DNA of 64,000 nt from assembly GCA_008802785.1 (NCBI GenBank), contig VUYT01000008.1, positions 310,001 through 374,000 on the forward strand. The letters run 5' to 3'. The DNA is from Symmetrospora coprosmae (lineage: Eukaryota; Basidiomycota; Cystobasidiomycetes; Symmetrosporaceae). Both the position numbers and the translations under genes were made by a program. Below the pieces are notes generated by a model that was not told the DNA's origin, did no database searches, and was given only the letters and a program-made list of their open reading frames with translations. Shown here piece by piece: positions 1-64,000 of the stretch (position 1 is the first letter of the stretch; every line of letters begins with the position of its first letter).

Positions 1-3000
1 CCTTCCTCGAAGGCGCGGTCGATGATTGCCGCCTCGATGCTCTTGATGCCGACGGCATCGCTGTTGATGCCGAGAACACAGGCGCTCTCACACGGGGCGG
101 CTAGGATGGCAAATATGGCAATAAGGCGGCGTTAGTATGCTGGTTGGCGGAAAGCGTACAGTTGATGAGGCTGATTGTCAACTTACGGCAACTGCGGAGG
201 GATGGCAGGTTATAGATAGGCCAGGGGGCGTCAGCGGGACAGATGGCGACTGCGTCAAACATAGCGATTCAAGGACTTACACTCGACCGGTAATCTCTGG
301 CAGGTTGTTCGTCGACATGAGCTTCTCATAGGCCTCTTGCCACTGGCCCTTGAAAACGAGGTCGTTCCACTTTGGGATGACATTGGAGATAGGACAGCCA
401 GTGTCGCTCTGGCAGAACGGTACACCGCAATCCATACAGCGACTTGCTTGGCTCTTCAGCTCGTTCTCTGTGAGCCGGCTCGACAGTTCCTTGAAGTCTT
501 TGGTCCTTTTGCTCGCGGGGCGATACTTCTCCGACAATCGGGCTTGCTTGAGGAAGCCACGAACTTTGTCTAGAGGAGCCAGAGCGCGCTTCTTCTCGGT
601 CTCTCCATCGACCATGGAGTCCTCCAGGTCGATGACGGTCGGTTCGGACTTCGCCGGCTTGGCAGCCGGAACCTCTTCGACGCCGTTTGCAGGCTTCTTC
701 GCCTTGTCCTCCTCCGGTGCGTATCCATCGGAAGAGATGTCGAAGCCGTTGAGTCCGGCTCGAGCCTCCTTGGCGGCCTTACCGGCCTGCTTCTCGAGGA
801 CCGCCTTGTAGTCGGACGGCATGACTCGGACAAGCTTGGGCAGGTAGTCGGACCAGGCATCGAGGATCTTAGCTGCATGCTCAGATCCTGTGTAGTGCTT
901 GTGGTTCTCGATGAGGCCCTTGACCGCGGCGATCTCTTCGGCCTCGGTGATCGGGCCGAGCTCGACGGACTCGGTGTTGCACTTGCTCTTGAAGTCGCCA
1001 TCCACGTCGAGGACGTAGGTGATTCCTCCACTCATGCCTGCTGCGAAGTTGCGTCCGGTGCTGCCGAGAATGACAACTCGACCTCCAGTCATGTACTCGC
1101 AACCGTGGTCTCCGACACCTTCGACAACAGCGTAGGCTCCGGAGTTTCGGACGGCGAATCGCTCGGCAGCGATACCCCGGAAGTATGCCTCTCCAGAGGT
1201 CGCACCGTACAGGCAGACGTTGCCGACGATGATGTTCTCCTCCGACTTGAAAGTGGACACCTTGGGCGGGTAGACGATGAGACGGCCTCCAGAGAGACCC
1301 TTTCCGACGTAGTCGTTGGCGTCACCCTCGAGCTCGACGGTGATACCCGGAGCCATGAATGCACCGAGCGACTGTCCAGCAGAACCCCTCATGTTGATGT
1401 GGATCGTGTCCTTGGGCAGACCCGCCTCGCCGTACTTCTTCGAGACCTTGTTGGACAGCGTGGTACCGAGCGCTCGATCGGTGTTGACGACGTCGCACTC
1501 GATCTTGACTGGCGTACCGTCGGCGATGGCCTTCTCGGACTCGTCGATGAACTTGTTGTCAAGACGGACGTAGAGACGGTGGTCCTGCTGGCGGCTCTTG
1601 AAGGTGGCAGCTCCCGGTCGCATCTTCCATGCGGGCTTGAGGATGGCGCTGAGGTCGAGGTGCTCGGTCTTTGCATTCCTGAGCGAGTCGTCGACCTTGA
1701 GGTGCTCGGCATGGCCAACCATCTCGTTGATAGTCCTGAAGCCAAGCTTGGACATGATGCCTCGAAGCTCCTCGGCGACGTAGTGGAAGAAGTTAATGAC
1801 CTGCTCGGGCTGGCCTCGGAACTTGGCTCGCAGCTCTGGGTCCTGCGTGGCGATTCCGACGGGGCAGGTGTTGAGGTGGCACTTCCTGGAGGTGCGCAAA
1901 CGCGAGAAAATGTTGTATCAGCCGAAATCCACGCTGGTAGACCGCAAAGCTAAAATATCGGACCTCATCATGATGCATCCCATCGCAATCAGGGGTGTTG
2001 TAGCGAAGCCCCACTCTTCAGCACCAAGCAGGCAGGCAATGGCGACATCCCTGCCGGTCCTGATCTGCCCGTCAGTCTGGACGGTGACTCGGCCTCGGAG
2101 ATCGTTGAGAACGAGCGTCTGATGCGTCTCTGCAAGTCCAAGCTCCCATGGGAGACCGGCGTACTTGATACCGGTCCAGCGAGAAGCACCCGTGCCTCCG
2201 TCGTGACCGGCGATGAGGATGTGGTCGGCCTTGGCCTTTGCGACACCCGATGCGACAACTCCAACTCCGACCTCGGAGACGAGCTTGACAGACACCCGCG
2301 ACCTTGGGTTCGAGCACTTGAGGTCGTAGATGAGCTGCTTCAAATCCTCGATGGAGTAGATGTCGTGGTGGGGCGCTAAAGGCAAAGCAAGCGACAGTGT
2401 CAGACGCAGCCTGTCACGCGAACTTCTGCAACTTGATACGACTTACGAGGCGAGATGAGACCGACTCCCGGGGTGGAGTGCCGGGTTTTGCCGATAGACT
2501 CGGACACCTTGTGGCCTGGTAGCTCTCCTCCCTCTCCGGGCTTTGCACCCTGAGCCATCTTGATCTGAAGCTCGTCGGCATCAGCGAGGTAGTTGGACGT
2601 AACACCGAATCGGCCAGACGCAATCTGCTTGATGGCAGACCGCATGCTGTCTCCGTTGGGCATGACGTTACTCCTCTCTGCGTCCTCTCCTCCCTCTCCG
2701 GTGTTGGACTTGCCGCCCAGTCGATTCATGGCGACGGCGAGCGCAGAGTGCGCCTCCATCGAGATGGAGCCGTACGACATGGCACCCGTGCAGAATCGCT
2801 TGACGATCTCGGTCCAGGACTCGACCTCCTCAATAGGAACGGGAGTGGCGGACTCGAAGTCGAAGTCGAGCAGGCCACGTAGGGTGACCGCGCGCACCTG
2901 AGCACGAGCGTTGGCAGCGTAGGCATCGTATGCTCGCTGGTTCTTGTTGGATGAGACGGCATCCTGCAGGTTGGCAATGCCGACCGGGTCGTTAATGTGC

Positions 3001-6000
3001 GCCTCTCCACCGTCTCGCCAGTGATACTCTCCGGTCTCGGGAAGACCTCGAGCCTTGACAATATCTCGGCTCGGGTAACCTCGCTCATGGTACTCGATGG
3101 CGTCCATGGCGAGCAGCTCGAAGGTAGCTCCCTGGACTCGCGATGCGGTGCCCAAGAAGCACTTGTCGACAACCGAGTTGTGGAGACCGAGGGCCTCAAA
3201 GATCTGCGCGCCCTTGTACGATGCCAGGCACGAGATACCCATCTTGCTCATGACCTTGAGAATACCGTTGTCGGTGGCATGCTTGTAGTTGTCAATGATC
3301 TGACGCGTGGTCATGTCCTTCTTGATGAGGCCCTCCCGGTGCATCTTGAGCATGGACTCCATGATGAGGTATGGGCAGACACCGTCTGCGCCATAGCCAA
3401 CGAGCACACAGATGTGGTGCACCTCTCGCGCCTCTCCAGTCTCGATGAGGAGGGCGATTCGGCTTCGCTGCTTGGTGGCGATGAGGTGGTGGTGGACTGC
3501 ACCGCACGCAGCGAGCGCAGACGCAGGCACTCGGCCAGCTCCGACATTGCGGTCGGAGAGGATGACAACGCGGACCTTGTCGTCAACGGCCTTGCTGGCC
3601 TCCTTGCAGACGCGGTCGATGGTCGCCTCGTAGCCGGCAGTGCCCTCGGTCTTGTCGAAGGTGATGTCGAGGGTGCGCGACGGCCAGGTCGGGTAGACGG
3701 CATCGAGGTGCTTGAGCGAGTTGAGCTCCTCGATGGAGAGGACAGGCGAAGGCAGAAGCAGCCTTCGGCACTGCTTGGACGATCGCTCCAGCAAGTTGCC
3801 CTCGGCTCCGACGTAGCACTCGAGAGACATAACGATGCTCTCTCGGATGGGGTCGATGGGAGGGTTGGTGACCTGGGCGAAGAGCTGCCTAAAATAATCG
3901 TAGATCAGGCGCGGCTGCGTGGTGACACAGGCGAGAGCGGTGTCATTGCCCATAGATCCGAGTGCCTCCTTGCCGTCGGTGACCATAGGTCGCATGAGGA
4001 GGTCCATCTGCTCGAACGAGTAGCCGAATGCGAGAACTCGAGGGTCGCTCGAGAGGGTGGTCTCGTCGAGGTGGATGTCAATGTCCTCTCCCTTCTTCTT
4101 CTCGGCCTCCATGATGTTAGGAAGCTTGAGCATCTGGTCGTCGTACCAGGACTTGAAGGGCTGCTTGGCCGCCGACTGCATCTTGAGCTCTCGGTCGTCG
4201 ACCATCTTGCCCTCGACAGTGTCGACGAGGAGCATCTTTCCGGGCTGGAGACGGCCCTTGCGGACGACCTTCTCAGGGGCGATGTAGATGGTTCCGACCT
4301 CGGAAGCGCAAATCATGACATCGTCGGTCGTGGTGACCCATCGGCACGGTCGGAGACCGTTTCGGTCAAGGTTGGCACCGCAGTAACGGCCGTCGGAAAA
4401 GACGAAAAGGGCTGGTCCGTCCCACGGCTCCATGAGGCAGGCCGCCCACTGGTAGAAGGCGACCTTCTCGGGCTCCATGTCCTTGTTGTCCTGCCACGCC
4501 TCAGGCACCATCATCATGACGGCCTCGGGGAGCGTGACGACGCCGTTGACTACAAGCAGCTCTAGGCAGTTGTCGAATGCAGCAGAATCAGATCCGCCAG
4601 CCTCGACGATGGGGTAGAGCATGTCGAGCTCGTCGCCGAATAGCTCGGACTTGAGGTTGCCCTCTCGGGCCCTCATCCAGTTCTTGTTGCCACGGACAGT
4701 ATTGATTTCTCCGTTGTGAGCGGCCCATCGCATGGGCTGGGCTCGGTCCCACGATGGGAAGGTGTTGGTGGAGAAACGAGAGTGGACCATGCAGAAGTGC
4801 GAGGAGAAGCGAGCGTGGTTGAGGTCGTGGTAGTAGTTGTAGACTTGGATGGGAGCAAGCTGGCCCTTGTAGACGATGAGCTCGGCAGAGAGCGAGCAGA
4901 TGTAGAACCAGTTCGCAAGCTTGATGGTGTGGGTTGCGTACTTGCGCAGAACGTAGAGCTGGCGGCCAAAGTAGCCAGTGTCGAACGTCTTTTCGGTCTC
5001 GGCAGGCTTTGTGCCATTGCCGTAGTGCGAAGCCAGGACGACAACTGGCTGCAGGATCTCTGGCTCTCGGCTCAGGGCAGCGGGCCCGAGGATGGTATTG
5101 TCCTTGGGGACCTCTCGCCAGCCGAGGACCTTGAGGTCGAGCTCGGAGGCGATCCTGCTGAAGATGCCCTTGTGCTCCTCCAGCGTGGCCGGGTCTCCGG
5201 GCTTGAAGAAGACGTTTCCAATGGCGTACTGGCCAAGGGGCGGGAGTGTGACATCGAGGTCTCGGTCGACTTCCTGTGAGCGACAAATGCGTCAGACGAG
5301 TCTCGCACGTCTCTGAAGAGTGCTGCAAAAGACGTACCCGGCGGAAGAAGCTATCTGGCATGCCAACCATGACTCCGGCTCCATCTCCATCTCGGGAGTC
5401 TGCGCCGACGGCTCCTCGGTCTGATGAGAGCAGGCGGAGTCAGTGCGGGCGAGGTGAGGCGATAATATAGACAGCCACACTCACGGGTCATGTTGCAGAG
5501 CAAGCTTTTTGCGTCGCTCACCTGCATAAAATCGAAGCGATGGTCAGAGCTCGTCCGGCTCTTTGCCACACTGTGGGCGCACTTACAATCTTGTGGCTGG
5601 GCTGTCCCTTCATGTGGACAATCATGCCGACACCGCAAGAGTCCTGCTCGTTCTCTGGGTCGTACTACGAAGACGACAGCGAGACTTGTCAGCTCCAAGG
5701 CTCTGCGTCTTGTCCTAGTTCGCCACTGGCACGGGACCCACCAGACCCTGAGCAGCGGGGAGGTTGCCTGCCCACGAGGAGGCATCTCGCAGGACGCCGT
5801 GAGCGTAGGCCTCTTCGTCAGACTCGTCATCGCTGCTGAACTCGTTGCCGGACGACGAGGCGGACGAGGAGCTTCCCTCGCCGGAGAACCAGCCAGAGGT
5901 CGACTCTAGAGGGACATCAAAGTTGTCGCGCTCATTGTCCTTTGCAAAGAGCTCCTGGAAGCGGACGCTCTTCCTCCCTCCTGCTGCGGCAGCAACAGCG

Positions 6001-6089
6001 CCCTGAGGCGCTTTGCCCTTCCTTTCCTCTTGGTTGAATCGGCTGCTGATGTTGTGCTGCAAGTTGTCGTTCGCGGCCGCTGGGTGCAT
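1..6089 (-). CDS. GLT1: Glutamate synthase (NADH/NADPH-dependent, GLT1), C-terminus cut by window edge
   Basis: Makes two glutamates from glutamine and 2-oxoglutarate (nitrogen assimilation). Exons on the minus strand: 6089-5742, 5664-5587, 5521-5485, 5420-5338, 5273-2447, 2375-1964, 1885-281, a 5-nt exon 191-187, and 100 to beyond base 1. Order of parts: a 125-residue acidic, Ser-rich propeptide; the class-II glutaminase domain whose mature N-terminal Cys is residue 126 (DSCGVGM); the central domain; the FMN domain with the 3Fe-4S pattern C-x5-C-x4-C ([12 protein letters not shown], split by an intron); the GXGXG beta-helix; and the start of the FAD/NAD small-subunit-like domain (CMDCGVPFC, then VCPAPCESAC). 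All splice junctions restore the family sequence in frame. The start at 6089 is the first ATG of the opening exon. It shares a 1.8-kb upstream region with the gene at 7914. Confidence 0.95.
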
Positions 6090-7913
6090 CGCAGGGTCCG
6101 CAGGGGTGTAATGTGGTTCTTTTGGCTTTTCCTTTCTTGTCTGAGTGCGACTGTGCGGAGTGTATTCAGTATGCTTGCTTCTAGCTGACTTCTACGATGG
6201 CTGGAAAGAGAGAAAGGGAAAGGCGGAGGCAGGCCACACTTGCCTGCAATCCATCCATCGGGCGAGCCGTCCGCCCGGGCACAGGCGGGGCCGCCCCAAA
6301 AACTTTCGGGAGCGGTCGCATTGGCCACCGGCGGCGGACAGGAAGCGCTAACCGGGCGGCAAAAGTTGTGACTGTGACCACCGGAGAAGACGTCGGACGG
6401 GGTGTACATTGGCATGATAGCATTTCTGACTAGCTAGATCAATGCTGCATACGCATGCGGACAGAGCGGGCCCTTCATCGCTATGCCTTCCGTACTCCAT
6501 TCGCCCGCAAAGTGCTCTCAAATGGAGGACCTGTCGGCATCGATCACCACCAACACCGACCTTGCGGGACTACATGCACCATCGACGACCTACTGCAGGT
6601 GGTGGCAGCAGCGACAACAGCTGCGAAATGTGTTCCTCGCGAGCAGAAGTGACTGTCCAGTGCCGCGTGAACCCACCTTGCCCCGCACGCTCCAAGCGTC
6701 AATGCGCGTTCTCGGATTCGGCGCGCTTTCCCTCTGCTCTGTCGATTTCATGCGCGTCCTGTCCGACCCTCGACAACTGATAGGCTTATCGCCGTGCGAG
6801 ACGAGGCATTAGAGCAGCAAAAAAGCGGTAGATCGTACGCTCAGGTGCATAGGCACGGGTGAGGCCATGCAGCATCTCAACATCTCGCATTCTCCGTCAA
6901 TTCCGTTGCCTCAGGGCACCCGTGCCTGCGGGGCTCGTTCGCATGGCCCAAATATCGGGACAAGTCCGATGCGCCACAACCCGCTCCTACAGTAAGGGTG
7001 GAGAACAGCGGCTCGAGATGGCGCATTCTGGGCAATGTTCTTCAGTCGCGGGCAGGCCGCGCGTAGCGACCAACGTCCCGTCACGGGCTGTGCCGCAGTT
7101 CGCAAAGGAACAGAAGGCGAAGATGCGGCGCAATGGCTGCGAGCAGTACAAGTAGGAGGATACGCCGCCTCCTTTGTCGTGTCTTGAGCGTGTATGCGTG
7201 TATCAGTCTGCTCAATGGGCAACGGAAGCTGCGGCGCAGTCGTATCGTGAAGCACGGAGGTGGGCTTAGACGGCAGCATCAGGGCATAGTCGTCGTTTTG
7301 TCCGTAGCCGTCTTGCTGCCTTCACTGCACAGACAGTCCTTCTCGTCGTGCCGCGCTCCCGTGGCCGTCTCTTCAACGCGAGCTGGGCTGCCGGACCTGT
7401 CGAGCGCGTGTCCGCGTGGCCTGACAACATTCAGAGATGGAGCGATGCATGCGAAACGAAGCGAGCTGATGCGATAGTCGAGCATATTGTTGATTCCTCA
7501 AGCTTGTTGAAGCAGCTCCATCCTGTTGCTCTCCTCACGGGCCCTTGCTGTTCAGAAAGGCATTGCTGAACTGAGGCCAAGACGCGGTGACGTCGGGTCA
7601 GAGCGACTCGCGCGTAGCAACGGATTCGTGCACAGGCGATATAGAAGCTGTCTGCATGGCAGGTGAGCGCTGACGAGGATGCAACCTCCGCAGCATACCC
7701 AGTGGAAGATTCTCTCAACATCTCCGTGTGGGAGCTCCGTGTTTGCGGAGTCGGATGGTTGTCGCGGAGGGAAGCCGTCTCCTCTGTCTCTCTGCAGGTG
7801 AGAGCCGAGCGGTGCTCCGGGCAGAGGCCCCTGGTTCTCCCTCTTCACCCACACCACACAACCGCAACAGGCGTGACACTACAGCATCACCACCCATTCT
7901 ACACGATATCAAG
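6090..7913. promoter_or_regulatory. Divergent intergenic region, GLT1 / small protein
   Basis: 1.8 kb between the GLT1 start and the next gene on the plus strand. Short open frames occur on both strands but none shows a consistent coding-type third-position bias, splice structure or recognisable motif. It is best read as two promoters and 5' leaders. I see no RNA gene or repeat in it. Confidence 0.4.
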
Positions 7914-8287
7914 ATGTGAGTGGGCATGGTCTGTACCCGCACGCTGGGTGGTTGCCCAGTGCCTGTTCCTGGAGGGTGCTGTGCGGGACGGTGGTCGCCA
8001 GGCGCCATCCAACTCAGCGCGAATATCAAGGCCGGAATCCCCCATGGCAGCAGATACTGACGGACAACCACACGTTTCCCAGGTCCTTCGCATCCCTCCA
8101 GATGACCAAGAGCAACGAGCCCAGGGATGGCGGCCTGCCCGCCAGCCCGACCTCGGCGCACTCGATGCGGGCCAGGCGGTCCTCGAGCATGAAGAGCAAC
8201 CGACGAAGGCCCTCCATCGACCCTGGACGCCTCGGCTCCATGAGCAGTCTCACTGTGCGCCTGGACGCGTCTCCTTCCGTGTCGTGA
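7914..8287 (+). CDS. Small basic protein of unknown function (95 aa), start codon split by an intron
   Basis: The first coding exon is only the bases AT (7914-7915). A gtgagt intron (7916-8001, ending cgccag) supplies the G, giving ATG CGC CAT; exon 2 runs 8002-8287. The predicted protein starts MRHPTQREYQGRNPPWQQ, then has a Ser/Arg-rich middle (RARRSSSMKSNRRRPS) and ends LTVRLDASPSVS. Codons are strongly G/C-ending throughout, which supports real coding sequence. No signal peptide or membrane segment. The stop lies only 49 bp before the next gene's start on the same strand. I do not recognise the family; the RRxSS motif would suit phosphorylation, but that is inference. An alternative with a later in-frame Met is possible. 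Confidence 0.6.
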
Positions 8288-8336
8288 TGTAGACCTTCGC
8301 GCAACTGCCGAGCTGATGCAGAATTGATGTCATCGC

Positions 8337-10487
8337 ATGCAGCCCTTCGACCGTCAGACCAAGGTGAGCGGGTCCTATGCAGGTCCAAGCGTCAATTGCA
8401 TGGGCTGATGCGATTGTACTTCATGGCATGCAGGAGGAGATCAAGAAGGGCAAATTCAACGTCCTCTTCATCGGTCAGTGCCGTTCATGCGCCTGTGCCT
8501 GCGCCGCACCGGGCCCGCTTCGAGCCTTCGCAACCACCTGCTGACGCTCTGCTCTGCTCTAGGTGCCGGTAACAGTGAGTGAACGCGCATACGGGTGTAT
8601 TCAGGTCGCCTCTCCAGTCCAGCAAGAGTCTCGGTCCTTGCGCACATCTGCTCAAGGTCGAGTCGCTGACCCGCTTCTATCGCTTGAACAGTCAACTTCG
8701 GCAGCGATGAGGGACCATGGAACCACGTGAGCTGCCTCATTAACGCAATCTCAACGATTCTCATACTGACATGCTGTCCGCCCCGCAGTCCGCACGTCTC
8801 GAGCACAGGCTGCAGACCCGTCTCCGCGTCGTCGGCATTGTCGACCCGGCCACTTTCAGGGCAGAGGCGGTCATCGAGCACAAGAGCAACTCATTCGTCG
8901 CCATGGCCTACTCCGAGTGCAGGCTGTGCAAGAACCTCGACGAGTTCGTCAAAGGGATGGAGCCAAAGTACCTGCCGCACGCCGTCATCATCGGCAGCCC
9001 TGCCGCCTTCCACGGCTCTGACGTGTGAGTGCGGCCATCCTGGATAAGTGGGTCTGCCCGATGCTGATGGACACCACATAACAGACCCGGCGCCGACCTG
9101 GAGATCCAGATCCTCAAGCACTTCCCCAAGGCGGCGCTGTTCATCGAGAAGCCCATCAGCGCAGCCCCGGTTCAGAACACGCTCAACCTCGCAACGTACC
9201 TCGAGGAGCACCGGGTCATCGCCTCGGTCGGCTACATGCTCCGGTACCTGAAGGTCATCCAGGCCATGAAGAACATCATCGAGTCGACAGGCAAGCCCGT
9301 CATGATGACCGTCGCGCGATACGTCTGCTCGTACGCCAAGATCGGCTCCGAGGTCTGGTGGAACAAGAGCAAGAGCTGCGGACCCATCGTCGAGCAGGGC
9401 ACCCACCTCGTCGATCTCTGCCGCTACTTTGGTGGACCCGTCCTGCTCGACACTGTCCAGGCGACCAGTACCGAGGTGAGTCCACGCGACCGTTTGTCCC
9501 ATCTCGTCGGCTGGTGCCCATACACCTGTTCACTCGCAGCACTTCGAGGAGGCTGGTCACCTCGAGGCCATCCCCATCGACGAGTCGAAGATCCCGCCTG
9601 AGCACAGGAATCCGCGAACCACCTCTGCCGTCTGGTTAGTGCGCCGCATGAGCATGCCTCCAATATGGTGGACGCTGAGCTTCCATGCTCACCTTGCAGG
9701 AAGTACGAGAACGGAGGCATCGCTTCGTTTGTTCACGCTCTCACGCTCCAGGGCACCGCCTACTCGACTGGTAAGTGCTTGCCCTTGCCGCTTCAGGTTC
9801 ATTGGGGAGTGGCCAACGCTAATTTCCTCCCATGGGCGCATCTCCTTGCACAGAACTGGAAGTTTATCGTAAGCTGGCTCTCCGCGACTGCGCTTCTGAA
9901 GACGCTATGATGACTTTGCTGATCCTTCTGTTCTTGTAGTCGACGGCTGGCAGCTCAAGGTCACTGACCTCTACAACGAGCCCACGCTCTTTGTCCGATC
10001 TCCCGAGTCCGACGCGGTGCAGCGACACAACTTCACGGACGATGACCCGTACTGTGAGGCTCAAGCATACCACATACTGCGAGTGATTGCTGAAGCTGAT
10101 CTGTTGCCCCCCGCTGGATTTGCAGACGGCGAGATTTCCGCGCTCATTGACGCTGCTGAGGCCGGCAATGCCGCGGCCATCGACGCTGCGCAAGACTCGG
10201 CTATCGCAGATGACGATGACGACGACACCAAGAGCGGCATCATTCCCTACGCCCAGACTCACGAGGGCATCCTGTCGAGCTTCCGGGACGCCTGCGGCAC
10301 GTACGCTCTCACCTGGGCCATCAAGGAGGCGTCGGAGCGGGCCAAGAAGACCGCTTCGGTTGACCAGCTTGCCGAGTGGGTTTCTTCGAGCTGTGACCGT
10401 CCTGCGATTGCAGCTGATTTGACTGTCTCCGCGCGTCCGCAGGGACGTTACCTCCAAGGCTACTATCTAAGCGGAAAGCGCTCGTAG
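8337..10487 (+). CDS. NAD(P)-binding oxidoreductase, GFO/IDH/MocA-like (465 aa)
   Basis: Eleven exons: 8337-8363, 8434-8473, 8563-8574, 8692-8726, 8789-9024, 9085-9475, 9540-9634, 9700-9770, 9854-9868, 9940-10053, 10126-10487. The N-terminus is a Rossmann fold (VLFIGAGNINFGSDEGPW) followed by VVGIVDP and a family-typical FIEKPIS segment (the EKP loop of Gfo/Idh/MocA enzymes). The rest has the usual C-terminal alpha/beta domain, including EQGTHLVDLCRYFGG. Two exons are tiny (12 and 15 nt) and both are needed for frame. The last exon contains a 63-nt stretch (10380-10442) with intron-like ends and no stop, so a form 21 residues shorter is possible. Substrate is unknown. An in-frame TGA at 8325 supports the chosen start. 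Confidence 0.85.
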
Positions 10488-10835
10488 CGGGCTAGACTGA
10501 TCAGAGAACAGGATCGTGAGATGCGGTAAGCGAGGTGAGAGACGGACACGGCGAAAGTAATCAAGAGCTTCCACTTAAAGGATGGCAGGAGCGGAATCGG
10601 CCAGCCGGGGGGCAAGCTAGACAAATCAGTGCTAGATGTGTGCTCATGCCTGCAATGCATGCAAAGTTGCCGTGACCATGTTTGCAAGTATGCCATCTTG
10701 TCGGTCTCTGTTTCGTGAGGCTCCATGGTCATCGTTGCAGCCCGGTCGCAATGCACGAGATCCGATTGACTCTCCAACGGCGGCACTCAGGTCCGCACGA
10801 ACACTCGCGAGGTACTGCCCAGAACACGCCCAAAG
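10488..10835. promoter_or_regulatory. Intergenic, 3' end of oxidoreductase and NDUFA12 promoter
   Basis: 348 bp between two plus-strand genes. No convincing coding frame, RNA or repeat is visible. Confidence 0.35.
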
Positions 10836-11791
10836 ATGCCACCTCCAGCCCCAGTCAGCTCATGGGCGCGCATGCTCAACTCGATCCGCCAGAATGGCTT
10901 CCTCGGCTTCCACCGCCAGATGCTGCGGTGCGCTGACGGACGGGGCTTCATCAAGCTTTCCTGGACCGGAGACTGACGGAGATTCGCCGTCGAAATGCAC
11001 ACAGGATGAACGACGCCAAGGTCGGAAGACTCGTCGGAACGGACTACATTGGCAACAAGTACTACGAGAAGTGAGGAAGCTAGCCCTGTGGTGCTTTCAG
11101 ACCGGTCTGGCGAGGCCTGACCCGTGCTGCCGCCTCTTGCTGCGTCCAGTGACAATGAGCACTCTGGACGGAACCGATGGGTGGACTACGGACAGGTGAG
11201 CTATCAGCTTGCATTCACGTCTGTCATACAGACGTACTATGCTGATGTATGTTGAGCACTGTCGCATTGCGCTTTACCAGGAGGGTGCGTGCTCTCCGCG
11301 CGGCGGGCGCCATGTGCCTAGCCCTGGCTGACGGCGTCTACACATCGCGCCAGACTTCAACGGCACGCAAGTACCACCTGAGTGGCATGCGTGGCTCAAT
11401 GCTATCCGCAAAGATCCGCCTCACCTGGACCCCGTCATGCAGCGCTCGGCCCAGAAGTGGCAAACCGTGTCTTTCGTGAGCAAACAGGCCCAAACCAGCC
11501 CCAGGGATGCCTGCTAACGCTGTAAACGCTCTGAATGCGGCCGAAGGAAAATCTGACCGGGACGAGCGAGTTATACGCTCTCTGCATCGTTTCCTGCTCG
11601 TTCGTGCTACGAGGCTGACTTATTCGCGATTTCTCCCTGCAGGAGGAGCCAACACGACCTACAGCACAGTCGGTGGGTCTTGAGAGTCGGCAAAGTGGCT
11701 CTGCACATTCCTGATTCTCGAACTGATGTTCTCTTCGCTTACAGCGCCCAAGATGTTGGCTTGGGAGCCCAAGATCACGCCTCGCAAGTAG
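10836..11791 (+). CDS. NDUFA12: Complex I accessory subunit NDUFA12 (B17.2 type)
   Basis: Mitochondrial NADH:ubiquinone oxidoreductase subunit. Exons: 10836-10927, 11005-11070, 11150-11195, a 4-nt exon 11281-11284, 11354-11475, 11547 to about 11580, 11643 or 11649 to 11672, and 11745-11791. Family landmarks are in order: LVGTDYIGNKYYEN, then GRNRWVDYG, VPPEWHAWL, NLTGTSELYA, YSTVAPK and MLAWEPK near the C-terminus. The exon GAGG adds Glu and the first base of Asp before FNGTQ. The junction after NLTGTSELYA is not clean: the conserved frame on the far side requires the exon to end at 11580, where no GT donor exists. A GT-AG path exists (ATC|gtttcc near 11589) but replaces the conserved YST motif with unrelated residues. 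That short segment of the model is therefore uncertain. Confidence 0.85.
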
Positions 11792-12044
11792 CCGGTCGTT
11801 CATCCGCGAGCCGGGCCGACAGCTCGCCGTACCAGGCCCCGTCATCAGTCTACTCGCTACTTGTATGTCGGAACATCCATGTGCATCTGTACTTCTGCAT
11901 TACATCGATGGCTTTCGGCCTTTACGGTACATCAACGCGGGCTGCCTTACACTGACCATCCAGAGGATCCCAACACGAAAGATCGCGACTCCACTCCTCT
12001 AGCCAACATCCCCCTTTCCTACTCTGCACAACTCACAGCGGCGG

Positions 12045-13202
12045 CTAGTAGTAGTACTGAACAAACTGCTGGCTCTGACAGATCTGGGGTACAGCGTATG
12101 CGGCTGTTGATCTGACCGACACCTGCTCCCCGGTCGGTGCAGGAGGGCCTTGCGCGGTATCGAATGTCATGGTGGAGACGGGCTGCGGCAGATGCTTCAA
12201 GGTGACGGCCGCGTGAGATGCCTGCTGACGAGCCGGCGGTGCGGCCATACACTTGGCTGGCGAAGGCAGAGTGTAGGTGGGAATGGCGCCTCCTCCGAAT
12301 ACTCGTTCGTCATGGCGGACTTCAGCGTAGGGGTTTTGCCAGCCAAGATTGCTGTAGGTAGGCTGGATGGGCTGGGAAGACTGGTGGTTTTGGGCGGATT
12401 CGGCGGGCTTACAAGTGTGAGCCGAAGTCGGCGCCATCGGAGCTGACACCAGCCTCTCTGCGAAACAGCTCGAGTGGCCTTGCAGCAACTGCGTGGCAGG
12501 AGTCGCCTTCTGCGCCTTTGCCGGTTTTGGAGGCGCGGCCTGCACATCCACCCAGCCGGAAGGCTCGTAGTCAGCCGCCTCGAGGGGTCTGTCAGGCAGC
12601 GTGGGCAGCTCCGCCAGAGGCGCGAGCCCGAACTTGGCGAGGCGAGCATTGAGGGTCGCCAGTGATGTCGGCTCATCTGCTCCGCCTGTTCCTCTAGGCT
12701 GGGCATCTCCCGCGCCTTGGGAGGCTTCAAGCGCTTTCAAAGCCTCCCCCGCCTCGATGGCTCCGATAGAGACTGGCGACAAGCCAGCGGGAGAAGGGCG
12801 CTGGGCGGTCCCTGGCGATGTGAGGGCCAGATGAGACTGCAAGGTGGTCCGCCAAGTTGGTATCTTGGCCTGTTGCGTCGTCTTTTGCTGACGTTTGAGC
12901 GCCCGCTGACCTCCCTTAGCTGCCTTTTCTTTGCCTTTGGACGCCAGCAGGATCTGCTTCTCGAGTGCTTCGTCGCTCAAGGCACTCTCGGTGTGGTACT
13001 TGGGACCCGGCCACGCCGCGGCTGCGAGTTCGCGCGTCCCGTCTAGAAGCTTGAAGACGTCGGTGCGATACTTGGCTTTTCCGACGCGCTTGATCTGCTG
13101 CAGCACCTCATCGAGGTTCTTGGCCCTCTCGAAGGGTATTCTGGCTGCTTGCAAGCCGCAGGAATTGCCTGAGGCATGCAGGAAAGCGACAACGTCAGAC
13201 AT
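12045..13202 (-). CDS. Hypothetical protein, 385 aa, single exon
   Basis: One uninterrupted reading frame with G/C-ending codons, unusual in this intron-rich window. The N-terminal 100 residues look ordered (AARIPFERAKNLDEVLQQIK, then KYRTDVFKLLDGTRELAAAAW). They are followed by a Lys/Gln-rich stretch and a long Pro/Ala/Gln-rich, probably disordered C-terminus ending in QYYY. No signal peptide or membrane segment. It is convergent with NDUFA12 (253 bp between stops) and 131 bp downstream of another minus-strand gene. I do not recognise it; the shape suits a lineage-specific regulatory or adaptor protein, which is only a guess. Confidence 0.6.
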   Translation of the reverse strand: MSDVVAFLHASGNSCGLQAARIPFERAKNLDEVLQQIKRVGKAKYRTDVFKLLDGTRELAAAAWPGPKYHTESALSDEALEKQILLASKGKEKAAKGGQRALKRQQKTTQQAKIPTWRTTLQSHLALTSPGTAQRPSPAGLSPVSIGAIEAGEALKALEASQGAGDAQPRGTGGADEPTSLATLNARLAKFGLAPLAELPTLPDRPLEAADYEPSGWVDVQAAPPKPAKAQKATPATQLLQGHSSCFAERLVSAPMAPTSAHTCKPAESAQNHQSSQPIQPTYSNLGWQNPYAEVRHDERVFGGGAIPTYTLPSPAKCMAAPPARQQASHAAVTLKHLPQPVSTMTFDTAQGPPAPTGEQVSVRSTAAYAVPQICQSQQFVQYYY

Positions 13203-13333
13203 GGAAGCCGCGCATGCTGGACCATATTCGGCTCAACCCACAAAGCGTTTGAGGGCCAGCAGGACCCCTGCGCCACTCCGTAGTCACACTGGTTCCGCAG
13301 ACATGGCAGGTGCCAGTCTTGCATCTCTTCGGC

Positions 13334-13844
13334 TCATACAATGCGCGGCCGGACTGGGGCATGGTCACCTCGGACTGTCAGCATGCGGAGAAAGCGAATC
13401 CAGCACGACCAAGGCGGACGCGTGTCCGGATCAGGAGGCTACGCACACCAGCTTTGTCCACGACCTTATCGAAGCGTTTTTTGACGGCGTTATCTCCACG
13501 CTCGACAAAGCCACCGCTCGGCACTGGCGGGTCGAGACGCAACCAGGACGCGTCCTTTCCACTTGCGTACGACATGGTAGCCTCCGAGAAGGCAGCATGA
13601 CAGGGCTGCTGAGCCTCCATAAGAGGGAGCCCCTGCTGGTACATTGCCAGCTCCCACTGTGTCGCTCCGCCGTCATTGAAGGAGTCTTGGCGATGGAAGG
13701 ACATGACAGGAAGGCCAGACTTGGTGAGAGTGGCGCGAAATGCTGCTGTGGGTGCGGAGGATATCGTCTGAGCCCTTTGGCCGTGGACTAGGAGGGAAGG
13801 CTTCGTCGCTCACCCTCGGCGTCTGAGAAGGCCCCGATGGTCAT
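13334..13844 (-). CDS. Hypothetical protein, 121 aa, three exons
   Basis: Exons 13844-13814, 13742-13449 and 13374-13334. The predicted protein begins MTIGAFSDAEAFRATLTKSG and has a central part with FHRQDSFNDGG and SWLRLDPPVPSGG. Both introns have good ends (gtgagc...cagcag; gtgtgc with CTGAC and acag), and all phases agree. The tail after the last intron is short (VRGDHAPVRPRIV) and less certain; reading through instead would give a different C-terminus (VRSLLIRTRVRLG...). No signal peptide or membrane helix. Family not recognised. Confidence 0.5.
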
Positions 13845-14062
13845 GTTGGAACGAGCAGTGTTGAGTATGGATGAAGGGACGTGAAGAGAGTGAAGAAGAC
13901 TGTGCAAAGATGCTCCTCAAGCAAAGAGGGAGGAGAGAACGTCAACTGTCGGCAAACATCAGGTCATCTTGGCAGGCCGACATCGGAGACTTGGAGCATC
14001 ACACCGGGGGGAAACGATCGTAGGGAGATGCATTTCCGACTGTACAGTGTCTACAATCTACG

Positions 14063-15834
14063 TCAACTGCTGCGCACTTGGGGTGCCACACTGTCCGCCT
14101 TGACGACGGAGCTCCCGACGGAATTGGTCTCTGACACAACTTGCATCCTGACTGCCGCCGTGGGAGGGACAGGAGCCGACGAAGGTGTCGACGAAGTGAC
14201 CGTCTCTGCGGGACTCTGTCGCGCTTCCTTCTGTGCCGCCTTCTCTGCTCTCTGCGCTGCGTACTTCTTCCGCAAAACCTCGTTCCTTGCGCGCCTCCTG
14301 TCGATGATCCGCACTTTGGGCTCTCTGGCCGTCTCCGCCCCCCGCAGCGGGAAGATGCGGGATGGTCGTGATTCCGGCGACGGTGAGAACGAGGACATTG
14401 AATGGACTCCATCCTCCGGGCTTGCGCGTCGATTCTGGCTGTCCGACGCGGACGTCGAAACAGCTCGTTGATGAGAACCACGAACGGGCGAAGGAGGCAG
14501 AGCAGCAGGCTTCGAAGAAGGAGGTGCCGAAGTCTGCCTTTGCGAGGCAGCGTGTGTTGCCCTGAGGGGTGAGCGCCTCTGGACGAGCAGGTGCGCCGCC
14601 TCGAGCGTGGCTGGACTCGGTGCCACCCCATCCGAGCGTCCAAACGGATCCGAGCTAGGACCCGTTCCGGAGCCACGTCCGGACAAAGGGTGCTGCTCGG
14701 CAGCCAGCCGTGAGTGCGGGTGCGATTGGGGCAGCGGCAGACGTTTACGCTCCTGCTCGAGCCGATAGGCCTCCTCCTCACGCTTGCGCTTATCTGCCAT
14801 CGCTGCATCGAGCTTGCGCTGCTCGGCCTTCAGATCCTCCGTCTTCTGCGTGTTGTCGGAGCGTCGTGCAAAGTAGTCTTCAGCCCGCACGAAAGAGCTG
14901 TCGGGCAGTCCCTTGCGTAGGCGGTGAGCGAGAGCAGAGGCTGCCGGGTCGTGCAGCTTTCTGGTCAGCGACGCAATCCGGATCAACCGCATGTTATCGA
15001 GTAGGCTATGGGCGGGATATGTGTCAGCTGCATGATCTATACTGCACAACAAAAACGTACTCACGAGAGCGCCTCATGGAAGCTGTTCAAGACTGGTGAT
15101 ACATCGCCAGACTTCCACTGGATCTGCGAGCAGTCTTGGCAGATCGAGTACGGGCCCAAGGGTCCTCGCTACCGGATGAGGGTTAGAAGGTCAGCCCAAG
15201 GTACGCGCCAGTTCTGCAAGTGCTTAGCACTGTACTGACACGCCAAGGTCCACGTGCACCAGGTCCACAGACAGAGCACTCGAGCCCAGGACGTTTCGCC
15301 TGGACTGGCTCCGGGTGGGGTCGGTACTCGGTTGCTTCTCGTGGTACCATAGTAGGTGGTCGAGGGAACTTTTCAGCAGTGCTGCCGTAGCTCTGAGACT
15401 GCCAGTATCTCAAGTCATTAGCGATGCTTCGGCGTCGCAGCTAAGACGAATGCACGACTCACCAGGGGCACGGGAACGTGCGGCGCGGGATAAGGTGCAT
15501 GACGTGGTCGAGCGGGCTCTCTGACGTCTGTTCGAGCAGGACCTGCGCTGCGATAGGTGCTATGGAGGTGTCGCTGAGCTGCCGATGCGGCACCAGGATA
15601 ACCTGGTAGTACGGTCGTGGATGGGTGCGGTCGAGGGGATGTAGTGGCATATGAAGGTGGGTGTGCAGAGGGGTACTTGTGATAAGGTGCAGCTGCTCGA
15701 GGACGCTCAGCCTCCTCTCGATAGCTGTATCGCTCGGGCATGGCTGAAGGCGGGTATTCGTAGTGGCGTGCCTCGTGCGGCCGCTCGTAGCCGCGCACAT
15801 CGTGCGAGGAGCGTGTCGCTGTCGATGTTGACAT
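14063..15834 (-). CDS. Divergent GATA-type zinc-finger protein (525 aa)
   Basis: Exons 15834-15463, 15398-15240, 15168-15065 and 15005-14063. Residues 165-190 form C-x2-C-x18-C-x2-C with PWRRGPLGPYSIC between the Cys pairs, the signature of fungal GATA fingers (family form: CxxC...TPxWRRGPxGxxxLCxxC). It appears only after splicing, because an intron separates WR from RGP. The usual Asn-Ala before the last Cys is replaced (CQDC), so DNA binding may differ. An N-terminal Tyr/Pro/His-rich region precedes the finger. A helical Lys/Glu/Arg-rich segment (about residues 260-300) and Ser/Pro-rich disorder follow. Probably nuclear. It is divergent from CNS1 across 665 bp. Confidence 0.75.
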
Positions 15835-16499
15835 GGCTGAGTGTGGATGCTTTAGACGGATGGACTTTGCAGGAGAAGAGAGGTGGGAGGAGAGCGCTCT
15901 GCTATTTTACAGTTCCACCTTTAGCGGCCGGCCTCAAAGGGCAACAAGGGCCACGGCAAAGCATGGTTGTGTACCGGACTCGACGATGGCGCTGTATGAA
16001 CGGTCACCGCCCGCTAGGATGCCGAGAGCTGAACAGCGTCGATGGGATCAGGCCAACTGCTAAGCCCCATTGACATGTGGGCGATGCACAGTGTGGGCCA
16101 GATGGGTACCGACCGAAACATCGAGCTTTGGTCGCTTGACGCAGGCTGCTGTGGATCTCGGCCGAAAGCAGGCCTTTGCTCATGCTCATGAGACAGACGG
16201 AGGCTGCTGAAGGAGAGTTCCCATGCTGTGCGACGACCTTTGTATGGCACGTTGAGCGGAGAAGGTCCGCCTTTAGCTTCTGCCTCCGGGTCTTGAGCGA
16301 GCGAGAGGACATGATCCGCTCTCGTGCGCTATTGCATGCGAGGGAGAGCTGCTGTGCATGTGCGCAGAGATGGCCAGATGACATCCGGTTAGAGGAGGTG
16401 ATTCACGGCAGCTCGGGCAGGTCCCGGGCTCTTTCGGACGATGGGCGTTCAAGGTCGACCGCCTTCCAATCAGGCTGATCCACACAGAAGCACAGGAAG
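15835..16499. promoter_or_regulatory. Shared promoter region, GATA-like / CNS1
   Basis: 665 bp between two divergent starts. It contains only short conflicting open frames and no recognisable RNA or repeat. Confidence 0.45.
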
Positions 16500-17962
16500 A
16501 TGTCAGAGCCTCCGAAGGCGTACGGACCGGGCGAGCGGGCCGACTCAGTGGATGAGATCGCCAAGTCGCTGAGCAGCATTCCGCTGTTCATGCGGGAGCT
16601 GCCCGAAGATGGAGAGATGGAGGAGAATTCCGCGGCCACCGTGGAGGCTCTGAAGAGCCTTCTATACGATGGCGATGCGGAAGGTTAGTTTGTATGCTTC
16701 GCTTTGTGTCCTCGTGGGCCATCCCTCCTTCCCATTGGGTCAAGCGGAGCTGAAGCCGACATTTTCGCGAATTCTCGACACCATCATTCGCAGAACGCGG
16801 CCAGAACTTCAAGACGCAAGGCAATGACAACTTCAAGCTTCGAAAGTACAAAGAAGCCATCGCATTCTACACTCAAGGTCTTGGCGACCTCGATCCCGAG
16901 CTGAAAGAGGAGACCAAGCGGACTCTCTGGTGCAACCGCGCGGCGTGTCATCTTGCACTCGGTTCGTCCATTCTCATGTGATTCTGTTGCACATCGCGCC
17001 CCAGCTCAAAGAGAGCACTCTGCGTACAGGCAACTACCGCGCATGCATCCGAGACTGTGGAGCGGTACTCACGCCCTCCGACAAGCCAGTTCCGGAGGAA
17101 GACAAAACGACACACCTCAACACGGACTTGAAAGCGCTCCTGCGATGCGCGAAAGCTCTGATAGCGCTTGAACGTCTAGAGGATGCGAAGGACGCTCTCG
17201 AGCGGTATCATGCAGATGGCGGACAACCGGATGCAGGCGTGGAGAAGACAGAGGCGGACTTGCGGCAGAAGATCACCTACAGGGACAAGCTGCGTGCCGA
17301 AGCTGCCGAGAGGACGAGAAGGAAGACAGAGAGCGATGCTGCTCTTGCGACTGCTGTGGAAGTGGGTCGCTCCGCCCTGAGTACGCGTTGCCGGGCAGTG
17401 CTCATCTTCCTGACCTGTTTGGCAGTCTCTTGGCCTGAATCTACCCAAAGACTGGACGCCAGAGTCTGCTCGCAAAGCCTGCCCTGCCGAGATCACCCCA
17501 CCTCACTTCGACCCCGAGTCAATACCAGCATCGTCCTCGCCCAAGCTATCACTGTCCTCGACAGAATGGGTTGCTCCGCAGTCGAGCATCCCGCTCATCT
17601 TTCCGATCTTCCTCCTTCGCCCACTGGCCACACCGCCGACACGGGATCTCATCTTGACGTTCCACCAGGATGTGACTTTCGGAGATCAGCTGGACGCCTT
17701 CAACGCTCAGCATGGAGCCCGCCAGCATCGCGATCCGAGCGAAGAGGTCATCTACGCCGTGACAAAAGCCGGGCGCATGCTGAAAGTTGGCAGGAAGCTG
17801 ACGCTGCTCAAGCTCATCAAGGCTGCAGTGAAGGAGCAAGCGGACGGCACGACGGATGGCTTGCATCTGGTTGAAGGCTGGTGTCTGGAGTTCTACACAG
17901 TGCCAAAAGGAGACAAGGAAACACAATGGGTACAGGAGATGAAGGCTAGGCTAAAAGCATAG
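16500..17962 (+). CDS. CNS1: TPR co-chaperone of Hsp90, CNS1/TTC4 family (406 aa)
   Basis: Exons 16500-16683, 16794-16961, 17030-17361 and 17426-17962. The N-terminus carries the family's short motif (IPLFMRELP). It is followed by TPR repeats with typical residues (KLRKYKEAIAFYTQGL, then WCNRAACHLALGNYRACIRDC, then KALLRCAKALIALERLEDA), a charged helix, and the C-terminal wheel-like domain (FPIFLLRP, TFHQDVTFGDQL, WCLEFYTVPKGD). In yeast Cns1 is an essential Hsp90/Hsp70 partner that supports elongation factor 2; the same cytosolic role is expected here. It is convergent with the VEFS gene, with only 47 bp between stop codons. Confidence 0.9.
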
Positions 17963-18009
17963 AAGTCGACAATGCGAAGCGTAATGGAGTCCGCTCTTTG
18001 GACAGGCGC

Positions 18010-21000
18010 CTAAGCTCGAAGGCTCTGGTGGTACGCCCGCATGACGGCACTGCCTTCCTCCGGAACAAGCTGACCGAGCTTGACGAGTTGAAGGACGTGG
18101 CTGAGCAGGGCGTCTCCGGCTCGACGCTTCGAAATGATCTCGCCGTAATCCTCGACGAATTGCGTGCAGAAGGGGCCCATCTGCGGACGGGCTGGCCTTC
18201 CCCTGTTGTCGAGCAGCCATCGTGCCCAGCACACGTTGACTACGGCAGCCTTTGCATCCGGATTCCGCGCTTGCGACTGCGGGAAGGTGGTCATCGGCGC
18301 TCAGCTCTTGAAAAATCAACAAGCGCATTAATCTCAAGCTCGTCACTCACTCGAGCGTATGCCTGGAACTCCCAGTCGTAAAACTCATCGTCGGAATCCT
18401 CGACGTGCTCGTCCGGCACATATGGCGTATGACACTGCGAATGGATTTCCAGGACAGTTAGCTTTCTGCACGATTATTGCTTCACGAGGCAGATCTGGCT
18501 CACCTCGCTCCGCACGTATACACGATTCTTGTGCCGGGGCACTTTCGTATCGGCTTTCCGGATGCGACGCAAAGGAGGAAAGGAAACAGCCGGCTTCGTC
18601 GATTCGAAGCGTTCGAGCGTTGCCAGCTGTCTCTGATGCTGACTGTCTGCGTTCTGCTGAAGCTGGACCACGAGAGGGTCGCTCTGAGGCACTGGAACGA
18701 CGGGCGAGCGGGGCCGTGCAGCTGGGGTCGAGTCGTCCAGAAGGTCCAGCTCAGTATCGCCATAGTCTGGATGGTGGTCGAGCGTGTACACGCAGTCAGC
18801 ATAGCTCTCGCTATTTACTTATGCACCGGCCAGCTCACCTCCGCCGACGATTGTGTTGTCGACGTCGTCGTCCTCGTCTGCCAGCTCGTCCTCGTCACTG
18901 TCCTCCACCCGCCAACGCATATCGCCCTGCCTTTCGGTAGCCCGCTCCTTGCCCTTGCTCTTGCTCCTGCCGATCTTCTGCCTGGAGCGCGATGTGTGCG
19001 CACTGTCGCGGTGAGGCTGTCCGCGAATGTGCTGCGTGCCGCCGATAGATCCGTGGCCGAGGCTGCGAAGCTCGTCCAGCTCTTTCTGGGTTTTGTTGAG
19101 CGCTTCCACGTAGAAGACGCGCTCCTTGAGCATCTTGCTGTTCTCGTTCGTCAGGCTCTCCACTTCCGCAGTGAGCTCTTCCACCTGATCCCGGAGCAGC
19201 GGACACTCCTTGCTGAGCTTCTCCCACTCCGGGCGAACTTCGCGGCTGGATTTGAGTTCCTCCAGGAGATGTGCGTTCTTCTCAGCTTCGGACTTCCACC
19301 GGAGGCGATATCTCTCCTTCTCGTTCTCGAGCTGTGTCCGAGCTACCTCGACGGCTCTGGAGCGCTCTTCAAAGTCCTTCCGCTCAGATGCCAAAGCTCT
19401 GGCATTCTTTTTCATCGTGTCCGCGTAGTAGGTTCTCATGCTGAGAATCAGAGCGTCGGCTTCTTCTTTGCGACTTTCGAGCTTCCGCACTTTCCGCTGG
19501 AGCTCTGGGACACTCGCCCCGCCGCTTTCGAGGCTAGCGTCGTATTGATCGGATGGCTTGGTCTCAGACCCATTGCCCGACCAGATGGCGGCACCGTGCT
19601 CGTAAGCCTCCATCAGGCGATCGTGCCTTCTACCAAGTTCGTCCAATCTCGCATTGTAGTCACGGTGCAGCCTTTCGATCTCCTTCTCCTTGGCTGCCAG
19701 TCGGGAGGTGGCACTGCGCTCGTTCATCTCTACCTGCATCCGCTCCAGCATCTGTTCGTACTGCTCGTGCAAGCGGGAGACTTCCTCGCCATGCTCGGCT
19801 CGAAGCTTGTGGATGACCTTCTCGTTCGAGTGAGAAGCCTGGGTCTGTGCTCCGAGCAGCATCTTGTGTTTATCGGTCAACCGCTTGAGGTCTTCGCGGT
19901 GCTTGATGACCAGTTGCTCCTTTTCGCTCTGGCGGAGCAGCAGCTCCCGGTCTTTCGCCTCCACCTCTGCCCGCGCGGCTTTGACCGCTTCGTCCGAGAT
20001 GTCATCGACCTGGCTCGCGCGCGCAAGGCTGTCATTCTGACTGCGGGTGAGGGCCACCAGCTCTTGCTCTGCCTTTTTTGCGCGCTGCTCCCAGCGCGCG
20101 GAGGCAGCTGCAGCCTCATTGAAGGAGTCCTCCAAGTCCTGGAGCTCCTTCTGCTGCCGCTTCTCCTTCTGTGAAGGAGTACCCGGGCCAGATGTGCGGG
20201 CGCCTAGCGAGCTGCTCGAAGAAGCTGCGATGAGGGTCGTCGGATTGGTCTGTCCTGTCTCATTGCGTAGGATCGGGCGCAGTGGCGGGCATGGGCAGTC
20301 AGCAATATAGTCTGGAATCACGTTGTTGGATGGCGGTACTCACGACCGGACGACGGAGACGGTCTCTGTAATCGAGCCTTGTCCGCCTTATCCACGTACT
20401 CGTCGTCCGAAGCGGCAGCAGGGCCTCTCTCCCGCTTCCTCTCCCGTCCCTTGCCTTTGGTCTTGGCAGAGCTTTGCGAGTCGAGCGAGTCATTGCGGCT
20501 CAAACCCTCTGCGCGGCTCTGCGCAGCCGCAGCCTCGCTCTTGCGTCCATGCTCGCGACCGCCAGACCTGATTCTCCCGTTGCGCTCCTCCGATGCCGAA
20601 GCAGCAGACGCCTCGTCATCGTAGGCTGCAAGACGCGAGGACTGGTGCGGGACCGACCGTCTTGATGCCGGCGCCGAGGATGAGCCCTTCATGCGCGAAG
20701 AGGAGGCGATCTGACTGACGGGTCTAACGTCGTCCTCGTTCTCGCTCTCGGAGTCTTCTTCGCCTTCTTCGTCCGCGTCGAGTGTTTGCAGGTTACTTTT
20801 CCCCTTCGCGTCCGCCTCGCGCGAGCCCCGGCTGCCAGTGCTCTTCCTGACTCCAGCCTGTGCTGGCCTAGCCGAAAGCAGGCTGGCACGATGCGAGCTG
20901 GATGAGTGTGTCGGTTTTGTCGGGCGAGACTTTTGGCGGGCGTCCTGCTCGTCCTCCTCAGAGCCTGAAGATGAGGCCGTCCTGGCTCTCTTTCGCTTGA

Positions 21001-21190
21001 CCTGGGCACGCTCGACTGTCTTCCTTGACGAGCTTTGGCTTGACACGGACACGACCTGCGCGGCATCGTCGTCGCTGTCGTTGTCGTTGATTGCTGCTCG
21101 GTGGTAGCTCGAGTGTCGACGCTCCGCGTGCGCCGCCTGGCTCTTCGAGGCCGAGGTGGAAGCGCTTCCCGTCATAGCAACAGCCAGCAA
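18010..21190 (-). CDS. Coiled-coil protein with a C-terminal VEFS (Su(z)12-like) box, putative PRC2 subunit (958 aa)
   Basis: Exons 21190-20344, 20254-18839, 18766-18504, 18434-18351 and 18276-18010. Residues 1-280 are Ser-rich with acidic and basic runs. About residues 310-660 form a long Glu/Lys/Leu-rich coiled coil. The C-terminus resembles the VEFS box of Su(z)12/EMF2: RVYVRSECHTPYVPDE, an acidic DSDDEFYDWEF block, W-A-R-W, and a late FCTQFVEDYGEII, in the family's order and spacing. VEFS proteins hold the H3K27 methyltransferase in Polycomb repressive complex 2; a similar nuclear role is inferred. The match only appears once the last introns are removed. The start could be the second ATG, at 21175. 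The N-terminal half is unlike known Su(z)12 proteins. Confidence 0.75.
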
Positions 21191-21641
21191 GCTTCACGCG
21201 ATATGAGATGCGATACGTAAGACGCGTCGACTGTGCGCTATCGTCCCCTGTGCTGCTGCACGCTGTCCTCTTTTCCTGCTCGAGTCTTGCTTTCCAGTAC
21301 GCGCCTTCGACAAGATCCCGACGCGTAGCTGCTGGCTGGCGAGGAGGGACACAGGCGACAGCTTCAGGGGCAATGCACGTTTTGACGTGGTCTTCTGGAG
21401 TTGTAGGATCTCCCTTTATCGCATTCGTAGTTGCGGATGTATCTTCTGAGCGAACCAAGAGGGCGCAAGGCGATTTGCAAGCGTGACCAGGTCCGTCCCC
21501 TGCTCGTCGCCTTGAAGCCACTATACGGACACAACACGTAGACGAGCAGCGTCGCCCGCCAATATATGTGATATTCTACAGTGTCCCCATTCACTACCTC
21601 GACGCACCGCAGCCCAGAAGCAATGCGCCCGTCGCACACGC
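21191..21641. promoter_or_regulatory. Promoter of the VEFS gene and 3' end of the secreted-protein gene
   Basis: 451 bp between two minus-strand genes. No coding frame or repeat can be supported. Confidence 0.35.
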
Positions 21642-22687
21642 TCAAGCCAGGACGACCACGCTTCGCTTGGCCTTGCCTGCGATGGGCGAAGGGTTGCTAG
21701 CGTTGGGCGGGACGACTGCGCTGCCCTGGATTCTGTTCCTGGCCTGGCAGTCGCTCACGCAGTTGGTTGCGCCCGCTCCCATCTCAATCGCGTCTTCTCC
21801 GAGCACTCCGCCCATCCTGCCGCCAGACTGCACGAGCCACTTGCTGACCTTGCCAGTCTGGAGCGTCTTGGTCGCGACCTGGGGCGAGTCCTTGACGAGC
21901 AGCATCTGCAGGGAAGCGAGCAGCACAGTTAGAGTCGGGTCATCCGCAGCTCCCATTGCATTGCGCCCGGACCCACCTGGTGGTAATTTGCCGGGTCTTC
22001 CGACTTGGACACGGCCGGCAACCCATCCCCGCCGTTCACCTTGCCGGTGAACTCGTTGTTGAAGTAGAAGAGCGACTCTCCGAGGGTGTGGACGAATTCG
22101 ACGGCTGAACCCGTCTCCACCTCGACCTGGAAGATCCCTCCCTGGGCTGCATCGTTTGCCTGAATTTTGAATTTGCCCGCCGAGCAGGTGAAGATGATGA
22201 CGGCCTTATCTGCGTCAATGTCCACCTTGGACTGGTAGGACGAAGAATCCGCAGTTCAGACAGAGGCATCGGGCGAGAGGGAGAGGCAACACTCACCATC
22301 TTGGCTCCGGATCGCTGCGCCGGCGTGAGCGTGACTTCCTTGCTGGCGAACACGACTGTCGGCTTTGCGACTAGCCGCAGGTCATTCGCATAGCCCGTCA
22401 ATGTGTAGTTTGTGACCGCAAATGTCGTCGGATTGATGTCGAAAGCAATGTGCTGGCCCTTGACGGACATGCTCTTCGGGAGCGAGCCCGTCCTCGGCTG
22501 GTTGGCGCCATTGTACGCGATGCCGCTGTCGGCGGATGCACAGCATAGATTTAGCCAGGATCTACGTGCGGCCAGCCACTTGAGCAATACCTACTCACTC
22601 AATGATCACGGAGATGCTGCCAGCGGTTGACTTTGCAGCTGCGCACGACGCGAGCGCCAGCGTAGCGAGGAGAGAGAGGACGCGCAT
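21642..22687 (-). CDS. Secreted protein of unknown function (278 aa)
   Basis: Exons 22687-22599, 22525-22297, 22231-21977 and 21905-21642, with consistent phases and clean splice ends. The N-terminus is a signal peptide (MRVLSLLATLALASCAAA, cleavage likely after Ala). The mature part is rich in short alternating segments (QHIAFDINPTTFAVTNYTL, AVIIFTCSAGKFKIQAN) typical of a beta-rich extracellular domain, with one N-glycosylation site NYT. The last exon has a two-Cys segment (NCVSDC) and a basic, hydrophobic end (KAKRSVVVLA), so a GPI signal is unlikely. I do not recognise the family. It could be a cell-wall or secreted effector-type protein; no function is claimed. Confidence 0.75.
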
Positions 22688-23344
22688 ATCGATAGTCTGA
22701 GGCTGCTGCCCGCTGTGAGTACTGTACTGTAAGTGCGGAAGTGGATGTCAGGAAACGGGATGCAAGAGGGACCCCAGCCCTCCCCAGGCCGATGCAGACA
22801 TCAGGCCCGCTTCTCCAGCAAGCAGGGGATGCCAGCGAATCTGTTTTTAACCGTGCGGTCCCATGAGCGAGCTTGCTTCAGGCCACATGGGACTTTTGGT
22901 GCACTCCCGTCTCGAAGGCATGTTCGAGGGCAGGGAGCCCTCCGTTCTCACGGCTTCGGGAGCCCATGCCTCAACTTGGACGAAGCTTGTCGAAGGGCTG
23001 GACGCAGCTCGATGTGCATGTGCAAATGCAGACAGCCAGCTTCGGTCCGTTCAATTGCATAAAGCACTCCTTGACATCGACCGAAGAGAGACGCATTGGA
23101 CGAAGCAAAGAGGCTCGGACGGTCTGGACCAGGTATATTTCCGAAACGGGGATGGGCAAGTCATTGTAGTGCGCATGGACAGGCAGACGCACAGCGTTTG
23201 GAGTACAGTAAGACCGCAGATAGTAAACAACGGAGCACACAAGTCTATCGGGGTTGATGCTGGTCGGGCTAGATGCTAAAGCTGATCGGGCTAGACGACA
23301 AGGGGCGTACGCGCCTCAACAGGATCAATCGGAGCACCGGCAGG
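22688..23344. promoter_or_regulatory. Promoter of the secreted-protein gene and 3' flank of the dehydrogenase gene
   Basis: 657 bp. A 138-codon open frame (22863-23279, plus strand) crosses it but its codon bias fades halfway and it has no recognisable motif, so it is not called. A short imperfect direct repeat (tcgggctaga) lies at about 23265-23295. Confidence 0.35.
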
Positions 23345-24438
23345 CTATTCGAACTCGACATTCAGCGAGAGCTCTTCATTGTCAAGCAGAGCTTGCTTCT
23401 TGTCCTCGGCGTCCTTGACGAGGGCGTCGAAGGCTTGTTGCTTCGGTGCGAGACAAGCAGGAGTATCAGTCAAGCTCGAGCGTTCTCCCTCTCTGGAAAC
23501 CGGAGTGAAGTGGCCACATACGCCGAGGGCCAGGCGCGACGGCAGCGCCTTGTCGCTCTGCACGACGTCCCAGATCCGCTCGACGCCCTTGACAGGGTCG
23601 CCGATCTTGATGCTGTCGAACGACTTGATCCACTCCTGCCCGGCCTTGTACATGGTCGCGTAGGGAGAGCTCTCGTGGAGCTTGTCGGCGGCTGGGAAGA
23701 TGTCCTTCTCGAGAATCTTGGTGCGGAACAGTCCGGGCAGGATGGCGATCGAGCGGATGCCATAGGCGGCGCCCTCGGCGCTCAGGGTCTCGGAGAAAGC
23801 TGTGCGCGCGCATGAACTGTGGTTCAGCGGCGAGGTATGACAGCGAGACAGGCAACCGCAGCGGTGGAGGCAATTTACAGGTCATTGCGGCCTTGACAGA
23901 TCCGTAGCTGCTCATACCTGGGAACGAGCCGACCCCCGAAATCGACGAGATGTTGACGACTGTTCCGGTTCAGTGGGGTAGAAGGGCGCGGGTGAGATTG
24001 GCGGCTCCGAAGAAGTTGACCTGGAAGATTGTTTGAAGATCCTCCGGCGTCTCATCCTCCACGGAGCGGACGACCGAGTACCCGGCGTTGTTGACGAGGT
24101 AGTCGATTTGGCCGCTGTGGACGAGGCCAAGCGATCAATCAATCGGTCGGTCCAAAGGTGTAGTGTGGACGGTCACTATCGCTTCAAGCTCACTAGATGT
24201 CTACGGCCTCCTTGACGATAGCTGCGAGCTCCTCGGCCGGAGCTGAAACGTCCAAGCGGAGCGTCTTGGCTCCAAGCTTCTCAAGCTCTGCCATGTCGGA
24301 CAGCTTGCGGGCTGTAGCGATTACGCGGATGCCACGAGCGAGAGCCTGCCTAGCGAGCTCGTATCCGAAACCGCTGGAGGTACCGGTGATGAAGGCCACT
24401 GGAGCGACGGCTCCGTTGGTTGCTGTGGAGGCGGTCAT
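23345..24438 (-). CDS. Short-chain dehydrogenase/reductase with an in-frame TGA (possible pseudogene or sequence error)
   Basis: Exons 24438-24194, 24114-23879, 23799-23522 and 23440-23345. Classical SDR landmarks: TGTSSGFGYELAR (cofactor loop), LRLDVSAP, DYLVNNAGYS, the catalytic Ser in VVNISSISGVGSFPG, and Tyr/Lys in MSSYGSVKAAM. The frame is continuous, but codon 130 is TGA (bases 23972-23970), just after NLTRALLPH and just before TGTVVNISS, and a few residues usual at this point in SDRs are missing. No intron with GT-AG ends removes the TGA while keeping frame. It is therefore a recent pseudogene, a base or deletion error, or a rare readthrough case. Substrate unknown. Confidence 0.7.
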
Positions 24439-25545
24439 TGCGGTTGTGGGTCTAGGTTGAGACGAGGTATCAAAGCTGGAGATGGAGTGAATTGTCTAGA
24501 ATGCTGAGAGAAGGAACAGACGCTTCATATAGGGCGGCTAGACAACGCATAAACGGAGACCGAGCGAGCGATCCTGAATCAGCTCGGTGCAGGATCAGCA
24601 ATATAGGTCAGCTCGGTGCGATGCCATCGCTCAGTCAGTCACTACTGTCCGAGGAGGTCATGCCGTTGTCCTGTCTTCGCCTTTGTTTGGACGACGGGTG
24701 ATGAGTAAGTCTGCTCGGGCATGGTGCCTTCACTGCCTTTGCCTTTGCCTTGCCGGGCGCTTGCGACATGGCACGCGAGACGAGCGGCTTCGAGGCGGAT
24801 TTCAGATCATAGTACGCGCACGCGTTGTTATCGTCGTGCACTTGGTGGACGGCTTTCTCCAATGTGAAGGGAGGGGAGGGCGACGACCAGATTCAGGGGC
24901 AGGACAGCCGCATCTTCGAGTGAGCACCTGCCTGGACGTGACAAGGCTGCAGCGCGTGGAAGGAAGGGCATGGCAGAGCGAGTGCACGCAGCACAGGCTG
25001 TCTATCGCATGTGGTTGATGTCGAGGATGAGTACATCTCGCTGGTTCAGTCCGCCCGACCGCTGAAGGTCACTCGAGCACAGTGCCGGTGTCTGGCATGA
25101 AGACGACGGGTTCGGCACGCTTGTACGCGCCCTGTAGATTATTCTCGGGATCCTGCGTGCACCGTGCTCTATTTCCCACCGAGGAGTTTGTCATCGCGCT
25201 GCTGCTTTCTTCATGGCAGAAGGAGAGGCGACGATAGCGATAGCGAGCAGTCACCGACCGGGCCGGCGCCGCCTCTCCGTCTCTCCTTCTGTCCAGAAGG
25301 AGGGTGGGCCATCCTCCAGCCTCACTCAGTCATCTTGCTATCCTGTGAGCATTGCTGCATCCTGCACAGCGTGCTGCCGACGCTGCATCTCCCTCCTCTC
25401 CGGCTCCATCCATCCCAACCCTCACGTCGTTGACCGGCGCGGTTGCACCATCATCGTCCAGAGACGCGCCTGCCTGGACGGGACAGGCCAGGACAGGATA
25501 GAGTGGGACAGGGCAGAGATCCAAGCACAGCACAGCAGTCATCGG
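24439..25545. promoter_or_regulatory. Divergent region, SDR / ATG1
   Basis: 1.1 kb between two divergent genes. Open frames on both strands lack consistent coding bias. The part next to ATG1 remains open in the ATG1 frame back to 25213, so the kinase could start further upstream. No repeats or RNA genes are visible. Confidence 0.4.
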
Positions 25546-28500
25546 ATGCCACCTCATGCTACATTAGCACACGAGTATACCCAGCACGCTGCAGCACCCG
25601 GCCTGCAGCAGTACCGACATGCACCGGCTGCACCTCCACCTCACGTGGGCCAGAGGGAGCGTCAGCAGGCGCAGCCACCGCATCAAACAGCGTCCGCAAT
25701 GACGGGCAACAGCGGCAGCAGCAGCAGCAGCAGTGCGGAGCAGGGGATACGCGTGGGCAACTACATCATCCGCGAGGAGATTGGCAAAGGCTCGTTCGCT
25801 ACCGTCTACCGAGGCGAGAGGATGGTGAGTCCACCGAGGGTCAACTGCGCAGCGGACGGCCTCGACCAGATCATGCCAATGCGGGCGAGATCGGGGCCGC
25901 CCTCTTGCGTCTGAGCGCAGCCAGAGCAATGCTGATGCACATCTCCCATGCGTGCCGTGCTTGCTGTCTCCGGATCCCCGCCGGACCTTCGCAGACGACC
26001 ACCCCGCCGACACCCGTGGCCATCAAGGCCGTCACGCGGAACAAGCTCACGACAAAGCTCCTTGAGAATCTCGACAGCGAGATCCGCCTGCTCAAAGGCA
26101 TCAAGCAGCGCAATGTCGTCGAGCTCATAGAATGCATGGTGAGTGCTCCCCGGCCGGACGATGACGATCCCCCCGATAGCATGGTGGCGTGCTTTGCCCG
26201 CTGACTCCGACGCTGGCTGCACGCGTGGCGGCCCCCGTCCCCTCGCAGAAAACAAGCTCGCACATTTACCTCGTCATGGCCTTCTGCGCCTCGGGCGACC
26301 TCTCGCAGCACATTCGCGCAGCCGCATCGTCAAAGACGCCCCGCCCGGCCAACGAAAAGTACCCGCCGCGCAAGGAGGGCGGTCTCCACGAGAAGGTCGT
26401 GCGGTGCTTTCTGGGCCAGCTCGCCGAGGCGCTCAAGTTCCTCCGCGACAAAGACATCATCCACCGCGACATCAAGCCGCAGAACCTCCTGCTCCACCCG
26501 GCGTCCGAGTCCGACATTGCCGCCGGGCACCCCGAAGGGATCCCCCTCCTCCAGGTGGCCGATTTCGGCTTTGCCCGCGCCCTACCATCGACATCGCTTG
26601 CCGAGACGCTGTGTGGCTCCCCACTCTACATGGCCCCCGAGATCTTGCAGTACCAAAAGTACGACGCCAAGGCCGACCTGTGGTCTGTCGGCGCCGTGCT
26701 GTACGAGTGCTGCACGGGTCGCCCACCTTTCCGGGCGGGCAACCACGTCGAGCTGCTGCGCAAGATCGAGAAAGGAGAAGACAAGATCAGGTTCCCGGAC
26801 GAAGTCAGGTCCGAGGACGGCACGTACGCAGTCAAGGACCCGATCTCGGACGACATCAAGGCGCTCATTCGCGGTCTGCTCAAGCAGAGGCCGCAAGAGC
26901 GCATGCCGTACGAAGAGTTCTTCAGGCGGACGGATGAGATTGCGCGATGGAGCGAAGGCAGCCTGGTGGCCCCGGGTACTATCCGCCAGCCATCGACGAG
27001 CAGCTCGAGGGTGCCGTCGCGACAGGGCTCGCACAGGGACGTTGCGAAGCAACAGACAGTGGACCGAGGAAGCAGACTTGAGTCCCGAGACTCACAGGGA
27101 CCACCGTATCAACGGACGGAGCAGGAATCCGGCCAAGCCGCTCCCGTGACTCAAGCAGCTCAGCAACGTCAGCGCGGAACGAGTGGTACTGCCTCGCCCA
27201 ACCCTCGGCCTGGTTCAGTATCACCGACCGTCACGACTCTCGCCGCGGCCATGGCCCTCGCACCGCCATCCATGCCGTCGACCGCCGCAGAGCAGGAGCC
27301 AGCATTCGCCCGCCTGCCCCCTCCGGTAACGCCAGCTCTCCCATCGGCCCGAGCTACGCCCTCGCCTGCACCTGGCTACTTCACATCGGCGCCAGGAGAG
27401 CCGGGTCTGCCACATCCGGCAGGCGCAACGCCCGGTCCGAGCACCCCTGGACCCGCATCAGGCTCGGCTCCTCCGCCGCTCCAGCAGAAGAAGAGCTTCA
27501 CTCCAAAGTACATCGTCGGTGGCGGAAGCAGTGCAGACGACAAGAATCAGCAGCGCTTGAACGAGGTTGTGGAGGTCCGCACCAAGGACTTCGCAGTCGT
27601 CACTACGGCTGCTACACCCACGCATGCGTCGTCAGCGAGGCGGGGAAGCGTGCCACCCTCCCGCGACCTCAGTAGACGCGGCAGTATTGTTGGTGAAGAC
27701 GTCGAGCAGTGAGTGCATATAACAAGCACGTAGGAGCAGCTACAGTCACTCGCTTACCCTGAGCCTCCTCATGTAGACCGGCCACTCGCTCGACTATGCC
27801 GCCACAGCAGAAGAGTGGTATTTCTCTCGCTCTGCCGAGGGCGCCTAGCTCTAGCGGGACGACCCAATCCAAAGCGCAGCAGCCGGATCTCGGTGCCTCT
27901 GGCATGACGGGAGATGACGACTCTGTGCTAGGGCGGGAGTACGTGGTGGTAGAGAAGCGCAACGTCGAGGTCAATGCACTAGCAGATGGTGCGTCAGCTC
28001 GTATCTATGCTGAGTCTCGCCTTACTGACCTGATCCTCACGCAGAAATGGCTGCCCAACCCCAGAGACCGTCTACGCTATCGCATCGGAACTCGCGAGGC
28101 TTCCTCTCCCGGCAGCTAAGTACATATCCGCCCACTTCGCCAGCCGCCGGGGCGTCACCCTCGCCTCCCAGTCCAGCATTGCCATATCCGCCTGCCCCGC
28201 ACAGCGGGCCCGCCGCAAACGCGTGGGAGCATCCCCCTTTCGCCACACGTCCAGCATACGGCACCTCTCCTCGCTCTCGCGGACTGAGCAGCTACATGTA
28301 CGGCAGCTCGCCCGGACGGTACGGAGCACTAGCTGCGGGAAGCCCCGCTGCTACGGCCACTGCCACGGCGGCGCTGGCCATCGTCGGGAGCGGAGGCACG
28401 GCCATTGCAAAGGCGCTCAACATGGCATCGCTCAAGCTGTTCGGCTCGCCGAGCGAGAACATCTGGCTACGCAAGATCGGGCACCGCAGGCCAATTCAGC

Positions 28501-29569
28501 GACATTCGAGCGGAAGCGGCGGCGGCGGGACCCCACTCACCGTCGAGGAGGACAATCTCCTCTCCGACCTGGAGGACATTGCGCAGAAGGCTACCGTGAT
28601 CTTCGACTTTGCAGACAGTAAGCTTGTCCTCATGACGAGCCTCATGGTCTCGCGCGGCGGAGCGGATGGCGCAGGAACTCCGGCAGCGGTCATGCAGGCT
28701 AGCTATGCGAGTCCCTTCTTCGCCAACGCACAGCAGCAAGCGAGGACGGCCCGTACATCCTCCTTCTCCAGCGACCGAAGCGCCGTCTCGCCTCTTGTGC
28801 CGACCTCCGCCGCGTCCCCGGTGCTCAGTCAGCAGCAGGTCACCTCACCAGCGGGCACCGGCAAGACCGACTCGGTCCGAAAGCCGGAGCTTTTGCCCGG
28901 CGAGACTCTCGTACTCTACCTGAAAGCTCTGGCTTTCCTGCAAAAGGGTATCGAGCTGGCGAGGGACTACTGGAGCAGCAAGCCGGCTGAGCGACCCACG
29001 AGTGCCGATCTGAACGAATGTGAGTGCGCTCTGTCACTTGAAACACCCTCGGCTTTCAAGCTGACCCGCAAAGGCAGACGTGCAATGGTTCCGGTCCCGC
29101 TTCAACGAGTGCTTCGAGAAGGCAGAGTGGGCAAAAGGCCTCTTGCCTGGCGATGTGCCAGATTCGGCCATGCTGGCCGAGCGGCTTGTCTTTGACCGTG
29201 CCCTCGAGATGGTAAGCCTGACTTCTGCTTGTAGTCATTGGGGAAAAGACTGACAACGACTCCAACTCGCAGTCTCGAGCAGCTGCTGTCAGCGAGCTCA
29301 AGAATGAGAACTCGGCCGAGTGCGAGATCGCCTACGATACCGCGCTGTGGATGCTGTACGCCATCCTGGACGAGGTCATGCAGGAGGGCGAGCCTGTCGG
29401 CGACGAAGACAAGGTGCACGTCCAGAAGTGTGAGTGTCCAAGGTCGTCGAACGATCAGCGTGTAGTTATGAAGGCTGACGTGGGCGCGGCTCATTCTCGC
29501 CCGAACGCAGTTGTCAACTCCATCAAAGGTCGACTGGAAGCCCTCAGACGCAAGATGCAGACCGCCTAG
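25546..29569 (+). CDS. ATG1: Autophagy-initiating Ser/Thr kinase ATG1/ULK (1139 aa)
   Basis: Exons 25546-25824, 25995-26138, 26249-27708, 27777-27988, 28045-29019, 29078-29211, 29273-29429 and 29511-29569. The kinase domain follows a short Gln/Pro/Ser-rich N-terminus: glycine loop [18 protein letters not shown] lysine, catalytic loop [11 protein letters not shown] as ADFGFA, and APE in YMAPEIL. A long Pro/Ser-rich linker follows, then the C-terminal domain ([47 protein letters not shown]) that binds Atg13. It starts autophagosome formation at the phagophore assembly site. The start at 25546 ([11 protein letters not shown]) is a choice; a Met about 50 codons later is also possible. Its downstream partner ATG8 is also in this window (51.4 kb). 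Confidence 0.93.
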
Positions 29570-29939
29570 GCTGCGGCTGCCTCTTGGTTTTTCTCTCATC
29601 TCTCTCCTTCGCTTCTGCTTACGTCCGTGTAGCTTTACATCCCTTTTCATGCCTCGCTCGAGATCCTGGTTCGCGACGGTCCTGCCTGCTGACTCTTCTG
29701 AGCATCCGCGGTGTTGTCTTGTACTTTGTACGCTGGGTCGGATACGTGTCAAGCTTCTTCGTTGTACAGTACCAGCGCGCTTGCAGTGGTATTAGAGCCT
29801 CCACTCCTATTTTCTCCATCTCGACATGTGTCCCATTGGTGTCATTGCCTCGGGAGCTCCTCCGAGGTGGCCGAGCGAAGGCAGCAGCTTGGTCAACCTC
29901 AGGACCCTCGCTCACGCCTCGACCCGCAAAGTAGCCATA
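29570..29939. promoter_or_regulatory. Intergenic, ATG1 3' flank and promoter of the DUF89 gene
   Basis: 370 bp between two genes on the plus strand; pyrimidine-rich near 29580-29680. No coding frame can be supported. Confidence 0.35.
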
Positions 29940-31549
29940 ATGACGGGGTGGAAGCCGCCCGTAGAGCTCTACAGCGCATCGGACAAGAGCACGTTCGCCT
30001 ACGAAAGCACAACGAAGCGATGGCCGCGAATCCTCACGCAGCAGATTGACGAGCTCAATGGGAGCTTCGACAGCCCGGACGTCTCGGGCAACCCAGACAA
30101 GCTCAAGGAGGCCAAGGAGCTCATCAACCAGATTGCCAACCTCAAGTATGAGATTATGCATGACCGTGCTTTGCCGTGAGCGTTTCTGCGTCGCTTCGCC
30201 GGTTTTCGGGCGGTGACCGCTCACATTTCAGCAAGATGCCTCATAGGCCTCTCGAGCAGGACGAAGGTGCAAACATCGCACTCTACAATGAGGAGCTGCA
30301 GAAACTCATCGAAGGCGGAAAGAAGACCTGGTTCCAGATGCCGTGGCTCTTCGCCGAATGCTACTTGTGCGGCTTGTGAATGCGTTAGAAGCAAGCTCGC
30401 GTAGCTCTGAAACGTTTCTGGAATACACAGGTACCGCCAGCTCCGCATTCTCTTCGCCTCAACAGAGCACTGGAAGAACTACGATATCTTCGCAAAGCAG
30501 AAGATCGGGACGTTCCGGTCGGCTGGGCCTGGTGTGTATGCTCTTGCCCTACGGCTCAACGACCTGATCGTGTCGCAAAAGGATGCGGAAGCACAGCAGG
30601 CCGGGTTCTTGGAGCTGGCGCAAGTTGCGCTTTGGGGGAACGCAACAGATCTGTCGCTCCTGCAAGGCCTCAGTCACGCGGACATCCAGGCCTTGCAGAA
30701 GACGGGTAAAGCAGCGCAGCAAGAGGCCGAGCATCTCATCCTCGTGAACAACCTCGACCAGGCTTGGCAGCACTTGCAGACCTTGCAAGGCGCACAAATC
30801 TCCATCGTCCTGGACAACGCTGGCTTCGAGCTCTACGGGGACCTCCTGATGGCAGACTGGCTGCTCTCGACGCCCTTCTGCAGCAAGGTCGTGTTCCACC
30901 CGAAGGACATCCCATGGTTCGTCAGTGACGTCTTGCCGACGGATATTGAGACTACACTGCATGCGCTAGCGGACCCGAGCTTCTTCAAGCTCGAGGAGGG
31001 TGAGAAGATGGCAGACGCCGAACACAAGGCGGCCCTCAACATGTGCCTGTCGCGCTGGCGTAAGTTACGGTGTTCGACCGGAGGACGAGATGAGCAGCTG
31101 CTGATGCGGTCTTGGTTTGACGCGCAGGCACGCACTTTGCGACTGGCCGCTTTGAGGTATCGCTGCCTCTCAAGGGCGATCTCGTTGCTACGGGCAAGTC
31201 AGCCGCATCATCCCCCGAGTCCTACTGGACAAGCCCGCTCTCCTTCGCCATCATCCCCGAACGCAGCCCCGAACTGCTCAAGGACCTGCAGAAGGCCGGT
31301 CTCACTATCTTCAAAGGCGACCTTAACGCCCGCAAGCTGATGAGCGATGCCAAGTGGGACACGACGACGCCCTTTGACGATGTCCTTGGGCCGCTCCGGG
31401 GCCAGCTAAACATCCTCGCTCTGCGCACATTGAAGGCGGACGTGTGCGTTGGACTGCCAGAAGGAACAGCGGAGAAGCTCGACAAGGAGGACCCGAACTG
31501 GAGAGTCAGCGGAAAGTACGCCGTTGTGTATTTCTCGAAGCGGGCGTGA
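29940..31549 (+). CDS. DUF89/ARMT1-type metal-dependent phosphatase (473 aa)
   Basis: Exons 29940-30175, 30232-30366, 30431-31059 and 31128-31549. The family core is clear: ISIVLDNAGFELYGDLLMA holds the metal-binding Asp and Asn, FHPKDIPWFVSDV follows, and a C-terminal GRFEVSLPLKGDLV plus LNILALRTLKADVCVGLP close the fold. The N-terminal half is helical, with a conserved PWLFAECYLYRQLR hinge that appears only after splicing. DUF89 proteins are damage-control phosphatases acting on sugar phosphates such as fructose-1-phosphate; human ARMT1 has also been described as a carboxyl methyltransferase. Cytosolic; substrate here unproven. Length matches fungal homologues. Confidence 0.88.
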
Positions 31550-31796
31550 GGGGCGGCAGGGGCGCAAAGACGAAGCATGGACCCGGATAGATTGGCACTG
31601 TAGACTCGGCATTGCATTGCTCCATAACACAGCGCATGCCTTCCCGAGATATGCCTCTGCTGAAAGCGTTGCAAGTTGTCCGCGTTCTGGGAGTTCCTTG
31701 GACAACGCCTGAAAACGAGGCTGAGCGAACGTGGCTTTCTGCCGACTGAGCATCGCCTCGAAAAGTTGCGCCTAGAATCGTCTCAGAGATGCACAC

Positions 31797-33649
31797 ATGT
31801 CCTCCCTCTGCTTTGTCTGCCAAGCGTCGCTCGCCGGGCACGACGAGGCGGCTTCGACATATCATCTGAACAAGTGTCTGGACACTTTCGGCACAGGCGA
31901 CGCATCCGCCGGGTCATCGTTCCAGAGCCGGTTAAGCGACAACGCGACTTCACACGAGAAAGTCGACACATGCTGTCCAGTCTGCGGCTTGTCCGTTCCA
32001 GGCGACCTCGAGCGCCACGTCCAAGATTGCCTGCAGGCGCAAGAGCAACCGGCGTCTGGTCCGTCGAGCGGCAGCTGTCCGTGCTGCTTCTTGGACTGGG
32101 AGCAGATAGGCGCAGAAACGGAGAGCGACAGGAATGTGCACGCGGCCGACTGCCTGGCTCAGCAGCAAGCGCTGTCGGAGGACGAGCAGGAAGCGCTGGG
32201 CGGACGCGCCCGGCACCCGTTTGGGGACGTTGCCGTATTCGCCGATGGCCACCGCGATGGTTTCACAGACCGCGAAGAGGGCGAGCTTGCACATGCCTCG
32301 CGCTTCGATGGCAGCTTGACCGTCCAGCAGCCCTCCGGCTCATCGCGCGGCTTTGGTAAGCTCCGCTCAGCCTTCTCCGCCACCGCGTCCCGGACAGCGG
32401 CAACGCAGGATCCCTCTACAGCCTATCTTGTGTACGCTCTTCGCGCCCTCCTCGAGCGAGCATTCTCCTCTTCGCATGCCGCCACTCGCTCAGCCGTACT
32501 GTGCACACCACGGGTCCTGCACCTCAAGACGTTGCTGCCAGAGTACGGGTGGAGCTGCGGCTACAAGAATGCACAGATGGTTCTCTCGGCTCTGAGACAC
32601 GTTCCGCAGTACCGCCACCTCTTCAGGCTGGAGGATGGTTCGGGTAGCGGGAGGGAGGACGGCTCGGCTTCGAGTTCCAGCTCTGGCAGCGTCAAACGCA
32701 AGTCTCCGGACGAGGAGGCCACAGCGTACGCAGACGTACCGAACAGCTTTCACAGCTTACCTACAATACAGCAATTGCAGACAATAACAGAGCAGGCTTG
32801 GGAAGCTGGATATGACCCAGAAGGGCGGAGACACTTCAAGGGCAAGCTGGTAGGCTCAAAGAGGTGGATTGGAACGAGCGAGGTCTACGTGATGTTCACA
32901 TGGCTGGGAATCAGGTGAGCTATGGACCTGCATATGCTATAAGTGTGCACGGATTGAGATCCAGCGTGCCTAGATCCACTATAATCGACTTCCCGAAAGC
33001 TACCGGCCCAAACAAGACCCACACCGCTCTCACGAAATGGGTCTTTGACTATTTTCAGGTAGACCTGACCGACTCTCCAAGCAGCAGCAGCGAGCAGTCA
33101 AACGGCCAGGCCGGGAGCGGTGCAAAGGTTGGCAATGCCTTCAGCGTCCTCATGCAGTCGAACGGCTCGAGCATACACATATCAGAAGACAAGATGCCAC
33201 TATACCTTCAGCATCAAGGTCACAGTCGGACAATCGTCGGAGTGGAGAGAACCAAGGCCGGTGATCTGAATCTCCTGCTCTTTGATCCCGGAAAGTGAGT
33301 GCACAGTAGTGCTCCGTCTCATGCATCAGCAGGCATCGAGGCCAGGGATGAGTAGATTCTAACGAGAAGCGCTCCCAACAGGAAGATCACCCGGGATCTG
33401 GCATCTTCAGCAGCCAGCCTGGCAGTCAGCGACACACGGTCGAAAAAGTCCAAGACGATGGACTCCAGTTCCCACAAAATGTCGACACCCTCCCTGGATC
33501 ACAGACAGCTCGACGTATTTCGCGTGAACCTCAAGTCGCTCTCAAGAGCACATGAATACCAGATCTTGCGCATCGAGACGCACGGCGGCGCACTGACAGC
33601 CGAAGAGCAGCGCGAAAGGAAGGTGATCAAGAGTCTCGTCATCAAGTAG
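31797..33649 (+). CDS. C78 peptidase, ZUP1/Mug105-type deubiquitinase (571 aa)
   Basis: Exons 31797-32914, 32965-33294 and 33382-33649. Three small zinc-finger-like units lie at the N-terminus (CFVCQAS..H..KC, CPVCGLS..H..DC, CPCC..H..DC). The peptidase domain has the catalytic Cys in YGWSCGYKNAQM and the His in QGHSRTIVGVE, followed by LLLFDPG. The family includes UFM1 peptidases and ZUP1, which cuts K63-linked ubiquitin chains in genome maintenance. The N-terminal fingers favour the ZUP1 branch, but chain type is inferred. The first intron is the shortest in the window (50 nt). Convergent with COX7C. Confidence 0.88.
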
Positions 33650-33849
33650 CTTGTTTTGTCAGTAGGTAAATCATTAGCGCAGTCACGAGATTAGCAGTTC
33701 CTTGTTGTTGTCACGCACTTCCTCCCTACGCGTAATCACGCCATGCATTGCAGACGTCTCTGGCTCGCCTGCCTATCATCGAATTAGCAGCTGCCCAGCA
33801 TGACAGGTCAGAGATCGCCTCGCGCCTTGGCTCTATTGTCGCAGGTACG

Positions 33850-34355
33850 TCAGTCAACACCCGCGAAGAGGCGTACTTCGACCGCTTGGACGCACTGGGA
33901 GAACCAGACCGCAAAAAAGGGCAGACTGAAGACAACGGAAAGTCAGAGAGATAGTCGAGGCCCCATGATGTCCGGGACAGAGATCTGTGCGGTGCGTAAA
34001 CGCACGAGAAGCCAAGACCCAAGAAGCCGGTAATCTTGAAAGCGAATGCGCGCTTATTGCGGTACTGGAAAGGCATGTTCTGTACGCAAGACCGGCTCGC
34101 CAGGTTGGCTTGACCGTTCAGGCTGACGCAGGATGCATAGCTGGAGACCCACCTCATGGACCTTGTTCTCAATATCTGGTAGGCGGGCACAGGGGGTTAT
34201 ACAGGACCAGAGTCAGACTTGCAATCGCATGGTGGCCAGCAGTGAACCCGCTCACGGAAAGGTCGAGCAAATTGGCGCTGGTCGAGCGCTCGCCTGGCGC
34301 CGGCCCTGGATGCAGCAGAGGCGAGTCGCGAGGTGGCGGCGGAAAGGAGCATCAT
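33850..34355 (-). CDS. COX7C: Cytochrome c oxidase subunit 7C/VIII (90 aa)
   Basis: Four exons: 34355-34256, 34175-34153 (23 nt), 34079-34006 and 33925-33850. The predicted precursor starts with a mitochondrial presequence (Ala/Arg/Ser-rich, e.g. LASAASRAGARRALDQRQFA). The mature part is ENMPFQYRNKRAFAFK, then the single membrane helix GFLGLGFSLPFFAVWF, the hallmark of COX7C/yeast Cox8. All phases fit. The C-terminal tail after the helix (SQCVQAVEVRLFAGVD) is longer than usual. The gene is invisible as a single reading frame. Inner-membrane subunit of complex IV. Confidence 0.88.
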
Positions 34356-34990
34356 GAGTTGGAAGCTAAAGCGCCAGGAGCTTTGATGTCGAGTTTGCGC
34401 AGTCGACAGTAGAGTTGACGACACGTAAGAGGGAGAGGGACGGAAGGCAAAGGCTACGGGCGCATAGGAGGGATGGGTCGACGTATTTGGCCGAAAGGCC
34501 GTTGCTCCGGTACGGGGCTAAGGTAGGGGGCCGGCGCCGGACGGGGAGGAACAAAGTCAGGCTACCCGCAGCTGAGCGGCGTTTTGGACAGACAGTGAGC
34601 ACGCGACGCGGGTCAAGAATCGGCGGTTTGCGGTAGGTGCAAGGGAGACCAAGCTCTCCTCGTCAGTTAGACGGGTGAATAGGTGCAGGTCAGTATGCGA
34701 CAGGCAGCTCAGAGACACAGTGTTAGCATGAATTGCGGGGACTCCAGGGGCAGAATACCAACCTGCAATCTGCCCCTGCCCCTCTTGTAGGCGCAGATGC
34801 AAGGACGTCAGTCTAGTCCGGAAAGCGGTCCATGCGCAGCTGAAGCCCATCAAACGCCTTTTGGTTGCTTCCATCGGAACGGTCTATACACCAGTGACAC
34901 GACGATCCTGCTTTACGGCTGACTGGTGAGCGTGTCCGCACGCATGGCTGGCGGCTGCTCTTCATTGGGTGGCGACCATTACGCGGTCGT
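34356..34990. promoter_or_regulatory. Promoter of COX7C and 3' flank of ATP15
   Basis: 635 bp between two minus-strand respiratory genes. Only shadow-like open frames; I see no third gene, tRNA or repeat. Confidence 0.35.
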
Positions 34991-35583
34991 CTAGGCGGTC
35001 TCGGTAGGTGCCTTGACGTACTTCTGCAGAGGCGAGGAATATCAATTGGGAGAGCAGGAAACATCAGCGCTCTTGTCCCTGTGCTGCTCGGCCTGAACCG
35101 CGACAGGCTCCCAGCAGAGTCCCGCTGCGCCGTGGCCGAGTCTCGTGCCGCACCTGCTCAGAAGGCTTTCCAGCTTGCCAGACCTGGTATCTGGAAGCGC
35201 GGCACAAGGGGAGTGCCTGTCAGTCATCGGTCTACACGCTGAGGAACGCAGTGCCCGCACTCACCGGAGACCCATCTCGGAGATGCGGCGCTCTGCCTTG
35301 ACTCTGGGCTCCTCCTTGAGCGCCTGAATCGTCGCGCGGGCGGCGATGGAGATGTACTTGTTGAAGCTGGAAGGGGCGACCGCAAGCAGCAGTGCAATAT
35401 GCGTTGAATGAACATGTCAGCGCCGAACTGACTCGATGCTCTGGCTGTGGGAGGAGCCGGGTGCCATGCATGCCCAGAGCTGCCTCATGCTGGCGCTGCC
35501 TTTGCTTCTGCCGGGGCCGGACCACCCTCGGGTCAATGGGCAGTGCAGACGCCGTCCACTCACGTCAATCCTGCGCGAGACAT
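34991..35583 (-). CDS. ATP15: Mitochondrial F1-ATPase epsilon subunit (63 aa)
   Basis: Four short exons: 35583-35564 (20 nt), 35366-35265, 35190-35154 (37 nt) and 35023-34991. The protein reads MSRAGLT, then FNKYISIAARATIQALKEE, PRVKAERR, and a tail ending KYVKAPTETA. This matches the family pattern (YxKYxxIAARAxRxxLKEE...AExR) of the yeast Atp15/mammalian epsilon subunit in the central stalk of ATP synthase. The length is right for the family. The first intron (197 nt) is long for this genome. It is too split up to appear as any long open frame. Confidence 0.9.
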
Positions 35584-36106
35584 CTTGGCTGATGGCTGCT
35601 ATGTGGATACTGCTGCTGCTGTAGAGGATGTGCGTTCTTGAGGGGACGAAGATGCTCACGCAGGCAGGCAGCGCCATCCTCCACTGCGTGCCCGAAATTC
35701 GGAAATCTGGCAGAAACCACGCTCTCGCCCAGAATTTCTGCCAGCCACGCTCAGGCCTGACCTCAACTGCGGCGGAGAGAAGCGAGCAACTTCGTCAAAG
35801 CGCCTTGCTTTCAAGCTCGAAGAATACATACAGGCACAGTCTGTCTATTCCGACGAGAGGGCTTCCTATACAGTTCCAGCACTGCAACTGCTACTTCCGT
35901 CATCAACATCGTTTCGTGTAAGCAGAACAGACAGTTCACAGGTGGGACAAATGAGAGAGAGAGGGATGAAGACGACGAGGTTATCGACAAGGGTAGGGTA
36001 GGGGTGTCAATCATGGGGAGAGCAGGCTCCCCTTGCTGCTGCGTGGTATATTATGCGAGGATTTGACGTCGACGTCTAGGCCGGGAGGAGCGACCATCGC
36101 GTTCGC
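35584..36106. promoter_or_regulatory. Promoter of ATP15 and 3' flank of the secreted repeat protein gene
   Basis: 523 bp; relatively AT-rich at 35880-36060 for this window. No gene or RNA can be supported. Confidence 0.35.
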
Positions 36107-37750
36107 TTAGAGGACCTGCGGGTGATGCACGAGGTTGTCAGTAAGCGATCCTGGACCTCGTACGGACAGAGACTGGGCGACTCACCCTGACTCCACCAAG
36201 CACATTGCCGAGCAGGTTGTTCGTGGCTCCGGCTGGCTTGTCCTCGTCACTCGTAAGCTTGACGCAGACGCCGAGGCTGTGTGAATAAATAGGAGGTTGC
36301 AATTAGTAGCTGAAGCAGTCAGTGAAAGCATCAGGATGGTGCGACTCACGCATCGAGAGTCGTGCCTTCTGAACAGGGCTTGTTGACCTTGACCTCGGCG
36401 TCGAGGCCAGTGTCGAGCACCTCGGTGTCACCGACCTTGAGAGTGTCATCCGTGCTGACCTTGACATCAGCCTGGCCCTTCTTGAGGTCAACATCGGCCT
36501 TGACCGAGTTCTAGATGTGCGTGCGCAGTCAGCAACAGCGAGAAGCCAGGCCAAACGGGCAGCATGGACAATGACGGGCTGCTCACCTTGGTGGTCACCT
36601 CCGCAACGCCATCAACGCCGATCTTGGCATCCGCCTTTGCGTCAGCGTGGACCTTGCCCTCCTTCAGGTCGACCGTGGCGTCGGCCTTGACGTCCGCCTC
36701 TGCATGCACCGGTCCCACGTCGACCTTTGCGGCAATGCAGGCCTTGACCCGGATCTTGTCCTCGCCGGTGTAGGTGTAGACGCCATTCTTGCAGTCCTTG
36801 CCATTGTTCGTCTCGTCGCGCCACTGTTCCTCTGGCTGCTCAGGCTGCTCCGGCTTCCAGTCGTTGTTATCGGTGCTGGGCTCGGGCTGCCAGTTGTTCA
36901 CCTCCGGCTTGGGCTGTGGCGACCAGTTCTGAGCACCCTCGCTCCACGTCGGAGCGGGCGCAGGGGTCTCTTCGCGATCCTGTGCAGGCTTGGTGTGCGT
37001 CTTGATTGCATTGAATGGCTGGAAGACCTGATCGGGCCGGCACTCCTGCAGACGCGACAAGCGAATGGTTGAGCCCTACAGCCAAGATGACGGACAAGCT
37101 GGCAGCGAGCCGCAGCTCACCTGCAGCTTCTTCTCGAGCTCTCTGATCTTGCGCTCGGTCTCCCTCAGCTTATCAGAGCAGGAATGCGAGCCGTGCTGAC
37201 GGTGCCATGACTTGAAGTGCGCGGAGCATCGCCTGTGCTCCTCCTTGCTCCAGTCATCGTTGCTGAGATGCTGGCGGTGCTTCCTGCCGCGGCCCTTCTT
37301 GTCGCAACGCTTGGTAGGGACGCCATCGATCTGTAAGCGGAGATGCGCTCGTCAGATTGATGCATTGGGCCCGTCTCGTAGTTGGGAGGGATGGCTCACC
37401 ACGACATCAACGCAGGCCTCGATGAGATCTCCGACGCGGACGACACCACCTAGGTTGAGCAGCTCGCCATCCTCGAGAATCTTGAGCGAGCCTTTGACGT
37501 CGAGAAGGCCGTCGTTGTCGTCATCGGGCAGGATCCTGAGCGATTCGAGGACAGCTCCGGTAGTCCTGTCCGAGCCGAAGCGAGACTGCGAGGAGGGCAG
37601 GGATACATCTCGTCAGCCATCATCGACATACGACGTGCAGACAGAGCCACGCACAGGAAGGATGTTGTCCAGCACGCTGCCAAAGACGGGTGCAGCGCCA
37701 GCCAGACCCATGGCAGCGCCCGAGAAGATGAAAAGCGAAGACGAGCGCAT
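36107..37750 (-). CDS. Secreted protein with Lys-Ala-Asp repeats (403 aa)
   Basis: Exons 37750-37655, 37585-37400, 37330-37121, 37045-36587, 36510-36350, 36276-36186 and 36115-36107 (the last codes only Val-Leu-stop). The signal peptide is MRSSSLFIFSGAAMGLAGAAP. It is followed by an acidic segment (LPDDDNDGLLDVKG), a basic Cys/His-rich block (KRCDKKGRGRKHRQH, HSCSDK), a short coiled coil (RETERKIRELEKKLQ), a Pro/Gln/Trp-rich linker, and a run of related units (EADVKADATVDLKEG, ADAKADAKIGVDG, VKADVDLKKGQADVK). The units suggest a beta-repeat or extended structure. No known family. Extracellular location is inferred from the signal peptide. Confidence 0.75.
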
Positions 37751-38424
37751 CGTTGCGAGATGGATGAGTCTTGTGCAATAGAGTCAAGGACGCAAGGACG
37801 CCCTAGATGTCGTTGCTGGCCGAAAGTAGGTGTCGCTGTAAGCAAGTATATGTGTAGGTCAAAAGAGTGTGGTTGGAGAAGCGACGAAAGAGGGAGAAAA
37901 GAACTGCGCTAGTAATTCAGCTGAGATGGAGCTCAGGAGAAGTGATCAAGGTGGAAGAGGGGCCAGAGGAGAGCGTTTGAAGCGATGTGGATGGGAAGGA
38001 GAGAAGAAGGATGGGCAGGAGGAGACGGCTGTCTTTGAAGGGGAAGTCAGGGAGAGCGTCCCCCTTGTTGTGTGCGCCGAGGGAGACTGGGCAGTTGCGG
38101 CATGCGATGCCATGCTCAGTCTGAGCACGTCCCCTGGCTGGCCGGCACCTGGGAATGTCGGTCCGAGAATGCCCAAATTCTCGACCCAGCGCTGAGCTTG
38201 CCCCTGGCCGAGTGGCAAACACGACAATTGAATCGCACTGCACCACCTCACAATCAACAGTCCCTTGGCGTGCGAGATCTGTTCGTGAGACGGTCGCCTG
38301 CCTTCTCGAGCTGCTTGCAAGCGGGCTTCTGTAGGCGGCGCAGTAGAACGAACCGATCTCTGTCTAGCCAGGCAGACGTGTACTCACTCGTGCATTAGAA
38401 GATGCGGAAAGCCTCGATAGCGCT
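37751..38424. promoter_or_regulatory. Promoter of the secreted repeat protein gene and 3' flank of the ALKBH7-like gene
   Basis: 674 bp between two minus-strand genes. A minus-strand open frame (37946-38320) lies here but would need an unlikely extra exon junction, so it is not called. Nothing else is seen. Confidence 0.3.
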
Positions 38425-39700
38425 TTACTTGACACGGTCCTGCATGATAGGTCGCATGCCAGATCAGTCTCGCTGCAGCGGCGTTGCAGAGGGCAAAATG
38501 GCTGCTGCCCGGCTCAAGAAGACGCTTACCCTAATCATGACACTGAGTCTTTGCCCTCGCTTCTCCTCTCCTCCGTCTGTCGCAGGGAGAGGTATCGCAT
38601 GCTTCCAATCGTACCGGACAGTCCCGCTGGGGATGCGCCGGAAAAGCAAGGTCCGCGAAGATCGGTTGGTCACGACTGCGCAAGCTCCGCATCGGCAGCA
38701 CGTCATGTGTCGTAGCCAGACTTACCTCTGCATGTATGCGCACCCTGGAGGCAAGCGCACGCGTATCTCGTCGCCACCTCTCTCCGGATGTGTCAGGACC
38801 AGCTCTCGTTCCGCTCCCAAGCAGACTCCGAGAATCCGCCCGGCGCTGGCCTCGATGTTGTCGATGTGCGGCAGAATGTAGCCCGTGCTTGATAGCTGGA
38901 GCAGGTGCGTCAGGAGGTGCGATGGTGGCGTTGTTGCCGGGGCATCTCGCGGGGCTGTAGACTTCTGAGCCTCTGATGCACTCGTTTCCTCGTTCTGCGG
39001 CAGCCTGGGGAGCAACGCGTAGATCTTGGCGAGAATCGCGGCTAGCGCCTCGTTGAGCTCGTTTTCGAGGAAGACCGGCCATGTGCTGAGGGTGGACTCG
39101 CGGTACGAGGAGATGACTGAAAGGATGGAGGAGCAGAAGGCGTCAGTCAGCTCCGACCCTCAACATACGAGCATCGCTCGAGCACAGGCACCGTACCGCC
39201 ATCGAAATGTCGATCTTGCCATTCGTACACGTTGTCCGGCGCGAAGCCTATCAGTCTCGCGGATTTGAACGAATTAGCTCGTTCCGCACGCAGCATAAAG
39301 CAGCTCCGGTACCAGATGTAACAAGCGCACCTACGAGTTCCCCCTGCAGTTTCTCGCGCTTGATCCATTCCCTCCGCCGCTTGCGCTCCTCTCTCCCTCC
39401 AACAGTCGCATCGAGCTTCTTGAGTGCAGCGCCCAGCAAGACGCGCTGCTCCTGCTCATCGAGGAAGTTGGGCCAGATCTGGAGCTCGTCCGCGTCGGCA
39501 GACTTGAGGCGCTCAAGGGTGGCAGGATTGCTAGCGGAGATGTAGCCATTGTCGGGCGGCGAAGCGAGATTTAGTCTGCTTGCAGCCTGAGGAGCCGGAG
39601 AGCCTGGAGAGGCCGAGGGGGACGAGCGAATAACAGATATCGAAAGTCCCCGTTCTGCATGCCGTGGTTTCTTGGGTATGGTAGCAGGTCTGCATCGCAT
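38425..39700 (-). CDS. ALKBH7-like 2-oxoglutarate/Fe(II) dioxygenase (about 307 aa)
   Basis: Exons 39700-39331, 39247-39197, 39116-38726, 38626-38530 and 38439-38425. AlkB-type landmarks: ELQIWPNFLDEQEQRVLL, the iron-binding H-x-D in ILPHIDNIEASAGRILG, RVRLPPGCAYM, then the distal His and the 2-oxoglutarate Arg in VRYDWKHAIPLP and GQRLSVMIRD. The protein ends at once (DRVK-stop), as in ALKBH7. ALKBH7 proteins are mitochondrial and act on proteins or RNA rather than repairing DNA. The frame stays open upstream to 39913, with several possible Met starts; 39700 is chosen because it precedes a basic presequence-like segment. The start is uncertain. Confidence 0.82.
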
Positions 39701-40019
39701 CGGGCGCGATCGCGACCCTCTGCATGACATGCCCCCGATACTGCGAACGATCGCCGAAGCAGGAGCCTGGCTGGCTGTCTGCCGCAACAAAGGTATCCGG
39801 ACTGCCTTGCGTGAGGAAACGATGCGCAGACTCATGACTGCAGATTGTAATGCAATGCGGATTCGGACGGAGCGGGAGAAAGCGGTCGGAACATGGTACA
39901 GTGAGGTTGCCATGAGCCATCGGAACTCGCCCGCTCAGGGTTCCCGCTCGACGAGCAGCTTGCATGGTGACACAAGACTCGCAGCTACGCGTACATGGGT
40001 CGGAGTGCAATAATCAGTG

Positions 40020-41726
40020 CTACCGCCTGGAGGAGCCGCGGTCTCTGTCGCGATCATCGTCCATCCGACCGTCTCGTCGTTCCTTGCTCCTACTTCTGCT
40101 CCGCTCCCTGCGTCTGCTGTTGCTCTCCCTGTCGCGGTCGCCGTCTCTAACACTCCTTCGACGATCCGAAGCGCGGTCATCTTCCCTTCGCTCCTTAGCG
40201 CCATCCGCTCTGCCGCTCCTTTCGGATCCGCGCTCGCGATCACCGTGGCCATCCCGCCCTCTCTCGCGCTCGCGTTCGCGTTCGCGCTCCCGCTCCCTCT
40301 CCTTCCGCCGTCTTCGCCGCCTTTCTCTCTCCTCGTCGCTCTCGTCTGAATAATCATCGCGTCTGCTCTTGCGGCTGCTCCTCCGGTCATCATCCCTGTC
40401 CCTGCCACTGTCATCCCCTCGCCTGCGGTCGTCGCGGTCCCTTCCGCTTTCGCGCGGTCGACGACGTCCGCCTTCATCGTCCTCGTCTGCATGCCGCCCG
40501 TTCCGTCGCGAGGACGAGCCACCCTCGCCGTCCTCTAGCCTGAGCCGGTCCGCTGGTGCGCCGAGAGCTTTGTCAGCGGGTGCCGGGCTATTCGCGCCGC
40601 TCCCGCTCGCGCTTCCCCCGCCGCGCTCGACACGCTGCAGCGGGACAAAGCGCATGGCGTCCCTCCTGCTCGTGCCTTTATCCGCCTCTTTGACGTATTC
40701 CTTCCCAAACGTCTCCTCGCGGCTCTTGGCCCCAATGCCCAGCAGCGCCGTCCGGGGCTTTGGGACGTGCGCCTCGACTTTTGCGCGCGGCTTGCGCCCG
40801 CTCGCCTGTGCAGCCGCGCCCATGCCGCGCAGGAGGGCCATCCCAAAGTCCTCGATGGGGACACGCGCGTAGTCGTCCAGCGTGGGCGTGTCGGGGCGTG
40901 TGGCAACGTCAATGGCGTACGCGTCGTCCTCTGTGATCTGGCGCTCCGCCTCCATGGGTATGACATCCACCTTGGATCTTGGCCCGTCGACGACAGCTCC
41001 CCCGAGGAGCTCCTGCAGAGCCAGGGCGTTCGCATCGAGGGCTGGCGAGTGCTGCTCGCCGTTCCCGACTGGCGTGTCCGCTCTCGAGTCAATCTGCATG
41101 CTCCCTGACGTGTCCGCGGTGGGCGTCGTGTCTCTCCCGTTGGTCGCTGCCATCTTCAGCCCACCCTGGACGACTTTGTCGCCTGTCCGCTGGACGTTGC
41201 TTGAGCTCTCGAGGAACGCACGCTCTTCTGCCGTGAGCTCCTTGCGCTTCCTTCCTTGGCTGTCCGTCTCTGTGATCATGCCATTACTGTTGGGGATGAA
41301 CTGGCGGCGCCCGGCTTTTTTCGCCCGGAGCTCGATGGCGGCTTTCCGAAAGTCGGTGTTTGCCTGGGCCGCAATCACCAGAGGTGCGGCTCGCTTTGGC
41401 GCAGATGTGGATCTGCGTGATGACTGACAACGGTCAGTCAAGAGCTGGTTGTGGGCCGACTCGGCGACAGAAGCTCGCACGCACCGGATCCCTCGCTCGT
41501 CGATGCCAGAGATGGCCTCGTCTCCACGGCGCTTGCTAGTGCCTTGCCGCCGGTCGAAGGCATCGTCCGAGTCCGAGTCGTCTGAATCGTCAGTTTCATC
41601 CCTACGAGAGCTACGGTGTTGTGGCGGTTGCTGTTGTCGCGGTCGTGCGTCGTGCTGACTCGACGAGCTGGCGCTGCCGCTGCCACCTGCAGAGGGCGCG
41701 ACGATGCGGAAGGAGACGCCTGACAT
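40020..41726 (-). CDS. SPP2: Pre-mRNA splicing factor SPP2/GPKOW family
   Basis: The start at 41726 gives MSGVSFRIVAPSAGGSGS. The family's core is VPIEDFGMALLRGMG (the Prp2-binding G-patch-like segment), preceded by an ELTAEERAFL block and followed by PRTALLGIGAK. Spp2 recruits and activates the DEAH helicase Prp2 for spliceosome activation. The C-terminal third is an Arg/Asp/Glu/Ser-rich low-complexity tail (RDRD, RERE runs) encoded by a purine-rich simple repeat. A 57-nt segment (41480-41424) has intron ends and a CTGAC branch motif but contains no stop and keeps frame, so the protein is 549 aa if spliced or 568 aa if retained. Divergent from PMT2. Confidence 0.88.
   Translation of the reverse strand: MSGVSFRIVAPSAGGSGSASSSSQHDARPRQQQPPQHRSSRRDETDDSDDSDSDDAFDRRQGTSKRRGDEAISGIDERGIRCVRASVAESAHNQLLTDRCQSSRRSTSAPKRAAPLVIAAQANTDFRKAAIELRAKKAGRRQFIPNSNGMITETDSQGRKRKELTAEERAFLESSSNVQRTGDKVVQGGLKMAATNGRDTTPTADTSGSMQIDSRADTPVGNGEQHSPALDANALALQELLGGAVVDGPRSKVDVIPMEAERQITEDDAYAIDVATRPDTPTLDDYARVPIEDFGMALLRGMGAAAQASGRKPRAKVEAHVPKPRTALLGIGAKSREETFGKEYVKEADKGTSRRDAMRFVPLQRVERGGGSASGSGANSPAPADKALGAPADRLRLEDGEGGSSSRRNGRHADEDDEGGRRRPRESGRDRDDRRRGDDSGRDRDDDRRSSRKSRRDDYSDESDEERERRRRRRKERERERERERERERGRDGHGDRERGSERSGRADGAKERREDDRASDRRRSVRDGDRDRESNSRRRERSRSRSKERRDGRMDDDRDRDRGSSRR
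40240..40330. repeat. Simple repeat encoding an Arg-Glu run in SPP2
   Basis: Short pyrimidine-rich tandem units (cgctcg/cgttcg) on the plus strand, read on the minus strand as alternating Arg-Glu codons. Prone to length change; lies inside coding sequence. Confidence 0.6.
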
Positions 41727-42356
41727 GGCGACGCAGCGGGTATTGCTGTGGGTGCGCAGGCGTTCCGATACTGTGTGGCAGCTGACTGTCTGTCGGCGAG
41801 CTTTTTTAGGGAGCCGGCTGTTGAGCGTCCCCGTCGATCTCACTGAAGAGCTGGGGTCAGGCGGCAGCACTATGCAGTGAGAAGTGAGAAGTGAGCAAGA
41901 CGATAGGGTAAGGCGGCCGACCTCGTGCTCCTCTGATGCTTTGGTGCTTGTACCGTAATGAGGGCGAAGAGCAAGCTGCGACGAGGCGTGCACGAGATTT
42001 CCTGGGGCGAGCGAGCGAGCCGCTTGACCGGTGGTGGTAACGATGAAAGGGCCGGCAGGCTCCTGAAGCAGGAGCGCCTCAGGAGGGACATCTTCCGTTA
42101 CTGTACATACTATCCATGGCATACAGGGTGTGCTGCTGTAGATTGTTGCATGCGGCTCTGACGGTGGCGAGGATTGCTCTTCTGTTCGTGTCGCGTGCCT
42201 GTGTGCCTGTGCGCGTCTCTCTCCGTCGCCCCTCTCCGCTCCCTCCGTCTTTGGCTGTGCACGGACCTCTCTTTCCCTATATCCAGAGTGCTCCAACAGT
42301 AGCAGCTGCAATGGGAATCCTCTCCCGTTGATTATACAGTCACTCAGAAGTCAAAC
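41727..42356. promoter_or_regulatory. Shared promoter region, SPP2 / PMT2
   Basis: 630 bp between two divergent starts. The SPP2 frame stays open into it, but without coding bias; no repeats or RNA genes. Confidence 0.4.
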
Positions 42357-45300
42357 ATGTCCCTGCGAGGCAGTTCAAGGAGTAGTCACGCCACCATCAA
42401 CGATTCACCCTCATCAAGCAGAGGCACAGGCGCAGGAGCAGGAGCAGCCGCAGTGAACGCCGCGCGCAGCATCGCAGACGACCTCCTCAGCGACGACACC
42501 GCATACATCAGACGCCCGCCCTCACCGGGCTTGCCGCTGCACAGGGACACGGCAATGAGCAACTTGGAGCTGCACGGGAGCGGAGCTGGCGCGCAGCAGC
42601 GTCGACGTGGAGGAGCAGGAGCAGGAGCAGGAGGAGCAGGCGCGTCGTCGGCGCCGTCGTCGAGGCCAGGCTCAGGCTCAGGCACGGATGGCAGCACTCG
42701 GGGGATGCGCGCATACGAAGGGCATGACGACAACGATGCCGACAACGACGACATGAATGAGAAGGACTACCTCATGGACAGGCCTGCACTGCCCGTGTCG
42801 AGCTCGGAAAAGGACAAGTGGAGCAAGCTCATCCCAGAAGATGTCGGGGGTGCTCGAAGACGCGCGGGAGGCGGACCAGGCTCGAGAAAGCAAGGGCTGG
42901 CTGGTCTGGTGGGTGCTGCGCCTTCTCATCTTTGTCTGCTGCTGCTCATCCCTTGCTCGCACTCATCATCTTCCCATCTTTCGCCGCCGTCCTGGCCGAC
43001 CGGACCCGACCTGACAACCCCGGCAACGTGTCTCTCTGCCTGCCCGCACCGCGACCCCAACCTCAGAAGGACATCTGGGCCAACAACCGCGACGTGATTG
43101 CCGTCCTCTTCTACACTGCCCTCTCCCTCTACACGCGGCTGCACCGCATCGGGCGCAGCAACACGGTCGTGTGGGACGAGGCCCATTTCGGCAAGTTCGG
43201 GTCATACTACCTGAACCAGACATTCTACTTTGACGTGCACCCTCCGCTCGGCAAGATGCTCGTCGGTCTGGCGGGCGCACTCAGCGGGTACAATGGCAGC
43301 TTCGACTTTCCGAGCGGCGCAGTCTACCCGGACCATGTGCCCTTTACGAGCATGCGCGTCATGCTCGCCTTGCCCGGGGTCGCCATGGTGCCTCTGGCCT
43401 GGGGAACGGCACAGGAGTTCGGGTTCAGCTACTACACGCGACATCTGGCTGCCTTGATGACGCTGTGTGGTGGGTCCCGCAAGACTGCCTCAACCGCGCA
43501 CGGCCCACCGGAGCTGATGCGCTTCCTTCCACATCGTGCTGTGTGCGTCTGAGCAGACATGGCCTGGCTCGTCATCTCGCGATTCATCCTCCTCGACTCG
43601 ATGCTCCTCTTCTTCACATTCACAACCGTCTACTTCCTCGCTTGCTTCCACAATCAGCAGCGATAGTGGGTCCCCGCTCGCTGATCGTACCGCCGATCCG
43701 TATCTGATGCCTTCCTGTTGCTGTAGTCCCTTCACCATCGACTGGTGGATCTGGCTCATCTTGACGGGAGTCAGCGTCGGCTGCGTGCTGAGGTGAGAGC
43801 TGGCGGACGGCCGAACTCGCCTGAAAATCTGCAGCTGACGCTACCGTACGTCCGCCCCGTCCTCGCAGCGTCAAGTGGATCGGCCTGTTCGTCACCTCCG
43901 TGGTCGGAGTATACACCGTCCAGGATCTGTGGGACAAGTTCGGAGATCTCAAGATGCCTTACGTGCGCTGAGCCACGTTCCGGATGCACGACAAGGTAGA
44001 AGTCGATCATGCTGATGTGTTCAGATGCTGCCTCTCTGCAGAAAATCTACATCCGCCACTGGATAGCGCGCGGCGTGTGCTTGATTGCGCTCCCGCTGTC
44101 GATCTACATGTTCTGCTTCAAGCTGCACTTCCTCATCCTTAATCGCTCCGGCCCGGGCGACTCGCAGATGTCGTCGCTCTTCCAGGCGCACCTGCGTGGC
44201 AATGACTTTGCCAACAACCCGCTTGGTGCGTGCGATTCCTCGCCAGCACTGACCGTCGACCGTCGAGACTGACCAGCGAATGCGTCCGGCCTGCTGTACC
44301 TGCAGAGGCTGCCTTTGGAAGCAAGGTCACACTCAAGAACATGGGCTACGGAGGTGGTCTGCTCCACTCGCACGTCCAGACGTACCCCGTCGGCTCGCAG
44401 CAGCAGCAGGTGACATGCTACCACTACAAGGACACGAATAACGACTGGATCATCACGCCGACGTGGGAGGATGCGCCGCTGGACTTTGCGACGGACCCGC
44501 TCAAGTACCTCAGGGACAACGACATTGTCCGCCTCGTGCACGCCACAACCGGCCGGAACCTGCACTCGCACGCGGTCGCGGCACCCGTAGCGAAGCAGAA
44601 CCACGAGGTCTCGTGCTACGGCAACGCAACGGTGGGCGACAGCAACGACTACTGGATCACCGAGATTGTCGACGACCTCGTGCGCGGCAGAAAGGGCGTC
44701 GAGACGGTCCACTCGCTCACGACGCGCATCAGGTTCAGGCACCTCAACCTGGGCTGCTATCTCCGTGCCGCGAACGAGGTCCTGCCGCAGTGGGGATTCA
44801 AGCAGGTCGAGGTCTCGTGCACAAAGGAGAACGACAAAAAGGACGAGCACACGTACTGGAACATTGAGTCGCACTGGAACGACAGGCGTGGGTGGCGCTG
44901 GCTTCGCAATACATGAAATACGCTGACTTTGCGTGTTGTCACCTCGACAGTCCCGCCTGGCGAAGTCAAGCTCTACCGCTCGCCCTTCCTGCGCGACTTC
45001 TGGCACCTCAACATCGCAATGATGACGTCCAACAACGCGCTGATTCCCGATCCAGATAAGGACGACATCATTGCTTCGCGCCCGTCTGACTGGCCTTTCC
45101 TGCACCTCGGCATGCGGATGAACGGCTGGCACGACACGAGCATCAAGTACTACCTGGTGCGATTCTCCCTTTGCCCGCCCTGTTCTGCGCTCTGTGGCTC
45201 GGAAGATGGAAGGCTGATATGCTCGAAACCGGCCTGTTTGCAGCTCGGACACCCGCTCCTGTGGTGGTTCTCGGCGCTATCCATTCCCGTCTTTGCGGGC

Positions 45301-45991
45301 GCTCTGCTGTGGTACCTGTGCCGATTCCAGCGGAAGTTCAATGACCTCACGCCAAAGGAGTGGGACCACTTCTGGTATCTCGGACAGATGACGTTCGGTG
45401 GATGGTGCTTCCACTATTGTGAGCTGCACCCTCGGCTGGCTTCGCGTGTGGGAGTGTGTTCCCTTGGGCTGACATGGAAGATTGGACAGTGCCATTTTAC
45501 GTGATGGGACGAGTGACATATCTGGTGAGTGGAGTGGAGATGGCAGGACGCCGTTGGTCAACCCCCTTTGCTGACAGGCTTCCCTCTGCTTGGTTCCCCA
45601 CCCGCTCGCTTCCGACAGCACCACTACGTGAGTCCGCTTCTCGTCCGTGGTGCCGCGGCACGACATAGCACTAACAATCTCTCCACACCTGTGCCGCAGC
45701 TCCCCTGCCTCATCTTCTCGATGCTCACTCTGGCCTTCATGCTAGACCACACGATCTTCAGCAACAGGACATTGCGCGAACGCACGAAAGCCATCGCATT
45801 CGGTGTGATAGCCTCGTCCATCGTCGGAGTCTGGGCGTGGTACCGCAACATAGCCTGGGGGATGGAGGGGCCCGTCAACGACGTAAGTGACAGAGCCACT
45901 CCTGCGCCGGCTTGCAGGGCAAGGGCTGACACTGCACGTCGTGCAGCAATGGGGCTTGAAGTGGAGGTCGAGCTGGAACGTGTACAATTAG
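42357..45991 (+). CDS. PMT2: Protein O-mannosyltransferase, PMT2 subfamily (N-terminal exon structure uncertain)
   Basis: Transfers mannose from dolichyl-phosphate-mannose to Ser/Thr in the ER membrane. Secure exons: from about 43067 to 43469, then 43557-43665, 43727-43792, 43869-43962, 44042-44225, 44306-44887, 44951-45156, 45244-45418, 45490-45524, a 9-nt exon 45619-45627, 45700-45882 and 45947-45991. Landmarks: VVWDEAHFGKFGSYYL (loop-1 catalytic Asp-Glu), YFDVHPPLGKMLVG, RFILLDSMLLFF, the MIR domain (GSKVTLKNMGYGGGLLHSHV, TGRNLHSHAVAAP) and many membrane helices. The exon CACCACTAC gives the conserved His-His-Tyr. The N-terminal part (42357-43066) changes frame twice; see findings. Confidence 0.9.
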
Positions 45992-46002
45992 GCAGCGCGT
46001 GC

Positions 46003-46365
46003 CTACCTGCCGCCAAAAGAGTTTTCGCCTGAGATCCGCTTGGGAGTTGGGATACCTGCGCGTATTACCATTTTTTTTTTTTGGGCTAACGCACCAAAGG
46101 GCCTCAGGGTGCGGGTAAGACTGCGTTCTGCCGATACTGATCAGCATCGTTACGCGAACAGGGCATCTCGCGTTTTCCTCCTCCATCTCGCGCATTTTGC
46201 GCCACCTTTCAAGCTACCTGTATCGCTGTGCTCGACGCCGACCATGACGCTGATGTGTGCACTCGCTGGACGGATCTCGCCATCTGCTCGCCGAAGGACA
46301 ATGGAAGGCAGGCGCCCAGAGATGCCAGCGCTGTCATCACCGGGTCGGTGAGGCGTGTCGGCCAT
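46003..46365 (-). CDS. Possible small protein, 66 aa, two exons
   Basis: Exons 46365-46218 and 46055-46003, joined across a 162-nt intron. The protein begins MADTPHRPGDDSAGISGR, continues with LPSIVLRRADGEIRP and ends IPTPKRISGENSFGGR. Codon bias is coding-like and the frame is kept across the junction. Against it: the donor is weak (gtagct), and the acceptor follows an A-rich tract rather than pyrimidines. The stop would lie 11 bp from the PMT2 stop, on the opposite strand. Function unknown. Confidence 0.4.
46069..46082. repeat. Poly-T tract (about 14 T)
   Basis: A run of about 14 T on the plus strand between two convergent genes. It may help 3'-end formation or be simple slippage. Confidence 0.6.
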
Positions 46366-46593
46366 CGCTCTTCGAAACTTTCACAACAATCGATGATTGA
46401 GCCGCACCAGATCAAGTCCAAGGACGGGAGGCGGGGCGATTAATACCAAGCTGCTGTTCTCCAACAACATCCGAAGGCGCTCTGCGAGAAGTTGGCATCG
46501 GCATGCTATGATGACAACAAGATTAGCTGGAGCCGCTCAGCCGTAGCAAAGACGGCGACTCCGCTACACTTCTAGATGAGCAGTCGGAAGAAG

Positions 46594-48476
46594 TTACGAA
46601 TAGATAATCTTCTTATCTGGCATATTCTTCTCTTCTCTCCGACGCTCAAGTGCCAGGAATGGGATGAAACCGAGGATGTCGACGGCGATGAAGGCGATCA
46701 GGGCCCCGAAGTTGATGCCGACTACATGCCGGGATCGTCAGCCTCGCATACATGCTAGTTCTGCCCGACAATTGCTGTTCTGCTCACTCTTGTGGTTCTC
46801 ACGCGTTGCGTGCGTGATGATCTTGTAGCCGTTCGTGGCGTGGTAGAATGGCATGATTCGCAGGAAGCGGTAGAACTTCTCCATGGCCTCAATAGGCTGA
46901 AAGCTCGATGTGATGTTGGTGATAATGAGGAGCTGGCGCGGTACAAGAGCGTTCAGCAATGTGGATGGCGCTGAGAGAAAGCCGACGCAGGGAGTGAACT
47001 ACTTACGATGAGGATAACTGCGCAGGATGCAGAAAGCGTGTGTTAGCTTTGTACCGGTAGCCTTCCCGGTCGCTAAGGTCGGAAACGCACATGGAAGGTA
47101 TTCGGCAGTAAGCAGCGCGAGCATTGACTCAAGAGCCAAGCCGCAGGCCGCCAGCGTAAGGAAGTTCAGGACCCAGAGAACAACGAAACCGGCTGTGATA
47201 CCGAACTATCAGTTAATCGTCTGGCATGTCAGCAAATGGGTCTTACGCACCAGAACCGAACGCGGCATCAGTCGGGATCAAGAACGCCCTAAACAGCAGG
47301 CTGAACATGAGGGACAGCCAGACGTAGGCCAGGCACGGCATCCCGATGCGCCAGCCGACGAGGGACGAGAAGGTGAGGCGCTGGTTCCAGCCACTCTTTT
47401 GCCGGGCGGCATTGCCCCACATGGCGACGAGGAAGCCGAGGATGAGGTAGTAGATTAGAGCTGCTTCAAAGGGTGCTGCGACCGACCAATGCGTGATGGG
47501 TCGCAGATCATTCTGGTGAAAGCTGAAGGGCGTCGCGAACGCTTGCGGAACTGCCGAAGCTGTGGCTAGCGCAGCGGCGTTGCCTCCGTTTGTGGTGACC
47601 CATTGCTGCAGGGCTTGCTGGCTGGCCATCTGGGCGACTGTGTTGCTGAACGTCTTCATGAGAGGCGAGAGATAGAGCAGGGTGACTTGGTAGAAGCGGG
47701 CGCCACTGTAGAACACGCCGATGCACCCTGTCGGGTCGTAAGATGCGTTGCCTGCCGCAAGCGACGATTGCCAGGTAGACGTGCAGTTTGGATACGCAAT
47801 GACGGCTGGGGAGGGGCGCGGCAGATCAGCGGATGTCACACACGAGGGTCCGGCCTGGGGCGAGTCGCACCTCCCCAATAATGACTGTACCCGACAGCCT
47901 CTTTCACGTCGTCCACGCCGTTCGGGAAGTCTGATGCAGGCCGGATGATGAAGCCAAGGTGCGGCCGCATCGTCTGCACATTGGTCTGACATGGAAGATG
48001 GTCAGCAGAGAACAACACGCACTGGCAAACAAGCGGAGCATGGGCTCACCTGTGCGGCCATTTCCGTGATCAGCGGACCAACTGCTCCATCCGCTCCCTC
48101 GAAATTCACGGCCAGGACCGTCAACCGGCTGAGATATCGCGTGAGCAAGTAGTTGGAGCCCCAGAAGATGGGCAGAGCTATCCACAGCACGACTGCGAGC
48201 GTGGAGGTTCAGGGAGAAGGATGAGCATGAAGCGGGCGACACACCTCTGGCGTGGCGGAAAGGCTCACGCGTGATGAGTGTCATGCCCATGAGAAGCTGC
48301 TTGAGCGTGCCCTTGCGCGTGTCTGCGACTGCCGGCTCCCAGAAGTGGCTCTGCTCCTTGGACATTTCGTGCTTTGCTCCTGCGGCTGCTGCATCGTTGC
48401 TGCTCGAAGCGGCGATCGCCGTCGAGCCGCTGCTCCCTTGGGACGCGGCGTCTTCCGGTCGCGGGCTGCTGGACAT
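46594..48476 (-). CDS. SNG1/DUF3533-family membrane protein (463 aa), copy A
   Basis: Exons 48476-48269, 48192-48050, 47985-47871, 47805-47251, 47192-47091, an 11-nt exon 47017-47007, 46932-46803 and 46721-46594. Layout is that of yeast Sng1 (nitrosoguanidine resistance): a cytosolic Ser/Ala-rich N-terminus, one membrane helix (LVLWIALPIFWGSNYLL), a large luminal or extracellular domain, then five helices (IYYLILGFLVAMWG, MPCLAYVWLSLMFSLLFRAF, AGFVVLWVLNFLTLAACG, FILILLIITNITSS, FGALIAFIAVDILGF). FYRFLRIMPFYHATNGYK matches the family's late loop. The function of DUF3533 proteins is poorly defined (drug tolerance, lipid asymmetry suggested). Head-to-head with copy B. The first donor could also be 23 nt further on. 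Confidence 0.85.
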
Positions 48477-49002
48477 GGCGAGGCGACGGTGCACTCTTAC
48501 TGTCTGTGAAGTACGTACGGAAGCAGCAATTGGAACGGCTTCAGGCAATTAAATCTTGCTTGAGCGTGCTACGAAGTTGCTGCTTTTGCTGCTGGGCACA
48601 GGCCAGCTCTCTTCCGACGCCGTCAGTCAATTCCGCGCGGGACCGTAAGCCCGCCCCTATTTCGAGCGTGCGCGGAATGACGTTGGATGACTTCAGCCTC
48701 TTGTCAGCCGCGGCCGGCCCGGCGGGATCACAGCAGCATCGCAGGGAGAGTCTTTGCAGCTCCAGCTGGCAGTCAGCACGACTTCTGCCCATAGCATCGC
48801 TCTATCGTGTACATTCAGCAGTAGCCCTGTCGTCTTACCCATCCCGGAACGCGTCAAGTAGCAGAGAGCCAAGATCGACGCGCCTGCTGCCAGAGATCGA
48901 CGGAAGAGCTCTGGAGAGGCCCGAAAGAGGCCAAAACAGGAAGAGACAAGGAAGACGACTCTGCGTGCCAACATCGGGATATCGCAGTTCTAGCATACCA
49001 AG
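48477..49002. promoter_or_regulatory. Shared promoter of the SNG1-like pair
   Basis: 526 bp between the two divergent SNG1-like starts, so co-regulation is plausible. No clear operator repeat was seen. Confidence 0.45.
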
Positions 49003-50737
49003 ATGGCCATCATGTCGGTGTACGCGCCGGACGGGAGACCACGCCGGCATGCATGGGACCCGACCATCGCAAAGGAGCGCAGCCAGGTCCTCAAGATTGT
49101 GGCGACCGTGACAGCCCTTGCGACCATTGTGTCAGTCCGAGCGTCATGCCGGGTCCCACGCTCTTTATGCTGACATTCATTCTGCTCGCAGCATCTTTAC
49201 GTTGCAAGCCCTCTATTTCGGCGCGTACTTGTAGGTCTGCCCAGCCCGGGATCTATAGAAGAGCTTGCATGGGGCGCTAATACTGCTTCAACCCCCTCAA
49301 TCCGCAGCCGGCAAGAAGAGAATGCTTACCGACTCACAGTCCGCATCATCGACATGGACAGTCAGTACGCTTCGACTGTAGCAGGAGCACCAACAGCCAT
49401 CCTCGGGCCTGCCGTGGTGCAGGCGGCTCAGCAGGACGCAGCTGCCTCGCCAGGGTATCATCTGGGCTGGCAGTATGCTTCGGCAGACGAGCTTCAGATG
49501 TTCCGAGTCACGCAGGATGGGCAAGGACAAAACGCTTCAGAGTACGCGCGGCAGATCGTCCTGAACCAGGACGTCTTTGGCGTCATCCTCATCAGCTCAA
49601 ACGCCACGGCCCTTGCGACCGAAGCGGCTCTTACGGGCAATACTGCGTACGATCCTCGCGGCGCCATTGCGCTCTACTATGAGGAGGCCAGGAACTTCTA
49701 CGCCGCCAATCAATATGTCACGTTTCACTCGACTCGCATCATCGAGGCAGCCATTGCTCAAGCCTCGGAGCAGCTGGCAAGCATCCTTCTCGGATCCGGC
49801 GGCGGCACGGCAGCACTCACCACAGCAGCCAATGGAAACGCATTGTCGTATCCGTTCTACTTTAGCCAGTTCAACCTGGTGCCATTTGACCAGCTGGGAG
49901 CAGAACCTGCCTTGACTGCTGGCCAGATGTGGGTTCTACATGCGCCCGATTGCCGGATACGCGATGGTATCAAGCTGATGCACTTGCGCTACTGTTTCCG
50001 TGTCTGCAGCTATCTCATCATTTTCACCTTCTTTTCGTCGCCCATCTGGAAGAAAGCCTTCGAGCCTTTGAGGCGCAAGTTGACGATGTCATCCATGCTG
50101 TTCCTCAACTGGATCGTGCCCGTGATACTCTACTTCTGTCAGTGGCTCTGCGCTCCCTCCAGCAGAGGACCGAAGCTGATACATTTAATCTCGCACCAGG
50201 GGTGTCATTGATGTACTCTTTCGTCACGCTGGCTTTCCGAGTCGACATGACGCGGATGTACGGTCGCGGAGGCTTCCCACTGTACTGGGCGCTGAACTGG
50301 CTGTCGATGACCGCACTGGGTCTCATCATGGTGAGCAATGTTGCTTATCGGTGATCGTCCGGTACCACCGCTGATCAATCCTACTTTGCGATGCGCAGGA
50401 GACCATGCTGCGGATAGCCGGACCGCTCTTCTTCCCGTTCTTTCTCATCTTCTGGGTCATCTGGAACGTCTCTGTCGCCTTCCTCGACCTGTCGGCGCAA
50501 GACCCCTTCTACATGTACGGCTTCACGACGCCAGTGTGGAATGCCATTGACGCGGGAAAAAGCATCCTCCTCGGTACAAAGAATCACCTCACGCAGGACT
50601 TCCTCGTCAACCTCAGCTGGGTCGTCGTCGGCTCGGTTCTCCTCATCACGACGTGCTGGTACCAGCGCAGGCAGGAGGACAAGAGGGAGCTGCAGGAGAA
50701 GAAGCAGGAGCATAAGGGCGAGAAGGCTCAGCAGTAA
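49003..50737 (+). CDS. SNG1/DUF3533-family membrane protein (461 aa), copy B
   Basis: Exons 49003-49130, 49192-49230, 49308-49928, 50010-50137, 50200-50330 and 50399-50737. Same architecture as copy A: an N-terminal helix (IVATVTALATIVIFTLQALYF), a luminal domain with ANATDFD-like features (NQDVFGVILISSNATALAT; GNTAYDPRGAIALYYEEARNF parallels copy A's GNASYDPTGCIGVFYSGARFY), then helices ending PFFLIFWVIWNVSVAF, DPFYMYGFTTPVWNAI and a Lys/Glu-rich cytosolic tail. The intron at 49929-50009 is required to form the helix QIYLIIFTFF. Plasma-membrane or ER location inferred. Confidence 0.87.
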
Positions 50738-50809
50738 GCAGTCGACACTACATGTAAAACAGCCCGGCTGTCACGTAGCCTTAATTATGTACATTAGCTA
50801 GAGGACACC

Positions 50810-51201
50810 TCAAGCAGAGACTTCTTGCACCGCTGCAAGGATCCCGTCTTCGTGCGGCGCCAACCTATACTCGGGCCGTTGTCCTTCGAAGAGCGTAGGC
50901 CTGGGAAGTCAGCAGATGATTGAGAGTTGCAGAGAAGGGGTTTGGTCGGGACGAGAGGGAAGGTTTCCGCGCCATTCGCTGTCAGTACGGACATCTTCTT
51001 CGCGACACAGTGCAACGCCGCGTTTCTGCACCGTCTCCTTAGGACCGCTGCGGCTCCTTCTCGATAGCCCACTTTCGGAGTCCTCCGGGTCGGGTCGTTC
51101 TCAGCAGGCCATGAGCTAGCAACCTGGCGATCGCTGATCAACGGTGTTACTGCGTAGGCGCCTATCGGTCCGGTACTAGATACAGAGGTAGGATGTAGCA
51201 T
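50810..51201 (-). CDS. Small protein, 86 aa, two exons, unknown function
   Basis: Exons 51201-51032 and 50900-50810. The intron (131 nt) has CTGAC motifs and ends cttcccag, and the codon split across it stays in frame. The protein starts MLHPTSVSSTGPIGAYAV, has SWPAENDPTRRTPKVGYREG, and ends [19 protein letters not shown] then ILAAVQEVSA. Coding-type codon bias is present on both sides. No signal peptide or helix. Family not recognised. Retaining the intron would give a different 135-aa reading. It sits between copy B of the SNG1 pair (convergent, 72 bp) and ATG8. Confidence 0.5.
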
Positions 51202-51423
51202 GCTTTGTGCAGGTTCGAGGAAAAGTACAGCGTAAGCGCGGTCACCACGAAACTTGGCAATGGCCAGGCTTACACAACAGAGGCTTGATGCTACTGATCA
51301 AACGCTCGAATGGGATTGACGCTCTTGGGTGTGCTCATCATTGGGCAACACAGCAAATGGTCGACGAGGCGGAGGAGGCACAAATACAGGGGGGGATCGG
51401 CGACTCGAAAGACTGTGCTGGAC

Positions 51424-52277
<854 letters not shown>

Positions 52278-52761
52278 TGCTGCTGCTGCTGCGGGCTGTT
52301 TACGCGGCGGGGCCTGCGGGGAGCGACAGGGCACGGACGCACACAGCCAGGCCAGACCAGGCAGGGCAACGCAAGCGAGTCAGCTGATCTGGATCTCGGC
52401 AGGGCAGCATCTTGCCCATGGAAGAGCGCATGGCGGAGCAGCGCGTGTACGCACTTGCTGTGTGTAGATGGATGCGCTGCTGCGACCAAGCTGGTGTATT
52501 GCGTGTGGATTGGGCAAGGGGGGAGAGGGCAAGGGAGGAGGGGCAGTCTGTCAGCGATAGCGAGCAGGGCACGCGAGACGCCACCCAAGAGCAAGAGCAG
52601 GCACAGCCCAAGGAAGCGGTAAGGGCACTGGACACAGAATTGCAAGATGCGCTACACAGTATATTGATAGGACGCACTCGATGGGGACTAGCTGCGCTAC
52701 AGGCGAGCCTCTATCTATCCGGCAACTCTCTCGGCGGGGCTGCCCCCGCACTCTGCACCAC
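52278..52761. promoter_or_regulatory. ATG8 promoter and 3' flank of the MDR gene
   Basis: 484 bp; a gct/tgc-rich run lies right before the ATG8 start (52277-52300). No coding frame can be supported. Confidence 0.35.
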
Positions 52762-53936
52762 CTACGCAACGACCACAACCTTGCCCTTCGCCTTGCCCGT
52801 GTTGAGCCTCTCGAATGCCTCGAGGACCTGTCCCATCTCAAATGTCGAATCGATAGGGATCTGAAAGTCCTTGCCGTACCGCTCCGACAGCTTCTTTGCC
52901 TCCTCGAGGAACTCGCTGCTGGGCGTGAGCATGATGGTCGCATAGCGTGGCTGCCACCCAATGTAGCCCAGGAAGTGCCTGACATTCATCCAGGGGTACT
53001 GCGAATACGTGGCCGGCCCGCCCATCTGCGAGCGTCCCGTCTTGTCGCCAACGATGGAAATGTACGCTCCGCCCTCTTTGTATCCGCTTGACCGTCGCAC
53101 GAGCAGGGAGCGCAGGGTGGATGCAGCCAGAAGCTCTGTCCCGCCCACGCAGTCCAGAATCGTCGTGTAACCCTCGCTGGGCTTGAGCTGCTCCAGCCGG
53201 TCGAGCACGGACTCGGACGTGTAGTCGACAATCTCGCTTGCGCCGAGCGAGCGGACAAAGTCGGCCTTGCCGGACGAGCACGTCGCGACGACTCGCGCGC
53301 CCAGCTCGCGCGAGGCGTACTGAATCGCGTAGATGCCAACTGCGGAGGAGCCGCCGAGGACGACAATGCTCGGCTTTGTGGTAATGTCAGACGGAGGGAC
53401 GAAGGTGTGCGGAGGCGAGAGGGCCGTCTGCGCCGTCAGCCAGACGAGCGGAATGGACGCTGCTTCTTCCCAGGACCACTGCTTGGGCTTCTTGACGATG
53501 ACGTTCGTGGCGACGCTCTTATCGAGAGCCATGATGTCGGTTAGCGCTCGGCTTCCAGGCGGGCCGTTCTGATACGGCGAAGCGAAAGCAGATGAGCATA
53601 GTGCGTTTCACATGTCCGTGACGCTTCTTCCGTGTGCACTATCCTCACCGCATCGAAGCTGAGGCCAAAGACCTCATCCCCGACCGCAAAGTGTTTGATG
53701 CCGCTGCCAACGGCAATGATCTCCCCGCTGTAGTCGCATCCGATACCCTTGGGTGTGTCCTTGCCAGGTGAGTTGATCAGCTGGACGTCGACAGGGTTGA
53801 GCGCTGCAGCTCGTATCTCGATGTGAATTTTAAAAGACGTCGGGGCGGGAAGCGTGACCTCGACCTGCTTCACCGTGGACGGGAAGGGCGGAGTCGTGTA
53901 CTGCCAAGCGCTAGCCTTGATGGTGATGGTGGTCAT
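52762..53936 (-). CDS. Medium-chain dehydrogenase/reductase, zinc-free enoyl-reductase-like (364 aa)
   Basis: Exons 53936-53649 and 53568-52762. GroES-like N-terminus (IRAAALNPVDVQLIN, GIGCDYSGEIIAVGSG, DEVFGLSFDA) followed by the Rossmann domain with the nucleotide motif VVLGGSSAVGIYAIQ and LGASEIVDY, LDCVGG and a final GKAKGKVVVV. No cluster of structural-zinc cysteines and no catalytic zinc ligands are visible, which fits the quinone/enoyl reductase branch (like yeast YNL134C or trans-acting enoyl reductases). NADPH-dependent reduction of an activated double bond is the likely chemistry; the substrate is unknown. Divergent from the thiolase gene. Confidence 0.88.
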
Positions 53937-54398
53937 GGTGGTGTGGTCGAATCGCTATGACCACTGTGAGCAGGGATCATCACGGAAGCGTAGCGTGGCC
54001 TGCTGTGAGAGCGAGCAGGCAGTCGCAGGTCCGGGCGAGCTGACCAAGCTGCATCCGCCATCCAGCTGACGGATGCGCGTGCGACGAGACTCTGGCGAAG
54101 GCGGATGGAAGGCATTGCAACGGGCAGGTATGCACGATCTCTGTCGCATGGCAGTCATTGAGGCTAGTCATCCAGCAGCTTCTGCCGCCAGTGGTGCCTG
54201 CCTCGGAGCGAAGATCCGACCTTCACGCTCATCCGGTACCCGGAGCCTGGCTGAGCCGGGCAGGCTGGCCGCGCCTCTGTGGTCGGCGCCACAGGGACCT
54301 GTTTCGACAGGCACTTCTTTCCTCTTTCACGCACCCACCTGAACTCGACAGACAGATCCTACACATACGTCTCAACACTCCACAAGACAATCACAGCC
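53937..54398. promoter_or_regulatory. Shared promoter region, MDR reductase / thiolase
   Basis: 462 bp between divergent starts, so the two metabolic genes may be co-regulated. No gene inside. Confidence 0.4.
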
Positions 54399-56376
54399 AT
54401 GCAGCAGGTCCGAGACATCAGCAACACCATCGCCGGCAAGGTGAGGGCGAACTCATGGCTTGGAGCGGATCAAGGGGTACACCGACCGGCGACTGACGCA
54501 ACACCCTCGCAATAGGCCGGCAAGGCATACATCCTCACTCCCATGCCTAACGACGTCGTCATATGTGCGTTCCATTCCTCCCTTCTCTGATTCCCCTAGC
54601 CGCCCCCCTTGTCCAGGTCGGTTGCAGTCGTGCGGTGTGAGGCAGGCGGGCGGGCCTGGCCACCGGCTGCGACGGGCAGACTGGAGGGACTGACAAGGCG
54701 GAAGGCGGAATCGAGATACTACTCAGTGAACATCTCTAACCATGTGACTCACTCCCAATCCCCGACAGGCGCCGCCGTCAGGACGCCCATCACCAAGGCC
54801 AGGAAGGGTGGCCTCAAGGATGCCTGCCCGGAGGACCTCCTCAGCCACGTTTTCAAGGCAGTCATCCAGAGGAGTGGGGTTGACCCGGCTCTTGTCGAGG
54901 ATGTCGCAGTCGGAAACGTCCTCCCTCCTGGAGGAGGTGCCGTGAGTCGAGGTTGGACGCTCTGGCCGGACGCGCACCCTGTGGCTGACGCATCTCCGCC
55001 TTATACACTTGTCGATTCCAACCGCAGACCGTTGCACGAATGGCTGCTCTCCACGCAGGCCTCCCCGTAACGACCTCCGTCAACACTGTCAACCGCCAGT
55101 GCTCGTCCGGCCTGACCACCGTCGTCCAGATTGCCAACGAGATCGCTGCGGGGCAGATTGACATTGGCATTGGCGCAGGGGTCGAGTCCATGACGCAGGG
55201 CTACGGCGCGGGCGCCATGCCAGAGCACATCAGCGAGACCGTCTCGTCCGTCCCGGAGGCCGCAGACTGCCTCGTCCCCATGGGCATCACCTCGGAGAAT
55301 GTCGCCAAGCAGTTTGGCGTCACGCGCCAGGTGCAGGATCAGTTCGCAGCGCGCTCGTTCCAGCTCGCAGAGGCGGCACAGAAGAGCGGAAAGTTCAAGG
55401 ACGAGATAACCCCCGTCACGACCAAGTGGGTCGACCCGAAGAGCGGCGACGAGAAGACCATTACTGTGACGGAGGACGATGGCATCCGAGCTGGTGAGCA
55501 CACCACGCCCGATACGACACTCCATCTGCGAGCTATTTTTTTGATGGCGCACGTTTACAGGAATGTCTGTCGAGGTTCTCTCCAAGCTCAAGCCCGCCTT
55601 CTCGAAGGATGGCTCGACCCACGCCGGTAACGCATCGCAGGTCTCGGACGGAGCAGCAGCAGTCCTCCTCGCTCGACGAAGCGTCGCAAAGAAGCTCGGC
55701 CTGCCCATCCTCGGCAAGTTCGTCACGGCTTCCGTTGTTGGTGTTCCTCGTGAGTCTCCCATTCTGGTCCGCTCACTGCCTCACACGCACGCAAACTGAA
55801 GCAAACTTGCTATCCCGCATTTCAGCCAAGATCATGGGTATCGGACCTGCCTTTGCTATCCCCAAGGCGCTCGAGAAGGCCGGCATCACCCAGGAGGAGG
55901 TCGATTTCTTTGAGATGTGGGTCTGCATTGCTGCACTAGATCGCGTCGACAATCGGCTGACCCGCGTCATTTCACAGCAACGAGGCATTCGCATCGCAGG
56001 CCGTATATTCTGTCGAGAAGCTCAAGATCCCCATGGACAAGGTCAACCCGAACGGAGGAGCTATTGCGTTCGGCCACCCGCTCGGTGCGACTGGAGCCAG
56101 GCAGATTGCGACTGCATACAGCCATTGCAAGCGGACCGGCGCCAAGGTCTTTGTCACGAGCATGTGGTGAGTCTAGGGCGGGCCTGGCTTGCAAGCGTAT
56201 AGCCGGTCAGAGGCTGACCTTCGCGGGTACTCCGCTCCCTCCTTCTCCGTAGCATTGGCTCCGGCATGGGCATGGCGTGAGTGATGACTACTGTGATACT
56301 GTCTGGCCGGGCCGCAGCATACTGACGTGCTGCATACCTTCCCTCCTCCAGCGCCGTCTTTGTCAACGAGCAGTAG
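54399..56376 (+). CDS. 3-ketoacyl-CoA thiolase (415 aa)
   Basis: Exons 54399-54440, 54516-54564, 54769-54941, 55028-55493, 55561-55749, 55826-55916, 55978-56166, 56253-56276 (24 nt) and 56352-56376. Catalytic features: the nucleophile in [41 protein letters not shown], the His in [15 protein letters not shown], and the second Cys in [10 protein letters not shown], split by an intron. The best fit is the beta-oxidation thiolase of peroxisomes (POT1/FOX3 type): it cleaves 3-ketoacyl-CoA to acetyl-CoA and a shortened acyl-CoA. The N-terminus ([14 protein letters not shown]) shows no clear PTS2, and the C-terminus (FVNEQ) is not a PTS1, so its location is open. Confidence 0.92.
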
Positions 56377-56980
56377 AATTGGTATCCTTAGCTCCTGTAG
56401 CTCCTCCAGTGTCACCTCTAGCAGACTGCGAATGAGAGCGTGATAAGCATCTCTTTGCGGACTAGACCAATGCCATATGCCGAATTGCCCATATGCCGAA
56501 TTGCCCGGGTTTCCGCCACATCGGCTGGTATCTGCAGGGCAGAGAGGCCAGAGCCCGCTCAGCCCGCGCCTTGCCTTCGCACCGCGCCCACGGAGGTTGA
56601 CGAGAGCAATGGAGCGAGAAGACCGCAGCTGCGCCTCGACATGTCATGGAGGACCGCATAGCAGACTGATCGGTCATCTTTCATCCCAGGCTCATCCGTA
56701 CCGGTAGCCTCGCGGTGCGATGCCCCTTCACCGCCCTGGTCCGGGTCTCATCCTGCAACCGAGCAGGGAGGCAGGCTCAGCCCCGGATGTGCAGCCACGG
56801 CTGAAGCCCCTACACTGAGGAAGGCTGCCGTCCAGTCTGTCAGGCAGCCTGCCGCAAGCGTACCGCTGCTGGCGGGGGCGAGACTGCCTTCGAATGCTGA
56901 ACTGACGTTCTCTGACCTGGCTTCTCTGAGCGTTTCCTGTTCCAGGCAGCCAGGCTCTAGGCGATACGCCTCGCACGAAC
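56377..56980. promoter_or_regulatory. Upstream region of the first single-pass membrane protein gene
   Basis: 604 bp after the thiolase stop. It probably holds the promoter, and perhaps an unrecognised 5' exon with the missing signal peptide of the next gene, but no exon can be supported. Confidence 0.3.
56475..56506. repeat. Perfect 16-bp tandem duplication
   Basis: The unit atatgccgaattgccc occurs twice head to tail with no spacer. Small, probably neutral duplication or a doubled protein-binding site. Confidence 0.8.
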
Positions 56981-59113
56981 ATGGCGAGGAGGCATGCCGT
57001 GCCTGTGCAACGCGCCGCCCTGCGCGATGGCCATCGCATCAGGCGCTGGGGCGGCAGAGGCGCCAGCGGAGGATATGGTGGTCGGCCGGATGAATGGGGA
57101 GCTGGAGAGGATGAGCCTGCTGATTATGGAGACTCAGATGGTGACTGGCAAGCAGAGCAAGGAGCGGGCGGTGAACAGGCTTACGGCAGGTACGGTGGAG
57201 ACCATGTCCATGGGAACTGGCGAGCCGGCCCAGAAGCCGAGGACGGTGCAAGCGGGGATGGTGCGGACGCCCAAGCCTCAAGTTCTGAGGAGATATCAAA
57301 CGCTTCTGCCGCACCCGGGGCGCACCCCGCCGAGGCAGTGCCCTCTCCTCCCAGCTCCAGTGATACACTGGCTGTCTCCGATGCTGTACCCGCCACCGCG
57401 GCGGGCGCCGCAGATCCGCCAATCTGCTCTGGAGGAAGGAGTGCGTGCGGCCTGTCTGCGTGGCGCTATCAGGTCGCGAGGAATCGCTGATGTGTCGCCC
57501 ATCTCCGCCCCTTGGCCACAACAGCCGGCGGTGAATGCGGCGCCCCTGTCAGCCCAGCATCTGGCACGCCAGCAGCGGTAAAGCAGACCTACGCGCAGTC
57601 GGTGACCGCGACCAGGAAGCCGGTCAGTGCACAGACGCCGCCATCTGTTCCTGCGGCAAGCTCGGGCCAAGCGACGAAAGCGCAGCCAGTTTCATCGGGA
57701 CAGAAGATCCCGACTGAGGGGAAGGCCGCAACGCTGGTGGCATCTGGTGCTGGGCCTGCTTCTACCGCTCCTGCCTCGTCTCTTCCGTCGCCTTCGCCGC
57801 CGTCCTTGGGTAGTTCCGTTACCGTAGACGACGGCTCGATTGCCAGCAACGAAGGTCAGCAGACGCAGACTACTGCATCCAGCTCGCCCATATCGAGCAC
57901 AGGCGGGTCTGCTCCCGCCACGGGCACAATAGCAGCAAGTCACCCGGATCAGTCAGCCGGCGGCGAGGGTTCCGCTCTTCCTCTTCTGGCGGCCGAGGCC
58001 GACTCGCACACTTCGGGATTCTTCGCCGGCGTAGGTGATGCCAGCTCGATTATTGCCGCTGCCAGTAGCCCTCTTCCTTCAGAACCCGCTGCCGACACGG
58101 ATACTCCAACGCCATCTGTGGCTGAGTACTCGCCGCCTGTGGGGGGTCGCCCCTTTGATTACATCCCTGCACCCGGCGATGGCGCCCTCGCACTAGATGC
58201 AACGGGCTCGGACACGCCCGAAGTTCAGGTCAATGAGAAGGTCGTCATTGGAACGAGCTGCGCCGCCCTGCTCCTCGCGGTGTGCGTGACGGCCGTTCTC
58301 TGCCGGTACCGCAAGCGTTTCCATCGACAATCTGGGCAGACCGTCCGAGACTGGATCTATACCCAATCTAGTCAGGACTTCCGCATGGGAAAGGGAGACA
58401 GTCAGTCAAAAGCAGGGCTGGGTCAGCCCAGCATCTTCGCCTCCGCCTGGGCCGGTATTCAAGGTGGCCTGGCGCTAGGCTGGCGAACTGTACGCAGAGA
58501 GCCGGCCATCGCCCTTCCACCAGATACAGCCAGACCGACGACCATTCAGTCTTTCACGAGCTCGCCTGTGGCGCTCGGCCACTCTCACAACCCGCCAGCC
58601 ACGACACTCACTCAGGCGAAGAAGCGCTTCTTTCTCCCTGTCCTCTCTTCACCACTGTACACTCCATCTCCAACCGCCATCGGCAGCCCGGGCCGCCCGC
58701 TCCTCCTCGGAAATACGCCAAATTCGCCCGCCAGCCCCCTCACCCCACCCACGCCTGTGGCATCGCGCATGCGGCCCCGGTCGCGGCCCTTATTGCGCTC
58801 TTCGTGGTCAGCTGCCAATGAGGGGGCTTGTTCACCGTCTTTGCCGCTGGCTACAACACCAGCCCGGCTGTTCTCCCCAATCACCCCCGCTATCAACCTT
58901 CCCTCTCCGCCGCCGGCGTTGCAACGAGGGCCACCCTTCGAACGCGCTGCGAACGCGTCTAACATGGCGATACCTTCTGCACACTTGCTGCAGGCGCCCA
59001 AACCGGTGCTCAGCTGTCGACAGAGCGACAATTCAGGCGGCGAATCAGTATCTGTCTACAGTGGGGTCAGCGAGGGACTAAGTCACTATCCATTCGTTTT
59101 AGAGAAGAAGTGA
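56981..59113 (+). CDS. Single-pass membrane protein with Ser/Thr-rich outer domain (about 671 aa)
   Basis: Exons 56981-57440 and 57558-59113; the intron removes an in-frame stop and the codon across it is consistent. A long Ser/Thr/Pro/Ala-rich region (outer, likely O-mannosylated by Pmt enzymes) is followed by one membrane helix at about residues 381-402 (VVIGTSCAALLLAVCVTAVLC), a stop-transfer cluster RYRKRF, and a Pro/Ser-rich cytosolic tail. This is the shape of fungal wall-stress sensors (Mid2/Wsc-like), though no WSC or other named domain is visible. The Gly/Asp-rich N-terminus lacks a signal peptide, so the 5' end is probably incomplete. Related in plan to the next gene. Confidence 0.6.
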
Positions 59114-59469
59114 AGGGAGGGCAACTCCAGCGCGGTTGGTATTATAGGTGTACAGTGTTAATCCTGCAACTCTCTGCTTATGCACTACATCCCTGCTGCT
59201 GCTTAACCGCGACGTACTGTCAGTCCTGACGCCTTTGACGAACCATCCATCGCAAGGTCAGCCTTCCCATCCAGTGCCGGCTGTATCACGCAAGAAGACG
59301 GCACGGGTCCGCGAGCGCCGGCCCAACCCCCCTGGAGACCCTTTGTGCAGCTGTTGGGTCGAAAAGCCAAGCTGAAACCTGCGATACAGGGCATGGTCCA
59401 TCAAAAACGCCGCTAGCGAGCTTCTGTTCTGGACCGCAACAACGCTACTGACACCGCTCGGTTCCATCA

Positions 59470-61082
59470 ATGCCGCATTTTCACCATCTTCGGCGGCATC
59501 GCCACGCGCGCCGCCAGGACGACATTCAGGCCAGTGGAGACGGCATCCAGTGCAGTCAGCCGAGCTTGTGCTTCAACAATGATGCCGATGCTCGAGGCGG
59601 CCGTACAGTATGCGACGCTGCTGGCACGAACTGCAAAGCGGTGTGTACCGCAGGCCACGGTGCGCGGGCCTGTTCGAAGCGCGAGCGCCTTGCGCTCTGG
59701 CGATATCTTCAGCGGCTAACCGCGCGCTGCCGTCTCGTCACTCCCAGAGTACAGCGCAGCCGAGATGAGCTGCAAGCCCATCCTCGACGATACCCAGAAT
59801 TGCGGCTCGCTCAACCAGATCTGCCCCAGCCCGAGCTCGGGCCATGGACAAGGGATTTGCGCAAATGGCACCTGCGCCTTTCAATGCGAGCCTGTAAGTC
59901 TCAGGTAGCCTAGACCCGTTTGAGTAGGCTAAATTGCTGGCATCTTAGGGCTTTTCCGCATCTGGATCAGACTGTGTGCCCGGTGCGCCTATCCCGGACA
60001 GCACAGTGACTGCTACTACGGTCAACACGATCCAACAACCCAAGACCGTAACGGAAGTGCAGACAATAGCACAACCCTATGCATCAGGAAGTCCGCCAGC
60101 GCCTGGTCCCGCCTCTCCTGCACCAAATCCTAACGACAGGAAACCAGCGCCGAAAGCAGACGCCCTTGCTATATCTCCTATTCCGGCTCCATCCTCGCCC
60201 TTGAGCTCGCCCTCATCTTCAAGCGTTTCTTCGTCCTCTCGCCAGGCCGCCATCTCCGACAATAACGCTGCGAGTTTGCGTACGTTCTCCACATCCACGT
60301 CCACGTCCTCCTCCCGCCAGTCCAATCCTGCTGTGCCGAGCGGGTCACAGGATGCGCACAACAAGTTCGCTGCCAGTCTCGCCGGAGCCACTTCCAGCAC
60401 ACTGTCGCGTGACGAGAAGGCGGCCATCATCGGCGGCTCGATCGCTGCGGTGCTCGTCATTGTCCTAGCGCTTGTCGCGTGCTGCAAGCGACGGGCACTT
60501 CAGCGGGTAGGTAGGCGCTTTGCCGACTGGGTGGAAAGCAGGTCAGACGGACCCGTTGGCAGTGGCGTAGCTGGCGCGTGGGAGAAGACTAAAGCTTCCA
60601 TGGTCGCGAAACGGGACAGTAGGCCGCCGCATCGCTTCAACAGGCGAAATATACGTGACTGGCTCGCGAGGACGTCTGGCAACTGCGCTCGATCGCAAGC
60701 GCAGCCCGCTGGTCCTTCGCTTTCCGTCAATAGCGCGGCCGAGAAGCCTATTCCGCTTCCTCCGCCACCTGTGAAGGCGATGGTGTTGCCGGGTGTGGAT
60801 CACACATACGCCTTGTCGCAGGATATGCCTTCGTCCCAGCAGCAGCTCACCGATTATCCTTACGGTAGGAGGCCAGCTCCTCCGCCAATCTCCGTCACAC
60901 TCGAGCGGGGCGATGTGCCCCTGCCTCCTATCCCTGCGGATCGAAAAGAGGCACAGTGGTCGCCTCGACACAGCTATCAGACGCGATCTACGAGGTCTCA
61001 GTACACTTTCCGGAGTGACATGGCCGAGGAGGAGTTGGGTGGTGGCTACGACGTTGACGCAGCCTACGCGTACCGGCCATGA
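59470..61082 (+). CDS. Single-pass membrane protein with Cys-rich EGF-like outer repeats (5' end uncertain)
   Basis: Exons (5' limit uncertain) 59470-59659, 59748-59893 and 59949-61082. Splicing builds two Cys-rich units: QCSQPSLCFNNDADARGG with VCDAAGTNCKAVC, then TQNCGSLNQICPSP with GICANGTCAFQCEPGFSA and DCVPG, like those in secreted fungal surface proteins. A Ser/Thr/Pro-rich stalk follows, then the helix AAIIGGSIAAVLVIVLALVAC, basic CKRR, and a cytosolic tail with proline patches (PIPLPPPPVK). After the helix RRFADWVES parallels QTVRDWIYT in the preceding gene, suggesting tandem paralogues. The chosen Met has no signal peptide, so an upstream exon is probably missing. Possibly a cell-wall sensor or adhesin; inference only. 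Confidence 0.6.
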
Positions 61083-62728
61083 CCGGGTGATACGGTACTG
61101 AGGAGAGTCTATGCCTTCTTCCGCGTGCTTGGAGGTCGCTTTGCTAGGCCAATGTGTATTCTATCCAGCAACTTCATGACGCTGCGCGATTCTGGCATGT
61201 GGTCAAGATGGTTTATCGAGAATATTGTACCCTGTCCTTCACTCGCGCGGATAGAATAGCAGAGTATGATGATCCTACCTGCTCTGCTTGTGCATTTATG
61301 CATCCCGTCCTTGCGTGCGAATGACCCATATCTGCTGCAGTCCTGCGTGCCCGCATCTGGATAGGGGTCGCTCGCCACCGAGCACTCTCAACACAACCGT
61401 GCTCGTCTCACTCGTCCCTACAGGCAGACCCGCGAGGTGACCGAACGCTTACTGCGACTGTCCACGCAATCAAGTGCACAGGCGCAGACGCGCGGCTCAT
61501 GCGATCCGATTGCGCGAGCTCGGTCGCGTTTGGCGCTGCTTTGGTCCCTCCGGCTTCATGGTCTCATCAGGGACTTCTGAGCGGGGAGCGGGCGTGATTG
61601 CCTTCGAGGACAGCCCGGTCAACCGACCACACAACGACAAACGGAGGTCTCGAGCGGGGCCGGCGCCACATGGCGCAAGCCGTCACGTATGTTCGCACAG
61701 CATCGGGCGGACTCGCGGGCGCGCGTCGTGTCGAGCTCGGCCGCCGCAGGCCTGCGGGAGGCTTCCGTTGGACCGCAGAAGAAGCAGCAGACGGAGACCG
61801 ATGTCGATGATCTCGCGAAGAACGAGCAGGCCTATAGACGCAAGCGGCGCAATCATGGAATCCCAGCATGCGGGCCAGTCTCCACACTCCTTCGACATCC
61901 GCTGTCTGGGACAGCCCGGGCCGCCTCCGTCGAGTGTCTTCCGTCCTGAGAAGGTCCGCGAAGACGGCGACCAAACCTCGTCAACGTCCGGACAGAAGCG
62001 GAGGGACACAGCGCGCTGGCTGAGAGTGTCCTGTCGTCGGTGTATGTGGTGGTGCCGGCTCGCGGTTGCCGTGCCCCGTCTGTCTCTTCCTTCTGCTCCA
62101 AACACTTTGCACGTCTCTCGCATCGCCCTTCCACCCCATCTCAGACTGGGCCCTGACGACGTACATCGTTTGGGTCTTGTCTCGTTTACGGTCTACACCC
62201 TCACATTACATCTGCTGTGTGCGCGCATCCCTGTGTGTGCATCGCTGCTTGCTCTTTCTGCCCCCCTTTCGACTCCTCTTCTTTGTCTGCCTCTCATCCG
62301 CACAACCATCACAACCATCAGTGCAGCAATCAGTCGCCCAACCATACACATCCACACAGTACAAGCACATATCAGCATCAACCAGTGCTCCTGATCCAGG
62401 TCGTACAACTACGGCTGGTCCTGTACTCCGAGTACCGGTGGCAGTGCAGTTCCGTCGTCCGTAGGGGCCCTTACCTAGCTCCGTGAGGCGGACTTCGCGT
62501 TGGTGCAGGCAGAGGGTGAGTGCGACTGCTTCTCTGCAGGCGGCCGATACTGTCTAGCAGCCCGCCTTGCGCCTACACCTGTGCCTGGTCCTAACACACT
62601 CCTCTTCCTCTGCCCCTTTCTGTCGGCCTTCTCGGTGACCTCACCCACCCACCAGGAACCCCGTTGTCCTTGACGACCAGATCCCTCGCCTCCCTGCCCT
62701 GCTCCTTTACACAGCCTCAAGCACCAAC
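61083..62728. promoter_or_regulatory. Long upstream region of the forkhead gene
   Basis: 1.65 kb, the second longest gap in the window. The right part (about 62080-62730) is pyrimidine-rich and may be a long 5' leader. The centre holds one short frame with coding-like bias (listed separately). No RNA gene or repeat is seen. Confidence 0.4.
61689..61949 (+). CDS. Possible small coding region (86 aa), unknown
   Basis: An open frame with strongly G/C-ending codons over its first 57 codons: MFAQHRADSRARVVSSSAAA, then VGPQKKQQTETDVDDLAK and EQAYRRKRRNHG. After that the bias weakens and another frame on the same strand becomes more coding-like (MESQHAGQSPHSFDIR, from 61855), so the true gene may be spliced or may be two overlapping frames. 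No family recognised. It could also be an upstream ORF in the forkhead leader. Confidence 0.3.
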   Translation: MFAQHRADSRARVVSSSAAAGLREASVGPQKKQQTETDVDDLAKNEQAYRRKRRNHGIPACGPVSTLLRHPLSGTARAASVECLPS

Positions 62729-64000
62729 ATGTCAGCAGCACAATTCCCTCAGCAGATCTTCTACCCAGCGCACCAACCGCAGCAACAGCAGCGACCGTAC
62801 CAGGTCTTCCAGCCTCACCCTGCGTCTGCAGGAACCCCGAACCCCCTTCACCAGCGCGCCGCCACGCTGCAAGCCGGACATCCGATGCAGCACCAGCACC
62901 AGCAACAGCATGCCTCACCCATGCTAGGCCACCATTTTGCACCATCTTCCTCGTCACTGACGCCCGGATCCGTCACCACGTCACCACGGAACGCAAAGTC
63001 GGCTTCACCCATGCCGAGGGCAGGCACCCCTGGCAGCACCGTCACGCACTTTCCACCGGCCCCGCAGTGGCACTATCAGCTGGGACAACCCCTCTACATG
63101 CAGCAGCACCACTTCCACCATCAACCCCAACAGCAGCAGCAGCCTCTCGCCGGCGAGAGCGGCGCCTCTGAAGGCGAGTACGATGGGAGCGGTCACGACG
63201 ACAGACCTGCTACAGCAGCCGTGACGACCAGAATACAGACTCGCTCCCGCAGCATCGCAAGTCGCGCTGCTGCATCGGGCGGTGGCCTCTTTCAGCCTCC
63301 CAACCCGGGCCCGGTCAACGATGGCACGAACAGCGATGCCGAAGGGGAGATGGACGCGGACGTGCACAGCGAGCTCAAAGCTCGCACGCGCCGACAGCGT
63401 GTAAGCCGAAAAACATCGGGAACCGGGAGCGAGAATGCCAACGATGTCGACGGAGATGGCGAGAGTCAAGGCGAAGGTTCGGCAAATGTGAGCGCCGAGA
63501 CCACCGCTGCCGCAGCGGCAGCAGCAGCCGCCCGCAAGGAAACATATGGCATCGAGGATGAGGAGACCACTGGACTTTGGGACCTCGCCGACGGACCGGA
63601 GGGGTACAGCGGCAAGCCGCCCTACCCTTACCTGACTCGTGAGTGTGCTAATCTATCTCAGGCCACGTCAGGCCAATCGCACCGCAGAGCCGTGCTGAAG
63701 GTGACTCCTACTTCACTCTAGTCATCCGTATTGCTCTGCTCAGCAGTGAGCACAAGCGCCTCACATTGCAGGAGCTCTACGACGCTCTCGAGCAACGCTA
63801 TCCGTAAGCCGATGCCTTGGGAACCCAGCGAGCACGGACTAAGCTTACACAGACCATGATGCTGCGGCACAGCTTCTTCAACGGCGATGGCAAGGGATGG
63901 AAGAACTCCATCAGACACAACCTGTCTCTCAACAAGTGCTTCAAGAAGGAGGCTCGACACGTTCTCGACCCAGGAGTGAGCTACGACCTGCGGAACCAGT
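62729..64000 (+). CDS. Forkhead transcription factor, 3' part beyond window
   Basis: Exons 62729-63638, 63722-63803 and 63873 to beyond base 64000. The N-terminal 295 residues are Gln/His/Pro-rich and disordered, with a poly-Ala run before the domain. The forkhead domain then starts: [37 protein letters not shown], and the recognition helix region [18 protein letters not shown], complete with the residues that contact DNA. Both introns lie inside the domain. Nuclear regulator; family member (Fkh, Sep1, Hcm1-like) cannot be fixed from the part seen. The C-terminus is cut by the window edge. Confidence 0.92.

Follow-up and report, generated by a model that had tools for sequence, protein, structure and literature searches.

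How are the coding parts of the fused glutamate synthase gene (GLT1) of Symmetrospora coprosmae joined across positions 280 to 101, where removal of the entire span destroys the reading frame? Positions are those of the window, i.e. the whole stretch of 64,000 nucleotides that was analysed (G000:C75:310001-374000), which belongs to a 20.05-Mb assembly of 77 contigs. A search of this genome for 5.8S rRNA gave no match, while its size, short introns and gene content point to a fungus. The earlier note had placed a five-base exon, TTGCC, at bases 191-187 of the minus strand, and both its coordinates and its letters proved to be correct. We take these bases to be a coding exon of GLT1, 5 nt long and constitutively included, whose splicing would proceed by intron definition, and we put the probability of this reading at roughly 0.9. 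The use of the exon in RNA is predicted from coding necessity, as read from the DNA sequence, and its inclusion is presumed to be constitutive.

The GLT1 gene model and its five-base exon

GLT1 is encoded on the minus strand. The gene starts at position 6089 and runs off the left edge of the window, with its stop codon at C75:308561. The domains GATase_2, Glu_syn_central, Glu_synthase, GXGXG, Fer4_20 and an FAD/NAD-binding domain were found joined in one chain, which identifies the product as fused glutamate synthase. The model comprises 13 exons and 12 introns, and its 6,645 bases encode an intact protein of 2,214 amino acids in which every codon is open. Exons 1-7 occupy positions 6089-5742, 5664-5587, 5521-5485, 5420-5338, 5273-2447, 2375-1964 and 1885-281, exon 8 is the five-base exon, and exons 9-13 extend from position 100 leftward to C75:308561. 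Exon 7 (281-1885) encodes the GXGXG domain and the first part of Fer4_20 and ends with ITGRV. Positions 1-100 hold the start of exon 9, which continues to C75:309872 to the left of the window. Small exons are frequent in GLT1, because exons of 37 nt (window 5521-5485) and 38 nt (C75:309771-309734) are present as well, both on the minus strand.

At GLT1 intron 6 (1963-1886, minus strand), the atypical donor GTCCGA is apparently used. It scores 1.9, against a range of 4.4-7.1 in the gene's eleven remaining donors, and removal of this intron leaves the reading frame open. When the own genome was searched for paralogues with the C-terminal 470 residues of GLT1, six matches were obtained. Five of them were pieces of GLT1 itself, and one GLT1 locus was found; a second GLT1 relaxing the need for the first was rejected, the sixth match being a weak one in the FAD region (43% over 42 residues).

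The TTGCC exon (187-191, minus strand) was delimited by reading the sequence and by enumeration of splice models. On one side it is bordered by intron 7 (192-280, minus strand, 89 nt), which runs GTAAGT...CGCTGAC...CCGCAG with a branch-like A at 231, and on the other by intron 8 (101-186, minus strand, 86 nt), which runs GTAAGT...TACTAAC...TCCTAG with a branch-like A at 132. The other ten GLT1 introns measure 61-100 nt, and the two flanking introns resemble them. Exon 7 ends at position 281 with ACC GGT CGA GT, the last GT opening a valine codon, and exon 9 opens at position 100 with CC GCC CCG TGT, the first two bases closing a proline codon. The five bases enter in phase 2; GT-T TGC C-CC is read as Val-Cys-Pro, and the cysteine codon TGC lies wholly inside TTGCC. 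With 5 nt between two introns, the exon is well within the limit of about 27-30 nt for micro-exons, and its splice sites are canonical, with AG preceding it and GT following it.

The earlier note had also stated that direct joining of the flanking exons breaks the frame. Skipping of the micro-exon indeed results in GRVRPV followed by a stop, i.e. a stop after three further codons, and stops likewise arise when intron 7, intron 8 or both are retained. Inclusion of the exon is needed for frame or function, as evident from this stop and from the conservation of the cysteine described below. A spliceosomal twin intron, in which nested introns would fill 280-101 and no exon base would be kept, is scarcely credible. 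Two introns do lie next to each other here, and such stwintrons have been described in fungi (PMC6616335, PMC12403724), but removal of all of 280-101 leads to a stop and the cysteine is kept by no one-intron model.

Splice models were enumerated between about positions 320 and 20, with GT or GC donors, AG acceptors and introns of at least 40 nt. One of 291 one-intron models and 26 of 5,866 two-intron models were open and in frame. The sequence ITGRVCPAPCE was produced by exactly one enumerated model, the one with the TTGCC exon. Among the in-frame two-intron models, it was also the only one in which each intron had a GTRRG donor and a YAG acceptor. The coding-necessity argument is strong because one solution among thousands restores the frame, the residues and the canonical signals together. 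The claim that inclusion gives GRVCPAPCE with a TGC cysteine codon was thus upheld: the model is unique among those enumerated, and homology and splice scores agree with it.

The sole open, in-frame one-intron model pairs the acceptor at 101 with GTCGAG at 287, a cryptic donor. It would yield an in-frame GLT1 lacking the cysteine, in which ITAAPCE replaces ITGRVCPAPCE and which is four residues shorter. The apparent use of a weak, non-consensus donor at intron 6 speaks for such a possibility. Donor 287, however, scores -4.6 versus 5.4 for the GTAAGT located seven bases downstream, and the conservation of the lost residues also bears on it.

Conservation of the cysteine motif

A phmmer search against solved proteins matched the spliced segment to the small chain of glutamate synthase (7mfm_I) with an E value of 3.1e-83, and the alignment had no gap over TGRVCPAPCE. 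Cys-Pro was present at the motif in all five of the PDB alignments shown, out of 89 matches. In four of these five, a two-residue insertion was seen shortly after Cys-Pro, on the exon 9 side. A second comparison employed the best 80 of at least 573 bacterial or archaeal matches, which had been retrieved with search peptides that excluded the GRVCPAPCE motif. Cysteine and proline were found in 80/80 of these best-matching bacterial relatives, without a gap over the nine residues, and the valine position was occupied by V in 63, T in 13 and I in 4 of the same best 80 of at least 573. The homologues compared, solved and bacterial proteins, are distant ones, and this distance and the insertion count somewhat against the proposed exon.

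The Fer4_20 profile scored 96.4 bits with the micro-exon and 73.8 bits with the sole one-intron alternative. The description of the motif as a conserved iron-sulphur motif in the earlier note is supported by the cysteine in every one of the best 80 of at least 573 relatives and by the Fer4_20 score. We take the equivalent of this cysteine in dihydropyrimidine dehydrogenase to be a ligand of one of two N-terminal 4Fe-4S clusters. The 287-donor model loses the cysteine and the proline that 80/80 relatives (best 80 of at least 573) retain, and it costs 22.6 bits in Fer4_20. Together with the poor donor score, this makes the model very improbable, and the TTGCC exon is preferred.

Splice signals and the proposed route of splicing

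To assess chance occurrence of the arrangement, the 180-nt span was dinucleotide-shuffled 20,000 times and searched with patterns that were picked after the site had been seen. The pattern YAG-[NTGYC]-GTRVGY occurred in none of the shuffles, the minimal form AG-[NTGYC]-GT in 55, and YAG and GTRVGY separated by an arbitrary five bases in 67. In 542,000 strand-bases of the contig, the full pattern was present twice and the minimal form 39 times, in both cases including the GLT1 site. The explanation that gene decay or an erroneous base lies behind the apparent need for an exon can hardly be entertained. A single assembly underlies the analysis, which leaves some room for an error. Against error or decay, all 2,214 codons of the GLT1 model are open, and TTGCC, with a good splice site at either end, restores the frame together with conserved residues, a coincidence seen in 0/20,000 shuffles.

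Reference introns were obtained by a self-trained ab initio scan of 271 kb of the contig, and the best-scoring 125 of 154 candidates were used. The scan was limited to lengths of 45-130 nt, with minimum scores of 2.0 for donors and 1.0 for acceptors and a further minimum for the branch site. The spread of the 125-intron set is partly set by these limits, because lengths were bounded and score floors imposed; the median length was 80 nt, within the 45-130 limits. The 154 candidates included only five of GLT1's 12 introns, probably chiefly because 75-base flanks were required. Relative to the 125 introns, intron 7 ranked at percentile 43 for its donor and 72 for its acceptor, and intron 8 at 35 and 14, respectively, the last value belonging to the lower part of the distribution. 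The column consensus donor of the set was GTGAGT. Between positions 330 and 101, only three donors scored above 0, namely those at 280 and 186 (both above 5) and one at 159 (3.1). Exactly one CTRAY branch-like site was seen in each intron, CGCTGAC in intron 7 and TACTAAC in intron 8. The splice signals of introns 7 and 8 are ordinary for this genome.

The acceptor ccgcag and the donor gtaagt bordering the exon had been described as perfect in the earlier note. The letters are right, but with percentiles of 72 for the acceptor and 35 for the donor the sites are good rather than perfect. The TACTAAC motif reported for the following intron is present, and intron 7 has a branch-like site too. Repeated, introner-like introns were considered and rejected, as a search of the genome at E 0.001 returned no match to intron 7 or intron 8 other than the intron itself. 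Donors of U12-type introns are RTATCCTT-like; both donors here are GTAAGT, and this type was rejected as well.

Inclusion of the exon could also be alternative, skipping leading to a premature stop, to less or no mRNA and hence to an on/off switch for glutamate synthase. The stop after three more codons would suit such a switch, and a microexon switch is described for Trichoderma Xlr2 (PMC11121469). The same source gives microexons as usually multiples of three, which the 5-nt exon is not, and the sequence around the GLT1 micro-exon carries no sign of regulation, both introns having ordinary signals. We consider this possibility unlikely. A scan widened to 400 nt gave 155 joins, 59 of which were at least 180 nt long and look like false joins; this set was left unused, being too noisy to speak against a skipping intron of 180 nt.

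For the constitutive exon, we propose the following route. Each flanking intron (89 and 86 nt), a normal short intron of the major type, would be recognised as a whole. U1 would sit on its donor and the factors for the branch site and the 3' site on its other end, with Prp40 as a possible bridge between them. The five bases themselves would need no exon recognition, because each flanking intron is short and normal and can be paired end to end. Introns 7 and 8 would be excised successively, whichever came first, and once one had gone the five bases would belong to a normal exon when the other was spliced out. Intron 8, which has the exact TACTAAC, may leave first, although this is a guess. In the predicted product, the frame would be kept and the cysteine of the Fer4_20 (4Fe-4S) region in the small-subunit-like domain restored. 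The whole route, that is intron definition, the part assigned to Prp40 and the order of removal, is inferred.

Bridging of the intron by Prp40 was put forward as speculation in PMC8378409, which also reports that micro-exons lose Prp40 dependence when their flanking introns are made smaller, short flanking introns being a situation with less need of Prp40. A similar point on Prp40 and small exons is made in PMC8624252. The present genome encodes a frame with two FF domains above the Pfam cut-off. By eye this frame looks Prp40-like, including WW-like stretches, which is expected in any such genome and is no test of the mechanism.

Micro-exons elsewhere in the genome and in other organisms

Both strands of the 271 kb were surveyed for models in which two introns enclose an exon of 1-24 nt. 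The GLT1 exon ranked top in an initial survey (7 models) and in all four settings of a later one, which returned 8, 14, 32 and 8 loci, with no more than 12 listed for each setting. Micro-exons were accepted only under a gap-free alignment to a solved protein. Four further micro-exons were backed by homology in this way: exons of 15 and 20 nt in ATG8, one of 24 nt in a thiolase-like gene and one of 14 nt in an ALDH7-like gene.

ATG8 (52277-51424, minus strand) has six exons, and both of its micro-exons lie within the conserved EKRQAEAERIRQ segment. The 15-nt exon (AGAAGCGACAGGCAG; 52105-52119, minus strand) came from reading the sequence and not from the survey, and the 20-nt exon that follows it (AGGCCGAGCGAATCCGCCAG; 52007-52026, minus strand) was returned by the survey with its splice sites right. 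The spliced ATG8 aligned gap-free with solved Atg8 proteins. The 24-nt exon of the peroxisomal 3-ketoacyl-CoA thiolase-like gene (56253-56276, plus strand) was returned in one of four settings. With its neighbours it encodes CIGSGMGMA, containing the CIGSGMG motif near the C-terminus, and the alignment had a gap upstream of the exon and none across it. The 14-nt exon (YAVGL) of the ALDH7-like aldehyde dehydrogenase gene lies to the left of the window (C75:165371-165358, minus strand). For the thiolase-like and ALDH7-like exons the survey misplaced the downstream acceptor, and the acceptor supported by homology was used instead. The frame is lost on skipping of the ATG8 20-nt or the ALDH7-like exon and kept on skipping of the ATG8 15-nt or the thiolase-like exon, the latter event deleting the CIGSGMG motif.

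With four further homology-backed micro-exons in the same genome, tiny exons seem to be handled routinely here, most likely through intron definition. Five micro-exons from four genes in 271 kb extrapolate to roughly 370 per 20.05 Mb, i.e. a few hundred genome-wide, which is a crude figure from one contig. A far-reaching extension, in which a large micro-exon repertoire in housekeeping genes is combined with regulated inclusion of the GLT1 exon and a shut-down by skipping under nitrogen or iron control, appears doubtful at best. The statement that spliceosomes rarely handle exons this short goes too far for a genome with four further micro-exons of 14-24 nt, and also because Fusarium (PMC12940212) and plants (PMC8831610) are described as having exons of 1 nt.

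Tiny fungal exons, down to 1 nt, are already known as a kind (PMC12940212). According to that source, CYP621A P450 genes of Fusarium contain a 1-nt exon found in some 20 orthologues with SRA read support. The GLT1 exon resembles it in being situated in a fungal nuclear gene, with a frame break inside a conserved motif and conserved flanking splice sites; it differs in having 5 nt, in a glutamate synthase gene of one genome, and in being deduced from sequence alone. In P450 genes of Phanerochaete chrysosporium, the shortest exon is given as 6 bp and micro-exons as occurring in nearly a third of the genes (PMC1184071), and an 8-nt case is discussed in PMC12940212. Many tiny exons per fungal genome, some within conserved motifs, are common to both species, whereas the Phanerochaete description concerns P450 genes only and here an exon of 5 nt occurs in glutamate synthase and further tiny exons in unrelated conserved genes.

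Plants are described as having 1-nt exons in APC11 and VPS55 and, in rice, a 5-nt exon beside one of 12 nt (PMC8831610). The length class and the coding necessity are shared with the exon studied here, and an adjacent pair is present in ATG8; unlike the GLT1 exon, the plant exons are backed by RNA-seq and RT-PCR and conserved across species. The microexons that depend on Prp40 in C. elegans and in mouse cells (PMC8378409) pose the same tiny-exon problem, with intron definition as the proposed solution, but they are alternative and often flanked by longer introns, whereas both GLT1 introns are short. A literature search joining glutamate synthase and microexon retrieved no paper.

Because the kind is already known, the value of the GLT1 exon is that of a model case and an annotation warning. 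It constitutes a compact natural test of a spliceosome facing an exon too small to be recognised as one, with just five bases separating two short, unremarkable introns within a conserved region of a housekeeping enzyme. If TTGCC were left out of a gene model, the frame or the conserved cysteine of GLT1 would be lost, and the ATG8, thiolase-like and ALDH7-like genes carry the same annotation hazard. An aligner with a microexon setting is mentioned in PMC3990503.

Several other survey loci were rejected. At C75:98243-98032 (6 nt), the coding sequence runs on as an exon of about 84 nt, and at C75:128298 (14 nt), the reading frame continues through; both were judged by eye and left unscored. The genes concerned are presumably TFC1-like and DnaJ-like, respectively. 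The loci at C75:309319 (3 nt) and 309871 (10 nt) fall inside GLT1 exons 10-11. Further candidate loci were returned at 321600, 79057, 24834 and 156177, among others. In an oxidoreductase-like gene, which we take to be Gfo/Idh-like and for which searching the Protein Data Bank to an E value of 1 gave no match, a candidate 15-nt exon was observed at window positions 9854-9868 on the plus strand.
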